A DNA stretch of 41,842 nt, taken from positions 1-41,842 of IMG/VR virus record IMGVR_UViG_3300033141_001144; one strand, 5' to 3'. Positions 1 to 41,842 of this stretch are shown piece by piece. The notes beneath the pieces were generated by a model. The model saw only the letters and a list, made by a program, of their open reading frames with translations, did not search any database and had not been told where the DNA came from. Source of the stretch: a virus. The first letter of the stretch is position 1; the number at the start of each line of letters is the position of its first letter. The position numbers were made by a program, and so were the translations under genes.

Positions 1-91
1 TTTCGTTGGTGGCTTCTTCACTGGTGACACTGATGAATACAGTATGGCTCGCATTGTTAATCTATTACAAAATAATTGGAGGCTAAGATGA
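1..91 (+). CDS. C-terminal end of an upstream gene (partial)
   Basis: An open frame enters from the left edge in frame 2, reads FVGGFFTGDTDEYS at positions 2-43, continues to NNWRLR and stops at TGA 89-91. The stop overlaps the ATG of the next gene (ATGA at 88-91), the same coupling used through the rest of the window, which supports it as a real gene end. Only about 29 residues are visible, so no family can be assigned. Its position before the helicase, polymerase and nuclease genes suggests a replication or recombination role, by context only. Confidence 0.6.
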   Translation, partial: FVGGFFTGDTDEYSMARIVNLLQNNWRLR

Positions 92-519
92 TATATCCGG
101 TAGAGAGATCGAATAGCAATCTGGAAAACATATCTGAGATGTGTAACTGGTGGCAACAGCGACTTGGCCTGACCGATTGGGCCATCAAGATACAATTCAA
201 ACATATGATTGACATGCGTGATGAAGGCATGGCCGAGTCCCATGGCAACCTCAGCCGACGGATAGCTCATATCAACATGAGTCTACCGGAGAGCCGTTCT
301 GAAAATTCATTACCAGATGACACAGAAACATCTATTGTCCATGAGCTACTTCACATCGCATTCCTTGCGTGGCACAACGCCACTGAGCGACTAAATCTCT
401 CGGAAGTAGAGCAAAACGTGTGCTATGAACAACCAATCGACCAACTGGCAGAGACCTTAGTCATGTTTCGGCGAAGCTCCGGTCATTACTTCTCATTTGA
501 GTGGGAGGATGAGGCGTGA
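88..519 (+). CDS. Zinc-metallopeptidase-like protein (HELLH motif)
   Basis: The 143-residue protein carries HELLH at residues 85-89, preceded by hydrophobic residues, as in HExxH zincin metallopeptidases. The two His would bind zinc and the Glu would be the catalytic base. The third ligand is not obvious; E or D residues downstream are candidates. A TTG lies in frame at 76, but GGAGG at 78-82 is well spaced for the ATG at 88, so 88 is preferred. The gene overlaps both neighbours by 4 nt. Small HExxH proteins are common in phage early regions and their substrates are generally unknown. Zincin-type fold is moderately sure; function is not known. Confidence 0.7.
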   Translation: MIYPVERSNSNLENISEMCNWWQQRLGLTDWAIKIQFKHMIDMRDEGMAESHGNLSRRIAHINMSLPESRSENSLPDDTETSIVHELLHIAFLAWHNATERLNLSEVEQNVCYEQPIDQLAETLVMFRRSSGHYFSFEWEDEA

Positions 520-1988
520 AGACAAAACCGTTTGAGCATCAAGCAACAGAGCTTGCTGAGCACGGCATGGACAAGATTCGAGCGATCCACTGGGAGCAGG
601 GAACAGGTAAAACATGGCTGGCATTAGCAACCGCCGAACGGCTCTACGCCGAGGGTGAGATCGACGCCCTCTTCATCATCGCCCCTCCTGGGCTTCACAC
701 CAACTGGGTCAACTACGAGATTCCGGACCATTTAGGTTTGGAATATGATGCGGTCGCATTTCAATCAAGACGAGCAAAGACCAAGAAACACATGCGGGAG
801 TGTCACACAGTACTCAACTCTGCGAAGTTTCCGATTCTCGCGATGTCATACCCAGGGATCAAGACGGCTGCGGGCAAGAAGCTGGCGAAACAATTTCTCA
901 CGAAGCATCGATGTCTCTATGTGGCTGATGAATCGAACCGGATCAAGACACCTTCTGCGAAGGTCACAAGAACCGTCTTGGCTTCCAGTGATTATGCTCG
1001 CTATAAACGAACACTTTGTGGCACACCGATCACGAACGCTCCATTCGATGTCTATACGCAGTTCCGATTCTTGGATAAGCGGTTCTGGGCCGAAACGGAA
1101 TATGGCCTTGGGAGCTATCAATGCTTCAAGACGTTCTTCGGTGTTTGGGAAAAGGGCTATAACGGTAAATTGGATCGGGAATTCGATCAACTCGTCGGGT
1201 TCAAGAACCTTGAAATCCTGACAAAGCTCGTTCGATCTATGTCATCACGAGTGCTCAAAGAAGACGTATTAGACCTTCCGCCTAAGCTGTATTCTTATGC
1301 GGGTTTTCAAATGACGCCCAAACAACGCAGCCTGTATGAGGATATTGAGAACGAATTCATGGCCGAAATCGAAGGTGATGTGGTGTTTACACCATTGGCG
1401 ATCACTCGGCTTTTGCGGCTCCAACAGATCACATGTGGCTATTTGCCTACTGGCATCGAGAATGAATGCGTCATGATCGAAAAAGAAAATCCAAGACTCA
1501 AGCTCCTGAATGAGATTGTGCAAGACCTTCCCCACAAAGCAATCATTTGGGCCCGGTTTCTCAAAGACATCGATCTAATCTGCGAACTGCTTGGGGACAA
1601 AGCTGTCCGGTGGGATGGCTCAATTCCGGAAGATCACCGAGAAGAAAACAAGAAGCTATTTAAGGCAGAACCGGTAGAGAATATCCAATTTATTGTGGCC
1701 ACGCCTGATTCAATGGGCGAGGGACACACATTCAACGAAGCCAAGACCACTATCTACTATAGTAATAGTTACAAAATGAAGGAACGGCATCAATCCGAAG
1801 ACAGAAATCATCGTGCCGGGCAAAACGATCAAATTCACTATATCGACATTGTGGCCGATAATACCAAGGATGTTGCCATCATCGACGCACTCCGGACTAA
1901 GTTCGATAACGCCTCAAGAGTCGTAGACGGAAAAATAAGGAATTGGCTCTTGACATACGACGCAGAAACAGATATACTGGCAGTATAA
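516..1988 (+). CDS. SNF2-family DEAD/DEAH-type helicase
   Basis: The 490-residue protein has superfamily 2 helicase/translocase motifs. Walker A EQGTGKT lies near residues 27-33. Motif II appears as DESNRIK near residues 138-144, an SNF2-style variant of DEAH. LCGTPITN is motif III-like. The C-terminal lobe ends in RNHRAGQ (residues 430-436), the arginine-finger motif VI typical of SNF2 proteins. It should be an ATP-driven DNA translocase in phage replication or recombination. The start is GTG at 516, overlapping the previous TGA. Such single-domain SNF2 helicases are common beside phage primase and polymerase genes. Family is confident; exact role is not. Confidence 0.92.
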   Translation: MKTKPFEHQATELAEHGMDKIRAIHWEQGTGKTWLALATAERLYAEGEIDALFIIAPPGLHTNWVNYEIPDHLGLEYDAVAFQSRRAKTKKHMRECHTVLNSAKFPILAMSYPGIKTAAGKKLAKQFLTKHRCLYVADESNRIKTPSAKVTRTVLASSDYARYKRTLCGTPITNAPFDVYTQFRFLDKRFWAETEYGLGSYQCFKTFFGVWEKGYNGKLDREFDQLVGFKNLEILTKLVRSMSSRVLKEDVLDLPPKLYSYAGFQMTPKQRSLYEDIENEFMAEIEGDVVFTPLAITRLLRLQQITCGYLPTGIENECVMIEKENPRLKLLNEIVQDLPHKAIIWARFLKDIDLICELLGDKAVRWDGSIPEDHREENKKLFKAEPVENIQFIVATPDSMGEGHTFNEAKTTIYYSNSYKMKERHQSEDRNHRAGQNDQIHYIDIVADNTKDVAIIDALRTKFDNASRVVDGKIRNWLLTYDAETDILAV

Positions 1989-2013
1989 CGATTCAGTGAG
2001 GAGAACAAAAACA

Positions 2014-2577
2014 GTGGCAGATCAAAAGTTACCATACGACTACTCAGGTTTTCAGGATGAACCACAAGCGGTCGATGACGTCTTAGGCAAGATTTCAACG
2101 CTTGCAGACGAAATGTTGGAGCTTGACCGTAAGATCGCCCATCATGATCTTGAGCACAAGAAACTGATCGAACAGCGGCGACAAATTGCCGAAGAGCAAT
2201 TACCGGAGCTTTTTGAACAGGTAGGCATGTCCGAATTGAAGACCCGTAAGGGTATTCCGCTCAAGCTGAAAAGCCGAGTCCACACAAGCATCGCCAAAGA
2301 GCGAAAGCCCAGAGCGATTGCATGGCTGGATGAAAACGGGCAAGGGGGAATGGTTCGCCGAAATGTGGTCATTGATTTCGACAAGACCCAGCAAGAGAAG
2401 GTAGATAAGCTCCTGCGGTTGATTGGTAAGGGCTGGCCCAATCACCGGGTCCAGTTAGACGTCAACGCCGCAACTGTTAAGGCGTTCGTGAAGCGTTGTT
2501 TGGCAGACGGAGTGAGCATTCCAAAGGATATTTTCGGCATACATTGTGTAGATGTAGTCGAGATCACGAGTAAGTAA
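2014..2577 (+). CDS. Coiled-coil phage protein of the replication module
   Basis: The protein is 187 residues. Residues about 25-60 are rich in Leu, Glu, Lys and Gln in a heptad-like pattern, predicting a coiled coil. A more globular, basic part follows (KTRKGIPLKLKSRV). The preferred start is GTG 2014, 11 nt after a strong GAGGAG at 1998-2003; an in-frame GTG at 1996 overlaps that site and is less likely. It lies between the SNF2 helicase and the SSB-like protein with short gaps, so a DNA-metabolism role is likely by context. The layout recalls small coiled-coil accessory proteins in other phage replication modules, but no named family is recognised. Confidence 0.75.
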   Translation: MADQKLPYDYSGFQDEPQAVDDVLGKISTLADEMLELDRKIAHHDLEHKKLIEQRRQIAEEQLPELFEQVGMSELKTRKGIPLKLKSRVHTSIAKERKPRAIAWLDENGQGGMVRRNVVIDFDKTQQEKVDKLLRLIGKGWPNHRVQLDVNAATVKAFVKRCLADGVSIPKDIFGIHCVDVVEITSK

Positions 2578-2608
2578 CCAACACTCATTTTTCAGAGGAG
2601 ACCAATCT

Positions 2609-3436
2609 ATGGCGACAAAGAAAGAGCAAGCACTGGCGAAAAAGGCCGAAGAGCAAACCGCGTTGGCTACTGGAGGCTTTGACTACGGCGAAGACGCCGG
2701 GTCCGGCTGGGAAAACACCAGCCAAGAAGACTTCACCATCCCGTTCCTCTCCATCATCCAGGCCATGAGTCCACAGGTCCAGGAGACCGATGCCGAGTTC
2801 ATCGAAGGTGCCAAGGCCGGAATGCTGATGAACACTGCAACGTCGGAACTATTCAGTGGCAAGGATGGGGTAGAGTTTGTGCCCTGTTTTACCGAGCACA
2901 AATACGTCGAGTGGAAGAATCGTCAAAAGGATGGTGGCGGGTTCGTGGCGGTGCATGACTGCGATTCCGAGATTGTACGAGAGGCCAAAGCTGCCTCGAC
3001 ACAATTCGGCAAGTATACCGTCCCGGTGCCAGAGGGCGTTGACCATGATTTGGTTGAGACGTTCTACCTCTATGGCCTTCTGGTGAAGGGTGATGAAGTC
3101 GTGACGCCCTGTATGATCTCGTTCTCCAGCACCAAGATCAAGGCGTACAAGGGAGCCCTCACACCCCTACGTCAGATGGAAGGCCGCCCGCCTCTCTTCG
3201 CCTTCCGGCTCAGGATCACCACGGTAGCCGAGAAGAATGCCAAGGGCACTTTCCACAACTTCAAGATTGTCCCGGCGAATGGAAATCCGGTAGACTCGCT
3301 GATCGCCCCGGATGACAAAATTTTCCAGACCGCGAAAGCGTTCAAAGATCAGGTCGCTTCGGGCAGTGCCAAAGTCGATCACACTGGTGGAGCCACCGGT
3401 GACGACCAAGGCAGCGACGCAGACTCCCCCTTCTAA
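2609..3436 (+). CDS. Putative ssDNA-binding protein with acidic PF tail
   Basis: The 275-residue protein has a Lys/Ala/Glu-rich N-terminus, a beta-rich centre (DFTIPFLSIIQAMSPQ, then FVPCFTEHKYVEW) and a disordered Gly/Asp-rich end finishing DDQGSDADSPF. An acidic tail ending in Pro-Phe is the partner-docking signature of bacterial SSB (E. coli SSB ends DDDIPF) and of several phage ssDNA-binding proteins. Combined with its place beside helicase and polymerase genes, a replisome ssDNA-binding role is the best inference. RBS is AGAGGAGA just upstream of ATG 2609. The OB fold cannot be verified by eye, so the tail and context carry the call. Confidence 0.65.
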   Translation: MATKKEQALAKKAEEQTALATGGFDYGEDAGSGWENTSQEDFTIPFLSIIQAMSPQVQETDAEFIEGAKAGMLMNTATSELFSGKDGVEFVPCFTEHKYVEWKNRQKDGGGFVAVHDCDSEIVREAKAASTQFGKYTVPVPEGVDHDLVETFYLYGLLVKGDEVVTPCMISFSSTKIKAYKGALTPLRQMEGRPPLFAFRLRITTVAEKNAKGTFHNFKIVPANGNPVDSLIAPDDKIFQTAKAFKDQVASGSAKVDHTGGATGDDQGSDADSPF

Positions 3437-3455
3437 TAGCACTCTCCTCCGGCGA

Positions 3456-3475
3456 TGGGGGCCCGTGTGCCCCCA
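3456..3475 (+). terminator. GC-rich hairpin, possible attenuator
   Basis: TGGGGGC at 3456-3462 pairs with GCCCCCA at 3469-3475 around a 6-nt loop. There is no T-run after it (CTTGCTTA follows), so it is a weak intrinsic terminator at best and may instead protect the upstream mRNA 3' end. Confidence 0.45.
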
Positions 3476-3498
3476 CTTGCTTATCTGAGGTGTATTTG

Positions 3499-4591
3499 AT
3501 GAAATGGAGTAATCAACAACAATCCGCCATAAATTCCGTGTATTCATGGTTCAAGCACTCAGATAAGCAGATTTACAGATTGTTTGGGTATGCGGGTGTA
3601 GGCAAGACCACGCTCGCGAAGGAAGTCGCATCCCTGGGCACAACTCTCTTTTGTGCCTTCACCGGGAAAGCGGCATATGTTCTTCGGCAAAAAGGCTGTG
3701 AGGCTTTCACAATCCATCAATTGATCTATCAAGCAAAGGAGAAAAGCCGAGACCGGCTGAAAAAGCTTGAAGAAAAGCTGGAGAACACTGACGATCCAGA
3801 AGTAATTGAAACACTGGAGAAAGAGATTGCGTTTGAACATAAGCGGCTAAACTCTCCCTCATTTATCCTGAATCCAGATAGCCCAGTGAAGACGGCTGAT
3901 TTGGTGGTGGTTGATGAATGCTCAATGGTCAACGCTCAGATGGCAGAAGACCTTATGTCATTTGGCACAAAAATTCTAAATTCACCGGCAGGCCCGCGAT
4001 AATCCTATCATCAAGCTTGCAACCAAGATTCGGAAGCGGAACACGCCCCAGCCGGACGGAAATATGGTCGTGTCTTGGGGCGATATTACCCCCGAAGAGG
4101 CTTTGGGTTTCGATCAAATTTTAGTGGGCCGGAATAAAACACGAAAGGCCATAAACAAGAGAATCCGGACGCTAAAGCAAATGAATAGCGATATTCCTTT
4201 GGATGGCGATAGACTTGTTTGTCTCCGAAACGATCATGAAGTAGGTCTATTGAATGGAAGCATTTGGCAAGTCGATACTTGCATAGATATGGGGGATAAA
4301 TACCTCGACCTCATAGTCAAAGACCCCGAAACTGATTCAGACTTCATCGCCGTACAGGCCCATCGGCATCATTTCATTGTAAAAGATGATACACAGCTTC
4401 CATTCTGGGAACGAAAAGAAGCCCAAGAGTTCGATTATGGTTATGCCCTGACAGTTCACAAGTCACAAGGATCACAGTGGGATCGAGTATTGATATTTGA
4501 TGAGAGCGGATGTTTTGGGGCGGATCAATATAGATGGTTGTATACTGCTGTGACGAGAGCAGCCAAAGAAGTTAAGCTGGTGGTTCGATGA
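3499..4591 (+). pseudogene. Dda/RecD-like SF1 helicase, broken by internal deletion and frameshift
   Basis: Two overlapping frames encode the two halves of one superfamily 1 helicase. The 5' part (3499-4002) has Walker A GYAGVGKTT and motif II VVVDECSM, then runs out of frame after FGTKIL. The 3' frame is open from 3980 and begins at IHRQARDNPIIKLATKIR, the conserved block after motif III. It ends with the UvrD-like C-terminal motifs ALTVHKSQGSQWD and LYTAVTRA. What is missing between KIL and IHRQ is the segment with motif III (GDxxQLPP in relatives), roughly 25-35 residues by family comparison, and the frame shifts by one. ATG 4064 could start a C-terminal fragment. The start ATG 3499 follows GAGG. 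The stop overlaps the polymerase start. Confidence 0.85.
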
Positions 4592-6525
4592 CTAAACGAC
4601 GAGCTAAAAATTACGTCGGACAACTCCCGCTGTTTCGACCAGAAAGCGACTGGACCCCGCCCAAGATTTCAGACCTTCCATCCTGGAAAGACATAAAACG
4701 AATCGGACTTGACACAGAGACTAAGGACCCGAAGCTAAAAAAGCTTGGCCCCGGCGTCCGGCGGGGTGCTCACATCATCGGTATATCATTTGTAATTGAA
4801 GACGGGCCGGGCTATTATCTGCCTATTCGACACAGTAGTGGCAACCTGGACCCGGCAAAGGTTTTCGAGTATCTCAAAGATCAAGCCAAGGAATTCACGG
4901 GTTCAATCTGCGGAGCAAATTTGGGCTATGATCTTGATTTTCTGGCCGAGGAAGGCGTGATATTTCGTCGGGCCAATTTTCGTGATATCCAAATTGCCGA
5001 ACCATTGATTGACGAAAACCAACTGTCCTACAGTCTGGATAATCTTGCAAAGAAGTATGGATTTGTCGGTAAAGAAGAAACCTTGTTACGGCAGGCGGCT
5101 ACTGCTTATGGCATCGATCCCAAAAAAGATATGTGGCAGCTTCCCTCTAAGTACGTCGGACCCTACGCCATACCTGATGCGAAATTGCCGCTACAAATAC
5201 TGCGAAAACAAGAACGAATTCTTGAAGATCAAGGCTTATGGGATATTTACAACCTGGAACGTCGGGTTTTGCCTGTCCTGGTCAAGATGCGACGTCGCGG
5301 TGTCCGAATAGACTTCGATAAGTTAGATGAAGTCGAGCAACTAACCTTGAAGAAAGAACAAGAGTTTCTTGACACAATCTATCAATGTACTTTTGTTCGG
5401 ATTGGTATTGATGAAATTAACACGACTCGATTTATCACTAAAGCTCTGGATAATGCCAAAATACCTTACGGCCGAACTGAACCTTCAAAGAGATTCCCTA
5501 ACGGCCAACCCTCTGTTAAGAGGGAATTCTTGGAGCCGAATAAAGAGCACACAGTAGTCAATGCAATCCTGGAGGCGAAAAGCTACAACAAGATTCGTAA
5601 TACATTTGTGAACTCGATTCGAGATCATGCCGTCAACGGCCGAATTCATTGCACCTTTAATCAACTTCGCCGACAAGATGATAATAGTGATGAAGTCAAG
5701 GGAGCGGGCCCCGGTCGGTTATCCTCATGCAACCCAAATCTCCAGCAACAGCCGTCCCGACACCCAGTTCTGGGCAAAATGTGGCGTTCGATCTACCTAC
5801 CCGACGAAGGCGGCCAATGGGCGGCTCTGGACTACTCTCAGCAGGAGCCCCGCCTGTTTATCCACTTTGCCCACATCGCCGGTTGTGCGGGCACACAGGA
5901 CGCTGTAGATGGCTTCCATAAAGGCTTTGATTGGCACGATATGACCACAGAGATGGCCTTTGGAATCAAAAAGGCCGATGATCCTGTGAAGTTCGCCAAA
6001 CTCCGCAAAACAGCCAAGGCTGTTTTCTTGGGCCTAACATACGGCATGGGTCAAGCAAAAATGTGTCAATCCTGCGGATTTCCTACTGAAATAATTAACA
6101 TTCGCGGAGCCGAACGAGAAGTGGCCGGGCCTGAGGGGCGGGAGTTTTTGCGGAAATTCAACGAAAAAGTTCCCTTCCTACAGGAGATTAAGGATAAGGT
6201 TGAAAGGGTAGCCTGGAACCGGCGATATATCCGAACATTACTTGGGCGGCATATTCATTATCCGCCCGGCCGTGGGATGGAACGAAAGTCCCTGAATAAC
6301 CTAATTCAGGGATCGGCCGCAGACCAAACCAAGCTCGCGATGGTGCTCCTGGACGAAAATAATTTCGATTTTCAGTTGCAAATTCATGACGAACTTGATA
6401 CAACTGTATATGATGAACGTACTGCAAAGGATATGGCAGAGATTATGGAAACTTGTGTGTCCCTCGTCGTACCGTCAAAGGTTGACATCGAAATAGGGGC
6501 CAATTGGGGAGATTCAATGGGATGA
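4588..6525 (+). CDS. Family A DNA polymerase with 3'-5' exonuclease domain
   Basis: The 645-residue protein is the replicative polymerase candidate. The N-terminal proofreading exonuclease shows Exo I LDTET (D42, E44), Exo II GANLGYDLDF (D115) and a YAIPDAKLPLQ block that fits Exo III. The polymerase domain has motif A LDYSQQEPRL (D415), motif B RKTAKAVFLGLTYG (R473, K477, Y485) and motif C QIHDE (D601). The motif A form QQEPR differs from the usual QIELR. The position matching E. coli Phe762 is Leu481. There is no 5'-3' nuclease domain, as is typical for phage PolA. ATGA overlaps join it to genes on both sides, indicating one operon. Confidence 0.95.
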   Translation: MTKRRAKNYVGQLPLFRPESDWTPPKISDLPSWKDIKRIGLDTETKDPKLKKLGPGVRRGAHIIGISFVIEDGPGYYLPIRHSSGNLDPAKVFEYLKDQAKEFTGSICGANLGYDLDFLAEEGVIFRRANFRDIQIAEPLIDENQLSYSLDNLAKKYGFVGKEETLLRQAATAYGIDPKKDMWQLPSKYVGPYAIPDAKLPLQILRKQERILEDQGLWDIYNLERRVLPVLVKMRRRGVRIDFDKLDEVEQLTLKKEQEFLDTIYQCTFVRIGIDEINTTRFITKALDNAKIPYGRTEPSKRFPNGQPSVKREFLEPNKEHTVVNAILEAKSYNKIRNTFVNSIRDHAVNGRIHCTFNQLRRQDDNSDEVKGAGPGRLSSCNPNLQQQPSRHPVLGKMWRSIYLPDEGGQWAALDYSQQEPRLFIHFAHIAGCAGTQDAVDGFHKGFDWHDMTTEMAFGIKKADDPVKFAKLRKTAKAVFLGLTYGMGQAKMCQSCGFPTEIINIRGAEREVAGPEGREFLRKFNEKVPFLQEIKDKVERVAWNRRYIRTLLGRHIHYPPGRGMERKSLNNLIQGSAADQTKLAMVLLDENNFDFQLQIHDELDTTVYDERTAKDMAEIMETCVSLVVPSKVDIEIGANWGDSMG

Positions 6526-6914
6526 GAACATTATTTTTCAAGAACAACGTACACAATCTTGACCCGATAGAAATTCCGGGCCAATCTCCACGAGCCATCA
6601 ACCTAACGGTTCGTAGGGGCCTCAAGTGGTCCGATCTGTTCACAGGTCAACTGGTAGAACTTCGCGAGATGGGGGCTCCAGAATCGGATAAGGCCCAAAT
6701 CGCGAGGATTTTTGATGTCAAAGTCATGGTCTTCAAAGACCTCATAAACTATTCGCGAATGCTTGATCTTGGACACGATCCGAAATGTCGGAATTGGTCT
6801 GGTCTCGCGAAAGTCATGCGACAAGTCTATGACGGCTTCCTATCTCACGAGATCGTGACGCTTGTGTTCTACGAGGTCGAGGGAGTATTCGGCCGGAATG
6901 AGGATCAGTTATGA
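6522..6914 (+). CDS. ASCH-like domain protein
   Basis: The 130-residue protein contains INLTVRRGLKWSDL near residues 26-39 and CRNWSGLAKVMRQVYDGF with EIVTLVFYEVE toward the end. This fits the small ASCH proteins of phages, a PUA-like fold linked to RNA or nucleotide binding, some of which act as nucleases. Start is ATG 6522, overlapping the polymerase stop as ATGA, with GGGGAG upstream at 6506-6511; a TTG at 6504 is unlikely. It is between polymerase and VRR-NUC genes in the same operon. Assignment is from motif memory, so moderate. Confidence 0.6.
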   Translation: MRTLFFKNNVHNLDPIEIPGQSPRAINLTVRRGLKWSDLFTGQLVELREMGAPESDKAQIARIFDVKVMVFKDLINYSRMLDLGHDPKCRNWSGLAKVMRQVYDGFLSHEIVTLVFYEVEGVFGRNEDQL

Positions 6915-7210
6915 GACTTCTTCTACGGTTCGGCCTACTTCGCCGAGATCATGCCCGCGATGAACTCCTTTGGGTAGAGTTTGACGCCTTATTCCTCATG
7001 TTTCGGGCCTTCTTTTCACTATCTAAGCCTATGCGAAAACAAGTTCATGATGATAGGCCAACTTTGCGATTCTTTGTTGGGACGCCTCGACTGCATTTTC
7101 GGGTCAATACATGCGGCTATATTGTTGAAGAGGATAACTTCATGGTCAAGCTGCAATACAAGGCAACCTTCACATGCTTTGGGCTTTGTGGAGAACGAAG
7201 TTACTTCTAA
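6911..7210 (+). CDS. Hypothetical protein, translationally coupled
   Basis: This 99-residue frame starts with ATG 6911 overlapping the previous TGA (ATGA) and ends with TAA overlapping the next ATG (TAATG at 7208-7212). Coupling at both ends is the main support. The composition is odd, with many Phe, Leu and Arg (RLLLRFGLLRRDHARDE, then RAFFSLSKPMRKQ), and no domain is recognised. A second + frame is open from 6981 to 7241 and a short sensible stretch exists in the third frame near 6915-6972. A frameshift or wrong-frame call is therefore possible. Confidence 0.45.
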   Translation: MRLLLRFGLLRRDHARDELLWVEFDALFLMFRAFFSLSKPMRKQVHDDRPTLRFFVGTPRLHFRVNTCGYIVEEDNFMVKLQYKATFTCFGLCGERSYF

Positions 7211-7647
7211 TGGAGCAGGAACAGAGACAAAAACTGGTTAAGGCCCTGAACAAGGCCGGACTCGATGCGACAAGTGTCGAAAATCCGGCCTACCCTGGGA
7301 CACCAGATATTCAGTTCATCGGCGGCTGGATCGAGTGCAAGTACTTGGATGATTGGCCCGCCCACAAGGAAACGACCGTTCGTATTCCGCACTTCACCCA
7401 ACAGCAGCGAGTCTGGTTGCTGCGGCGTGAATTAGCTCGAAAGAAATTGCCCGAAGAGCTTCACATATGTGGTAGATGCTATTTAGTACTTTATGTGTCC
7501 AAAACTCGTGAATGGTTGATCTTTGATGGAGAAACTTCCGCTCGCCGTATAGCAAAGGACGGATGCTCACGAGAGGTTTTATACAGCCTTTCGGGATTAA
7601 CGACTACCGATATTAAGGACATTATTCGCTATGTCACTATCTCTTGA
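7210..7647 (+). CDS. VRR-NUC domain nuclease
   Basis: The 145-residue protein matches the compact phage VRR-NUC nucleases of the PD-(D/E)XK superfamily. YPGTPDIQFIGGWIECKY (near residues 24-41) supplies the catalytic D and the E-x-K pair, and PHFTQQQRVWLLRR follows as in relatives. It probably acts on branched DNA in replication or recombination. Start ATG 7210 overlaps the upstream TAA; an in-frame ATG 36 nt earlier lies inside the preceding gene and is less likely. The 3' end overlaps the primase gene by 17 nt. Confidence 0.85.
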   Translation: MEQEQRQKLVKALNKAGLDATSVENPAYPGTPDIQFIGGWIECKYLDDWPAHKETTVRIPHFTQQQRVWLLRRELARKKLPEELHICGRCYLVLYVSKTREWLIFDGETSARRIAKDGCSREVLYSLSGLTTTDIKDIIRYVTIS

Positions 7648-10000
7648 ATTCCTCCAGAAGTTTCGCCCGCACGGCCCTTGGGTTTTGACGGCTATCCATC
7701 CCACTAAAGAGGGTAGGCTCAACACAACAACATTTAATGAAGCAAGTGTAGAGAAGTTAAAGCAATGGCTGAACCGGTATGGCGAAGATCATAATATATA
7801 CTTCTCAGTCAACCCTACTTTGGCAGATAAGGTCTACAAAAAAGCATCCAGAGAAAATATCTCAGCAGTCGAATACCTACATGTAGATGTAGACCCACGG
7901 GCGGGCGAAGACCTGGATGCCGAACAAAAGCGAATTTTGGGTACCATCCGCAAGTTCAAGCCCATTCCCACTTGCGTGATTTTCTCCGGAGGTGGTTATC
8001 AGGCGTTTTGGCGATTAGAAGAACCAATACAAATCGATGGCGATCTCCAAAAAGCAGAAGATGCCAAAAGATATAATCAACAACTCGAAATGCTCCTGGG
8101 AGGGGACAATTGTCATAACATTGATAGAATCATGAGGCTGCCCGGCACAGTGAATCGTCCGAACGCAAAAAAGCGTAAGAAGGGCCGAACCGAGGTCATG
8201 GCCGAATTGATCCACTTTGATGGTACGATCTCTTACCCGATTTCAGACTTTACTGCGGCCCAACCAGTACAAAGCCCCATCAACAAAGGATTTTCTGGGG
8301 GCCGATCTGAGCTTATGCCCAAGGTGGATACAGGTAACATCCGTCGGGTCGAGAGCCTGGACGAGCTTGGTGAAAATGTCAAGTCATGGGTGAAGGTGCT
8401 GATCGTCCAAGGCCACGATCCTGACGAGCCGAATAAATTCGCTTCTCGAAGTGAAGCATTATTCTGCGTTTGCTGCGAGCTTTGTCGAGCGGGCGTAGAT
8501 GATAATGTGATTTTTTCCATCATTACCGACAAGGATTTTGGAATTTCCGAATCGGTCATTCAGCTTGGCTCGCGAGCGGAATCCTATGCCTTACGGCAAA
8601 TTGAACGAGCCCACGAGTTTACAATCGATCCAGCCTTGACAGAACTGAATGAGCGTCATGCCGTCATTTCATCCATGGGTGGTAAATGCAGAGTCATCTC
8701 AGAGGAGCATGACTTCGCCTTTAATCGTCCAAAAATCGAAATGCAAACATTCGCAGATTTCCGAAATCGTTACATGCACCAAAAAGTCAAGGTGGGCGAA
8801 GATAAAGACGGTAATGACAAATTCATGCCGAAGGGTGATTGGTGGTTGAAACATGCCCACCGGCGTCAATTCGATGCGATGGTATTCGTGCCCGGCCAAG
8901 AAGTTGAAGGTGCGTATAATCTCTGGCGAGGCTTCACTTGTGAGGCTAAGCCTGGGCAGTGTGACCTATTCCTGAATCATCTGCGTGACAATATATGCCA
9001 AGGCGTAGAAGAACATTATCAATATCTCGTGACATGGCTTGCGGATGCAGTACAACATCCTAATAAACCAGGGGGCACAGCCGTGGTCATGCGAGGAAAA
9101 CAAGGTACCGGCAAAAGCTTTTTTGCGAAAAGTGTTGGTCACTTATTTGGTCAACACTTTCTCCAGATCAGCAATTCAAAACATCTGGTGGGTTCGTTCA
9201 ATGCCCACTTGCGGGATTGTGTTTTACTCTTTGCCGACGAGGCTTTTTACGCCGGGGACAAGAAGGGCGAAGGCACTCTGAAAGCATTGATTACCGAAGA
9301 ACATATCGTCGTAGAGAAAAAAGGCATAGATTCCGAAGCATCTCCGAATTATATTCATCTCATCATGGCCTCAAATAGCGAGTGGGTTGTACCTGTTGCG
9401 ATGGACGACCGACGATTTTTCGTTTTAGATACCTCAGAAAATCACCGCAAAGACACCAAATACTTCGGAGCGATCCAAGATCAACTTGACCATGGCGGAT
9501 ATGAGGCCCTACTGCACTATCTAATGACATTCGATACAGGGAAAATCAATCTTCGTGAGGCCCCAACCACGGACGCCCTGAACGAACAAAAACAACTCAA
9601 TCTTAGCCCAGAACAATCATGGTGGTATGACCGGCTCCATGAGGGCCGCATATTGGCCCGACATGAACAATGGGAAACCTTAGTTCCAAAACAGGAATTA
9701 TTGGCAGATTTTATTGATTTTGTGAAAACCTATGTTGGAAATTACATGAATCGATGCTCAATGCACCGACTCACAAAATTTCTACATCGGGTCTTGCCTC
9801 CAGGTTTTCCTACAGTCAAAACCATGAAATGCAGCCCCAATCCCTCGCAACCGCTGCGAACCGGGCTAAACTTCTGCACAAATCCCCGGTGCTATGGCTT
9901 CCCTGGATTAGAGGACTGCCGTAAAGCCTGGAATGACGTTATGGGATTTAATACGGTCTGGCAAGATGTGCCAGATAACGAAGAACCACCTCCGTTCTAA
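7631..10000 (+). CDS. Primase-helicase (archaeo-eukaryotic-type primase plus SF3-like helicase)
   Basis: The 789-residue fusion joins priming and unwinding. Residues about 80-90 hold LHVDVD (D86, D88), the metal-binding pair of primase-polymerase domains. SGGGYQAFW and HNIDRIMRLPGTVNRP complete the primase core near residues 115-185. The helicase part has Walker A GKQGTGKS (about 488-496, K495), FADEAFYAG as Walker B and IMASNSEWVVP followed by DDRRFFVLD, as in the DUF5906/SF3-like helicases of phages and mobile elements. The C-terminal 150 residues look like an accessory winged-helix region. It is the likely initiator of phage DNA synthesis. The family architecture is well known; fine boundaries are estimated. 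Confidence 0.9.
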   Translation: MSLSLEFLQKFRPHGPWVLTAIHPTKEGRLNTTTFNEASVEKLKQWLNRYGEDHNIYFSVNPTLADKVYKKASRENISAVEYLHVDVDPRAGEDLDAEQKRILGTIRKFKPIPTCVIFSGGGYQAFWRLEEPIQIDGDLQKAEDAKRYNQQLEMLLGGDNCHNIDRIMRLPGTVNRPNAKKRKKGRTEVMAELIHFDGTISYPISDFTAAQPVQSPINKGFSGGRSELMPKVDTGNIRRVESLDELGENVKSWVKVLIVQGHDPDEPNKFASRSEALFCVCCELCRAGVDDNVIFSIITDKDFGISESVIQLGSRAESYALRQIERAHEFTIDPALTELNERHAVISSMGGKCRVISEEHDFAFNRPKIEMQTFADFRNRYMHQKVKVGEDKDGNDKFMPKGDWWLKHAHRRQFDAMVFVPGQEVEGAYNLWRGFTCEAKPGQCDLFLNHLRDNICQGVEEHYQYLVTWLADAVQHPNKPGGTAVVMRGKQGTGKSFFAKSVGHLFGQHFLQISNSKHLVGSFNAHLRDCVLLFADEAFYAGDKKGEGTLKALITEEHIVVEKKGIDSEASPNYIHLIMASNSEWVVPVAMDDRRFFVLDTSENHRKDTKYFGAIQDQLDHGGYEALLHYLMTFDTGKINLREAPTTDALNEQKQLNLSPEQSWWYDRLHEGRILARHEQWETLVPKQELLADFIDFVKTYVGNYMNRCSMHRLTKFLHRVLPPGFPTVKTMKCSPNPSQPLRTGLNFCTNPRCYGFPGLEDCRKAWNDVMGFNTVWQDVPDNEEPPPF

Positions 10001-10011
10001 TGGGAGATAAC

Positions 10012-10236
10012 ATGGCAAACATTGCAGGAGATTATAGTCTGAGGTGCCGCAAATGTGAAGGCAAATTATCCAGACCCATCGAAGTCGATCCAGCGATCTA
10101 TGGTCTTGTACCGAATAAACATGGGGCGGTACTTCGTAGATGTTTGAAGTGTTGGCAACTTTGGCTTGGGTATATCGAATTATTGCCCGATAAGAAAATG
10201 AAAATCATTCAAAAATGCGTTGACAGAGTGCTATAA
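10012..10236 (+). CDS. Small zinc-ribbon protein
   Basis: The 74-residue protein has two Cys pairs, LRCRKCEGK near residue 14 and LRRCLKCWQLWLG near residue 45. This spacing suits a zinc ribbon. GGGAG at 10002-10006 is well placed for ATG 10012; an in-frame ATG at 10000 overlaps the primase stop as TAATG and is an alternative. The C-terminus ends in a basic helix. It closes the replication operon just before a new promoter. Nucleic-acid or protein binding is likely but the role is unknown. Confidence 0.7.
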   Translation: MANIAGDYSLRCRKCEGKLSRPIEVDPAIYGLVPNKHGAVLRRCLKCWQLWLGYIELLPDKKMKIIQKCVDRVL

Positions 10237-10248
10237 TCTTGTTATACT
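10220..10248 (+). promoter_or_regulatory. Sigma-70 promoter P1
   Basis: TTGACA at 10220-10225, a 17-nt spacer and TATACT at 10243-10248. It overlaps the end of the preceding gene. The ATG of the next gene begins 10 nt after the -10 element, so its transcript would have almost no leader. Confidence 0.85.
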
Positions 10249-10257
10249 GAGAGCACT

Positions 10258-10473
10258 ATGAATCTTACAATTGCAATCGTGTTTGTGAAGGGCACAGCGA
10301 AGACTCGAATTGAGAGTGAGTGCCTTGTAACGTGTGCCCTGGAAGGGCAAAATGGGGGTGAATTGATTGATACGCATCGGCGTATCTTGGAGCAAGCATT
10401 TTCCGAGATACATGATACTGCCGAGGTTGACGTACTCTTTCCAGAATTAGGCGAATGCGAAAACATCGTATGA
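10258..10473 (+). CDS. Hypothetical protein, near-leaderless
   Basis: The 71-residue protein (MNLTIAIVFVKGTAKTR at the start) has a short hydrophobic beta-like N-terminus and an acidic end. No family is recognised. It is the first gene after promoter P1. Its ATG sits about 2-4 nt after the expected transcription start, with no real Shine-Dalgarno, so it may be translated from a leaderless or nearly leaderless mRNA. Its stop TGA overlaps the next ATG (ATGA at 10470-10473). Confidence 0.6.
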   Translation: MNLTIAIVFVKGTAKTRIESECLVTCALEGQNGGELIDTHRRILEQAFSEIHDTAEVDVLFPELGECENIV

Positions 10474-10946
10474 CTCCAATCAAGATCAAATTTCGTGGCG
10501 GCGAAAGCCTCCTTATCTTTGCCAGAGAGCCAATCTCATTTGCGGAATCAGTTCACAATATAAATCCTCCGGAAATCGCATCATTGACATATCCCACTGA
10601 ATCAAATCTGGATGAACCTGATCCCAACGAGCTTCAAGAGATCAAGATCAGCTTAGATAGCGGTGGGATCATTATCTGCTACATCCACAAGGATGCTCAG
10701 AACAAGATACGATTCATTGAGGGAGTTGAATCAGTCGAGAATAGCACTGTAATCGCTTACCATAAACTTAAGGAAGAGGAAATAAGGTTAAATGCACGCT
10801 GGAAGGCAGTACGAGACGTAATAAACAACATTCCAAATGAAGATACTCGTCTTTATCTTCACCAAGAGTACTTGAAACGGCGACGAGCGTATGTCGCTGC
10901 CGTTGAAGCGTTAATTGAGGGCATGATTAGGAGACCCGAAGAATGA
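10470..10946 (+). CDS. Hypothetical protein
   Basis: The 158-residue protein starts MTPIKIKFRGGESLLIF. The first 90 residues look beta-rich; the C-terminal part (KLKEEEIRLNARWKAVRDVI onward) is strongly helical and charged, possibly a coiled coil. ATG 10470 is coupled to the previous stop (ATGA); an in-frame ATG at 10455 is an alternative. The end overlaps the next gene by 4 nt, so the three genes after P1 form one operon leading to envelope proteins. No domain is recognised. Confidence 0.65.
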   Translation: MTPIKIKFRGGESLLIFAREPISFAESVHNINPPEIASLTYPTESNLDEPDPNELQEIKISLDSGGIIICYIHKDAQNKIRFIEGVESVENSTVIAYHKLKEEEIRLNARWKAVRDVINNIPNEDTRLYLHQEYLKRRRAYVAAVEALIEGMIRRPEE

Positions 10947-11575
10947 AAAAAGTAATTGCGTATACCATGTTGGCTATTGTTCTTGTGGGCAGCGGTTGTA
11001 TCGGCACTATCGCGGAGAACATCACCCCTGCCAACATTGACAATGGTGCAGTAAACTATGCAGTTGATGCCAACGTGGCTGAGCCGGACGAATATAGCGG
11101 CTACCCCAGCTTAGCAAAGTTGAAAAAGCTCCAACTTGATATCAAAAGTGCCCATGAACTAAATGGCTTGGAGCTACAGCAACTCGCGGAGAAAGAAAAC
11201 CTCAAATTCAACCTGCTGAGCGGTATCGTCTCGACGGACATAGAAATTGCTCAAGCTCGCGAAGAGCTTTTGTTCGGACCTACTGGAGCCGTGGCAATTG
11301 GCTTGAGCCTCTTGGGCGTATCGGCCGGTGGCTATCTTGGACTCATGAGAAAGCGACCAAAAGACCTTAGCCCCGAAGAAGTTGAATCGGTAATGGCTGA
11401 AATCAAGGGCGAAGTCACAAAAAAAGATCGAGCACTTATTCAGCTTGTTGGTCAACTACAAAAGGTGATCGAGGCCAAACCAGAAGCGGAACGGCGAACT
11501 TATCTGGAAAGCCTCAAGGCCGAACAACTTCCGGAAACCAGAGCGGTCGTCAAGGCGGCGAAGGCCGCATCATAA
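10943..11575 (+). CDS. Predicted membrane protein with signal or lipoprotein N-terminus
   Basis: The 210-residue protein begins MKKVIAYTMLAIVLVGSGC, a basic start plus hydrophobic core ending in GSGC. That is close to a lipobox, though G at -3 is not the consensus L/V/I. A second hydrophobic segment (GPTGAVAIGLSLLGVSAGGY, residues about 112-131) is followed by MRKRPKD and a long helical tail rich in Glu, Lys and Ala. A topology with an external N-terminal region and an internal tail fits the positive residues after the second segment. It overlaps the previous gene as ATGA. A cell-surface or lysis-related role is possible; neither is shown. Confidence 0.65.
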   Translation: MKKVIAYTMLAIVLVGSGCIGTIAENITPANIDNGAVNYAVDANVAEPDEYSGYPSLAKLKKLQLDIKSAHELNGLELQQLAEKENLKFNLLSGIVSTDIEIAQAREELLFGPTGAVAIGLSLLGVSAGGYLGLMRKRPKDLSPEEVESVMAEIKGEVTKKDRALIQLVGQLQKVIEAKPEAERRTYLESLKAEQLPETRAVVKAAKAAS

Positions 11576-11588
11576 CACAATTGCAACC

Positions 11589-11610
11589 GGGCCCGGAATA
11601 GGCCGGGCCT
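11589..11610 (+). terminator. GC-rich hairpin after the membrane protein gene
   Basis: GGCCCGG at 11590-11596 pairs with CCGGGCC at 11603-11609 (7 bp, 6-nt loop). No T-run follows; TATTTGGAGATAAG comes next and carries the RBS of the following gene. It may be a weak attenuator or a processing signal. Confidence 0.45.
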
Positions 11611-11626
11611 ATTTGGAGATAAGAAG

Positions 11627-11944
11627 ATGATAGAGACCTTATTTGCAATTGTAACAGTAATCGCCTTCCTGGCCCTGCTCGGATACGGGCTTCTCAGCAA
11701 GGTTGAAGCGGCAACTCGAAAGACCCAAAGGCACGTTTACTATCGTCACCACGATGCTTCTGTCTGGGTCCGCCAAGACCTAAAAGGGCGGCACCGAGAG
11801 CATTGCTTGTGCTATGAGTGCTCAAAGTTCAAGCCCGGCAAACAGGATCATTGCCGCAGGGCCATCGACAATTACGATTGGTGTGTCAAATACGACATGG
11901 TTTCTCCTGTTTGGGAGTGCCCCAGCTTTCGATTGAAGGATTAG
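11627..11944 (+). CDS. Membrane-anchored Cys-rich protein
   Basis: The 105-residue protein has one N-terminal membrane segment (residues about 3-24, LFAIVTVIAFLALLGYGLL) and a soluble part with a regular Cys set: CLCYECSKFKPG, then DHCRRA, then DWCVKYD and WECPSF. The spacing is typical of small phage proteins that bind zinc or another metal. A GGAGATAAGAAG ribosome site precedes ATG 11627. It lies between a membrane protein and a membrane-tethered protease, suggesting a joint envelope function. No named family. Confidence 0.7.
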   Translation: MIETLFAIVTVIAFLALLGYGLLSKVEAATRKTQRHVYYRHHDASVWVRQDLKGRHREHCLCYECSKFKPGKQDHCRRAIDNYDWCVKYDMVSPVWECPSFRLKD

Positions 11945-11949
11945 ACCCG

Positions 11950-12753
11950 ATGAAGACGTTGACGAACATCTTGTTTTTGGTAGTTCTGGCCATGATCGTG
12001 GGAATGACCGCATGGCAAGAGCAGGACATCATTGATCTGAAACTCCGGGCCTACAACGTGGAGAATGGCTTGGTGGCCGCTGCGGGGTGGTGCCAGAAGG
12101 TTCAAGGTAGGCTTACCGATCTTGAGGGTGGGTTGACTTCCATTGAGGGTGGGTTGACTTCCGTTGAGGGTGGGTTGGCCTCGGTAAAGGGTGGGTTGGA
12201 CCCTGCAAAAGGTGGGTTGACTATTGATGACATCATGGGGGCCTCGGTGCGGATCGTAATTGGTGCCGGGATGCGGATGACTGCGGGAACCGGAGTTTTT
12301 GTATCCGAAACCGTCATTTTGACTGCAAAGCATGTCGCGACAGCCGGAAATATCCGGTCGATAACGAACGGCAGAGGAAAGACCTTCACCGTAGTAGAAG
12401 TTCGCAAAGATGCAAATGATGATCTGGCAATCATCATTGTCGCAGAGCGAAATGAATTCTGGCTGGAGACCGGGCCCCGCCCGGCTCTTGATGATTCGAT
12501 CATATCAATTGGCTCTCCGTTCGTGGGGATAAATACCTACTTTACCACGGCACGGGGCAGCGTGTCAACAGAAAAATGGTGTAACGGCAAATTCTTCTTT
12601 CATGGCTTGGCCATCCCCGGCTGTAGTGGTGGACCCGTAATCGCCCATGGGACTGTCGTGGGCATCGTCATACAGAAGCACTTCGACACGGGTTCCCTCG
12701 GCCTCGCTCTGCCTATAGAACGACTGGACCTGGACCTACGGGCCCTATTCTGA
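11950..12753 (+). CDS. Membrane-anchored trypsin-like serine protease
   Basis: The 267-residue protein has a membrane anchor at residues 4-21, then five heptad-like repeats (residues 59-91, pattern xGGLxxx) as a stalk, then a trypsin-like domain. The triad is H128 in LTAKHV, D158 in NDDLAI and S226 in GCSGGP, with the expected order and spacing. The Asn-Ala-like anchor with no obvious cleavage site places the protease on the membrane, most likely facing the periplasm or outside. The start is ATG 11950, 5 nt after the previous stop, with AAGGA about 10 nt upstream; in-frame codons further 5' lie inside the previous gene. The stalk is encoded by GGGTGGGTTG DNA repeats that also occur outside genes at 22.6 kb. 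Confidence 0.85.
   Translation: MKTLTNILFLVVLAMIVGMTAWQEQDIIDLKLRAYNVENGLVAAAGWCQKVQGRLTDLEGGLTSIEGGLTSVEGGLASVKGGLDPAKGGLTIDDIMGASVRIVIGAGMRMTAGTGVFVSETVILTAKHVATAGNIRSITNGRGKTFTVVEVRKDANDDLAIIIVAERNEFWLETGPRPALDDSIISIGSPFVGINTYFTTARGSVSTEKWCNGKFFFHGLAIPGCSGGPVIAHGTVVGIVIQKHFDTGSLGLALPIERLDLDLRALF
12115..12231 (+). repeat. In-gene 21-bp repeats with core GGGTGGGTTG
   Basis: Five units spaced by 21 nt, three of them with GAGGGTGGGTTG and two degenerate (AAGGGTGGGTTG, AAAGGTGGGTTG). They keep the protease reading frame and encode the GGL-containing heptads. The same 10-bp core recurs at 22596-22742 in noncoding DNA. Confidence 0.8.
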
Positions 12754-12778
12754 AAACACTCCTCCATCTCTCCTCCGG

Positions 12779-12804
12779 TGCCGGGGCCCTCCCCGGCATT
12801 TTTT
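12779..12804 (+). terminator. Rho-independent terminator
   Basis: TGCCGGGG (12779-12786) pairs with CCCCGGCA (12791-12798) around CCCT, followed by six T. It ends the envelope operon 25 nt after the protease stop. Confidence 0.9.
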
Positions 12805-12814
12805 CATTTTTCAC

Positions 12815-12843
12815 TTGCATAGATTTAATCTATGTAGTATACT
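12815..12843 (+). promoter_or_regulatory. Sigma-70 promoter P2 with operator-like palindrome
   Basis: TTGCAT (12815-12820), 17-nt spacer, TATACT (12838-12843). The spacer contains a perfect inverted repeat, CATAGAT-TTA-ATCTATG at 12818-12834, which overlaps the -35 and would suit a repressor. The downstream ACTTTACGTAGATAG again carries TAGATAG. Confidence 0.85.
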
Positions 12844-12893
12844 TTACGTAGATAGAACGAAATCGATTCAGACAGCCATTATAGGAGACCGAA

Positions 12894-13310
12894 ATGCCCA
12901 GAGGAGTCTATTGCAACTCGGATGCGGTGCTTACAGTTCATATCGATAGCTCCGTGTGGTCTGAGCCTGATGATCCAGACGCGGCGGACTATTGGAAGGC
13001 TTGTGTGGATGGAACTATGTTATGTATCGAAACTCGCTGGCCGTCATTCGTCAAGTGTGACCGTTGGGCAGGACGCGAAGAGCACGTTATGCTGGAGAAT
13101 GACCATGCGGAAATAGTAGTTTACGAGTATTGTGGCATGACGTCAATCTCGCTGGTGCCATCCAACGAACACCAGCCGGAAATCGCAGAGCATTGGTGCA
13201 ACCAAATTGCTCCGGGACTACAGGAGATGATCGACAGGCTCTTCCCCAATCATACATACAATCGGACAAGCGAATACACCATGAGCAAGCGGAAGGTAGT
13301 AACACCATGA
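12894..13310 (+). CDS. Hypothetical protein
   Basis: The 138-residue protein starts MPRGVYCNSDAVLTVHIDSS, with alternating hydrophobic residues suggesting beta strands. It is acidic overall, has six Cys that are not in a clear zinc pattern and many Trp. AGGAGA lies 7 nt before ATG 12894. It is the first gene of the P2 transcript and couples to the SprT-like gene (ATGA). No family is recognised. Confidence 0.65.
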   Translation: MPRGVYCNSDAVLTVHIDSSVWSEPDDPDAADYWKACVDGTMLCIETRWPSFVKCDRWAGREEHVMLENDHAEIVVYEYCGMTSISLVPSNEHQPEIAEHWCNQIAPGLQEMIDRLFPNHTYNRTSEYTMSKRKVVTP

Positions 13311-13771
13311 CAGACCGGTGGGACGCAAAAACTTACAGGCCCTTGGGGCGTGACTTTCAACGCACCAAAGTCTATAAAGCAGAACGCGAATTCAGAGTAT
13401 GGCAGAATGAGACATCAATGATAGGTGAACAGATTCACTGCTACGCTCTCAGTGTTGTTCAAGATCGTTGGCTGATCGACCGATTCGGGGAAATCCGATT
13501 TAAGGTTCAAACATCTGGCCGACGCAAGTATACCGCGTGCTGTAGCAAGAGCCGTAAGGATGGAACCTTTACGTTGAAATTCCCGGCCAAATCTTCTTGG
13601 ATAACGAGAGTCGTTGTTCTGCATGAATTGGCCCATATCATTACAGATGGCCAACATCACGGCCCGATTTTCTGCTTAGTCCTCTTGCAACTTGTCATAC
13701 ATTTCTTAGGTGCTGACGCGGGCCATGAGTTCTACAAACAATATCGGATGCAGGGAGTCCACTTATGCTGA
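13307..13771 (+). CDS. SprT-like zinc metalloprotease-fold protein
   Basis: The 154-residue protein has HELAH at residues 106-110 and a following GQHHG (His117/118) that can supply the third zinc ligand. This HExxH-x7-8-HG pattern is like the small SprT-type metallopeptidase-like proteins of phages and actinobacteria. A basic, Cys-containing stretch (RRKYTACCSKSRKDG) lies just before it. Start ATG 13307 overlaps the previous stop (ATGA); the longer in-frame extension would sit inside the preceding gene. The substrate is unknown; DNA-protein crosslink repair is one role seen in the SprT family. Confidence 0.75.
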   Translation: MTDRWDAKTYRPLGRDFQRTKVYKAEREFRVWQNETSMIGEQIHCYALSVVQDRWLIDRFGEIRFKVQTSGRRKYTACCSKSRKDGTFTLKFPAKSSWITRVVVLHELAHIITDGQHHGPIFCLVLLQLVIHFLGADAGHEFYKQYRMQGVHLC

Positions 13772-13835
13772 CCCTACATAGAGCACGCTGGCTCCTGGTC
13801 CGATAATAGAATCTCGCTAATTCAGGAAATTTTAC

Positions 13836-13864
13836 TTGCATGGATGTGATCTATGCTGTATACT
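13836..13864 (+). promoter_or_regulatory. Sigma-70 promoter P3 for the noncoding RNA region
   Basis: TTGCAT (13836-13841), 17-nt spacer, TATACT (13859-13864). The spacer has an imperfect copy of the P2 palindrome, CATGGAT-GTG-ATCTATG. The predicted start, about 13871, falls at the 5' end of a structured RNA and about 300 nt before the next ATG. A GTCCGATAA word lies upstream at 13798-13806. Confidence 0.85.
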
Positions 13865-13869
13865 ATACA

Positions 13870-13931
13870 CAGTGGTTGGCAGTGAGAGACACGCCAAACG
13901 AGGCAAAAGTCAGGTTCATGACCAACCACTG
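13870..13931 (+). ncRNA. Three-way-junction RNA at the 5' end of the P3 transcript
   Basis: CAGTGGTTGG (13870-13879) is exactly complementary to CCAACCACTG (13922-13931). Inside, GGC-A-GTG (13878-13884) pairs with CACGCC (13890-13895) over an AGAGA loop, and GTCA (13909-13912) pairs with TGAC (13919-13922) over GGTTCA. The last pairs of the closing stem compete with the inner stems, giving a compact three-way junction. It starts at the predicted transcription start. It looks like a riboswitch-sized leader or a stabilising cap, but matches no class I know. Confidence 0.6.
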
Positions 13932-13948
13932 CTCTTTGATAATTGAAT

Positions 13949-13963
13949 GCGGGAGTAGCCCGC
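13949..13963 (+). other. Short hairpin between the two structured RNAs
   Basis: GCGGG (13949-13953) pairs with CCCGC (13959-13963) around AGTAG. It is followed by TATTTAT rather than a T-run, and separates the leader fold from the tRNA-like RNA. Confidence 0.5.
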
Positions 13964-13970
13964 TATTTAT

Positions 13971-14141
13971 ACCCGTGTAGCTTATTTGATTAAAGCGTTT
14001 ATGCCCTTGCCTATGGATAGTTGAATTGATGCCTGGGGCCCCGGCCATTGAACTCTCCATAGGATCGGAGCCTTGTGGGAGGCCTCCCACAAAGTCATCG
14101 CAAGGTATAAGAGAAGGCTGGTTTGAATCCTCCCACGGGTG
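13971..14141 (+). ncRNA. tRNA-shaped RNA with a large structured insert in the anticodon arm
   Basis: The 7-bp acceptor stem is perfect (13971-13977 with 14134-14140). U8 is 13978 and the D arm pairs GCTT 13980-13983 with AAGC 13993-13996 over a 9-nt loop with A14, G18, A19 and A21 in place. G26 is 13997. The anticodon stem TTTAT (13998-14002) pairs with ATAAG (14107-14111) and continues through CCTTGC/GCAAGG (14005-14010 with 14100-14105). Inside are hairpins 14011-14062 and the 20-nt palindrome 14073-14092. The T loop is TTTGAAT (14122-14128). The usual G19-C56 tertiary pair is replaced by A19-U56. Odd points: the T stem pairs only 3 of 5, no CCA is encoded, and there is no 7-nt anticodon loop. 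It could be an intron-bearing tRNA, a tmRNA-like molecule or a decayed tRNA. Confidence 0.55.
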
Positions 14142-14164
14142 TTTTTGTAGAAAGGAAAAGCACT

Positions 14165-14296
14165 ATGGAAGTCACGATAGAGATGAAAGTTCGGGCGACC
14201 ATCAACATGCCCGAAGGATACGAAACCGACGACTTGTATGAGCGAGCCGAAGAAGTTTGGGCTCACGGAGAAGTTGTCAATCTGGAGGAACTTTGA
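14165..14296 (+). CDS. Small acidic protein (43 residues)
   Basis: ATG 14165 follows AAAGGA and reads MEVTIEMKVRATINMPEGY, then an acidic helix ending VVNLEEL. The stop TGA overlaps the next ATG (TGATG). The alternating start suggests a beta hairpin, as in small phage proteins of similar shape. It is the first gene after the noncoding RNA region. No function is assigned. Confidence 0.65.
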   Translation: MEVTIEMKVRATINMPEGYETDDLYERAEEVWAHGEVVNLEEL

Positions 14297-14736
14297 TGGC
14301 AATTGCAAAAAAGTGTCTTGCGTGCGACCACTATCGCAATACTTGCGTCGGCAAGAGTAACCCTTGCCCGGACTGGACTGCAATCAACCTCACACCGGAA
14401 TCGAAGGTTGAAGTCACGATAGTGCCGAAGGCCAGCATTCCGGAGCCAGAACCGAAGGTCGAAACTACGCCGAAAGACGGCGAAAGCCCGTCCCAGAAAT
14501 TCGACAGGATCGGTCAAAAGCGACAAGCCCAAGCCTTGGAAGCGATACGCAAGCTTGGGCACTTGACAAGCCACTATCGTCGCAAGAGAACCGGAATCAC
14601 GGCCTACACGTACGAGTGGACCGAAGAAATGGCTTTGGAACTTGTGCGACCTATCGAAGAAGCATTGGAGGCGTTGAAGGATGAACTGCTGGGATGCGAT
14701 AGCCCAAGAGAGCACGGCCTTATTGAGGAGAAGTGA
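14296..14736 (+). CDS. Cys-motif protein with helical C-terminus
   Basis: The 146-residue protein opens MAIAKKCLACDHYRNTC, with a CxxC and further Cys (NPCPDW) that form a small metal-binding knuckle. A Pro/Glu/Lys-rich linker (PEPEPKVETTPKDGE) follows, then an amphipathic helical part with RRKRTGITAYTYEWTEE. ATG 14296 overlaps the preceding stop; earlier in-frame codons overlap the previous gene. No family is recognised. The layout, metal knuckle plus linker plus helical domain, suggests a nucleic-acid or protein adaptor. Confidence 0.65.
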   Translation: MAIAKKCLACDHYRNTCVGKSNPCPDWTAINLTPESKVEVTIVPKASIPEPEPKVETTPKDGESPSQKFDRIGQKRQAQALEAIRKLGHLTSHYRRKRTGITAYTYEWTEEMALELVRPIEEALEALKDELLGCDSPREHGLIEEK

Positions 14737-14737
14737 G

Positions 14738-14920
14738 ATGCTGAGAGTCAAAGTCAACGATTTGGTCCTGATTGTTGGGGCTGACGATATGCCAGTGCAA
14801 GGAGTAGTTGTGGAAATTATGAGCCCCAGTATTGCCAAGGTCAAAACGACAACTGGCGTCCGCACAATCTTCATGTCTGCCCTACACGTACTCAACAGAC
14901 CAGAGGAGGTGACAGCGTGA
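14738..14920 (+). CDS. Small beta-rich protein (60 residues)
   Basis: MLRVKVNDLVLIVGADDMPV begins a protein of short strands, with VQGVVVEIMSPSIAKVKTT after it, resembling a small beta barrel (SH3 or KOW-like). GAGGAGAAGTGAG precedes ATG 14738. GTGA joins it to the next gene. The barrel is a guess from strand pattern; no named family. Confidence 0.6.
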   Translation: MLRVKVNDLVLIVGADDMPVQGVVVEIMSPSIAKVKTTTGVRTIFMSALHVLNRPEEVTA

Positions 14921-15249
14921 ATATCTGCCCAGACAGATGTGCTGTGTGTCTATCCTGTGCTCACGCTCGGCCTCACGAGAAGATTGATGATTGCTCACAT
15001 ACACGGTTTCGCTGCGACGAGAAGCCCAACAAGCTTCACCGTTGTAGGAAGTGGAAGCCGGTACTGAGCCGGTACTTGATCCAGAACAAGAAGAGTACGT
15101 TTATCGTGTCTGGCGTTGTGGCTGATTCCGTGCTTTCGAGCTTGATAGATATGTATGGCACTTCGGCCAAAGGGGACGTTTGTGGTAACCAACGCAGGGT
15201 ATCTCTGCCGATGTGGTTACGAGAAACTTTTGAGTTGGGGAGAATCTGA
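14917..15249 (+). CDS. Cys/His-rich small protein
   Basis: The 110-residue protein starts at GTG 14917 (GTGA overlap). Its first 45 residues contain CPDRCAVCLSCAHARPHEK, DCSHTRFRC and HRCRKWKP, at least seven Cys and several His, which should bind one or two zinc ions. The rest has a helix near VVADSVLSSLIDMYG. It is one of many small metal-binding proteins in this region. Function unknown. Confidence 0.65.
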   Translation: MNICPDRCAVCLSCAHARPHEKIDDCSHTRFRCDEKPNKLHRCRKWKPVLSRYLIQNKKSTFIVSGVVADSVLSSLIDMYGTSAKGDVCGNQRRVSLPMWLRETFELGRI

Positions 15250-15704
15250 TGGAGTTCCCGATCTATCGAATCGAATTTGATCTGAACATTATTGACCAAA
15301 AAGAGCCTATACAGTGCCGACAGGAGATGATGCTACAGACCAAATTCGCGAATGGGGATGAGGCCCTGGCGTCTCTTCGTCGGATGGCCCGAAGCTTGGC
15401 AGATGTCCTTGGTGTAGAAGATTTAGTCGAAAGCTGGGAAGGCTCTATTGTATTCGCCAGGATGGATACATGGTGCTCGCACTGGAATAGCCACTACTGT
15501 TATCGCCGATTTCCTACGCCCGCCGACGCCTTATCGTCCTTTGTGGAGTACAAACGTCGGCATCCAGAGGAAGTGTCAACGCCCCCGGAAGACTGGCATA
15601 TCTGCCCGTGCGAAACCTGTAAAGCCTTGGGCAGGACAGTGGTTCTTCATTGGCATTTTTTGGGAGTGGACGAATGCAAAACATGTTTCTCAGTATCGTT
15701 ATAA
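15249..15704 (+). CDS. Hypothetical protein with C-terminal Cys motif
   Basis: The 151-residue protein starts MEFPIYRIEFDLNIIDQK. The middle is aromatic-rich (WCSHWNSHYCYRRF) and the end has CPCETCKALGR and DECKTC, a likely zinc site. ATG 15249 overlaps the previous TGA (TGATG). Its 3' end overlaps the next gene's start by about 30 nt. No family is recognised. Confidence 0.65.
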   Translation: MEFPIYRIEFDLNIIDQKEPIQCRQEMMLQTKFANGDEALASLRRMARSLADVLGVEDLVESWEGSIVFARMDTWCSHWNSHYCYRRFPTPADALSSFVEYKRRHPEEVSTPPEDWHICPCETCKALGRTVVLHWHFLGVDECKTCFSVSL

Positions 15705-15940
15705 TAGTCTTCGTGCTCTGGCTTGAGCGTGATCTATTCATGGCGACCGTAAGCCCGCTTATTTACGCTTCGGCGTGCTGGGTTTTTGCAGTAATCTTCT
15801 TAGCGTTAGGAGTGGCTGAAATACTCCTAACTATTTTAGCTCCGATTGCTCTTTTACTCGGCATTGAAAGCCGAACATGGCATACCGCAATCCTCAACAA
15901 AACCCTATCGTTTTTGAAAGGAATTGGCCGTGACGATTAA
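15674..15940 (+). CDS. Small membrane protein, holin-like size
   Basis: The 88-residue protein has two or three membrane segments: LSIVIIVFVLW near residues 6-16, SPLIYASACWVFAVIFLAL near 27-45 and LLTILAPIALLLGI near 51-64. The C-terminus is basic (KTLSFLKGIGRDD). GGGAG precedes ATG 15674. Size and topology fit a holin or another small phage membrane protein, but no lysis gene lies next to it, so that is only a possibility. Confidence 0.6.
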   Translation: MQNMFLSIVIIVFVLWLERDLFMATVSPLIYASACWVFAVIFLALGVAEILLTILAPIALLLGIESRTWHTAILNKTLSFLKGIGRDD

Positions 15941-16478
15941 AGAACTTTTCGACCTTCAATGTCAACTTAACCGGTATACGGGGTTCGATGACGAACACTT
16001 CGCCGAGGCATTTTGTGGCAAAGCTGCTCATGGAAGTATAGAACTTGCAGCCCATGAATTAGCTAAAATCGAATCCGGCCAGTGGATCGACAATTTCTTG
16101 AAGGCTATGGCCTCCGAAATGGAGGAGCTTCGCAATTGCACTTACTGGAAGCACTGGTGCTCCGAAGCCCAGGGTGGGGAGCGGTACAAGGTTAGGGACG
16201 TAACGTCAGCACGCAAAGAGATCATCGACATGTTGCACTTCTGGATCAACTTGGCTCAGGCAGTTGGTATGACTCCGGAGATGGTTGAGGAGATGTACCA
16301 AGCAAAGCTGATCCAGAGTATCCAGAGGCAGAAAGATGGCTACTCCATCGAAATCAAGAACGCGGCCTGGAAGATGTATCTGGAAGACATGCCTGAGGGT
16401 GAGGCCGTGGTATCGTTCGAGGATTTGAGCGATATTCAGCAGCAAGTATATTTGAGCTTAGCTAAATTAGGGGCATGA
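15930..16478 (+). CDS. Dimeric dUTPase / all-alpha NTP pyrophosphatase
   Basis: The 182-residue protein fits the all-alpha dimeric dUTPase family. EMEELRNCTYWKHW provides the first acidic metal-binding motif (near residues 65-78) and EIIDMLHFWINLAQ the second ExxD motif (near 97-110), followed by QRQKDGYS. It would hydrolyse dUTP to dUMP and pyrophosphate, keeping uracil out of phage DNA and supplying dUMP. Start is GTG 15930, with AAGGA upstream; the gene overlaps the membrane protein by 11 nt and RtcB by 4 nt (ATGA). Confidence 0.8.
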   Translation: MTIKELFDLQCQLNRYTGFDDEHFAEAFCGKAAHGSIELAAHELAKIESGQWIDNFLKAMASEMEELRNCTYWKHWCSEAQGGERYKVRDVTSARKEIIDMLHFWINLAQAVGMTPEMVEEMYQAKLIQSIQRQKDGYSIEIKNAAWKMYLEDMPEGEAVVSFEDLSDIQQQVYLSLAKLGA

Positions 16479-17641
16479 CTATGGAAGCCGTATGGCACAC
16501 AAGGACACAAGTCCCTGCAATGTTTTGGCTGCCGCCTGATGAACTGAGTATAGACTGCCAAAATCAAGTCAGGAACCTAATGCGACTGCCATTTGCGATT
16601 CACCATATCGCGATTATGCCTGATGCCCATGTCGGCTATGGTATGCCCATCGGAGCAATTTTGGCGACGAAAGACGTCGTGGTTGTCAACGCCGTGGGTG
16701 TTGATATTGGTTGTGGAATGTTGGCCTCTCGATTGATAGATGTCCCCGAACTTGAGAAGCGGCTGCCGGAGATTCGACACAAGATCATGCAGCGAGTGCC
16801 GAGAGGCTTCAAAAAGCATGAGACGCCACGCGATGATGCAAACCTACCTGACCTACCTCACTCCCATCTTGTGCGAAGTCAGGCAGTTAATGCCATGCTA
16901 CAACTCGGCACTTTGGGCGGTGGAAATCACTTCATCGAAATACAGCGGGCGAAGGACGGCGGCGTTTGGGTGATGATCCACAGTGGCTCACGAAACCTCG
17001 GCAAACAGGTATGTGATTACTACAACGCCTGGGCTAAGGATGACAACATCGCGAACTTCTCGCGGGTTGACCCCAAATGGGATTTGGCATTTTTCCACCA
17101 AACTCATAACGGATTTAAGGAATATATGGATGACATGAACTTCTGCATCGCCTACGCAGAAAGGAATCGACGTCTGATGCTACATTCCGTCGTAGAAGTG
17201 TTTCGGGAGTTTTGGCCAGACATGACCTTTGTCTCAGCCATCGACATTTGCCACAACAGTGCTGCAATCGAAAACCACTACAGGCAGAACATGATTATCC
17301 ACAGGAAAGGTGCTGCCGGGCCTTTACGAAAGAACTACGGAATCATCCCCGGATCAATGGGGACTCCATCATACATTGTACGAGGTAGAGGGTCTGCGGC
17401 TGCGTACTTCTCGACATCGCACGGGGCCGGGCGGCGGATGGGCCGCAAAGAAGCCCAGAGAGCATTGAGTCTCGCAGAACAGCAGGCGAAGATGGGCGGT
17501 ATTGCCCATGGGTTGGCGACTCTTTGCCAGTTAGATGAAGCCCCTGACGCCTACAAGGACATTCACATAGTCATGAATCGACAAACCGACCTATGTGAGA
17601 CCTTGGCTGAATTAACGCCTCTGGCCTCGATTAAGGGGTAA
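16475..17641 (+). CDS. rtcB: RtcB, GTP-dependent RNA-splicing/repair ligase
   Basis: The 388-residue protein is a complete RtcB. Metal-binding and active-site motifs are all present: DAHVGYGMPIGAI, GVDIGCGM (D77, C80), GGGNHF (H152), IHSGSRNLG (H169), DICHNSAA (H260), IIHRKGAAGP and SHGAGRRMG with the guanylylated His at H316. RtcB joins RNA 3'-phosphate or 2',3'-cyclic phosphate to 5'-OH, using GTP and Mn2+. The ATG is coupled to the dUTPase stop. A promoter and a cREC-domain gene follow immediately. In phages it may repair cleaved tRNA or splice RNA; the nearby tRNA-like RNA makes that worth testing. Confidence 0.95.
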   Translation: MTMEAVWHTRTQVPAMFWLPPDELSIDCQNQVRNLMRLPFAIHHIAIMPDAHVGYGMPIGAILATKDVVVVNAVGVDIGCGMLASRLIDVPELEKRLPEIRHKIMQRVPRGFKKHETPRDDANLPDLPHSHLVRSQAVNAMLQLGTLGGGNHFIEIQRAKDGGVWVMIHSGSRNLGKQVCDYYNAWAKDDNIANFSRVDPKWDLAFFHQTHNGFKEYMDDMNFCIAYAERNRRLMLHSVVEVFREFWPDMTFVSAIDICHNSAAIENHYRQNMIIHRKGAAGPLRKNYGIIPGSMGTPSYIVRGRGSAAAYFSTSHGAGRRMGRKEAQRALSLAEQQAKMGGIAHGLATLCQLDEAPDAYKDIHIVMNRQTDLCETLAELTPLASIKG

Positions 17642-17664
17642 AGTACGTATTGCCGATTTTTCGC

Positions 17665-17693
17665 TTGCTTTCTATCGATCTATGTAGTATACT
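17665..17693 (+). promoter_or_regulatory. Sigma-70 promoter P4
   Basis: TTGCTT (17665-17670), 17-nt spacer, TATACT (17688-17693). The stretch ATCTATGTAGTATACTTTA is the same as in P2, but the left palindrome arm is degenerate. Confidence 0.85.
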
Positions 17694-17719
17694 TTAAGTA
17701 TATTAGAAAGGAGATCGAA

Positions 17720-18028
17720 ATGGAGATACTTGTTGATGACATCAGAACTTTCGGTGTGGACATCATTGCCCGAAACTACAGTGCGGCCCAAAAAGTTGTG
17801 TTGGGCTGTGGCACTGAGATCGACGTGTTGTGGCTGGATCACGATCTGGGAGAGGAAAAGACTGGATATGACCTGATTCAATGGATGATGCAGATTCAGT
17901 ACAAACCTCGGAAAGTTCGCATTGTCTCATTGAATCCCGTAGGTCGCGAGAACATCACCAAGTGCCTTAAAGCGAACAGCTATACCCTAACGTGGGATGG
18001 CTGGTTCATTCTTGCAGAGGAGTACTGA
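17720..18028 (+). CDS. cREC-type receiver-domain protein
   Basis: The 102-residue protein is a single receiver-like domain. LWLDHDLGEEKTGYDLIQWM (residues about 38-57) and VRIVSLNPVGRENI (about 68-81) match the hallmark blocks of the cREC family (cyclic-phosphate-processing receiver, Pfam cREC_REC as I recall it), where a DHDLG acid cluster and an NPVG motif replace ordinary phospho-acceptor chemistry. The family is predicted to act on cyclic-phosphate RNA ends. It sits directly after RtcB under its own promoter, with AAAGGAGA before ATG 17720, which fits that prediction. Function in phages is unproven. Confidence 0.8.
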   Translation: MEILVDDIRTFGVDIIARNYSAAQKVVLGCGTEIDVLWLDHDLGEEKTGYDLIQWMMQIQYKPRKVRIVSLNPVGRENITKCLKANSYTLTWDGWFILAEEY

Positions 18029-18351
18029 TGAATTGTCCAAGCTGCGGTGCCTTTATCGACATGAGTTACCGAGCGTGCCCGAACTGTGGCACGGTCCTTG
18101 CAACTTTGAGCATGACACGCGAGGAAAGCCCGAACATTCAACAACTTCCTAAGACGTGCCGCCCCCACATCTGGGTCTGCGAAGAATGCGGGGAACTCTA
18201 TACCGATGCGGGTGGTGATGCCCGGCCGATATGTGAGGAATGCGGAGAAGTATTATCCGCATTGCAGGTTTTTCACTCACGAGTTCGCGGGGCCGGGGTC
18301 AAAGCGGACCTGGACTTGGGACTTACATTACTTTTGGAGGCACAGTCATGA
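18028..18351 (+). CDS. Double zinc-ribbon protein
   Basis: The 107-residue protein has CPSCGAFIDMSYRACPNCG (residues 3-21) and CEECGELYTD with CEECGEVLSA (near 51-78), two four-Cys ribbons. The C-terminal 30 residues are hydrophobic and less ordered. ATG 18028 overlaps the cREC stop (TGATG), so both are probably translated together. A nucleic-acid or adaptor role is likely. Confidence 0.75.
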   Translation: MNCPSCGAFIDMSYRACPNCGTVLATLSMTREESPNIQQLPKTCRPHIWVCEECGELYTDAGGDARPICEECGEVLSALQVFHSRVRGAGVKADLDLGLTLLLEAQS

Positions 18352-18497
18352 AACATAAATGCAAATATCTTATCAAGGCGAAAGGCCATGGGAAAGATTG
18401 GTGTACCTGGACGGGTTCTGAGGCCGACTGCAAGCACTGTGGTATCAGTGCGGACGACCGATACGGAAGGATGGTTTCTAATGACCGAAAAGCATAA
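18348..18497 (+). CDS. Small Cys/His protein (49 residues)
   Basis: MKHKCKYLIKAKGHGKDWCT is followed by DCKHCGISADD. The four Cys and two His can form one small zinc site. ATGA couples it to the double-ribbon gene; its 3' end overlaps the next gene by 17 nt. GGAGG is 7 nt upstream of the start. No family is recognised. Confidence 0.6.
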   Translation: MKHKCKYLIKAKGHGKDWCTWTGSEADCKHCGISADDRYGRMVSNDRKA

Positions 18498-18846
18498 ACT
18501 GCGGCTTTGCCCAGTATGCAATATGATCGTTGTCTCTGGGAAGCACGAGACTGGTGGCTCGAAGTGCCTGGAGGAGTTAGGGATAGAAGCCCAGCGGGTT
18601 GCGTTATCGCTGCTACCATTTTGGAAGGCCATAGCTCTGCGGCACAACGGCTTTAACCCGGAAACGGGCCTTGATGAGCCTACGCCAAAACAAGCCGTGG
18701 ACGAACTCATGGCCGAAGCCGTGGAACTTCACGCATCCGAGATTGAGATACGGATATGTGACATCCTGAATACCTTCGCTGACGACGGCCCTGGGATAGA
18801 GCGGGCCCTGCGAGCACTGGCAAAAGAAGAAAGATGGATTGTATAA
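18481..18846 (+). CDS. Hypothetical protein with N-terminal Cys knuckle
   Basis: The 121-residue protein starts MTEKHKLRLCPVCNMIVVSG with one CxxC and a Cys at about 29. The rest is helical and acidic (AVDELMAEAVELHASEIEIR). Start is ATG 18481, inside the end of the previous gene. It is the last gene of the P4 transcript. No function assigned. Confidence 0.6.
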   Translation: MTEKHKLRLCPVCNMIVVSGKHETGGSKCLEELGIEAQRVALSLLPFWKAIALRHNGFNPETGLDEPTPKQAVDELMAEAVELHASEIEIRICDILNTFADDGPGIERALRALAKEERWIV

Positions 18847-18860
18847 TTTCCAGAATAAAC

Positions 18861-18889
18861 TTGCATGTCACCTGCTTTTGTAGTATACT
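18861..18889 (+). promoter_or_regulatory. Sigma-70 promoter P5
   Basis: TTGCAT (18861-18866), 17-nt spacer, TATACT (18884-18889) in GTAGTATACTTTAAT. It lacks the palindrome seen in P2 and P3. Confidence 0.85.
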
Positions 18890-18923
18890 TTAATTAGTAA
18901 AAGATAAAGTAGGAGACAGAGAG

Positions 18924-19547
18924 ATGAAGATCGACTTAAGCAAAGAAGAGGCTGCGTACAAAGCGGTACAGGCCCTCAAGAAAAGCGATCCGGCCTTGTA
19001 TGACACCGGGGTACTCTTCAACCAAAACCTCTTGACCGCCTGTGGGCAAATCCATGCGGCCCTACTGCAATTGGATGACGACGCTTGTGCAGAGTTCAAG
19101 GCCGATAATACCGACTTCTTCGAGGGCTTTGAGTGGACCTACTACATGGACTGGCGGAAGACACGGGCCAAAAGCTGTGCTCACTGCCTCGACGTTTATC
19201 AGATGTTGAACGTGAAGTTCGGAGTCCAGCACTTCGTTGGTGAAACCTTCTACGCCGGTATCCCTGTAGTCACCGAAGAGGAAGTCAATTGTGCCTGCCA
19301 GTCTTGCGACGGCGGAATGAAAATTGGTATTGATGGCCAGCTACATAAGACGGACAAATTTGGGGAATTTGAGCCCTGGTCAGACCCCAACGACATCTAT
19401 GGAGACGGCACGGGCGTAACGACTGCGGACCTACAACAAGAACCGGAGCCAGAATACCCTTGCTTGTGTATGAAGTGTAAGCATATGACGGGTGACGGCT
19501 CGTGCTGCATAGACCCCGACAACCATACTTGTTTTGAGGAGATTTGA
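18924..19547 (+). CDS. Cys-rich hypothetical protein
   Basis: The 207-residue protein has a helical N-terminal half and a Cys-rich C-terminal half: CAHCLDVYQM, CACQSCDGGMK and, at the end, CLCMKCKHMTGDGSCC with CFEEI. The last block resembles small metal-binding knuckles in other phage proteins, including the membrane Cys-rich protein at 11.6 kb. AGGAGACAGAGAG precedes ATG 18924. It heads the P5 transcript. Function unknown. Confidence 0.65.
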   Translation: MKIDLSKEEAAYKAVQALKKSDPALYDTGVLFNQNLLTACGQIHAALLQLDDDACAEFKADNTDFFEGFEWTYYMDWRKTRAKSCAHCLDVYQMLNVKFGVQHFVGETFYAGIPVVTEEEVNCACQSCDGGMKIGIDGQLHKTDKFGEFEPWSDPNDIYGDGTGVTTADLQQEPEPEYPCLCMKCKHMTGDGSCCIDPDNHTCFEEI

Positions 19548-19549
19548 GG

Positions 19550-19903
19550 ATGAACCAGGAACAACTCGCGAAGGACGCCAAATTAAAACGGTGTGAGTGC
19601 TCCGGGGAATTGGAGACGCTGAACCGCATTTGGCATGTCCTGAATAGCTTGGGCTATTCCGGGGATATGGTAGAATCTGTGGAATGCTTGGCGAATGATG
19701 CCCGACGCCCGGCCACGGACCTACGGGCGAACGAGATTGCCGTGCCCATGGAGACGGCAAAGGGCCTGCTTGTTATAGCAAAGCCCAAGGGGCCGGGCGG
19801 CATTGCAGTGGTTGACCGCCTGCGGTCTATCATCTACGAGGCTGGCGGCATGGATTTTCCCGACGAAGTTGTTGTACCCAAAGAACTCGCGGAGGAATTA
19901 TGA
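19550..19903 (+). CDS. Hypothetical protein
   Basis: The 117-residue protein begins MNQEQLAKDAKLKRCECSGE. A helical front is followed by a region with short strands (GLLVIAKPKGPGGIAVV). ATG 19550 follows GAGGAGATTTGAGG; a TTG six bases earlier overlaps the preceding stop. The end overlaps the next gene as ATGA. No domain recognised. Confidence 0.6.
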   Translation: MNQEQLAKDAKLKRCECSGELETLNRIWHVLNSLGYSGDMVESVECLANDARRPATDLRANEIAVPMETAKGLLVIAKPKGPGGIAVVDRLRSIIYEAGGMDFPDEVVVPKELAEEL

Positions 19904-20169
19904 GAGTAGTGAAATGTACCCCAATGCGAAATTTCAAGGGCTGGATGCTTTTGGTCATTCAGGGAGACGAGACCATCAAGCCCGGAGACGTTATGCGAGA
20001 CGATGGCATACTCGGAGAAGCGATCAACCAAGAAAATCGACCTGTCCTAACCACCTGCGGTCTATCAAGTGACAACATACGTCGCTGGGGCTCGCAAAGA
20101 GAACTTCGTGAAGCAGTGCGACAATACAACATCCGAAACAGTGCTTATCAAATCGAAATCGTCGAATGA
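19900..20169 (+). CDS. Hypothetical protein
   Basis: The 89-residue protein starts MRVVKCTPMRNFKGWMLLVI, a beta-rich opening, and ends with a helix and QIEIVE. It is coupled on both sides by ATGA overlaps. Cys and Arg content is modest. No family. Confidence 0.6.
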   Translation: MRVVKCTPMRNFKGWMLLVIQGDETIKPGDVMRDDGILGEAINQENRPVLTTCGLSSDNIRRWGSQRELREAVRQYNIRNSAYQIEIVE

Positions 20170-20483
20170 ATCTTCTTGCGTGCGAATTGTGTGGCCTGAC
20201 CTGGACCCGGACACGGGCCCTTGCTGCGGGCTGGATCGAAAAACCAATGGTGCGGTGTACTGCATGTATCCCACCGAGACTTCAAGACAGGAGAAAGCAA
20301 ATGTGGTTACTCATCAGACAAAGTGAGCTTTGGTACGCGACAAAGGTTGATAAGAAGGATGTAGGTAAATTGGCTGTGGAACACGCCGTCCAGGGCACGG
20401 TCTGCATTTTTGCCGATGATCTGGAGTGGGCTTGTTCTGAAATGGGCGTCAAGATCGATGATGTAAAGGTCATTACGGAATAA
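20166..20483 (+). CDS. Zinc-knuckle protein, alternative internal start
   Basis: The 105-residue frame opens MNLLACELCGLTWTRTR and has a second pair, RCTACIPPRL, giving one zinc site in the first 45 residues. ATGA coupling supports the 20166 start. A second ATG at 20301 (MWLLIRQSELWYATKVDKK) has a much stronger RBS, AGGAGAAAGCAA. So the gene may also make, or only make, a 60-residue form without the zinc knuckle. The C-terminal part is mixed helix and strand. Function unknown. Confidence 0.6.
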   Translation: MNLLACELCGLTWTRTRALAAGWIEKPMVRCTACIPPRLQDRRKQMWLLIRQSELWYATKVDKKDVGKLAVEHAVQGTVCIFADDLEWACSEMGVKIDDVKVITE

Positions 20484-20746
20484 TGAAGATTACACTGCCA
20501 GCATGTCAGGTTCCGAATGGGTACTCGGTCACAAAACCCACGGGGACCGTTCATTACCACATTGCCCACAACCTCAAGGTCTACTCGAAGGGCCGCAATG
20601 AAATTGCCTATGACTTGGCAAGCCACGTCTTCCTATACCTTGGAAACAAGGTCGAGATGATTGCAAAAGATACGCCGGTCACTGTGCAGTTTGATACGGT
20701 TCAAAAAGCTATTGATTTTCTGGAGAAAGTACAATGTGGAGAATGA
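20483..20746 (+). CDS. Hypothetical protein
   Basis: The 87-residue protein starts MKITLPACQVPNGYSVTKPT. Central strands (VHYHIAHNLKVYSKG) are followed by a helix near AIDFLEKVQ. The start overlaps the previous TAA (TAATG) and the end overlaps the next gene by 13 nt. No family is recognised. Confidence 0.6.
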   Translation: MKITLPACQVPNGYSVTKPTGTVHYHIAHNLKVYSKGRNEIAYDLASHVFLYLGNKVEMIAKDTPVTVQFDTVQKAIDFLEKVQCGE

Positions 20747-21102
20747 GGATTGAAAAGCAAGAACTGATTGTTGAGAATGCACACCTCGGCCTCTTCACTT
20801 GCTGCCTCTGCGGGGCCCAAGGTAAAAACTTCCGGCTCACGCATATGTCTGGATGTATCTTTCAAAACATACACATCCAGGAGGTAGACCTTCACGGCGT
20901 CCCATACTCAGTGGATTTTAGTTGGGACGCCCGTAATAAGTGCTGGCACTGGACCGCCCCGAACGACGTGCTGTATGTAATCCGACAAACCAGACATGGA
21001 ACATACCAAATGTTGCACAACGAGGAAGTCATCTTAAAGGCGGATACCTTGGGCACACTACGGAATCTAATCTATCACGATATCGAACGCTTTGGAGGCT
21101 GA
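20734..21102 (+). CDS. Zinc-finger-like hypothetical protein
   Basis: The 122-residue protein has FTCCLCGAQGKNFRLTHMSG near residues 21-40, a CxxC followed by an H, and a beta-rich rest (VPYSVDFSWDARNKCWHW). The preferred start is ATG 20734, with GGAGAAAGTACA before it; ATG 20743 is coupled to the previous stop and is an alternative. Function unknown. Confidence 0.6.
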   Translation: MWRMRIEKQELIVENAHLGLFTCCLCGAQGKNFRLTHMSGCIFQNIHIQEVDLHGVPYSVDFSWDARNKCWHWTAPNDVLYVIRQTRHGTYQMLHNEEVILKADTLGTLRNLIYHDIERFGG

Positions 21103-21103
21103 T

Positions 21104-21529
21104 ATGATTTATTGGAGGGCAATTGCCACAGTGCCCAGGGATGGGCAACGTGTGGTCTTGGGGTGTGCTAACGACGTCCGGGCAGGGCAGTGGATCGATG
21201 ACGGCTGGGTTGATGCTCGCGGGGTTCCCGTGCCTTGGGAGCCGACACACTGGTCCTCGTGGGAACCGCCTTCGACGGTGGCCGAAATCGAGGCGAAGGA
21301 TGAACAGCGTATCTGGGACAACGACTACCGCCGGAAGTTGCAACGATACCTGATCCAGTGCTCCTATTGGTACTACGTCAAGAATGATCCCCAACTGACG
21401 GATCAAGAATTCGACCGATTGTTCGCCGAACTTCGGAAGTTGGAGGAGGAATTGGGGGCGGACCCAAAATCACCGACGCAAATGATTTATGGAGATCAGG
21501 AATCGCAATATGTGGATAATCCGACATAA
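21104..21529 (+). CDS. DUF551-like and LigA-Ia-like two-domain protein
   Basis: The 141-residue protein appears to join two known modules. Residues 1-62 (MIYWRAIATVPRDGQRVVLG, then WEPTHWSSWEPP) match DUF551, a small beta domain common in phages. Residues about 84-133 (YWYYVKNDPQLTDQEFDRLF, ELRKLEEELG, KSPTQM) match domain Ia of NAD-dependent DNA ligase, which binds the NMN half of NAD+. The ligase adenylation and other domains are absent, so it is not a ligase on its own. GGAGG gives start ATG 21104. The function of a stand-alone Ia module is unknown. Confidence 0.7.
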   Translation: MIYWRAIATVPRDGQRVVLGCANDVRAGQWIDDGWVDARGVPVPWEPTHWSSWEPPSTVAEIEAKDEQRIWDNDYRRKLQRYLIQCSYWYYVKNDPQLTDQEFDRLFAELRKLEEELGADPKSPTQMIYGDQESQYVDNPT

Positions 21530-21719
21530 GAAGAGCGGATATATCTTCACGACTATGGGCTGGATTTCGCGATTGGACGTGCTGCCCAAGGGGACCGCTG
21601 AATATGGCTCGCGTAAGGCGGCAATCTCGGCCGTCAAGCAGTGTGGCGTCCTGGACCGGACGGAATTGACCTTAGACGACTTGGAGGTTGTGTATGTGGT
21701 GGCTGAGAGAAAAGGATAG
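21510..21719 (+). CDS. Hypothetical protein
   Basis: The 69-residue protein starts MWIIRHKKSGYIFTTMGWIS and overlaps the end of the LigA-Ia gene by 20 nt. AGGA lies 8 nt before ATG 21510; an in-frame ATG at 21489 is a weaker start. The shape is strand-strand-helix. Its end overlaps the next gene by 26 nt. Confidence 0.55.
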   Translation: MWIIRHKKSGYIFTTMGWISRLDVLPKGTAEYGSRKAAISAVKQCGVLDRTELTLDDLEVVYVVAERKG

Positions 21720-22137
21720 CGGCGGCATTTTGGTAATCAACAAACGTGTGGGGGTGCCGGACATACTCGGTGAACGTATCTTGGGCTATCTGGATCGGGC
21801 CCACGCAATCGTGGCCTTGAAGATCAATCAGGAGCATATGGATCGTGATCTTGAGCTTGTGAATGAATGTGGTAAGACCATGGAGGAGATGATGGCTTGG
21901 CCGGTTCAGGAAGGCTTTGCCTTGCGGCACCGCGAAGGCTGGTACTGGATGCACCCGGTGAGTCGGCGGGTCTGGTACAGGCGGGCCCAGAATGCCGAGG
22001 TGGCCTGGAAGATATGGGAATTTGAGTGGGGTCATCGGGACGGCCGGAAGCCCAGAACGCCGGGGCGGGCGAAAATGGAGATGGTCCGGGGCCGGGCGGA
22101 TGGGTCCATCGAGATTCTGGATATGTGGTTTGTATAG
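21694..22137 (+). CDS. Hypothetical Trp/Arg-rich protein
   Basis: The 147-residue protein starts MWWLREKDSGGILVINKRVG. It has a helical middle and an aromatic, basic second half (FALRHREGWYWMHPVSRRVW). GGAGG is 6 nt before ATG 21694. It is the last gene before a 900-bp noncoding region. No family is recognised. Confidence 0.6.
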   Translation: MWWLREKDSGGILVINKRVGVPDILGERILGYLDRAHAIVALKINQEHMDRDLELVNECGKTMEEMMAWPVQEGFALRHREGWYWMHPVSRRVWYRRAQNAEVAWKIWEFEWGHRDGRKPRTPGRAKMEMVRGRADGSIEILDMWFV

Positions 22138-22595
22138 ATTATAGGGTCCACTCGTTCTATTTCATACTCTATTAACGGACTTTTCGTAAATGCTTGACAA
22201 CACTGGGTTTAGGGGTTGACTCACTTTTGGGGCCAAAAAAGTTGCTACCGACCAGTAAGGGATAAATACTGTTGGGGAAGGGACTTATGCAGGAGTACTC
22301 TTTTACGCCTTTATTTTCAATCACGCAACCAGAAAACTCAAGCTGAGGGACATCGGTCATAGAATTGAAAGAGAACTCAAACAAGAAAAATAAGTTGTAT
22401 AAGATGATGAAGTTATTAAGTATAGTATTTTTAACGACTTACGTCAGGTAACTACGGTACCACTTCTGTTATTTCCTGGAGAAAAGTTGTATACGAATTC
22501 TTTCGTAGTTAAGGGCGTGCAATCTGGGCTAAAAGTGGCTCGATTCAGGACTCTCGCCGCTGATCTGAGGCCCAGAGACGCCCGGCGGATGTCGA
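22138..22595. other. AT-rich intergenic stretch without a supported gene
   Basis: About 460 bp lies between the last gene of the P5 block and the repeats. TTGACA occurs at 22194-22199 but no matching -10 element follows. A 70-residue frame on the minus strand (22172-22384) has no ribosome site and is not supported. The lower GC content differs from the flanking genes. I see no confirmed feature. Confidence 0.5.
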
Positions 22596-22742
22596 GGGTG
22601 GGTTAAGGGTGGGTTGGCCTTCCTGCGGCCTCTCAGAGGGTGGGTTGACGTTTGTAGAGGGTGGGTTGAGGGTGGGTTGACTTTTTTGTTCGCTGCCAGA
22701 GGGTGGGTTGGCCTTTGTTAAGGGTGGGTTGAGGGTGGGTTG
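22596..22742 (+). repeat. GGGTGGGTTG repeats forming potential G-quadruplexes
   Basis: Eight copies of the GGGTGGGTT core lie in 147 bp, all on the + strand. Three pairs are 4 nt apart and give four G-tracts each: 22596-22613, 22659-22676 and 22722-22739. All fit the four-GGG, short-loop rule for intramolecular G-quadruplexes. The same core builds the stalk repeats in the protease gene at 12.1 kb. Confidence 0.85.
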
Positions 22743-22744
22743 GT

Positions 22745-22762
22745 GTTTGATGATTATCAAAC
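22745..22762 (+). other. Hairpin after the G-rich repeats
   Basis: GTTTGAT (22745-22751) pairs with ATCAAAC (22756-22762) around GATT. No T-run follows, so it is not a clear terminator. Confidence 0.5.
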
Positions 22763-22777
22763 ACGCCTGCACCTGCG

Positions 22778-22928
22778 TTATCGGACCTCCGGCCCAGTCC
22801 AGTTATCGGACCTCCGGCCGCCATCTGGTTATTGGACCTTCGGCGTCGTCTGGTTATCGGACGCCTGGACGCCTGGACGGCCACCGCCTGGACGGCCGAC
22901 GCCTGGACGCCTATATTGATTATCGGAC
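22778..22928 (+). repeat. TTATCGGAC word array, left copy
   Basis: TTATCGGAC occurs at 22778, 22803, 22854 and 22920, with TTATTGGAC at 22829. The first four are spaced 25-26 bp. Between 22860 and 22915 GCCTGGACG-type short repeats fill the gap. All are in the same direction as transcription. Confidence 0.8.
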
Positions 22929-22992
22929 GTTCCGTGTCAAGAATCTATCTACATATATCATAAACTATTTGTTGCAAAACACAAGAAAAATC

Positions 22993-23020
22993 TTGTTTCT
23001 TCTCCTATGTGTGTTATACT
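22993..23020 (+). promoter_or_regulatory. Sigma-70 promoter P6
   Basis: TTGTTT (22993-22998), 16-nt spacer, TATACT (23015-23020) in TGTGTTATACTTTG. This GTTATACTTT form with a 16-nt spacer recurs at P7, P8 and P9. Confidence 0.75.
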
Positions 23021-23056
23021 TTGATTGTCGAGAGAACCTTTCTTAGGAGTGAAAAA

Positions 23057-23209
23057 ATGACGGCACGACTGATTAGCAAAATGGTGATCGTGTTTGGTGT
23101 GTTCTTGTTGCTGGTTTGGTCGGGCGTACAGGCGGCACATTATGCAGATACATTGGCGACGGAATCGGCGAAAACAGCCACAACAATCGAAAGCATTTTG
23201 TCGGAGTAA
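23057..23209 (+). CDS. Small membrane or secreted protein (50 residues)
   Basis: MTARLISKMVIVFGVFLLLV begins a hydrophobic segment (residues about 8-24) after a basic start, with VQAAHY as a possible signal-peptidase site. The tail ends TIESILSE. AGGAG is 7 nt before ATG 23057. Its last codons, TIESILSE and stop, belong to a 35-bp direct repeat that is copied at the end of the next gene. Role unknown. Confidence 0.65.
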   Translation: MTARLISKMVIVFGVFLLLVWSGVQAAHYADTLATESAKTATTIESILSE

Positions 23210-23217
23210 AGATCATG
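23183..23217 (+). repeat. 35-bp direct repeat, copy 1
   Basis: Identical to 23356-23390. It contains the codons TIESILSE, the stop TAA, a GGAG ribosome site and the next ATG. Thus it supplies the end of one gene and the translation start of the next. Confidence 0.9.
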
Positions 23218-23382
23218 GAAAAATGCGATTTATATGTTGCAGAACGCGGGTCTGATAATTGGGAATGTCGTCATAAGGCTATATCCCAGGAATTGGCCAA
23301 AAGTCTTAAAGCTGAATTTGTTGCTGCTGGTTATCGTTGTGTTATCCGGCACCATACAATCGAAAGCATTTTGTCGGAGTAA
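23215..23382 (+). CDS. Small protein in a direct-repeat cassette (55 residues)
   Basis: MEKCDLYVAERGSDNWECRH is followed by a helix and RCVIRHH, then TIESILSE, the same ending as the upstream protein. The gene lies between two copies of the 35-bp repeat, so its start signal and its C-terminal codons are both within repeats. It looks like an inserted or duplicated cassette. Apart from two Cys there are no motifs, and no family is recognised. Confidence 0.65.
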   Translation: MEKCDLYVAERGSDNWECRHKAISQELAKSLKAEFVAAGYRCVIRHHTIESILSE

Positions 23383-23390
23383 AGATCATG
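23356..23390 (+). repeat. 35-bp direct repeat, copy 2
   Basis: Exact copy of 23183-23217, starting 173 bp later. It provides the stop and the ribosome site for the gene at 23388. Confidence 0.9.
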
Positions 23391-23894
23391 CGAACAAAAC
23401 CACTGACGGATTGCAAATGGATAACAGCCAAACAGCAAACCAATGAGTATGCGTTTTGGCTGGTCATTGAACTGATCGACACGGAGGAAATTTATGGTTC
23501 GGACAATGAGGGCAAACCTAAGTATGTTGCCCAAGTACATGCAGTGTCCCCGGATTTGGCTGGGCCGGAAAACATAGCAGACGCTATAGAATGCTATGGT
23601 GTCGCAGAGAATCTGTCCGGGGAATTGGCTGTAGTAGAGTGCTTGTTTGCATATGGTGTGTCTGCAATATGCGACGAATTTTCCGGCAACAATCGCCGGA
23701 AAGTGCTACGTGCAGCCAAACACGCTATTGGTCCGATTGCGGCGATGTTGGGCTTCTTTTTGGATGGACCCCAAAACCAAGCAGGTCATACCGGTTGGGA
23801 CTTCCTCAAAGGCGATTTGTCCTCAGAGACGGCGATTGCCAACCGGAAACGGTGGGGTTCTGAGGTTCCGCCGGTCATGCACGTTGAATCATAG
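23388..23894 (+). CDS. Hypothetical protein
   Basis: The 168-residue protein starts MRTKPLTDCKWITAKQQTNE. It has a mixed sheet/helix front (WLVIELIDTEEIYG), a helical middle with CDEFSGNNRRKVLRAAKHA and an IGPIAAMLGFFLDGP hydrophobic stretch that could be a buried helix. GGAG in the direct repeat serves the start. It precedes the HhH-like gene by 8 nt. Function unknown. Confidence 0.6.
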   Translation: MRTKPLTDCKWITAKQQTNEYAFWLVIELIDTEEIYGSDNEGKPKYVAQVHAVSPDLAGPENIADAIECYGVAENLSGELAVVECLFAYGVSAICDEFSGNNRRKVLRAAKHAIGPIAAMLGFFLDGPQNQAGHTGWDFLKGDLSSETAIANRKRWGSEVPPVMHVES

Positions 23895-23902
23895 GACAAG
23901 CT

Positions 23903-24523
23903 ATGATGGCAAAGGCAAAGACCAAACGTCTATGTTTACGGATAGACATAGATACTACAGACAAACGGGCAAAAACATGGTATCCGGATGCTACAAAGCT
24001 GATAAAAGACCTGTATCCGGATAATTGGGGTCTTTTTATCGATTTTCTGGCATCTACGTCGCCTCGTATGTCTGTTAAAAAGAATTGGTGTGTCTCTGTG
24101 GCATTGATGGAGGCATATGAGAATCGCCATACTTCCCCACAGGAATGGGGCGATTTGCTGGCAAGCCTTATGCCCGCACACCTAAACAACGTAGTGCGGG
24201 CATTGCAGGGCAAGTCAATTCACGGGCCCAAAGTTTCACGGTTTGCCGCAAACCTCAAAGGTGATTTAGATGTAGTCACCATCGACGTATGGATATGTCG
24301 GGCATACGGATTAGAGCATAAGGCGCTTACTCCAAAAGTGTACGCTTGCTTAGAGAAGAAAATCCGTAAAGATGCTATGAATTGTGGCATAGAGCCTGCC
24401 AATTATCAAGCTCTTGTCTGGTACTCTATCCGGCGGACGTTCGGGAAACGAGATAAGTCATTCCTATCTGTTTATCGGGAAATTCGCTGCGAAACACCTT
24501 GTTTTTCATTTATGGAGGAATAG
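23903..24523 (+). CDS. HhH-GPD-like / DUF7178-type phage protein
   Basis: The 206-residue helical protein contains GKSIHGPKVSRFAANLKGDL, then VVTIDVWICRAYG and, later, GIEPANYQALVWYSIRR. These resemble the helix-hairpin-helix and active-site Asp (VTID) of DNA-glycosylase-like folds, and the phage DUF7178 family as I remember it. Other parts (TWYPDATKLIKDLYPDNWGL) are typical of the same family's N-terminus. It could act on DNA bases, but no catalytic Lys or Fe-S cluster is obvious, so activity is not claimed. Two ATGs start it; AGGA is upstream. Confidence 0.6.
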   Translation: MMAKAKTKRLCLRIDIDTTDKRAKTWYPDATKLIKDLYPDNWGLFIDFLASTSPRMSVKKNWCVSVALMEAYENRHTSPQEWGDLLASLMPAHLNNVVRALQGKSIHGPKVSRFAANLKGDLDVVTIDVWICRAYGLEHKALTPKVYACLEKKIRKDAMNCGIEPANYQALVWYSIRRTFGKRDKSFLSVYREIRCETPCFSFMEE

Positions 24524-24543
24524 TACAGGGGTAAAGATTCTTT

Positions 24544-24571
24544 TTGCTTTCCTGCGAACATAGGTTATACT
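24544..24571 (+). promoter_or_regulatory. Sigma-70 promoter P7
   Basis: TTGCTT (24544-24549), 16-nt spacer, TATACT (24566-24571). It lies in a 36-bp block (24539-24574) exactly repeated at P8. Confidence 0.85.
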
Positions 24572-24605
24572 TTAAGGGTAAGGAACCTATTTAGGAGAGT
24601 CAGAA

Positions 24606-24746
24606 ATGCAAGAGAACAAAGTAGACAATGCAGAGGACCACAACAGAGGCTATTGTCCAGTGTGTGGGCAAAAGGGTTGGGATGTAGTCTGCCAATACTG
24701 CGTGGTTTGTGGGCATGATCCCATAAGTGAAGATGAAGATTCTTGA
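24606..24746 (+). CDS. Small zinc-ribbon protein (46 residues)
   Basis: Starts MQENKVDNAEDHNRGYCPVC and continues with CQYCVVCGHD. Two CxxC pairs (CPVC and CVVC) plus C29 give a rubredoxin-like or zinc-ribbon site. The ends are acidic (SEDEDS). TTAGGAGAG is upstream of ATG 24606. It stands alone under promoter P7 and the next promoter follows at once. Function unknown. Confidence 0.75.
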   Translation: MQENKVDNAEDHNRGYCPVCGQKGWDVVCQYCVVCGHDPISEDEDS

Positions 24747-24756
24747 TTGAATCTTT

Positions 24757-24784
24757 TTGCTTTCCTGCGAACATAGGTTATACT
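24757..24784 (+). promoter_or_regulatory. Sigma-70 promoter P8, duplicate of P7
   Basis: TTGCTT (24757-24762), 16-nt spacer, TATACT (24779-24784). The 36-bp block 24752-24787 is identical to 24539-24574. It starts 6 nt after the previous stop. Confidence 0.85.
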
Positions 24785-24815
24785 TTACGTAGCAAGGGTT
24801 TGTAGGAGCAAGATT

Positions 24816-24953
24816 ATGACTCAAGAAGCAAGAGAAAAGCTGTTACGAAAGCTGGCAAAACGCCGAAAAGGCACGCAAGTTACACTAACCCCGGTTGAGC
24901 GAGACTATCTTGCGTCCCTGATCTTGGCCGAAAAGGAGTGGATAGATGGATAA
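24816..24953 (+). CDS. Small basic helical protein (45 residues)
   Basis: MTQEAREKLLRKLAKRRKGT is followed by VTLTPVERDYLASLILAEKE. The N-terminal half is very basic, the second is an acidic helix. GTAGGAGCAAG precedes ATG 24816. A helix-turn-helix is possible but not clear. The stop overlaps the start region of the next gene. It is the first gene after P8. Confidence 0.6.
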   Translation: MTQEAREKLLRKLAKRRKGTQVTLTPVERDYLASLILAEKEWIDG

Positions 24954-25015
24954 GCAGCGTCTCGGCGAAGGCTATGCTGGCACTTGTGGTGTTGGCATAC
25001 TTTTGCCTATGTTGA
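24938..25015 (+). CDS. Hydrophobic micropeptide, copy 1
   Basis: A frame from GTG 24938 (or ATG 24974) encodes VSAKAMLALVVLAYFCLC and stops at TGA 25013. Copy 2 at 25823-25915 encodes VSAKAMLALVVLAYLCQC. Between copies four of the first six changes in this frame are silent, while the overlapping frame would change an amino acid each time. That pattern favours this frame as coding. The likely start in this copy is unsure, as the GTG abuts its own ribosome site. Confidence 0.4.
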   Translation: MDRWISSVSAKAMLALVVLAYFCLC

Positions 25016-25026
25016 TGGGGTGCGAT

Positions 25027-25221
25027 ATGAACAAGGTAGACTACGATTCAGCAGTGTGTGATTGTGACGGTTACGGAAACGTAACTGTCGGAAAAACCTA
25101 CAAAGGCTTTGTGCTTGAGGTGTCAGATGTTTCTGTGAAGGTGTGGGACGCCGACGATAACTTCATCGGCAAGTTTAGCACTATCACAGAGGCAAAGGCT
25201 GTTATTGATAATCTGCTGTAG
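25027..25221 (+). CDS. Hypothetical protein, paralogous start
   Basis: The 64-residue protein starts MNKVDYDSAVCDCDGYGNVT and is followed by short strands and a C-terminal helix (TITEAKAVIDNLL). GGGGTGCGAT precedes ATG 25027, in the duplicated leader. The frame is open upstream to ATG 24946, giving a 91-residue version, but the duplication comparison favours 25027. The first residues match those of the hexapeptide-repeat protein (MNRADYDL). Function unknown. Confidence 0.55.
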   Translation: MNKVDYDSAVCDCDGYGNVTVGKTYKGFVLEVSDVSVKVWDADDNFIGKFSTITEAKAVIDNLL

Positions 25222-25279
25222 CAGCCTGTTTTGTGCCACAAAGCCTCAGACGTCCGGTAACTTTTTTAGGAGTGATGCA

Positions 25280-25696
25280 ATGGTAAAGGCAAGATTGTTT
25301 CTATCTGTGGTCTCTGGCGACGTCTTGGCACTTTCTAATCATGCCGCAAATGTGATGAAGGAATTTCGCTTGTGTGCAAACGTCGTGCCCCTGTGGTCAA
25401 GTGTACACAACAATTCTACTGGCGGCTATGGGGTTGAAGCTGGCTGCCGCATTGACATTCTGTCCGATGCAGAGGAAGATCAGATTCTCCTCTTATGGAC
25501 GAAACTTCGCGAAGCCTTTGGGATTCACTGCGTTTGGCTGGATGTTCATGGGTATTCGGGCTGTATCTGTAACTGGCCGTACTACGTCCAAAATTTTGAC
25601 AAGGTGAATCACGAATCGCCGATGAAGTGCTCGGAGTATACCGGCTTGGACGCTACCGGGCACGACGCCGATGGCAATCGTCGTGAATACTGGTAG
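25280..25696 (+). CDS. Hypothetical protein ending GNRREYW
   Basis: The 138-residue protein starts MVKARLFLSVVSGDVLALSN and has a compact mixed fold by pattern, with several Cys (CRIDIL, CVWLDVHGYSGCICNW). TTAGGAG is before ATG 25280. The C-terminal DGNRREYW is similar to the out-of-frame-stopped end of the hexapeptide gene (YGNRREH), suggesting shared tail sequence. Function unknown. Confidence 0.6.
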   Translation: MVKARLFLSVVSGDVLALSNHAANVMKEFRLCANVVPLWSSVHNNSTGGYGVEAGCRIDILSDAEEDQILLLWTKLREAFGIHCVWLDVHGYSGCICNWPYYVQNFDKVNHESPMKCSEYTGLDATGHDADGNRREYW

Positions 25697-25735
25697 ACAA
25701 TCCGCCGGACCACCCTTCCGGCTTTCACATCATAG

Positions 25736-25775
25736 GGCCCGATAACTTCACCCCGGTTATCGGGCCTCCTTCCTT
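25736..25775 (+). terminator. Rho-independent terminator with CCGATAA stem
   Basis: GGCCCGATAAC (near 25736-25746) pairs with GTTATCGGGCC (25756-25766) around a 9-nt loop, followed by TCCTTCCTTTTC. The arms contain GCCCGATAA, a variant of the TTATCGGAC word. Confidence 0.8.
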
Positions 25776-25788
25776 TTCGGAAATTTTT

Positions 25789-25816
25789 TTGCATTCCCGC
25801 TAATGTGTGTTATACT
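25789..25816 (+). promoter_or_regulatory. Sigma-70 promoter P9
   Basis: TTGCAT (25789-25794), 16-nt spacer, TATACT (25811-25816). The A of the next ATG is 7 nt after the -10 element, at the expected transcription start, so a leaderless mRNA is predicted. Confidence 0.85.
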
Positions 25817-25822
25817 TTACGT

Positions 25823-25915
25823 ATGGACAGTGAAACGAAATACCGTTTGTTCAACAACGTCTCGGCAAAGGCTATGTTGGCACTTGTGGTGCTGGCATAT
25901 CTTTGCCAGTGTTAG
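25823..25915 (+). CDS. Hydrophobic micropeptide, copy 2 (30 residues)
   Basis: MDSETKYRLFNNVSAKAM is followed by LALVVLAYLCQC and TAG. The second half can span a membrane. ATG 25823 coincides with the predicted P9 start. It lies 11 nt before the hexapeptide gene, whose ribosome site (GAGG) overlaps its end, so it may act as a leader peptide controlling that gene. Copy 1 stands before the gene at 25027. Confidence 0.6.
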   Translation: MDSETKYRLFNNVSAKAMLALVVLAYLCQC

Positions 25916-25926
25916 TGAGGTGCAAT

Positions 25927-26448
25927 ATGAATAGGGCAGACTACGACTTAAAGAAGAAGTACACGCTGCAATCCACGACGCTAACCGTGGACGGGCATAC
26001 ACTGCATCGGATTGTCCGAGTTTCCGACGGCGTGGCTGGCGGATGGATTGAGCATGAGGGGAACTTGAGCCACGACGGCAAGGCGTGGGTTTCTGACGAT
26101 GCCTTGATCTATGGCGACGCCCAAGTCTGTGGCGATGCTCAAGTCTGTGGCAATGCGGAAGTCTATGGCAAGGCAGAAGTCTGTGGCAAGGCGAAAGTTT
26201 GGGGCGACGCCCTGATCTATGGCGACGCCCAAGTCTGTGACAATGCCAAGGTCTATGGCAGGGCGGAAGTCCACGGCGTCGCTCAAGTCTGTGGCAATGT
26301 CAAGGTCTACGACGACGCCCAAGTCTATGGTAATGCCAAGGTCTGTGGCAATGCCAAGGTCTACGACGATGCCAAGGTCTACGGTAATGCCAAGGTCTGT
26401 GGCGATGTCAAGGTCTGTGACATTGCCTTGATCTACGGCGATGCCTAA
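25927..26448 (+). CDS. Hexapeptide-repeat beta-helix-like protein, prematurely stopped
   Basis: The 173-residue protein has a 55-residue front (MNRADYDLKKKYTLQSTTLT) and then about 20 six-residue units such as VYGNAK, VCGDAQ and IYGDAL. The hexad with small residues and a Val/Ile is typical of left-handed beta helices and similar repeat folds. The DNA repeat is 18 bp. TAA at 26446 replaces what is CAA (Gln) in the matching repeats; the frame continues VYGNRREH to TGA 26473, so the last 8 codons are lost by one substitution. GAGGTGCAAT is its ribosome site. The function is unknown. Confidence 0.75.
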   Translation: MNRADYDLKKKYTLQSTTLTVDGHTLHRIVRVSDGVAGGWIEHEGNLSHDGKAWVSDDALIYGDAQVCGDAQVCGNAEVYGKAEVCGKAKVWGDALIYGDAQVCDNAKVYGRAEVHGVAQVCGNVKVYDDAQVYGNAKVCGNAKVYDDAKVYGNAKVCGDVKVCDIALIYGDA

Positions 26449-26507
26449 GTCTATGGCAATCGTCGCGAACATTGATAGTCGGCGGATGACGTAGCATTCG
26501 CACCATG

Positions 26508-26540
26508 CGGCCGAAGGTAAGCCTTCGGCCGTATTCTTTT
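26508..26540 (+). terminator. Rho-independent terminator
   Basis: CGGCCGAAGG (26508-26517) pairs with CCTTCGGCCG (26522-26531) around TAAG, followed by TATTCTTTT. It ends the hexapeptide transcript. Confidence 0.85.
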
Positions 26541-26545
26541 GCTCA

Positions 26546-27113
26546 GCGGCAGGCGCTCTGGCGGCCGACACCACGGCGGCAGGCGCTCTGGCAGCCGACA
26601 CCACGGCAGCCGACACCACGGCGGCAGGCGCTCTGGTAGCCGACACTCTGGTAGCCGACACTCTGGCAGCCGACGCTCTGGCAGCCGACATCGCAGCGGC
26701 AGGCGCTCTGGCAGCCGACATCGCAGCGGCAGGCGCTCTGGCGGCCGACACCACGGCGGCCGACACCACGGCGGCAGGCGCTCTGGCAGCCGACGCTCTG
26801 GCAGCCGATCTGGCAGCCGACACTCTGGCAGCCGACGCTCTGGCAGCCGACACCACGGCGGCAGGCGCTCTGGCAGCCGACACCACGGCAGCCGACACCA
26901 CGGCGGCAGGCGCTCTGGCAGCCGACACCACGGCGGCCGACACCACGGCGGCAGGCGCTCTGGCAGCCGACATCGCAGCGGCCGACGCCACGGCGGCAGG
27001 CGATCTGGCAGCCGACATCGCAGCGGCCGACACCACGGCGGCAGGCGCTCTGGCAGCCGACATCGCAGCGGCAGGCGCTCTGGCAGCCGACACCACGGCG
27101 GCAGCCGACGCCG
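26546..27113 (+). repeat. Modular 15-bp repeat array (about 38 units)
   Basis: The stretch is built almost only from 15-bp modules, such as GGCGGCAGGCGCTCT, GGCAGCCGACACCAC, GGTAGCCGACACTCT and GGCAGCCGACATCGC, in variable order. One module is 12 bp (26811-26822), so lengths stay multiples of three. All six frames are open or nearly so, and none has a ribosome site and start: the + frame from 26539 would begin with TTG inside the terminator, and the frame coding AAGALAADTT has no start codon. I annotate it as repeat DNA, not as a gene. Confidence 0.8.
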
Positions 27114-27173
27114 AAATTTCTTATAGGACCTTGGCGGTGGCCGGAATTTCTTATGGGACCACCGCAGATTGGC

Positions 27174-27423
27174 GTCCGATAACTGACGTCCGATAAGACC
27201 AGTTATGTGTCGCCTAAGTTATCGGGCCATGCACGTCCGATAATATCGACGCCCGATAACGCACGTCCTATAGTATATGACGTCCGATAATAGCAGGCAT
27301 TAGGGGGCCTTTCCCCCAGTATTATCGGACGGGGAGCCGGGGTTGCCATCCGTCCTCAGTCCCCGAACCTTCAACCCTCAAAATTTCAAAAAAGACCTAT
27401 AAGCCCCAGAACCATTATCGGAC
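27174..27423 (+). repeat. GTCCGATAA / TTATCGGAC word array, right copy
   Basis: GTCCGATAA occurs at 27174, 27188, 27235 and 27282; variants GCCCGATAA at 27251 and TTATCGGGC at 27219; the reverse orientation TTATCGGAC at 27322 and 27415. The hairpin GGGGG-CCTTT-CCCCC lies at 27303-27317. No gene is visible from 27114 to 27492. Confidence 0.8.
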
Positions 27424-27457
27424 ATCCCCCACCCATAAAAATTTTCAAAAAAACCTC

Positions 27458-27486
27458 TTGACCGAGGAGCCCATCCTTGCTACAAT
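27458..27486 (+). promoter_or_regulatory. Sigma-70 promoter P10
   Basis: TTGACC (27458-27463), 17-nt spacer, TACAAT (27481-27486). The next ATG begins 7 nt after the -10 element, predicting leaderless mRNA. Confidence 0.8.
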
Positions 27487-27492
27487 AGCACC

Positions 27493-27627
27493 ATGACAGA
27501 GCTAAAAGGATATAGATGTGAGTGTGGCAACATTGTGTGGTCTCCAAGTCACATAGATGAAAAGATCAAGTGTGACAAGTGTGGGGTCTGGATGAAAAAG
27601 GACGATAGATTGGAGGTAGTTGGATAA
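27493..27627 (+). CDS. Small zinc-ribbon protein (44 residues), leaderless
   Basis: MTELKGYRCECGNIVWSPSH is followed by CDKCGVWMKK. CxC and CxxC pairs make a zinc ribbon. ATG 27493 is at the predicted transcription start of P10 and has no Shine-Dalgarno. It ends TAATG with a further short frame (MYLKVQNER, 27627-27701) that resembles the start of the gene at 27956. Function unknown. Confidence 0.7.
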   Translation: MTELKGYRCECGNIVWSPSHIDEKIKCDKCGVWMKKDDRLEVVG

Positions 27628-27660
27628 TGTATCTGAAAGTACAAAACGAAAGGAGACCAC

Positions 27661-27954
27661 ATGGAATCAGTAAAGTTACATCGGACAATCATGGGGGTTG
27701 AAACGGACAATTCTTTGGGACCCCACAATAAGGTGGTTCACCAATGCTCCTCCACCGGATTTCGCTGGATCATCTCCAAGCAGGAAGGGAAGTATGTGGC
27801 TCAAGTCATTTCGTTGGATACGGATGAAGGGTATATGGTCTTTGGCCCCAAAGCTGTGAGGGGTATGCTCCGAACAGGTAGCTTTATGCGGGTATCAACC
27901 ACCACTGTCGAAGAGATGATTGATATCATTATGGAAACTCGGAGGGTAAATTAG
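27661..27954 (+). CDS. Hypothetical protein
   Basis: The 97-residue protein starts MESVKLHRTIMGVETDNSLG and has strand-rich pattern (KYVAQVISLDTDEGYMVFG) and a C-terminal helix (VEEMIDIIMETRR). AAAGGAGA is 7 nt before ATG 27661. No family is recognised. Confidence 0.65.
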   Translation: MESVKLHRTIMGVETDNSLGPHNKVVHQCSSTGFRWIISKQEGKYVAQVISLDTDEGYMVFGPKAVRGMLRTGSFMRVSTTTVEEMIDIIMETRRVN

Positions 27955-27955
27955 C

Positions 27956-28162
27956 ATGTTCCTAAAGGTGCAAGACGACAAACAACGCGACAAGATGCTG
28001 ATCGAGTCGGATCGCATTCAATGGGCAGTCCCGAACAAGCTTCGCGTCTGGCCCAACACGAGCGATCCTACCAGATACGCCACTTTTTGTCTGAACCACG
28101 GCGACTACGTGTTCATCATGAACAACGACGGCAAGACCATCTACAGTAAGAGAGTTGTGTGA
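27956..28162 (+). CDS. Hypothetical protein
   Basis: The 68-residue protein starts MFLKVQDDKQRDKMLIESDR and ends KRVV after a beta-rich half (YATFCLNHGDYVFIM). GGAGGG precedes it. It is adjacent to the previous gene and coupled to the next (TGATG). Its start resembles a short frame at 27627, suggesting local duplication. Confidence 0.6.
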   Translation: MFLKVQDDKQRDKMLIESDRIQWAVPNKLRVWPNTSDPTRYATFCLNHGDYVFIMNNDGKTIYSKRVV

Positions 28163-28698
28163 TGAAGAACCTACTTGAAGATTTGCAGTGGGAAGAGAGT
28201 AAAGACGATAAACTGCATTATGGGAGGGCGATAATGAACGTCTTACAGGATTGGCTTGAAAACATCTCGTGGATGAAGCAGACAGTGCTTATATCGGCAT
28301 TCCGCAACTGTGACACGATGGGCTCCACGGGTCCACATAAGACCTTGGTTCGTGGTGTCCGCATGTCGATCATTCGATCATCGTACCGTCCAGAAAAGCT
28401 GAGCAGTGGCTTCATTATGCCGACCCCCGAAGAAATCATTCTCGCTGGGCATGAGTTCGTTGATAACGAGTGGGACTGCTTCCCGCTTCGCTTTGTCACT
28501 CATCTCATGCACGCTGCCCAAGTCCTTGGGGATCACTACCCAGACACCAAACATCGGCTGGCATGGAGTCAGACCTATGCGGCCATGGTTCACGGACTTC
28601 ATTTGCGGCCGGAGTCACATCACAATTTCCAAAAGCGACTACAGGGTGACATATCTTATATTGAGGAGCAGAAAATCGGTCCGGAGGATTTATCGTAA
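28162..28698 (+). CDS. Hypothetical protein
   Basis: The 178-residue protein starts MKNLLEDLQWEESKDDKLHY. The middle has SGFIMPTPEEIILAGHEFVD and the end is His-rich and helical. ATG 28162 overlaps the previous TGA; a GTG three bases before is an alternative. The stop overlaps the HD gene start (TAATG). No domain is recognised with confidence. Confidence 0.6.
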   Translation: MKNLLEDLQWEESKDDKLHYGRAIMNVLQDWLENISWMKQTVLISAFRNCDTMGSTGPHKTLVRGVRMSIIRSSYRPEKLSSGFIMPTPEEIILAGHEFVDNEWDCFPLRFVTHLMHAAQVLGDHYPDTKHRLAWSQTYAAMVHGLHLRPESHHNFQKRLQGDISYIEEQKIGPEDLS

Positions 28699-29288
28699 TG
28701 ACTACCGCAAAGCGAATTTTCGCCAAGGAATTGTCATATATTCAGGACGAAAGTGTCCGCAATTTCGTGGTTTGGGCTTTCAACGTCCTTTGCCCGGAAT
28801 ACTTTTGGGTAATTCCAGCCAGTCAAAGAGGCCACCATCCCCGAAAGTGTCAAGCCCTCGGTGGGCTCGTAATGCACACGAAACTCGCGGTGCGGTTCGG
28901 ACGCTCTTTTATTGAGTTGTGGCCTGATCCTCCTGGGACGGCTCATGATGAAGTAATTGCGGCTCTTCTTTTGCATGATATGTTCAAGCGGGGTAGCTCT
29001 TTCAATGAATTGAAATCGTTCGATTCTCATGAGGAAGCGAAGCGACGTCATGGGTTGTTCTGTGCTGAGCGACTTCGATGGCTATACAAAAATGATTCCG
29101 GTCTAAGAGGCCTTATCCAGAAAGATCGATTCAGGCGGATAGTTGTGGCGGTTCGCGATCACATGGGTAAGTGGGCCGATGGGTGTGTCCAAGATCAGAT
29201 CAACATAGTCAGCATCACAACGCATATGGCGGACTACGCCGCGAGCCGTCATCTCGACAAATGGTTAGAGGAGTTGGAGGCCACATAA
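28698..29288 (+). CDS. HD-domain phosphohydrolase-like protein
   Basis: The 196-residue helical protein has the HD-superfamily metal-site order: a His in LGGLVMHTKLAV, the HD pair in ALLLHDMFKRG, later H in VVAVRDHMGKW and Asp in THMADYAASR. HD proteins hydrolyse phosphate esters in nucleotides and second messengers. In a phage this could serve nucleotide metabolism or antagonise signalling nucleotides of host defence, but nothing here selects the substrate. ATG 28698 overlaps the previous stop. Confidence 0.75.
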   Translation: MTTAKRIFAKELSYIQDESVRNFVVWAFNVLCPEYFWVIPASQRGHHPRKCQALGGLVMHTKLAVRFGRSFIELWPDPPGTAHDEVIAALLLHDMFKRGSSFNELKSFDSHEEAKRRHGLFCAERLRWLYKNDSGLRGLIQKDRFRRIVVAVRDHMGKWADGCVQDQINIVSITTHMADYAASRHLDKWLEELEAT

Positions 29289-29419
29289 TGCCGTATAAGC
29301 GAAGAGGCAAGTGCTTGTATGTGAAAAAGCATGGTCACTGGTGGAAATGGAAATGCTACAGGGCAGTAGCAACCGCGAAACGAATGCTGACATATTACCG
29401 CAAAAAGACCGGACATTAA
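29288..29419 (+). CDS. Small very basic protein (43 residues)
   Basis: MPYKRRGKCLYVKKHGHWWK begins a protein with about 14 Lys/Arg and a helical end (AKRMLTYYRKKTGH). TAATG couples it to the HD gene. It probably binds nucleic acid. No family. Confidence 0.65.
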   Translation: MPYKRRGKCLYVKKHGHWWKWKCYRAVATAKRMLTYYRKKTGH

Positions 29420-29420
29420 G

Positions 29421-29903
29421 ATGCAATTTCATGTTGACAGGGTTAAACCAGTAATTGAGCCGGAAGTGCGAAATCTATGCACGCGGCCCTACCATAATCA
29501 CCCACATGGTTGTCCGAACTACGGCAAGCGAGATACTTGCCCGCCTACTGCGAAGTTGTTCAACAAGGTCTATGACCTAAGCCGCCCCGTCTGGGCATTG
29601 TGGACGTCGTTCGATCTTGGCGAGCATGTGGCTCGAATGAAGGCACGGCATCCAAAATGGACGTACCGGCAAACCTCATGCTGCCTATATTGGCAAGGCA
29701 CTGTTCGTAAGTTCCTCAGAGAACATGCTCAGAAGTGGTGGATGGGGGCTGATGTTGGCACGCTCATAACGACATGCCCGGAAGCTATGGGCATTAACTT
29801 AACGGCCACCATGGCGAGTATTGGCGTTAAGCTGGAGTGGCCTCCGAAACAGTACACCCGCGTGATCTATGTTGCGGGGCAGATTCGTGGATTGACGTAT
29901 TAA
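29421..29903 (+). CDS. Cys-rich DUF2284-like metal-binding protein
   Basis: The 160-residue protein has LCTRPYHNHPHGCPNYGKRD followed by TCPPTAKLF in its first 45 residues. The C-x-C-P-P-type cluster resembles the predicted metal-binding DUF2284 family and similar phage proteins. Later Cys residues (SCCLYW, TTCPEA) may complete the site. The start is just one base after the previous stop. Function unknown; iron-sulfur or zinc binding is likely. Confidence 0.6.
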   Translation: MQFHVDRVKPVIEPEVRNLCTRPYHNHPHGCPNYGKRDTCPPTAKLFNKVYDLSRPVWALWTSFDLGEHVARMKARHPKWTYRQTSCCLYWQGTVRKFLREHAQKWWMGADVGTLITTCPEAMGINLTATMASIGVKLEWPPKQYTRVIYVAGQIRGLTY

Positions 29904-29918
29904 CTCGAAAGGTAAGAA

Positions 29919-30278
29919 ATGGATATAAGCAAACGCAAAGAACGCAAGGCGAGAACAGGAAGTCCGGACCAATTGGCCCTCCAGAACGCAATTCGGAGTA
30001 GATACACCCAGAATTGGCCGAACGTGATCCTGCACTTGACAACTCGTATTCAGTCGATGAATGATCGGTTCCAGCGGCTCGTCAAGAAATTACTCTTCAC
30101 CGAAGGGCTGATCTTCGAGATGTATCGGGACGGTGATAATTTCGTGCTCAGGTTCCGACGAAATGAGCGAGTCGAGACCCACAAGATCAGTATAGAAAAG
30201 GTCCAGGACGCACTCCCACATATTGAGGTCATGATTCTGGACAGACTCGAACGCTCAGAGTTACTCGCAGATGGATAA
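29919..30278 (+). CDS. Hypothetical helical protein
   Basis: The 119-residue protein starts MDISKRKERKARTGSPDQLA, a basic tail, and continues with helices and a short beta pair (FEMYRDGDNFVLRFRR). GAAAGGTAAGAA precedes ATG 29919. The end overlaps the next gene by 8 nt. No family is recognised. Confidence 0.6.
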   Translation: MDISKRKERKARTGSPDQLALQNAIRSRYTQNWPNVILHLTTRIQSMNDRFQRLVKKLLFTEGLIFEMYRDGDNFVLRFRRNERVETHKISIEKVQDALPHIEVMILDRLERSELLADG

Positions 30279-30486
30279 GTTACGGGCAGAACTGGAGATG
30301 CGGCTTGATTGCCCGCACACTGAGCCATTCAAGGTGCTCACTGGGACCACGCTGTATGCTGATATCTTTCCGGAATTGACTACGTTTACCGACTTACGCC
30401 CACCAGAATTGTGGGGTGTCCCGGTATTTTTGGAGGTGGCGTTACCTGAAAATGAATACAAGATTTTAGCGAGACCGAGGTTATGA
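30271..30486 (+). CDS. Hypothetical protein
   Basis: The 71-residue protein starts MDKLRAELEMRLDCPHTEPF and ends YKILARPRL. It overlaps the previous gene by 8 nt and the next by 4 nt (ATGA). There are no clear motifs; an alpha-beta pattern only. Confidence 0.6.
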   Translation: MDKLRAELEMRLDCPHTEPFKVLTGTTLYADIFPELTTFTDLRPPELWGVPVFLEVALPENEYKILARPRL

Positions 30487-30986
30487 TTTTGACGTCACGT
30501 CATCTCAAGGTTGCGTTGTTATCGTACTATCGTTTTCAGCGTCAGTTCGTATGTGTGGATGAGTTTAACGGGGCTGACGTCATCGTAGATACGGGCAAGG
30601 ATATTATCGAGATTGAGGTAAAGATTGATAAGAATGATCTTTGTGCCGGAGAGCGAAAGAAGCAGCGGAAGCATCAGTGCTATCTGCACGGTCATATGTT
30701 CCACCGATGTCACCCGAATCGGTTCATGTTCTGTGTTCCAACGAGTTTGCGTGAAGCAGCGGAGTCTATGATTGATGAATTGAATCCGAAGTATGGATTG
30801 ATTCTCTTCAATGAATCCAGGTGGGCAGACTGCTTTGATTTAGGGGCCATGATTTCTATGGTGAAGCGTGCGGGTCAATTACATGACGGATATTCTGGGC
30901 TACAGCAAAGGTTAATCGCCAAGCGTGCGTCTTCAAAATTGATTACTTTGATGCAGAAACAACTAATCCATGGGAACCAAATTTGA
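30483..30986 (+). CDS. Possible PD-(D/E)XK nuclease-like protein
   Basis: The 167-residue protein has ADVIVDTGKDIIEIEVKIDK at residues about 31-50: an acidic residue in a strand, a turn, then E-x-E-x-K. This fits the core of PD-(D/E)XK nucleases. KKQRKHQCYLHGHMFHRC follows, and a mixed helical end. The N-terminus is helical with LKVALLSYYRFQRQFVC. The match is to a short pattern only, so it is a hypothesis. The gene overlaps both neighbours. Confidence 0.5.
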   Translation: MILTSRHLKVALLSYYRFQRQFVCVDEFNGADVIVDTGKDIIEIEVKIDKNDLCAGERKKQRKHQCYLHGHMFHRCHPNRFMFCVPTSLREAAESMIDELNPKYGLILFNESRWADCFDLGAMISMVKRAGQLHDGYSGLQQRLIAKRASSKLITLMQKQLIHGNQI

Positions 30987-31278
30987 TTCGGAGTTCATTA
31001 AGCAGTATTGTCGCTCAGTTGGGATTCGGTGCAATCTGGATATTTTCCCATGGAAATATCTGGGATGGACGGACGATGCCTTTATGGCCGAAACCTTGAG
31101 ATTCGCCCATGGTGGAGTGGTTCCCAAAAATCATCAACGCCACCTTCTGGGCATAGTGCGGGATCAAGAGAAGGTCTTGATCGAGAGACATGAGTTTGTG
31201 ACGGCTCGTAAACGGGCCTTAAATACTAAACGACTACGAAATCTTGCCCCAGCAGGCAAACAATTGGAGTTATTTTGA
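30970..31278 (+). CDS. Hypothetical protein
   Basis: The 102-residue protein starts MGTKFDSEFIKQYCRSVGIR and has a basic helical C-terminus (ARKRALNTKRLRNLAPAGKQ) ending LELF. It overlaps the previous gene by 17 nt and the next by one base (TGATG). A nucleic-acid role is plausible from the charge. No family. Confidence 0.6.
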   Translation: MGTKFDSEFIKQYCRSVGIRCNLDIFPWKYLGWTDDAFMAETLRFAHGGVVPKNHQRHLLGIVRDQEKVLIERHEFVTARKRALNTKRLRNLAPAGKQLELF

Positions 31279-31487
31279 TGCGTATTTCAGCGATTCAAGG
31301 TGATCCGGGATACAATGAAATAGCGATTCGGAAAGAAGGCATTGAGATTTTCTGTGATGGCGAGAAGGTGGAGAATGCCCACACAGCCGATACTGATGAG
31401 GGTCTCGTGCGATTCTATGTCAAGAATGAGCAGGGCCGAATCAAGACTCACGAGAAAAAAGGTGTAGTCGAAATTCGGGGATTGTAA
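31278..31487 (+). CDS. Hypothetical protein
   Basis: The 69-residue protein starts MRISAIQGDPGYNEIAIRKE and is strand-rich (VEIRGL end). The start overlaps the upstream TGA. It is the last gene before the structural-gene promoter. No family is recognised. Confidence 0.6.
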   Translation: MRISAIQGDPGYNEIAIRKEGIEIFCDGEKVENAHTADTDEGLVRFYVKNEQGRIKTHEKKGVVEIRGL

Positions 31488-31497
31488 CGGTTTTTTC

Positions 31498-31526
31498 TTG
31501 ACATTTACTGGTTTATGTCCTATAAT
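31498..31526 (+). promoter_or_regulatory. Consensus sigma-70 promoter P11 of the structural genes
   Basis: TTGACA (31498-31503), 17-nt spacer, TATAAT (31521-31526), a perfect consensus. The terminase small-subunit ATG is 10 nt after the -10 element, so its mRNA has at most a few leader bases. Confidence 0.9.
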
Positions 31527-31550
31527 CAGCGTAGTTATGGAACATAAACC
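31510..31550 (+). promoter_or_regulatory. Inverted repeat spanning the P11 start region
   Basis: GGTTTATGT (31510-31518) is complementary to ACATAAACC (31542-31550). The arms flank the -10 element, start site and initiator ATG, so a repressor dimer or RNA hairpin could gate late expression. Confidence 0.6.
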
Positions 31551-32055
31551 TGTGAAAATTGATCCAAACAAGCGGCTACCGGCGTCGGCAGACATTACAG
31601 AGGCTCAGATTGAGCTTTATCTGGCCTACTTGGAGACGACTGGTCGTAAGAGGTATAGTGCGATCATGGCGGGGGTGGCTCCTGGTCGCATGATTTATCG
31701 AGCAAAAAAAGATTCCGATTTGCGGGATCGGGAATTGATGGCGATGCAGGGATATTGTGAGCTTATTGAGGCCGCGATCCATGATAGGGCCATCAACGGG
31801 GTGCCGAGAGGCGTCTATTACAGAGGTGAGCGAATCGCCACCGAACTGCATTATTCGGATACGCTACTTTTGGCCTTGGCTAAAGCACATGATCCGAAAT
31901 ATCGTGACAAATTATCCATTGATGCGAACGTCAAAGCTGGCGTTCTTGTTGTCCAGACGTCCCTGAACCCTGATGATTGGGAGAAAGAATATGCTGGAAT
32001 GCGAGTTGACCAAAACCGGACTGACGATTTATGTGAAGAGTCAGGTAAAGCCTAA
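31537..32055 (+). CDS. Terminase small subunit (probable)
   Basis: The 172-residue protein starts MEHKPVKIDPNKRLPASADI. A helix-turn-helix-like front (EAQIELYLAYLETTGRKRYS) and a helical middle follow, with ALAKAHDPKYRDKLSIDANV near the end, as in terminase small subunits that bind the pac or cos site. It lies immediately upstream of the terminase large subunit, apart from one overlapping small gene. The longer in-frame upstream start would be inside the promoter. Identity is from context and general pattern. Confidence 0.75.
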   Translation: MEHKPVKIDPNKRLPASADITEAQIELYLAYLETTGRKRYSAIMAGVAPGRMIYRAKKDSDLRDRELMAMQGYCELIEAAIHDRAINGVPRGVYYRGERIATELHYSDTLLLALAKAHDPKYRDKLSIDANVKAGVLVVQTSLNPDDWEKEYAGMRVDQNRTDDLCEESGKA

Positions 32056-32332
32056 TGTAAAAGTGATGGTCGAGTGTGGTTTTGATAGAAGTATTGCGAT
32101 TGTGGGTGCGGGGGCTGCTGCCGAAGAATTGAACCAGAAATATGGTGACTCTATCGATCCCGCTGATTGCGTGGCTGCGGTGAAGAAATTCTTTGCAACA
32201 GATGTTGATATTCAATGTCGGTATTGTGGTTGGCGGGAAAAGGGAACCAAGTTTTGTACGCAGCATCAAACCGAAACAAATGATGGTCAGCAATGTGAAC
32301 TATTTCGCCATGTCTTTAGTGTGGTCAGATAG
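31991..32332 (+). CDS. Hypothetical protein with Cys motif between terminase genes
   Basis: The 113-residue protein starts MLECELTKTGLTIYVKSQVK and ends with CRYCGWREKGTKFC and QQCELFRHV, a likely zinc site. It overlaps the small terminase gene by 65 nt and is adjacent to the large subunit. GGGAG lies about 8 nt upstream of ATG 31991. A longer start at 31973 is less likely. Role in packaging is possible by context. Confidence 0.6.
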   Translation: MLECELTKTGLTIYVKSQVKPNVKVMVECGFDRSIAIVGAGAAAEELNQKYGDSIDPADCVAAVKKFFATDVDIQCRYCGWREKGTKFCTQHQTETNDGQQCELFRHVFSVVR

Positions 32333-33835
32333 ATGAGCCAAGCAGTTGAGTGGAAACTGGTAGATAGTGGCCTCCGAGCTTTCGTGGATGGTGCTCCAGT
32401 TATTTGGTTCCCTCAGCCTGGAAGCCAAGAAGCTTTTCTACGATGCCCGATTTTTGAAGCAATCCTCGCAGGTAATCGAGGCGGGGGCAAGACTGACGCA
32501 TTGCTGATGGACTTTGCTCAGCATGTCGGTCGAGGTTTTGGTGCAGAGTGGAACGGCATTCTTTTTCGGCGTACATTCCCTGAACTTGAGGACGTGATTG
32601 CTAAGTCTCTTAAATGGTTTCATCAAGTCTGGCCGAATGCCGACTATAATAAGCAGGCGAAAACCTGGACTTGGGTGACTGGCGAAACATTGAAGTTTCG
32701 GCATATTACCCGGCCAAGTGAGTACTGGAGTTATCACGGCCACGCCTATCCATGGGTTGGCTTTGAAGAATTGACGACGTGGCCTAATTCGGAGTGCTAT
32801 ACTCCGCTTTTTTCATTGTGTCGGTCAAGTCATGTGCAGGTTGCGAAGATAGCACGAATTAGAGCCACCTGCAATCCTTACGGTCCAGGGCATAATTGGG
32901 TGAAGAAGCGGTTCGACTTACCTATGGAGAGTGGTCGAGTCATCGGTCGAATCATTAAAGATGAGCGTATCGGCGTTCCAGAGGATATGCGGGATAAACC
33001 GCGTGTGGCAATTCGTAGTTCTCTCGCTGAGAACAAAATTATGCTGTTAGCTCAGCCGAATTACGTTCAAACGCTGAGGTCTGCTGCTCGAAATGAAGCT
33101 GAACTTGCAGCCTGGATTGAAGGCTCTTGGGATATTACTGCCGGTGGGATGTTTGACGATATATGGGATGAAAGGATTCACGTCATCCCGGACATTCCGA
33201 CGAATCTTTTGCGGAAATCTGGTTGGTTATTGAACCGGGCCTATGACCATGGGCAATCGAAACCATTCTCGGTGGGTTGGTGGGCCCAGAGCAATGGCTC
33301 ACCTATCAAGCTGTATGATCGCTTATTCGGAGAGGTAAAAGGTGATTTGATTCTCTTCAATGAGTATTATGGCTGTACTGATGAAGAGGATGAGGGTCTG
33401 AATATGACCGCTCGCGAAATTGCGATTCAAATCAAAGAGCGGGAGAAGGAGATGGGTCTTCGTGGAAGAATAAAACGAGGCCCGGCCGATAGTGCTATAT
33501 TTGCCAGATATGACGGCACTAAAACGGTAGCCGGAGATATGAAAAAAGAAGGAATCTATTGGGACTCTGTAGATAAATCACCGGGATCACGTAAACAGGG
33601 GTGGCAACAATTGCGAACTCGATTGAGGGGTTCGATTCCAGATAAGGGCAAGAGAGAATATCCAGGACTGTTCGTTTGTGAGGGTTGTCAGGATTGGCGA
33701 CGAACAGTACCTTGTTTGTCTCGCGACGATAAGGATTTGGATGATGTAAACACTAAGACCGAAGATCATGCTGGGGACATGACCCGATACCGGCTGCGTT
33801 GGACTCGCAAAACCATTATTCAAAGGAATTGGTGA
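32333..33835 (+). CDS. Terminase large subunit
   Basis: The 500-residue protein is the DNA-packaging motor. Walker A is AGNRGGGKT (residues about 43-51); PWVGFEEL is Walker B with catalytic Glu (near residues 138-145). RIRATCNPYGPGHNWVKKRF is the usual coupling motif. The C-terminal half contains the nuclease with acidic residues (YDHGQSKPFSVGWWA and GPADSAIF). It would cut concatemers and drive DNA into the head. The ATG follows the previous stop directly. Family is confident. Confidence 0.95.
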   Translation: MSQAVEWKLVDSGLRAFVDGAPVIWFPQPGSQEAFLRCPIFEAILAGNRGGGKTDALLMDFAQHVGRGFGAEWNGILFRRTFPELEDVIAKSLKWFHQVWPNADYNKQAKTWTWVTGETLKFRHITRPSEYWSYHGHAYPWVGFEELTTWPNSECYTPLFSLCRSSHVQVAKIARIRATCNPYGPGHNWVKKRFDLPMESGRVIGRIIKDERIGVPEDMRDKPRVAIRSSLAENKIMLLAQPNYVQTLRSAARNEAELAAWIEGSWDITAGGMFDDIWDERIHVIPDIPTNLLRKSGWLLNRAYDHGQSKPFSVGWWAQSNGSPIKLYDRLFGEVKGDLILFNEYYGCTDEEDEGLNMTAREIAIQIKEREKEMGLRGRIKRGPADSAIFARYDGTKTVAGDMKKEGIYWDSVDKSPGSRKQGWQQLRTRLRGSIPDKGKREYPGLFVCEGCQDWRRTVPCLSRDDKDLDDVNTKTEDHAGDMTRYRLRWTRKTIIQRNW

Positions 33836-33836
33836 T

Positions 33837-35276
33837 ATGGCTGAGAAAAAGGAAGCAACTGTCGCAACGCCGAGCCTTGCTTATCAAGCGATGGCCTCGA
33901 AATGGCAAAAGATGAATACATTGCTTAGCGGCACAGACGCCATGCGTAAGGCTGGCGAAGATATGGCTCCTCGCCATGAGCATGAGAGTGAACGAGCATA
34001 TGCAGATAGAATCGACTGCAATGTTTTATTCAATATGGTGGACCTTACTCTTCGTTCGTGGGTCGGTCGTCCTTTTGGTTCTCCGATCACGTATTCAGAG
34101 GATTTTGCTCCGCACTTGGTTCCCCTTATGGAGGATGTGGACCTTAATGGTAATAATCTTGACGTGTTTGCTCGTCAATGGTTTCGTGACGGTGTGGCTA
34201 AGGCATTTTCACATGTGTTGGTTGAATTTCCGCGTGTGTTTCTTGGGCCCCGAACACTTGCCGACGATGATCGGATGAATATCCGGCCATATTTTGTCCA
34301 TGTGAGACCTGAGCAGATGTTTTTTGCGTTGGCCTCACGGGTAGGCGGTAGAGAGATTTTGACACATGTCCGAATTCGAGAAGAGCGAATTGAACTTGAT
34401 GGTTGGGAAGAGATTATTGTTGAGCAGATTCGTGTTCTTGAATTAGATCATATCAATATGGGCACTGATGATGAGCCTGAGTTCATTCAGAAGGTGCGAG
34501 TTGACATTTATCGGCAGGACCCATCTGTAAAAGAGGAGAAGTGGATCATTGTCGAGCAATTTTGGATGGATATTGACTTTATTCCAGTTGTATCATTTTA
34601 TTCGGATCGTCAAGGGTTTATGCTTGGCCGGTCGCCTCTGGATGATCTTGCCGACCTAAACATTCGGCATTGGCAGTCGATGTCGGACCAAATCGCGATT
34701 CTTACGGTAGCTCGATTCCCGATTTTGGCGTGCTTTGGTGGTGACGATGAGGAAGCCAATTTGGTCATCGGCCCAAAAGAGTGGCTTTTTACATCTGATC
34801 CTACGGCTAAGTTCTACTACGTGGAGCACAAAGGTTCGGCCATTTCGGCGGGCGAAGTGGATATTGCAAATTTGGAAAAGCGTATGCAGTCCTATGGGGC
34901 TGAATTTGCAAAAGATCGTCCGGATCGTGAGTCGGCCTTGGCTCGGAACTTGGATACCACTGAGGCGACGTCACCACTCCAGGACGTAACATATAGATTC
35001 AACGATGCCATGAACTATGCGTTGTGGATGATGTCACAATGGATGCGAAAAGAGCATAGCGGCATTGCAAAAGTGCCCACTGATTTCACTTCAACACAGG
35101 CAGCCGAACTTCAAGTTCTTTTGGAGACCTGGAAAGAAGGTGGCCTTACAACTGGAGAATATCTGCAAGAATTGCAGCGTCGTGGTCTATTAACTGAGGA
35201 GCTTGTGATCTCCTCAAAATCCCGTAACCCTGATGAAAGGAAACTGAACAATGAAGATTCTAAAGAAAGTCAATGA
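33837..35276 (+). CDS. Portal protein (DUF4055-like)
   Basis: The 479-residue protein has the length and position of a portal protein. RSWVGRPFGSPITYSEDF and FRDGVAKAFSHVLVEFPRV match the DUF4055-type portal group as I know it, and NIRHWQSMSDQIAILTVARF is typical of the wing/stem helices. A dodecamer of it would form the DNA channel of the head. ATG 33837 is one base after the large-subunit stop. The 3' end overlaps the scaffold-like gene by 26 nt. Confidence 0.9.
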   Translation: MAEKKEATVATPSLAYQAMASKWQKMNTLLSGTDAMRKAGEDMAPRHEHESERAYADRIDCNVLFNMVDLTLRSWVGRPFGSPITYSEDFAPHLVPLMEDVDLNGNNLDVFARQWFRDGVAKAFSHVLVEFPRVFLGPRTLADDDRMNIRPYFVHVRPEQMFFALASRVGGREILTHVRIREERIELDGWEEIIVEQIRVLELDHINMGTDDEPEFIQKVRVDIYRQDPSVKEEKWIIVEQFWMDIDFIPVVSFYSDRQGFMLGRSPLDDLADLNIRHWQSMSDQIAILTVARFPILACFGGDDEEANLVIGPKEWLFTSDPTAKFYYVEHKGSAISAGEVDIANLEKRMQSYGAEFAKDRPDRESALARNLDTTEATSPLQDVTYRFNDAMNYALWMMSQWMRKEHSGIAKVPTDFTSTQAAELQVLLETWKEGGLTTGEYLQELQRRGLLTEELVISSKSRNPDERKLNNEDSKESQ

Positions 35277-36054
35277 GCTAACTGAGGTCGATGCCAATCT
35301 TCGCGTGTTCTACGAGGAAGACACGGAGAACGGTGGGTATAAGCTCAAGAGTGATGAAATCACGGCTACAGCGATCTCTGTGATTTCTGGGCTCAATGGA
35401 GCTTTGGGGGCGGCCCGGAGTGAAGCTGAGGCTGCAAAACGAAACGGAACCGTTGATTTGTCCGTGTTGGCTGACTACGGCACTGACCCTCAAAGCATTG
35501 CTGATGCAGTCAATGCCAAGATTGAAGAGCTTTCCAGTGCGGCAACTTCGAGCCAGAAAGACATTGAGGCTCGGATCAGCAGGATCAAAAAAGAACATGC
35601 TGAGGCGTTGGCTGAGGCCACTTCCGCCAAGGATCAGGAGATTATGCGGCAGCAGCAGGCCCTTCACAATTATATGCTGGACACCGCCGTCATGAGTGCC
35701 GCGACGAGTTGGACTGGTCTGAACGCTAAACTGGTCGCCCCGTTTGCTCGTGGGCAAATGAAGGTTGCTGAAATTGACGGGCAGCCTCGTGTTGTTGTGG
35801 TAGACAGCGATGGGCAACCTCGTTATTCCAAAAATCCGGACCGGGCGGGTGAAATGATGCAGGCCGATGAATTGCTCAAAGAGATGTCAGAGCAGCCGGA
35901 TTACCGTCAGCTTTTCCCGTCCCAGCAGGCTTCCACGGGTGGCGGTGCTGAGCAGACTCGTACGCCGGTAGGTGTTCGCACCGGCGTCAAGAAGGAAAAC
36001 ATGACTTCGGCGGAGAAGATCAATGCGGGCCTTGCGGCAAGACGTCGTAGATAA
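35251..36054 (+). CDS. Scaffold-like head protein
   Basis: The 267-residue protein starts MKILKKVNELTEVDANLRVF. Its middle (SSQKDIEARISRIKKEHAEA onward) is a long charged coiled coil. The C-terminal third is Gln/Gly-rich with a basic end (AARRRR). Position between portal and capsid genes, coiled-coil content and basic tail match phage scaffolding proteins. No protease motif is seen. The start overlaps the portal gene. Confidence 0.75.
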   Translation: MKILKKVNELTEVDANLRVFYEEDTENGGYKLKSDEITATAISVISGLNGALGAARSEAEAAKRNGTVDLSVLADYGTDPQSIADAVNAKIEELSSAATSSQKDIEARISRIKKEHAEALAEATSAKDQEIMRQQQALHNYMLDTAVMSAATSWTGLNAKLVAPFARGQMKVAEIDGQPRVVVVDSDGQPRYSKNPDRAGEMMQADELLKEMSEQPDYRQLFPSQQASTGGGAEQTRTPVGVRTGVKKENMTSAEKINAGLAARRRR

Positions 36055-36063
36055 AGGCCCTAA

Positions 36064-36110
36064 ATCGGACCCGAAAGTTTTGGATTTTTTACTTGACTTT
36101 CGGGTCCGAT
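36064..36110 (+). terminator. 15-bp inverted repeat between scaffold and capsid genes
   Basis: ATCGGACCCGAAAGT (36064-36078) is exactly complementary to ACTTTCGGGTCCGAT (36096-36110) with a 17-nt T-rich loop. The right arm contains GTCCGAT and overlaps the -35 element and spacer of P12. It may end scaffold mRNA and gate capsid transcription at once. Confidence 0.6.
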
Positions 36111-36121
36111 AATGTTATGAT
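36093..36121 (+). promoter_or_regulatory. Sigma-70 promoter P12 for the capsid gene
   Basis: TTGACT (36093-36098), 17-nt spacer, TATGAT (36116-36121). It provides separate expression of the major capsid gene, with a leader of about 100 nt. Confidence 0.75.
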
Positions 36122-36130
36122 GTAAATTGT

Positions 36131-36185
36131 AGCACTTGGCATGAGGGCGATCCTTGGCCGAAACCGCGATGGTTTTCAATGTGCT
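36131..36185 (+). other. Structured 5' leader of the capsid mRNA
   Basis: AGCACTTG (36131-36138) pairs with CAATGTGCT (36177-36185) with one bulge, and AAACC (36161-36165) pairs with GGTTT (36171-36175) inside. It lies at the 5' end of the P12 transcript and may stabilise the mRNA. Confidence 0.5.
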
Positions 36186-36230
36186 TTCCCGTTGAAGATT
36201 GAGTTTTGCGAATGCTAAGGAGATCAAAAA

Positions 36231-37148
36231 ATGGCAAGTGTGACCCTCGTTGAAAGTGCCAAGCTGGCCCAGGACCAGATGGTTGTCGGGCTTATTGAGT
36301 CCGTCGTGACTGTGAACCACATGTATCAATTGCTTCCCTTTGAGGGGATCGACGGAAATGCCCTGGCCTACAATCGTGAAAACGCCCTCGGCGATGTCCA
36401 GAATGTGGGTGTTGGCGATAATATCACTGCGAAGGCTGCGGCCACCTTTACGCAGGTGACTTCCAGTCTGACGACCATCGTCGGTGACGCCGAAGTCAAT
36501 GGTCTGATTCAGGCGACTCGTTCGGCTCGTACAGACCAAACTGGTGTCCAGATCGCCTCGAAGGCGAAGAGTGCTGGCCGTCAGTTCCAGAACCATCTCA
36601 TCAATGGCACCGGGGCCAGTAATCAGTTTAACGGCCTCCTGAATCTGTGTGCTCCCAGCCAGAAGGTTGCTACCGGAGACAATGGTGGGGCCCTCAGTTT
36701 CGATTTCATGGATGAAATGCTTGATCTCGTCACTGCTAAAGATGGCGACGTCGATTTCATTCTGATGCACGCCCGTACAATTCGTTCTTACAAGGCGTTG
36801 CTTCGGGGTCTGGGTGGCGTGACCATGCAGGAAGTCTATGAGCTTCCCAGCGGTCGCAATGTGCCGAGCTACAGCGGTGTGCCAATTTTGCGGAATGACT
36901 ATATTCCGATCAACCAGACTAAGGGCATCGGCTCTAATCAGACGACCATCTTTGCGGGTTGTTTCGATGACGGTGATATGCGGACCGGTCTACTTGGCCT
37001 GACGGCTGCCAATGCCTATGGCTTGATGGTCGAGGATGTCGGCATTTCCGAGACCAAGGATGAGCATATCTGGCGTGTCAAGTGGTATTGCGGCTTGGCT
37101 TTATTCAGTGAGCTTGCTCTGGCTGCTGCGGACGGCATCACCAACTAA
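36231..37148 (+). CDS. Major capsid protein (HK97-fold, probable)
   Basis: The 305-residue protein starts MASVTLVESAKLAQDQMVVG. FEGIDGNALAYNRENALGDV near residues 38-57 and GTGASNQFNGLLNL near 125-138, then the FILMHARTIRSYKALLRG block, are typical of HK97-like phage capsid proteins of this short class. A dedicated promoter, a structured leader, the AAGGAGA site and a strong hairpin after the gene all fit high expression. No prodomain is evident, consistent with a separate scaffold gene. Confidence 0.9.
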   Translation: MASVTLVESAKLAQDQMVVGLIESVVTVNHMYQLLPFEGIDGNALAYNRENALGDVQNVGVGDNITAKAAATFTQVTSSLTTIVGDAEVNGLIQATRSARTDQTGVQIASKAKSAGRQFQNHLINGTGASNQFNGLLNLCAPSQKVATGDNGGALSFDFMDEMLDLVTAKDGDVDFILMHARTIRSYKALLRGLGGVTMQEVYELPSGRNVPSYSGVPILRNDYIPINQTKGIGSNQTTIFAGCFDDGDMRTGLLGLTAANAYGLMVEDVGISETKDEHIWRVKWYCGLALFSELALAAADGITN

Positions 37149-37163
37149 TCACTCTTGAGATCA

Positions 37164-37183
37164 TGGGGGCCTTCGGGCCCCCA
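37164..37183 (+). terminator. Hairpin with UUCG tetraloop after the capsid gene
   Basis: TGGGGGCC (37164-37171) pairs with GGCCCCCA (37176-37183) around TTCG. A T-run is missing (GATTCTT), so it likely reduces rather than stops transcription and protects capsid mRNA. Confidence 0.7.
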
Positions 37184-37206
37184 GATTCTTATAAAGGAGA
37201 TCAGCA

Positions 37207-37764
37207 ATGTCATTTTATACCGTTACTTTGCCTGATAGTGCCAAGTCGCTTCTGCACAATGGTGTGGATCGAATGGTCGTTGAGGCAAATTCGGCCGCCC
37301 AAGCCAAAGTGCTGGCTGAGGCTCAAAGTTCTCTGGAACCCCATGCTCCCTGGGCAAATGCGACCGTAGTTGAGCAGACCCAGAACCTTGTTGGTACGGT
37401 ATTCACTATTACCGTCGATCCTGCGGGTACGCCTGTTGTGTTTGCTTATACGGCCGAAGATGGCGACACTTGGGAAGATGTTGCTGAGGCTTTGGAAGTT
37501 CTGTGTGAAGTATCCTACACGTCGTCCTGGGCGAAGGATTCCACTCACGGGCTTCATGGCACGCTCGTGATCGCTACTGGCTCTGGGACGGACGATCTTG
37601 GGGATAAGGCCGTGACGGCAACTGCCATTGGCCCTAATGGGGAAGACCTGTCTGCGAAATTCTTCGGGAACATCGTGGATGAAGGGTCTTCCACCGATGA
37701 TCTGAGCGTGGATTGTCTCAGTATTTGTCCGTCACTTCGGGTAATCGGGGCATACAAAGGCTAA
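37207..37764 (+). CDS. Head accessory protein, paralogue 1
   Basis: The 185-residue protein starts MSFYTVTLPDSAKSLLHNGV. VVEANSAAQAKVLAEAQSSL is followed by long strand-rich regions and VDEGSSTDDLSVDCLSICPS. It shares start, layout and ending with the next gene, so both came from a duplication. It may be a capsid decoration or head-fibre protein by context. AAAGGAGATCAGCA precedes ATG 37207. Confidence 0.7.
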   Translation: MSFYTVTLPDSAKSLLHNGVDRMVVEANSAAQAKVLAEAQSSLEPHAPWANATVVEQTQNLVGTVFTITVDPAGTPVVFAYTAEDGDTWEDVAEALEVLCEVSYTSSWAKDSTHGLHGTLVIATGSGTDDLGDKAVTATAIGPNGEDLSAKFFGNIVDEGSSTDDLSVDCLSICPSLRVIGAYKG

Positions 37765-37794
37765 GAACGTAATCCCAATTTGAAAGGGTAGAAC

Positions 37795-38364
37795 ATGGCA
37801 GGTTTTTACTACGTGAAAGTCGCGGACGACGATCAGAAGACTATGATTGAGGGCAAAGATGGCTTTGTCGTCAATGCCGAGAACGCGACTGAGGCAAAGA
37901 AAGTTATTAAGGCGTCTCGCCTATTTCCGAGTGATGCGGCGGTAGAAGCTGCGTCTGCGACGTTGCTTGCTGATCCTGCGGACCTCGCGGATTGGCGTGC
38001 CAAGATTAGCATCTACAAGCCCGACGCTTCTTTGCTTGAGCAAGTGACGGTCACGGGTGTCTCCACAGCCACGGCCGATAGCTTTGGGGCTTTATTGGTT
38101 ACGGCCTTGAATGCAACCTCCAGTATTGCGGGAGCCGCATACAATGACAGCACGAACGTGTTGACCATTGCGGAGACCACAGACGGTATTGGCGATCATA
38201 CGGTTGTTGTGGAGTTTTTACCTCCAGCAACTTGGAGTGATCCGTCAATTTCGTTTGATGAGTTCTATTCCACTCTCGTCCACGAGGGCAACAGTGGAGA
38301 AGCATTATCGGTAACGCTGGTGCAAGTGACTACGCCCGCCGTTCTGTATTCGGTGGATGGTTAA
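37795..38364 (+). CDS. Head accessory protein, paralogue 2
   Basis: The 189-residue protein starts MAGFYYVKVADDDQKTMIEG. FVVNAENATEAKKVIKASRL parallels the first paralogue's VVEANSAAQAKVLAEA, and YSTLVHEGNSGEALSVTLVQ parallels its VDEGSSTDDLSV. The first residues differ, so they are divergent copies. A decoration, fibre or joining role is inferred from position only. Confidence 0.7.
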   Translation: MAGFYYVKVADDDQKTMIEGKDGFVVNAENATEAKKVIKASRLFPSDAAVEAASATLLADPADLADWRAKISIYKPDASLLEQVTVTGVSTATADSFGALLVTALNATSSIAGAAYNDSTNVLTIAETTDGIGDHTVVVEFLPPATWSDPSISFDEFYSTLVHEGNSGEALSVTLVQVTTPAVLYSVDG

Positions 38365-38376
38365 TCGAGATTGATG

Positions 38377-38412
38377 GAGTCCGGGACGTCCCCGGACTCT
38401 TTCCTTTATTTT
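38377..38412 (+). terminator. Rho-independent terminator
   Basis: GAGTCCGGG (38377-38385) pairs with CCCGGACTC (38391-38399) around ACGTC, followed by TTTCCTTTATTTT. Nine bp and a T-rich tail make it a good terminator. Confidence 0.85.
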
Positions 38413-38425
38413 CGTAGGAGAAGAT

Positions 38426-38815
38426 ATGCAAAGCACTATGATCCGAATGACCCTGACAGGAGCCCTTACGGGCAAGACAATTTTGCTGAATGGACATCAA
38501 TTCGTCAATGGGGTGCATGAGTTTACTGGTGGACCCAGCGAGATTGATGGGGTTTCGACCTACTTCACCCGATGCTATCAAGTGAAGATTTCTATCCCTG
38601 GGCTTGAGAAGAAAGTTGCCGCCTCAGATCGTGATAAGCCGAGTGAACGACAGGCCGACATTATCGAAGCAGTTAATGCCACCGACAAAGAGTCGTGGAT
38701 CGATAAAGGAGCCGCAATTCCTCATCCAAAAGTCAAAGATGTCGCTGAATTGATGGATGATCCGACCGTGACTAAGGCCGAAATCATTGAGGTCATCGAG
38801 AAATGGCTTTCATAG
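38426..38815 (+). CDS. Hypothetical head protein
   Basis: The 129-residue protein starts MQSTMIRMTLTGALTGKTIL. A beta-rich first half (LLNGHQFVNGVHEFTGGPSE) is followed by a helical C-terminus (KAEIIEVIEKWLS). GTAGGAGAAGAT precedes ATG 38426. It lies before the connector proteins, suggesting a head completion role. No family is recognised. Confidence 0.6.
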   Translation: MQSTMIRMTLTGALTGKTILLNGHQFVNGVHEFTGGPSEIDGVSTYFTRCYQVKISIPGLEKKVAASDRDKPSERQADIIEAVNATDKESWIDKGAAIPHPKVKDVAELMDDPTVTKAEIIEVIEKWLS

Positions 38816-39321
38816 TACAGGACCCAGACACTCCAAAATCTGACGCGAATGCGTATATCAGTGTTGCGGAGTTTGCGGCGTATCACGCTGATAGAGGCAA
38901 TGCCTATACCGCTACCGATATGGAGATCGAACAGGCGATTGTCAGGGCAACGGATTACATAGATGCCAGATGGACGTTCGCGGGCAGTCGGGAGGATGCG
39001 GATCAATCCACCGAATGCCCGCGATCTGGCGTCTATGCCCCTGATACCGGATATCTATTAGATGGATATCCAGAGGAGTTAAAAGAGGCGTGTGCTGAAT
39101 ATGCCTTATCAGCTTTGTCCGCATCACTTTATCCGGCACCCAATGTGGATACTACCGGCCGGACGGTCAAGATGACCCGACGAAAAGCAGACGTCATTGA
39201 GAGAGAAACAGAATACGAAAACCCGGCGAAGGTGGGGTGGACAAGTTACCCCCTGGCTGATGGTCAAATGAGAAGAACGCGATTGCTGTCTTTGGCTCGC
39301 CGCACATTAGGTAGGGCATAA
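38803..39321 (+). CDS. DnaT-like / head-tail connector protein
   Basis: The 172-residue protein has DANAYISVAEFAAYHADRGN at residues about 14-33, followed by EQAIVRATDYIDARWTFAGS. These blocks are those of the DnaT-like phage proteins that act as head-tail adaptors. The C-terminal third (DVIERETEYENPAKVGW) is typical too. Position after the head accessory genes and before the tail-completion genes fits. Overlap with the previous gene is 13 nt. Confidence 0.75.
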   Translation: MAFIVQDPDTPKSDANAYISVAEFAAYHADRGNAYTATDMEIEQAIVRATDYIDARWTFAGSREDADQSTECPRSGVYAPDTGYLLDGYPEELKEACAEYALSALSASLYPAPNVDTTGRTVKMTRRKADVIERETEYENPAKVGWTSYPLADGQMRRTRLLSLARRTLGRA

Positions 39322-39322
39322 A

Positions 39323-39682
39323 ATGGCACTCCCCGTCGAATGGGCTTGGCTTGAAGATTTGATTGCCGAAGAGGGCCGAGCCTTCACTCTGACGCCTCCG
39401 GGGACTCTTCAAGATACGGATAAGCCTTGGAGGGGGAACAAGGCGGGCACGGCGGATAACGAGATTGGTGTTTTTGTCCGGTACAAATCTCGTGAAGTGG
39501 ATGGTGACGAGATTCGCCGAGGCGACCAAAAGGTGTTGACAATCCCCAGTGAAAATATCGATATTGAGGATGGGACCAAGCTGGTTGATTCCCTGGACTC
39601 TTCCAGTTGGCACGTAGTAAATGTGGAGAAAATTACGTCAGGGTCCGATATTTTGCTTTACATTTTGCAGATAAGGCAGTAA
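39323..39682 (+). CDS. Head-tail joining protein (probable)
   Basis: The 119-residue protein starts MALPVEWAWLEDLIAEEGRA and is strand-rich (KVLTIPSENIDIEDGTKLVD and WHVVNVEKITSG). This size and fold pattern is usual for head-closure or stopper proteins between the adaptor and the tail-terminator gene. Assignment is by position and strand pattern. Confidence 0.65.
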   Translation: MALPVEWAWLEDLIAEEGRAFTLTPPGTLQDTDKPWRGNKAGTADNEIGVFVRYKSREVDGDEIRRGDQKVLTIPSENIDIEDGTKLVDSLDSSSWHVVNVEKITSGSDILLYILQIRQ

Positions 39683-39690
39683 AATAGGGT

Positions 39691-40107
39691 ATGATCGCTT
39701 CGCGTACAGATGCAAGAGACATAATTCTCACTACGGTGAAGGCCGTAGTGGAGGCACAGTCATTATACGCAATTTATGACGATACGGTAAAGCAGCCACC
39801 CACAAGTGGATCAACCAAGTGGGTTCGTGTTTCTGTGAGGCATCGAAACGGTTCACGAAGCTCTTTATCAAGAAAAGATGGGTCAGCCAAGCATACCCAA
39901 TCGGGCTTTGTTTTCGTGGAAATTTTCACGCCGCGAGACAATGGGTTGATTCAAAGTGATATTTTTTCTGAGTTGTTCGCTGAGGCGTTCCGAAGCTATA
40001 ATGGTGATATTTGGTATCGGGATGTATCAGCGGTCGAACAGGGCCAGGATGGTAATTGGTATAGAACAGACGTAATCGCTGAATTCCAGTATGATTTGAT
40101 ACAGTAA
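39691..40107 (+). CDS. Tail terminator-like protein (probable)
   Basis: The 138-residue protein starts MIASRTDARDIILTTVKAVV. An N-terminal helix, then WVRVSVRHRNGSRSSL and FVFVEIFTPRDNG strands, and a C-terminal VIAEFQYDLIQ end match the alpha-beta pattern of tail-terminator/completion proteins. It precedes the tail tube gene, the usual order. No direct motif. Confidence 0.65.
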   Translation: MIASRTDARDIILTTVKAVVEAQSLYAIYDDTVKQPPTSGSTKWVRVSVRHRNGSRSSLSRKDGSAKHTQSGFVFVEIFTPRDNGLIQSDIFSELFAEAFRSYNGDIWYRDVSAVEQGQDGNWYRTDVIAEFQYDLIQ

Positions 40108-40118
40108 GGAGTACGTTT

Positions 40119-41657
40119 ATGGCTGCACCAGTAAGTAAGATCAATTCTAATGTGGTGGAAACAGCGTATGCAGAGGAAGAGAGTATCAAGACCTTGCCGA
40201 CGACTCCGGTTTGGCGTCCTCTTGATGTGAATTCTTTCACCGATTTCGGTGGTTCAGTTTCCACAATAGCACGGACGCCGTTTCGTGCGGATCGACAGAA
40301 TCGCAAGGGTTCGGTTGTCGATCTGGAGGCGGCTGGTACTCTGAATCATGACCTCGTTCAGGAAGGTCTTCAAGACCTCCTCCAGGGGTTTTTCTTCGCC
40401 AACCTGCGAACCAAAGTTGAGTTCGGTGGGGCAGGTGAGATCACCAATGTGGATGGGACAGGTAATGACTACGAAGCGACTTCGGGCCTTGACGTATTTG
40501 AGAGTGGCGATCTTGTGATGGCATCCGGCTTTACGAATGCCAGCAATAACGGTCTCAAGACGGTCGTAACTGCGGCTGCGGCCTCGCTGGAAGTAAGCGA
40601 GACCATTATTGATGAGACGCCTCCGGCGGGTGCGAAACTCGTCCAGGTAGGATATCAGTTTGAGACAGGTGACGCGGAATTGGATGCTGCTGGTGATCTT
40701 CCGATTCTCAAGTCCACCACGAAAGACTTGACAGATTTCGGCCTCGTTCCGGGCGAATTCATTTATATTGGCGGGGATATTGCGGTCATGCAGTTTGATA
40801 CGGGCGGCGGCGGATTTTGCCGAGTTCGCTCAATTGCGGCCCATGAGATCGTTTTGGATAAATCGCAGAATGATCTTTCGACCGACGCCGGTACTGACAA
40901 GACTATCCAAGTCTTTTTTGGCCGAGTGCTCAAGAACGAGACCGGCACTGACATTGTACGTCGAACCTACAATATCGAGCGAAAGTTGGGGGCTCCAGAC
41001 GAGGATGAACCGACGCAAATTCAATCGGAATACCTCACGGGTGCAGTGCCCAATGAAATGAGCCTCAACATTCCCACGGCCGACAAAGCAGTGATGGACC
41101 TTTCCTTTGTGGCGATGGATCATGAGCACCGTAACGGAGCTACTGGTGTTAAAAGCGGTACACGGATGGATTCTGTAGAAGAGGCCGCATTTAATACGAG
41201 TTCCGATGTCCCTCGCATCAACATTGCGGTTGTGAGTGATACGGACTCAAATCCCACGGCGTTGTTTGCGTTTGCCGAGGAGATGACGTTGACGATCAAC
41301 AATAACGTCTCTCCTGACAAGGCCATCGGTGTGCTGGGTGGTTTTGACGCAAGTCATGGCAATTTTGTGGTGACGGGCAGCATGACCGCCTACTTCATGG
41401 ATGTATCGGCCGTGACCGCCGTCAGAAACAACAGCGACATTACCTTGGACATGCACCTCGTCAAAGACAACGCAGGCATCACCGTGGACATCCCGCTGCT
41501 GGGCTTGGGCGATGCTCGTCTGGACGTGAACCAGAACGAAGCGATTCGCATTCCGCTGACACAAGAAGCTGCGATTGGAACTGGAGCAATTGCTGGATTC
41601 GATCACACACTTCTAATGTCTTTTTGGGATTATTTGCCGGACGCCGCTGAGGCGTAA
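40119..41657 (+). CDS. Major tail (tube) protein
   Basis: The 512-residue protein starts MAAPVSKINSNVVETAYAEE. FTDFGGSVSTIARTPFRADR and LTGAVPNEMSLNIPTADKAV with MDLSFVAMDHEH resemble long tail tube proteins. It has many short strands and ends LLMSFWDYLPDAAEA. It is longer than many tube proteins (about 200-300 residues), so it may carry an additional outer domain (residues about 95-230). Position before a tail-chaperone-like gene supports the call. Confidence 0.8.
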   Translation: MAAPVSKINSNVVETAYAEEESIKTLPTTPVWRPLDVNSFTDFGGSVSTIARTPFRADRQNRKGSVVDLEAAGTLNHDLVQEGLQDLLQGFFFANLRTKVEFGGAGEITNVDGTGNDYEATSGLDVFESGDLVMASGFTNASNNGLKTVVTAAAASLEVSETIIDETPPAGAKLVQVGYQFETGDAELDAAGDLPILKSTTKDLTDFGLVPGEFIYIGGDIAVMQFDTGGGGFCRVRSIAAHEIVLDKSQNDLSTDAGTDKTIQVFFGRVLKNETGTDIVRRTYNIERKLGAPDEDEPTQIQSEYLTGAVPNEMSLNIPTADKAVMDLSFVAMDHEHRNGATGVKSGTRMDSVEEAAFNTSSDVPRINIAVVSDTDSNPTALFAFAEEMTLTINNNVSPDKAIGVLGGFDASHGNFVVTGSMTAYFMDVSAVTAVRNNSDITLDMHLVKDNAGITVDIPLLGLGDARLDVNQNEAIRIPLTQEAAIGTGAIAGFDHTLLMSFWDYLPDAAEA

Positions 41658-41680
41658 ACCAGAGTAAACCGAAGTAAACA

Positions 41681-41717
41681 GGTCCGGGGACGTTCCCGGT
41701 CCTTTCTTTCTTTTTTG
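41681..41717 (+). terminator. Rho-independent terminator after the tail tube gene
   Basis: GG-T-CCGGG at 41681-41688 pairs with CCCGG-T-CC at 41695-41702 with a T-T mismatch, followed by TTTCTTTCTTTTTTG. Confidence 0.8.
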
Positions 41718-41734
41718 TATAGGAGACAGAGAAA

Positions 41735-41842
41735 ATGAGTAATCCATTGCGTAAAATGTTTGAGACTGACAAAAACGTCGAAAAGGAAGGCGTGATTGTT
41801 GAGTATGCCCCAGGCGTTGAGATCAGAATTGCCCGTGCGGGA
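41735..41842 (+). CDS. Probable tail assembly chaperone (partial)
   Basis: ATG 41735 follows AGGAGACAGAG and reads MSNPLRKMFETDKNVEKEGV, then VEYAPGVEIRIARAG to the window edge. The start KMFETDKNVEKEG with RIARAG matches a common phage tail assembly chaperone group that follows the tube gene. Only 36 residues are visible. Confidence 0.7.
   Translation, partial: MSNPLRKMFETDKNVEKEGVIVEYAPGVEIRIARAG

What the first reader, a model, noticed from the sequence alone, without database searches (positions are those of the whole stretch)
13971..14141. tRNA-shaped RNA with about 100 nt of structured insert in the anticodon arm
The 5' and 3' parts match the two sides of a tRNA: a perfect 7-bp acceptor stem, a 4-bp D stem, U8 and A14, G18 and U55, U54 and A58, and G26 opposite A44 all stand where a tRNA needs them. 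The usual G19-C56 pair is replaced by A19-U56, a compensating change. The anticodon stem continues into a long helix that closes on two strong hairpins instead of a 7-nt loop. It may be an intron-containing tRNA, a minimal tmRNA-like RNA, or a new RNA that mimics tRNA. The T stem is weak (3 of 5 pairs), so decay is also possible.
Basis: partly seen in the sequence, partly recalled or inferred. Interest (0 to 1): 0.85.

Follow-up and report, generated by a model that had tools for sequence, protein, structure and literature searches.

The report
Phage tRNA mimic without an anticodon
This phage, and at least four related ones, encodes an RNA folded like a transfer RNA but with the code-reading loop replaced by a long extra arm, so it cannot read codons and probably acts as a tRNA mimic or decoy in the infected bacterium.

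Summary
Window 13971-14141 is a tRNA-shaped RNA with a 104-nt insert in the anticodon arm. ARAGORN and Rfam miss it, but it is not a chance fold. Related phages carry divergent counterparts at the same place: L008 (two), L006 (one long, plus shorter ones), L047 and L052. Over eight sequences 96.9% of cloverleaf cells form standard pairs and 16 of 20 pairs change on both sides (0 of 500 shuffles). The D-loop/T-loop pair 19-56 appears as A-U, G-C and C-G. Rfam's tRNA model spans one counterpart, across a 101-nt insert, above its cut-off. The operons share a promoter and an rRNA-type boxA leader. No long-insert member has a usable anticodon loop, encoded CCA or a G3-U70 pair, so ordinary tRNA and tmRNA are rejected and a spliced tRNA is unlikely. 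No Ro60 (TROVE) gene was found, so it is not shown to be a Y RNA, although YrlA has the closest design. Inserts vary from 7 to 104 nt and only two fold better than shuffled sequence, so the tRNA body is probably the working part. Best reading: a non-decoding tRNA mimic, perhaps competing for tRNA-targeting host factors; RtcB is encoded nearby. The mechanism is untested.

The parts
13836..13864 (+). Phage promoter: TTGCAT, 17-nt spacer, TATACT
   Evidence: Same element, 16-17 nt spacer and slight variants, ahead of the RNA arrays of L006, L008, L046, L047 and L052; below the threshold of the generic sigma-70 scan
13870..13931 (+). Leader hairpin, CAGTGGTTGG / CCAACCACTG, starting near the expected transcription start
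   Evidence: Perfect 10-bp inverted repeat
13931..13942 (+). boxA-like antitermination element GCTCTTTGATAA
   Evidence: Only match in the window; exact pattern found among 118 loci only in records of this phage, L008, L046, L047 and L052, at the same leader; identity as boxA rests on general knowledge of rRNA leaders
13949..13963 (+). Short hairpin GCGGG-AGTAG-CCCGC just upstream of the tRNA-like RNA
13971..14141 (+). Non-decoding tRNA-like RNA, 171 nt
13971..13977 (+). Acceptor stem, 5' strand ACCCGTG
   Evidence: Pairs 7 of 7 with 14134-14140
13980..13996 (+). D arm GCTT-ATTTGATTA-AAGC with A14, G18, A19
   Evidence: 19-56 covaries in relatives
13998..14002 (+). Anticodon stem, 5' strand TTTAT
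   Evidence: Pairs with 14107-14111 ATAAG
14003..14106 (+). 104-nt insert in place of the anticodon loop; helix continues as CCTTGC (14005-14010) / GCAAGG (14100-14105)
   Evidence: more stable than shuffles at p 0.04
14010..14063 (+). Hairpin 1 of the insert
   Evidence: 17-nt arms, 88% complementary
14073..14092 (+). Hairpin 2 of the insert, perfect palindrome TTGTGGGAGGCCTCCCACAA
14107..14111 (+). Anticodon stem, 3' strand ATAAG
14117..14133 (+). T arm GCTGG-TTTGAAT-CCTCC, 3 of 5 pairs
   Evidence: 4-5 of 5 pairs in relatives
14134..14140 (+). Acceptor stem, 3' strand CACGGGT (discriminator G at 14141, no encoded CCA)
14142..14150 (+). U-rich spacer TTTTTGTAG; similar spacers follow the L006, L008 and L052 units
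   Evidence: Direct reading
14165..14296 (+). Small gene (43 aa) downstream of the RNA locus, conserved in L006, L007, L008, L046 and L047
   Evidence: tblastn
16475..17641 (+). RtcB RNA ligase gene, a possible but not obligatory partner
   Evidence: PF01139 E 4.5e-96

Best explanation
It is a phage-encoded tRNA mimic that cannot decode. Shown here: a tRNA body (acceptor stem, D arm, anticodon stem, T arm and the D-loop/T-loop elbow pair) is kept by compensatory change across divergent phages, while the anticodon loop is replaced by 54-104 nt of variable sequence, or by a 7-nt or 4-nt stub in two L006 relatives. Inferred from sequence: it is transcribed, in several phages together with other noncoding RNAs, from a phage promoter through a boxA leader that helps RNA polymerase along untranslated RNA, and its ends are cut by host tRNA-processing enzymes that see acceptor and elbow. 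Inferred and most likely: the product occupies host factors that grip tRNA by elbow and acceptor, such as a tRNA-targeting defence nuclease or a processing enzyme; it has no anticodon to be cut, so it shields real tRNAs. The RtcB ligase encoded 2.3 kb downstream could mend tRNAs that are cut anyway. The tRNA-mimic part is about 0.9 likely; the confidence given is for the decoy mechanism as a whole.
For: Cloverleaf covariation: 120 of 126 cells paired in six members against at most 105 in 2000 shuffles; 96.9% of cells and 16 of 20 pairs with two-sided changes in eight sequences, 0 of 500 shuffles. Elbow pair 19-56 is A-U, G-C, G.U or C-G by phage, and 54-58 swaps in L052 (by inspection). Rfam tRNA model spans L008 15885-16052 with its insert at 38.6 bits. 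Same syntenic place with the same promoter and boxA leader. Inserts vary in length and sequence and mostly fold no better than shuffles, and two L006 units have only stubs, so the body is the conserved part. RtcB in the window, L046, L047, L052 and L054. A competitor role against an anticodon nuclease has been proposed for YrlA's tRNA-like domain (PMC7790460); phage tRNAs counter tRNA-cleaving defences (PMC11555353).
Against: No expression, processing or binding data. The target is unknown. RtcB is only a C-terminal fragment in L006, was not seen in the held part of L008, and is present in L046 without the RNA. The window copy's T stem has 3 of 5 pairs. Elbow conservation could serve processing alone. 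A mimic without an anticodon loop may not bind nucleases that read the anticodon.
Confidence: 0.42

Rival explanations
1. Natural tRNA scaffold: the tRNA body only serves processing and stability, and the anticodon-arm insert is the working cargo that binds a host or phage protein or RNA.
For: The design equals the engineered tRNA scaffold, in which acceptor, D and T arms are kept and the anticodon arm holds a foreign RNA (PMC3753655). The window and L052 inserts are more stable than shuffles (z -2.1 and -4.3). By inspection the two L008 inserts share a hairpin with loop AGUGCAA and a compensated stem.
Against: Inserts show no sequence shared between phages apart from a GUGCAA loop in L008 and L006; five of seven fold no better than shuffles; two L006 units have no cargo.
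Confidence: 0.27
2. Intron-containing tRNA: the insert is removed and RtcB joins the halves into a decoding tRNA.
For: The insert sits in the anticodon arm and RtcB is encoded nearby.
Against: No conserved U33, anticodon or purine 37 at the insert borders (sequences); the helix runs on without a bulge-helix-bulge in the window; no intron family in Rfam; L006 units of 72 nt without an insert also lack a usable anticodon loop; L008 and L006 have the RNA without an intact RtcB in the held sequence.
Confidence: 0.08
3. Y-RNA analogue: the extended anticodon arm binds a Ro60-like protein and tethers it to another factor, as in YrlA but with a different order of parts.
For: The same overall design, a tRNA-like body plus a long helix in place of the anticodon arm, and a possible RtcB link as in rsr-yrl-rtcB operons (PMC7790460).
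Against: No TROVE gene in the window, L006, L008, L047, L052 or L046 records; the YrlA model gives nothing in the window, L008, L047 and L052 records and only weak sub-threshold matches in L006; parts are in normal tRNA order.
Confidence: 0.1
4. Decaying phage tRNA genes with random insertions.
For: The window copy has a weakened T stem (3 of 5 pairs), and some relatives lack the RNA altogether.
Against: Compensatory changes in all four helices and in the elbow across divergent sequences require continued selection; promoter and boxA are kept.
Confidence: 0.06
5. Minimal tmRNA.
For: Layout of a tRNA-like domain joined to a long helix.
Against: A true D stem is present; no G3-U70 pair in any member; no tmRNA from ARAGORN and no Rfam hit; no conserved tag frame seen.
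Confidence: 0.02

Closest known systems
YrlA, bacterial Y RNA with a tRNA-like domain (Rfam RF02553)
   Same: tRNA-like body with D and T arms and a long helix where the anticodon arm would be; non-decoding; associated with RtcB in some operons
   Different: YrlA-like RNAs met here in other phages have the tRNA halves permuted with a closed acceptor end, and two of nine records carry TROVE; here the order is normal, ends are at the acceptor, and no TROVE was found
tmRNA
   Same: tRNA-like ends and a long extension of the anticodon stem
   Different: D stem present, no G3-U70, no pseudoknot chain or tag frame identified
Engineered tRNA scaffold for recombinant RNA (PMC3753655)
   Same: Acceptor, D and T arms kept, foreign structured RNA in place of the anticodon loop
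   Different: Man-made, whereas these are natural phage genes
T4 rnaC and rnaD
   Same: Stable noncoding phage RNAs of unknown role in a tRNA region; rnaC has a T arm
   Different: No 7-bp acceptor stem and no D arm in the T4 sequences; role unknown (PMC3014915)
Phage tRNAs that counter tRNA-cleaving defences (PMC10264068, PMC11555353)
   Same: Phage-encoded tRNA bodies; L047 even has ordinary tRNAs in the same array
   Different: Those keep an anticodon and replace or resist the cleaved tRNA; these cannot decode

Membership tests
tRNA fold (tRNA-like RNA) | Cloverleaf with acceptor, D, anticodon and T stems supported by covariation | tested here: met
   Rfam tRNA 38.6 bits for an L008 counterpart
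tRNA fold (tRNA-like RNA) | D-loop/T-loop elbow contacts | tested here: met
   19-56 is A-U, G-C, G.U or C-G by member, A.C mismatch only in L006 17604; by inspection
Decoding tRNA | 7-nt anticodon loop with U33 and an anticodon | tested here: not met
   104-nt insert; position 33 is C in the window; no ARAGORN call
Decoding tRNA | CCA end | tested here: inconclusive
   Not encoded; could be added by the host enzyme
tmRNA | G3-U70 alanine identity pair | tested here: not met
tmRNA | Lack of a D stem, and recognition as tmRNA | tested here: not met
   4-bp D stem; no tmRNA by ARAGORN or Rfam
Intron-containing tRNA | Removal of the insert restores a normal anticodon loop; bulge-helix-bulge or known intron | tested here: not met
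   Insert borders; folds; no Rfam intron. Actual splicing not testable here
YrlA / Y RNA | Match to RF02553 at its cut-off | tested here: not met
   No match in the window record
YrlA / Y RNA | Ro60 (TROVE) partner encoded | tested here: not met
   the records may be incomplete and a host protein is possible
T4 rnaC/rnaD | Sequence or structure in common with the T4 RNAs | tested here: not met
   Folds and sequences
tRNA decoy against tRNA-targeting host factors | Binds the factor and protects tRNA | not testable with these tools
   Needs biochemistry or infection assays

The most novel reading that the evidence does not exclude
A new class of viral noncoding RNA: non-decoding tRNA mimics made in boxA-led RNA operons, which keep the tRNA elbow by selection and either block a host tRNA-targeting defence or carry interchangeable functional RNA arms on a tRNA body, a natural forerunner of the engineered tRNA scaffold.
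Probability: 0.5. Interest if true: 0.85.

Novelty: new variant of a known kind. Interest (0 to 1): 0.7.

Why it matters
tRNA is a frequent target of antiphage defence. A phage RNA that keeps the tRNA shape but has no anticodon to cut would be a simple RNA counter-weapon, and this can be tested by expressing it against known tRNA-cleaving systems. It also shows that standard tRNA finders miss a group of phage RNAs, and that nature has used the design that biotechnologists built as the tRNA scaffold.

Tried and rejected
Similarity search of the RNA and of the L052 and L008 arrays in GenBank phages: only chance hits and short matches to tRNA ends. A generic D-arm pattern in viral contigs: mostly ordinary tRNAs and YrlA-like RNAs, only L008 relevant. 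SprT-like protein scan: only the near-identical contig. Stretches around the primase of six isolate relatives (Pam3, Ab18, AIIMS-Plu-RaNi, Bhz59, Simon, RHph_I65): no such RNA and no boxA match. Genome contigs: no close relative, so the host is unknown. Body-only covariance model R1: finds most short-insert members but does not recover the window copy as one piece, nor L052, because inserts near or above 100 nt break its alignment. RtcB as an obligatory partner: rejected from L046, L006 and L008. Permuted tRNA genes in other phages as a separate novelty: rejected, most match the YrlA model and two records carry TROVE. A shared three-way junction in the inserts: seen in folds, but most inserts fold no better than shuffles, so it is not claimed as shown. 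T4 rnaC/rnaD as homologues: rejected.

Full report
Observation. The acceptor stem has 7 of 7 pairs, the D stem 4 of 4, the anticodon stem 5 of 5 (outermost U-G) and the T stem 3 of 5. The insert is 104 nt (14003-14106). ARAGORN and Rfam find nothing there. A descriptor scan for a cloverleaf with an anticodon insert ranks it first in the window with 19.0; 7 of 600 Markov-1 copies of the window reach that score anywhere. The descriptor was written after seeing the candidate, so this is supportive, not decisive.

Relatives. The only near-identical copy is a contig that matches the window at 99.98% over 8.6 kb. Scans with the phage's primase and dUTPase-like genes brought in phages at 73-74% primase identity. 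In the corresponding noncoding stretch, downstream of shared early-region genes and upstream of genes shared with window 14165-15704, four of them carry tRNA-shaped RNAs with inserts: L008 15885-16052 and 16278-16418; L006 17298-17436, with further units at 17604-17675 and 17697-17815; L047 5126-5265; and L052 16743-16901. L007 and L046 have none found in that place, so the cassette is dispensable; L046 keeps the promoter, the boxA and a short hairpin.

Is it a tRNA fold? In six members 120 of 126 cloverleaf cells are standard pairs and 14 of 21 pairs change on both sides; dealing 3' strands between sequences gives 85 on average and 105 at most in 2000 trials. On an eight-sequence alignment 96.9% of cells pair, 16 of 20 pairs have two-sided changes, none of 500 shuffles reaches any measure, and slid structures drop to 36-50%. 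Blastn with the window RNA does not find the counterparts in the related loci. The elbow also covaries: by inspection of the sequences, position 19-56 is A-U in the window and L047, G-C in both L008 RNAs and L052, G.U in L006 and C-G in the third L006 unit, and 54-58 is swapped to A-U in L052. Rfam's tRNA model covers L008 15885-16052 across a 101-nt insert at 38.6 bits, above its cut-off of 29, and L008 16278-16418 at 28.8. The cloverleaf is the minimum-energy fold in four members and within 3 kcal/mol of it in the window, L008 B and L047. The T stem of the window copy is weaker than in its relatives, so that copy may be relaxed.

Not a decoding tRNA. No long-insert member has a 7-nt anticodon loop, and the insert borders show no conserved U33, anticodon or purine 37 (sequences). 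L006 also carries short units with a stub in place of the anticodon loop: 17604-17675, whose 7-nt loop CGACCGG has no U33, and 4184-4256, which ARAGORN calls tRNA-Glu but whose anticodon arm GGGGA-GTTC-TCCCC closes on four nucleotides. L047 has two ordinary tRNAs, Ile and Gln, in its array, so real and non-decoding tRNAs can sit side by side. Pair 3-70 is never G-U, a D stem is present and no tmRNA is called, which excludes tmRNA.

Operon. The RNAs follow a shared phage promoter (TTGCAT, 16-17 nt, TATACT, with slight variants) and then the sequence GCTCTTTGANAA. From general knowledge this matches the boxA antitermination element of rRNA leaders. Among 118 loci its exact form occurs only in the records of this phage, L008, L046, L047 and L052, at this leader; L006 differs by one base. 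The second L008 RNA has its own promoter but no clear boxA. The sequence therefore suggests untranslated RNA operons; no expression data were available.

The insert. Lengths are 104 nt (window), 101 and 74 (L008), 75 (L006), 76 (L047), 95 (L052) and 54 (L006 third unit), plus the stubs. Most fold into an extension of the anticodon stem that closes on two or more hairpins. Against dinucleotide shuffles only L052 (z -4.3) and the window (z -2.1, p 0.04) are more stable than chance. By inspection the two L008 inserts share a hairpin with loop AGUGCAA and a compensated stem. So the insert has some constraint, but the part conserved across phages is the tRNA body.

Mechanism. Because body and elbow are conserved, while the insert varies and can be nearly absent, the most likely reading is a mimic that occupies something which grips tRNA by acceptor and elbow. 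[quoted passage not shown] RtcB is encoded in the window and in L046, L047, L052 and L054, which fits phages that meet tRNA damage, but it is reduced to a C-terminal piece in L006, unseen in the held part of L008, and present in L046 without the RNA, so the link is loose. The main rival is a natural tRNA scaffold that carries functional arms, the same design as the engineered tool (PMC3753655). Transcription, processing, stability and target are all inferred.

Known kinds. YrlA is closest in design, but its phage versions met here have the tRNA halves permuted; the window and its relatives give no YrlA match at the cut-off and no TROVE gene. The T4 rnaC and rnaD sequences lack the 7-bp acceptor stem and D arm. 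I therefore file it as a new variant of tRNA-like noncoding RNA, not as a member of any named family. None of the papers that the searches listed was seen to describe it; only abstracts and selected passages were read, and the library holds open-licence papers only.

Noticed in passing
L006 about 17440-17600, L008 about 16070-16190, L046 5375-5480, L052 16905-17005: A second conserved noncoding element beside the tRNA-like RNAs: GAGGCGTCANCTAnAnnCTGTCCACGCCTACAA, a variable hairpin, then GGGGCAG, whose CUGUCC/GGGGCAG pairing would make a pseudoknot. Searches of L052 and L008 found no Rfam family for it.
   Followed up: partly
L027 (minus), L034 2497, L035 (minus, three), L039 858, L077 11653, L079 16057, L081 15549, L084 15348, L090 16128: tRNA-like RNAs with the 3' half ahead of the 5' half (permuted order). 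Most of these records match the YrlA model below its cut-off, and those of L027 and L035 carry TROVE, so they are probably phage Y RNAs rather than permuted tRNAs.
   Followed up: partly
L006 20776-20988: Only a 69-aa C-terminal piece of RtcB remains at the place where relatives have the whole gene.
   Followed up: no
L110 13934-14073: A 140-nt tRNA-like RNA beside an ordinary CCA-encoding tRNA in a distant relative; acceptor, D and T arms fit but the anticodon stem does not.
   Followed up: partly
window 14075-14082 and 14129-14136: The 5' strand of insert hairpin 2 (GTGGGAGG) can also pair with the T-arm/acceptor 3' strand (CCTCCCAC), and the 22-nt stretches around are 73% alike: possible origin of the hairpin from the T arm, or an alternative fold.
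   Followed up: no
window about 26520-27130: Long GC-rich array of short repeats, such as GGCGGCAGGCGCTCTGGCAGCCGACACCACGGC.
   Followed up: no
window about 22560-22740: Many copies of AGGGTGGGTTG in a noncoding stretch, some in direct succession.
   Followed up: no
window 24544-24574 and 24757-24787: Two identical copies of a promoter-like sequence, TTGCTTTCCTGCGAACATAGGTTATACTTTA.
   Followed up: no
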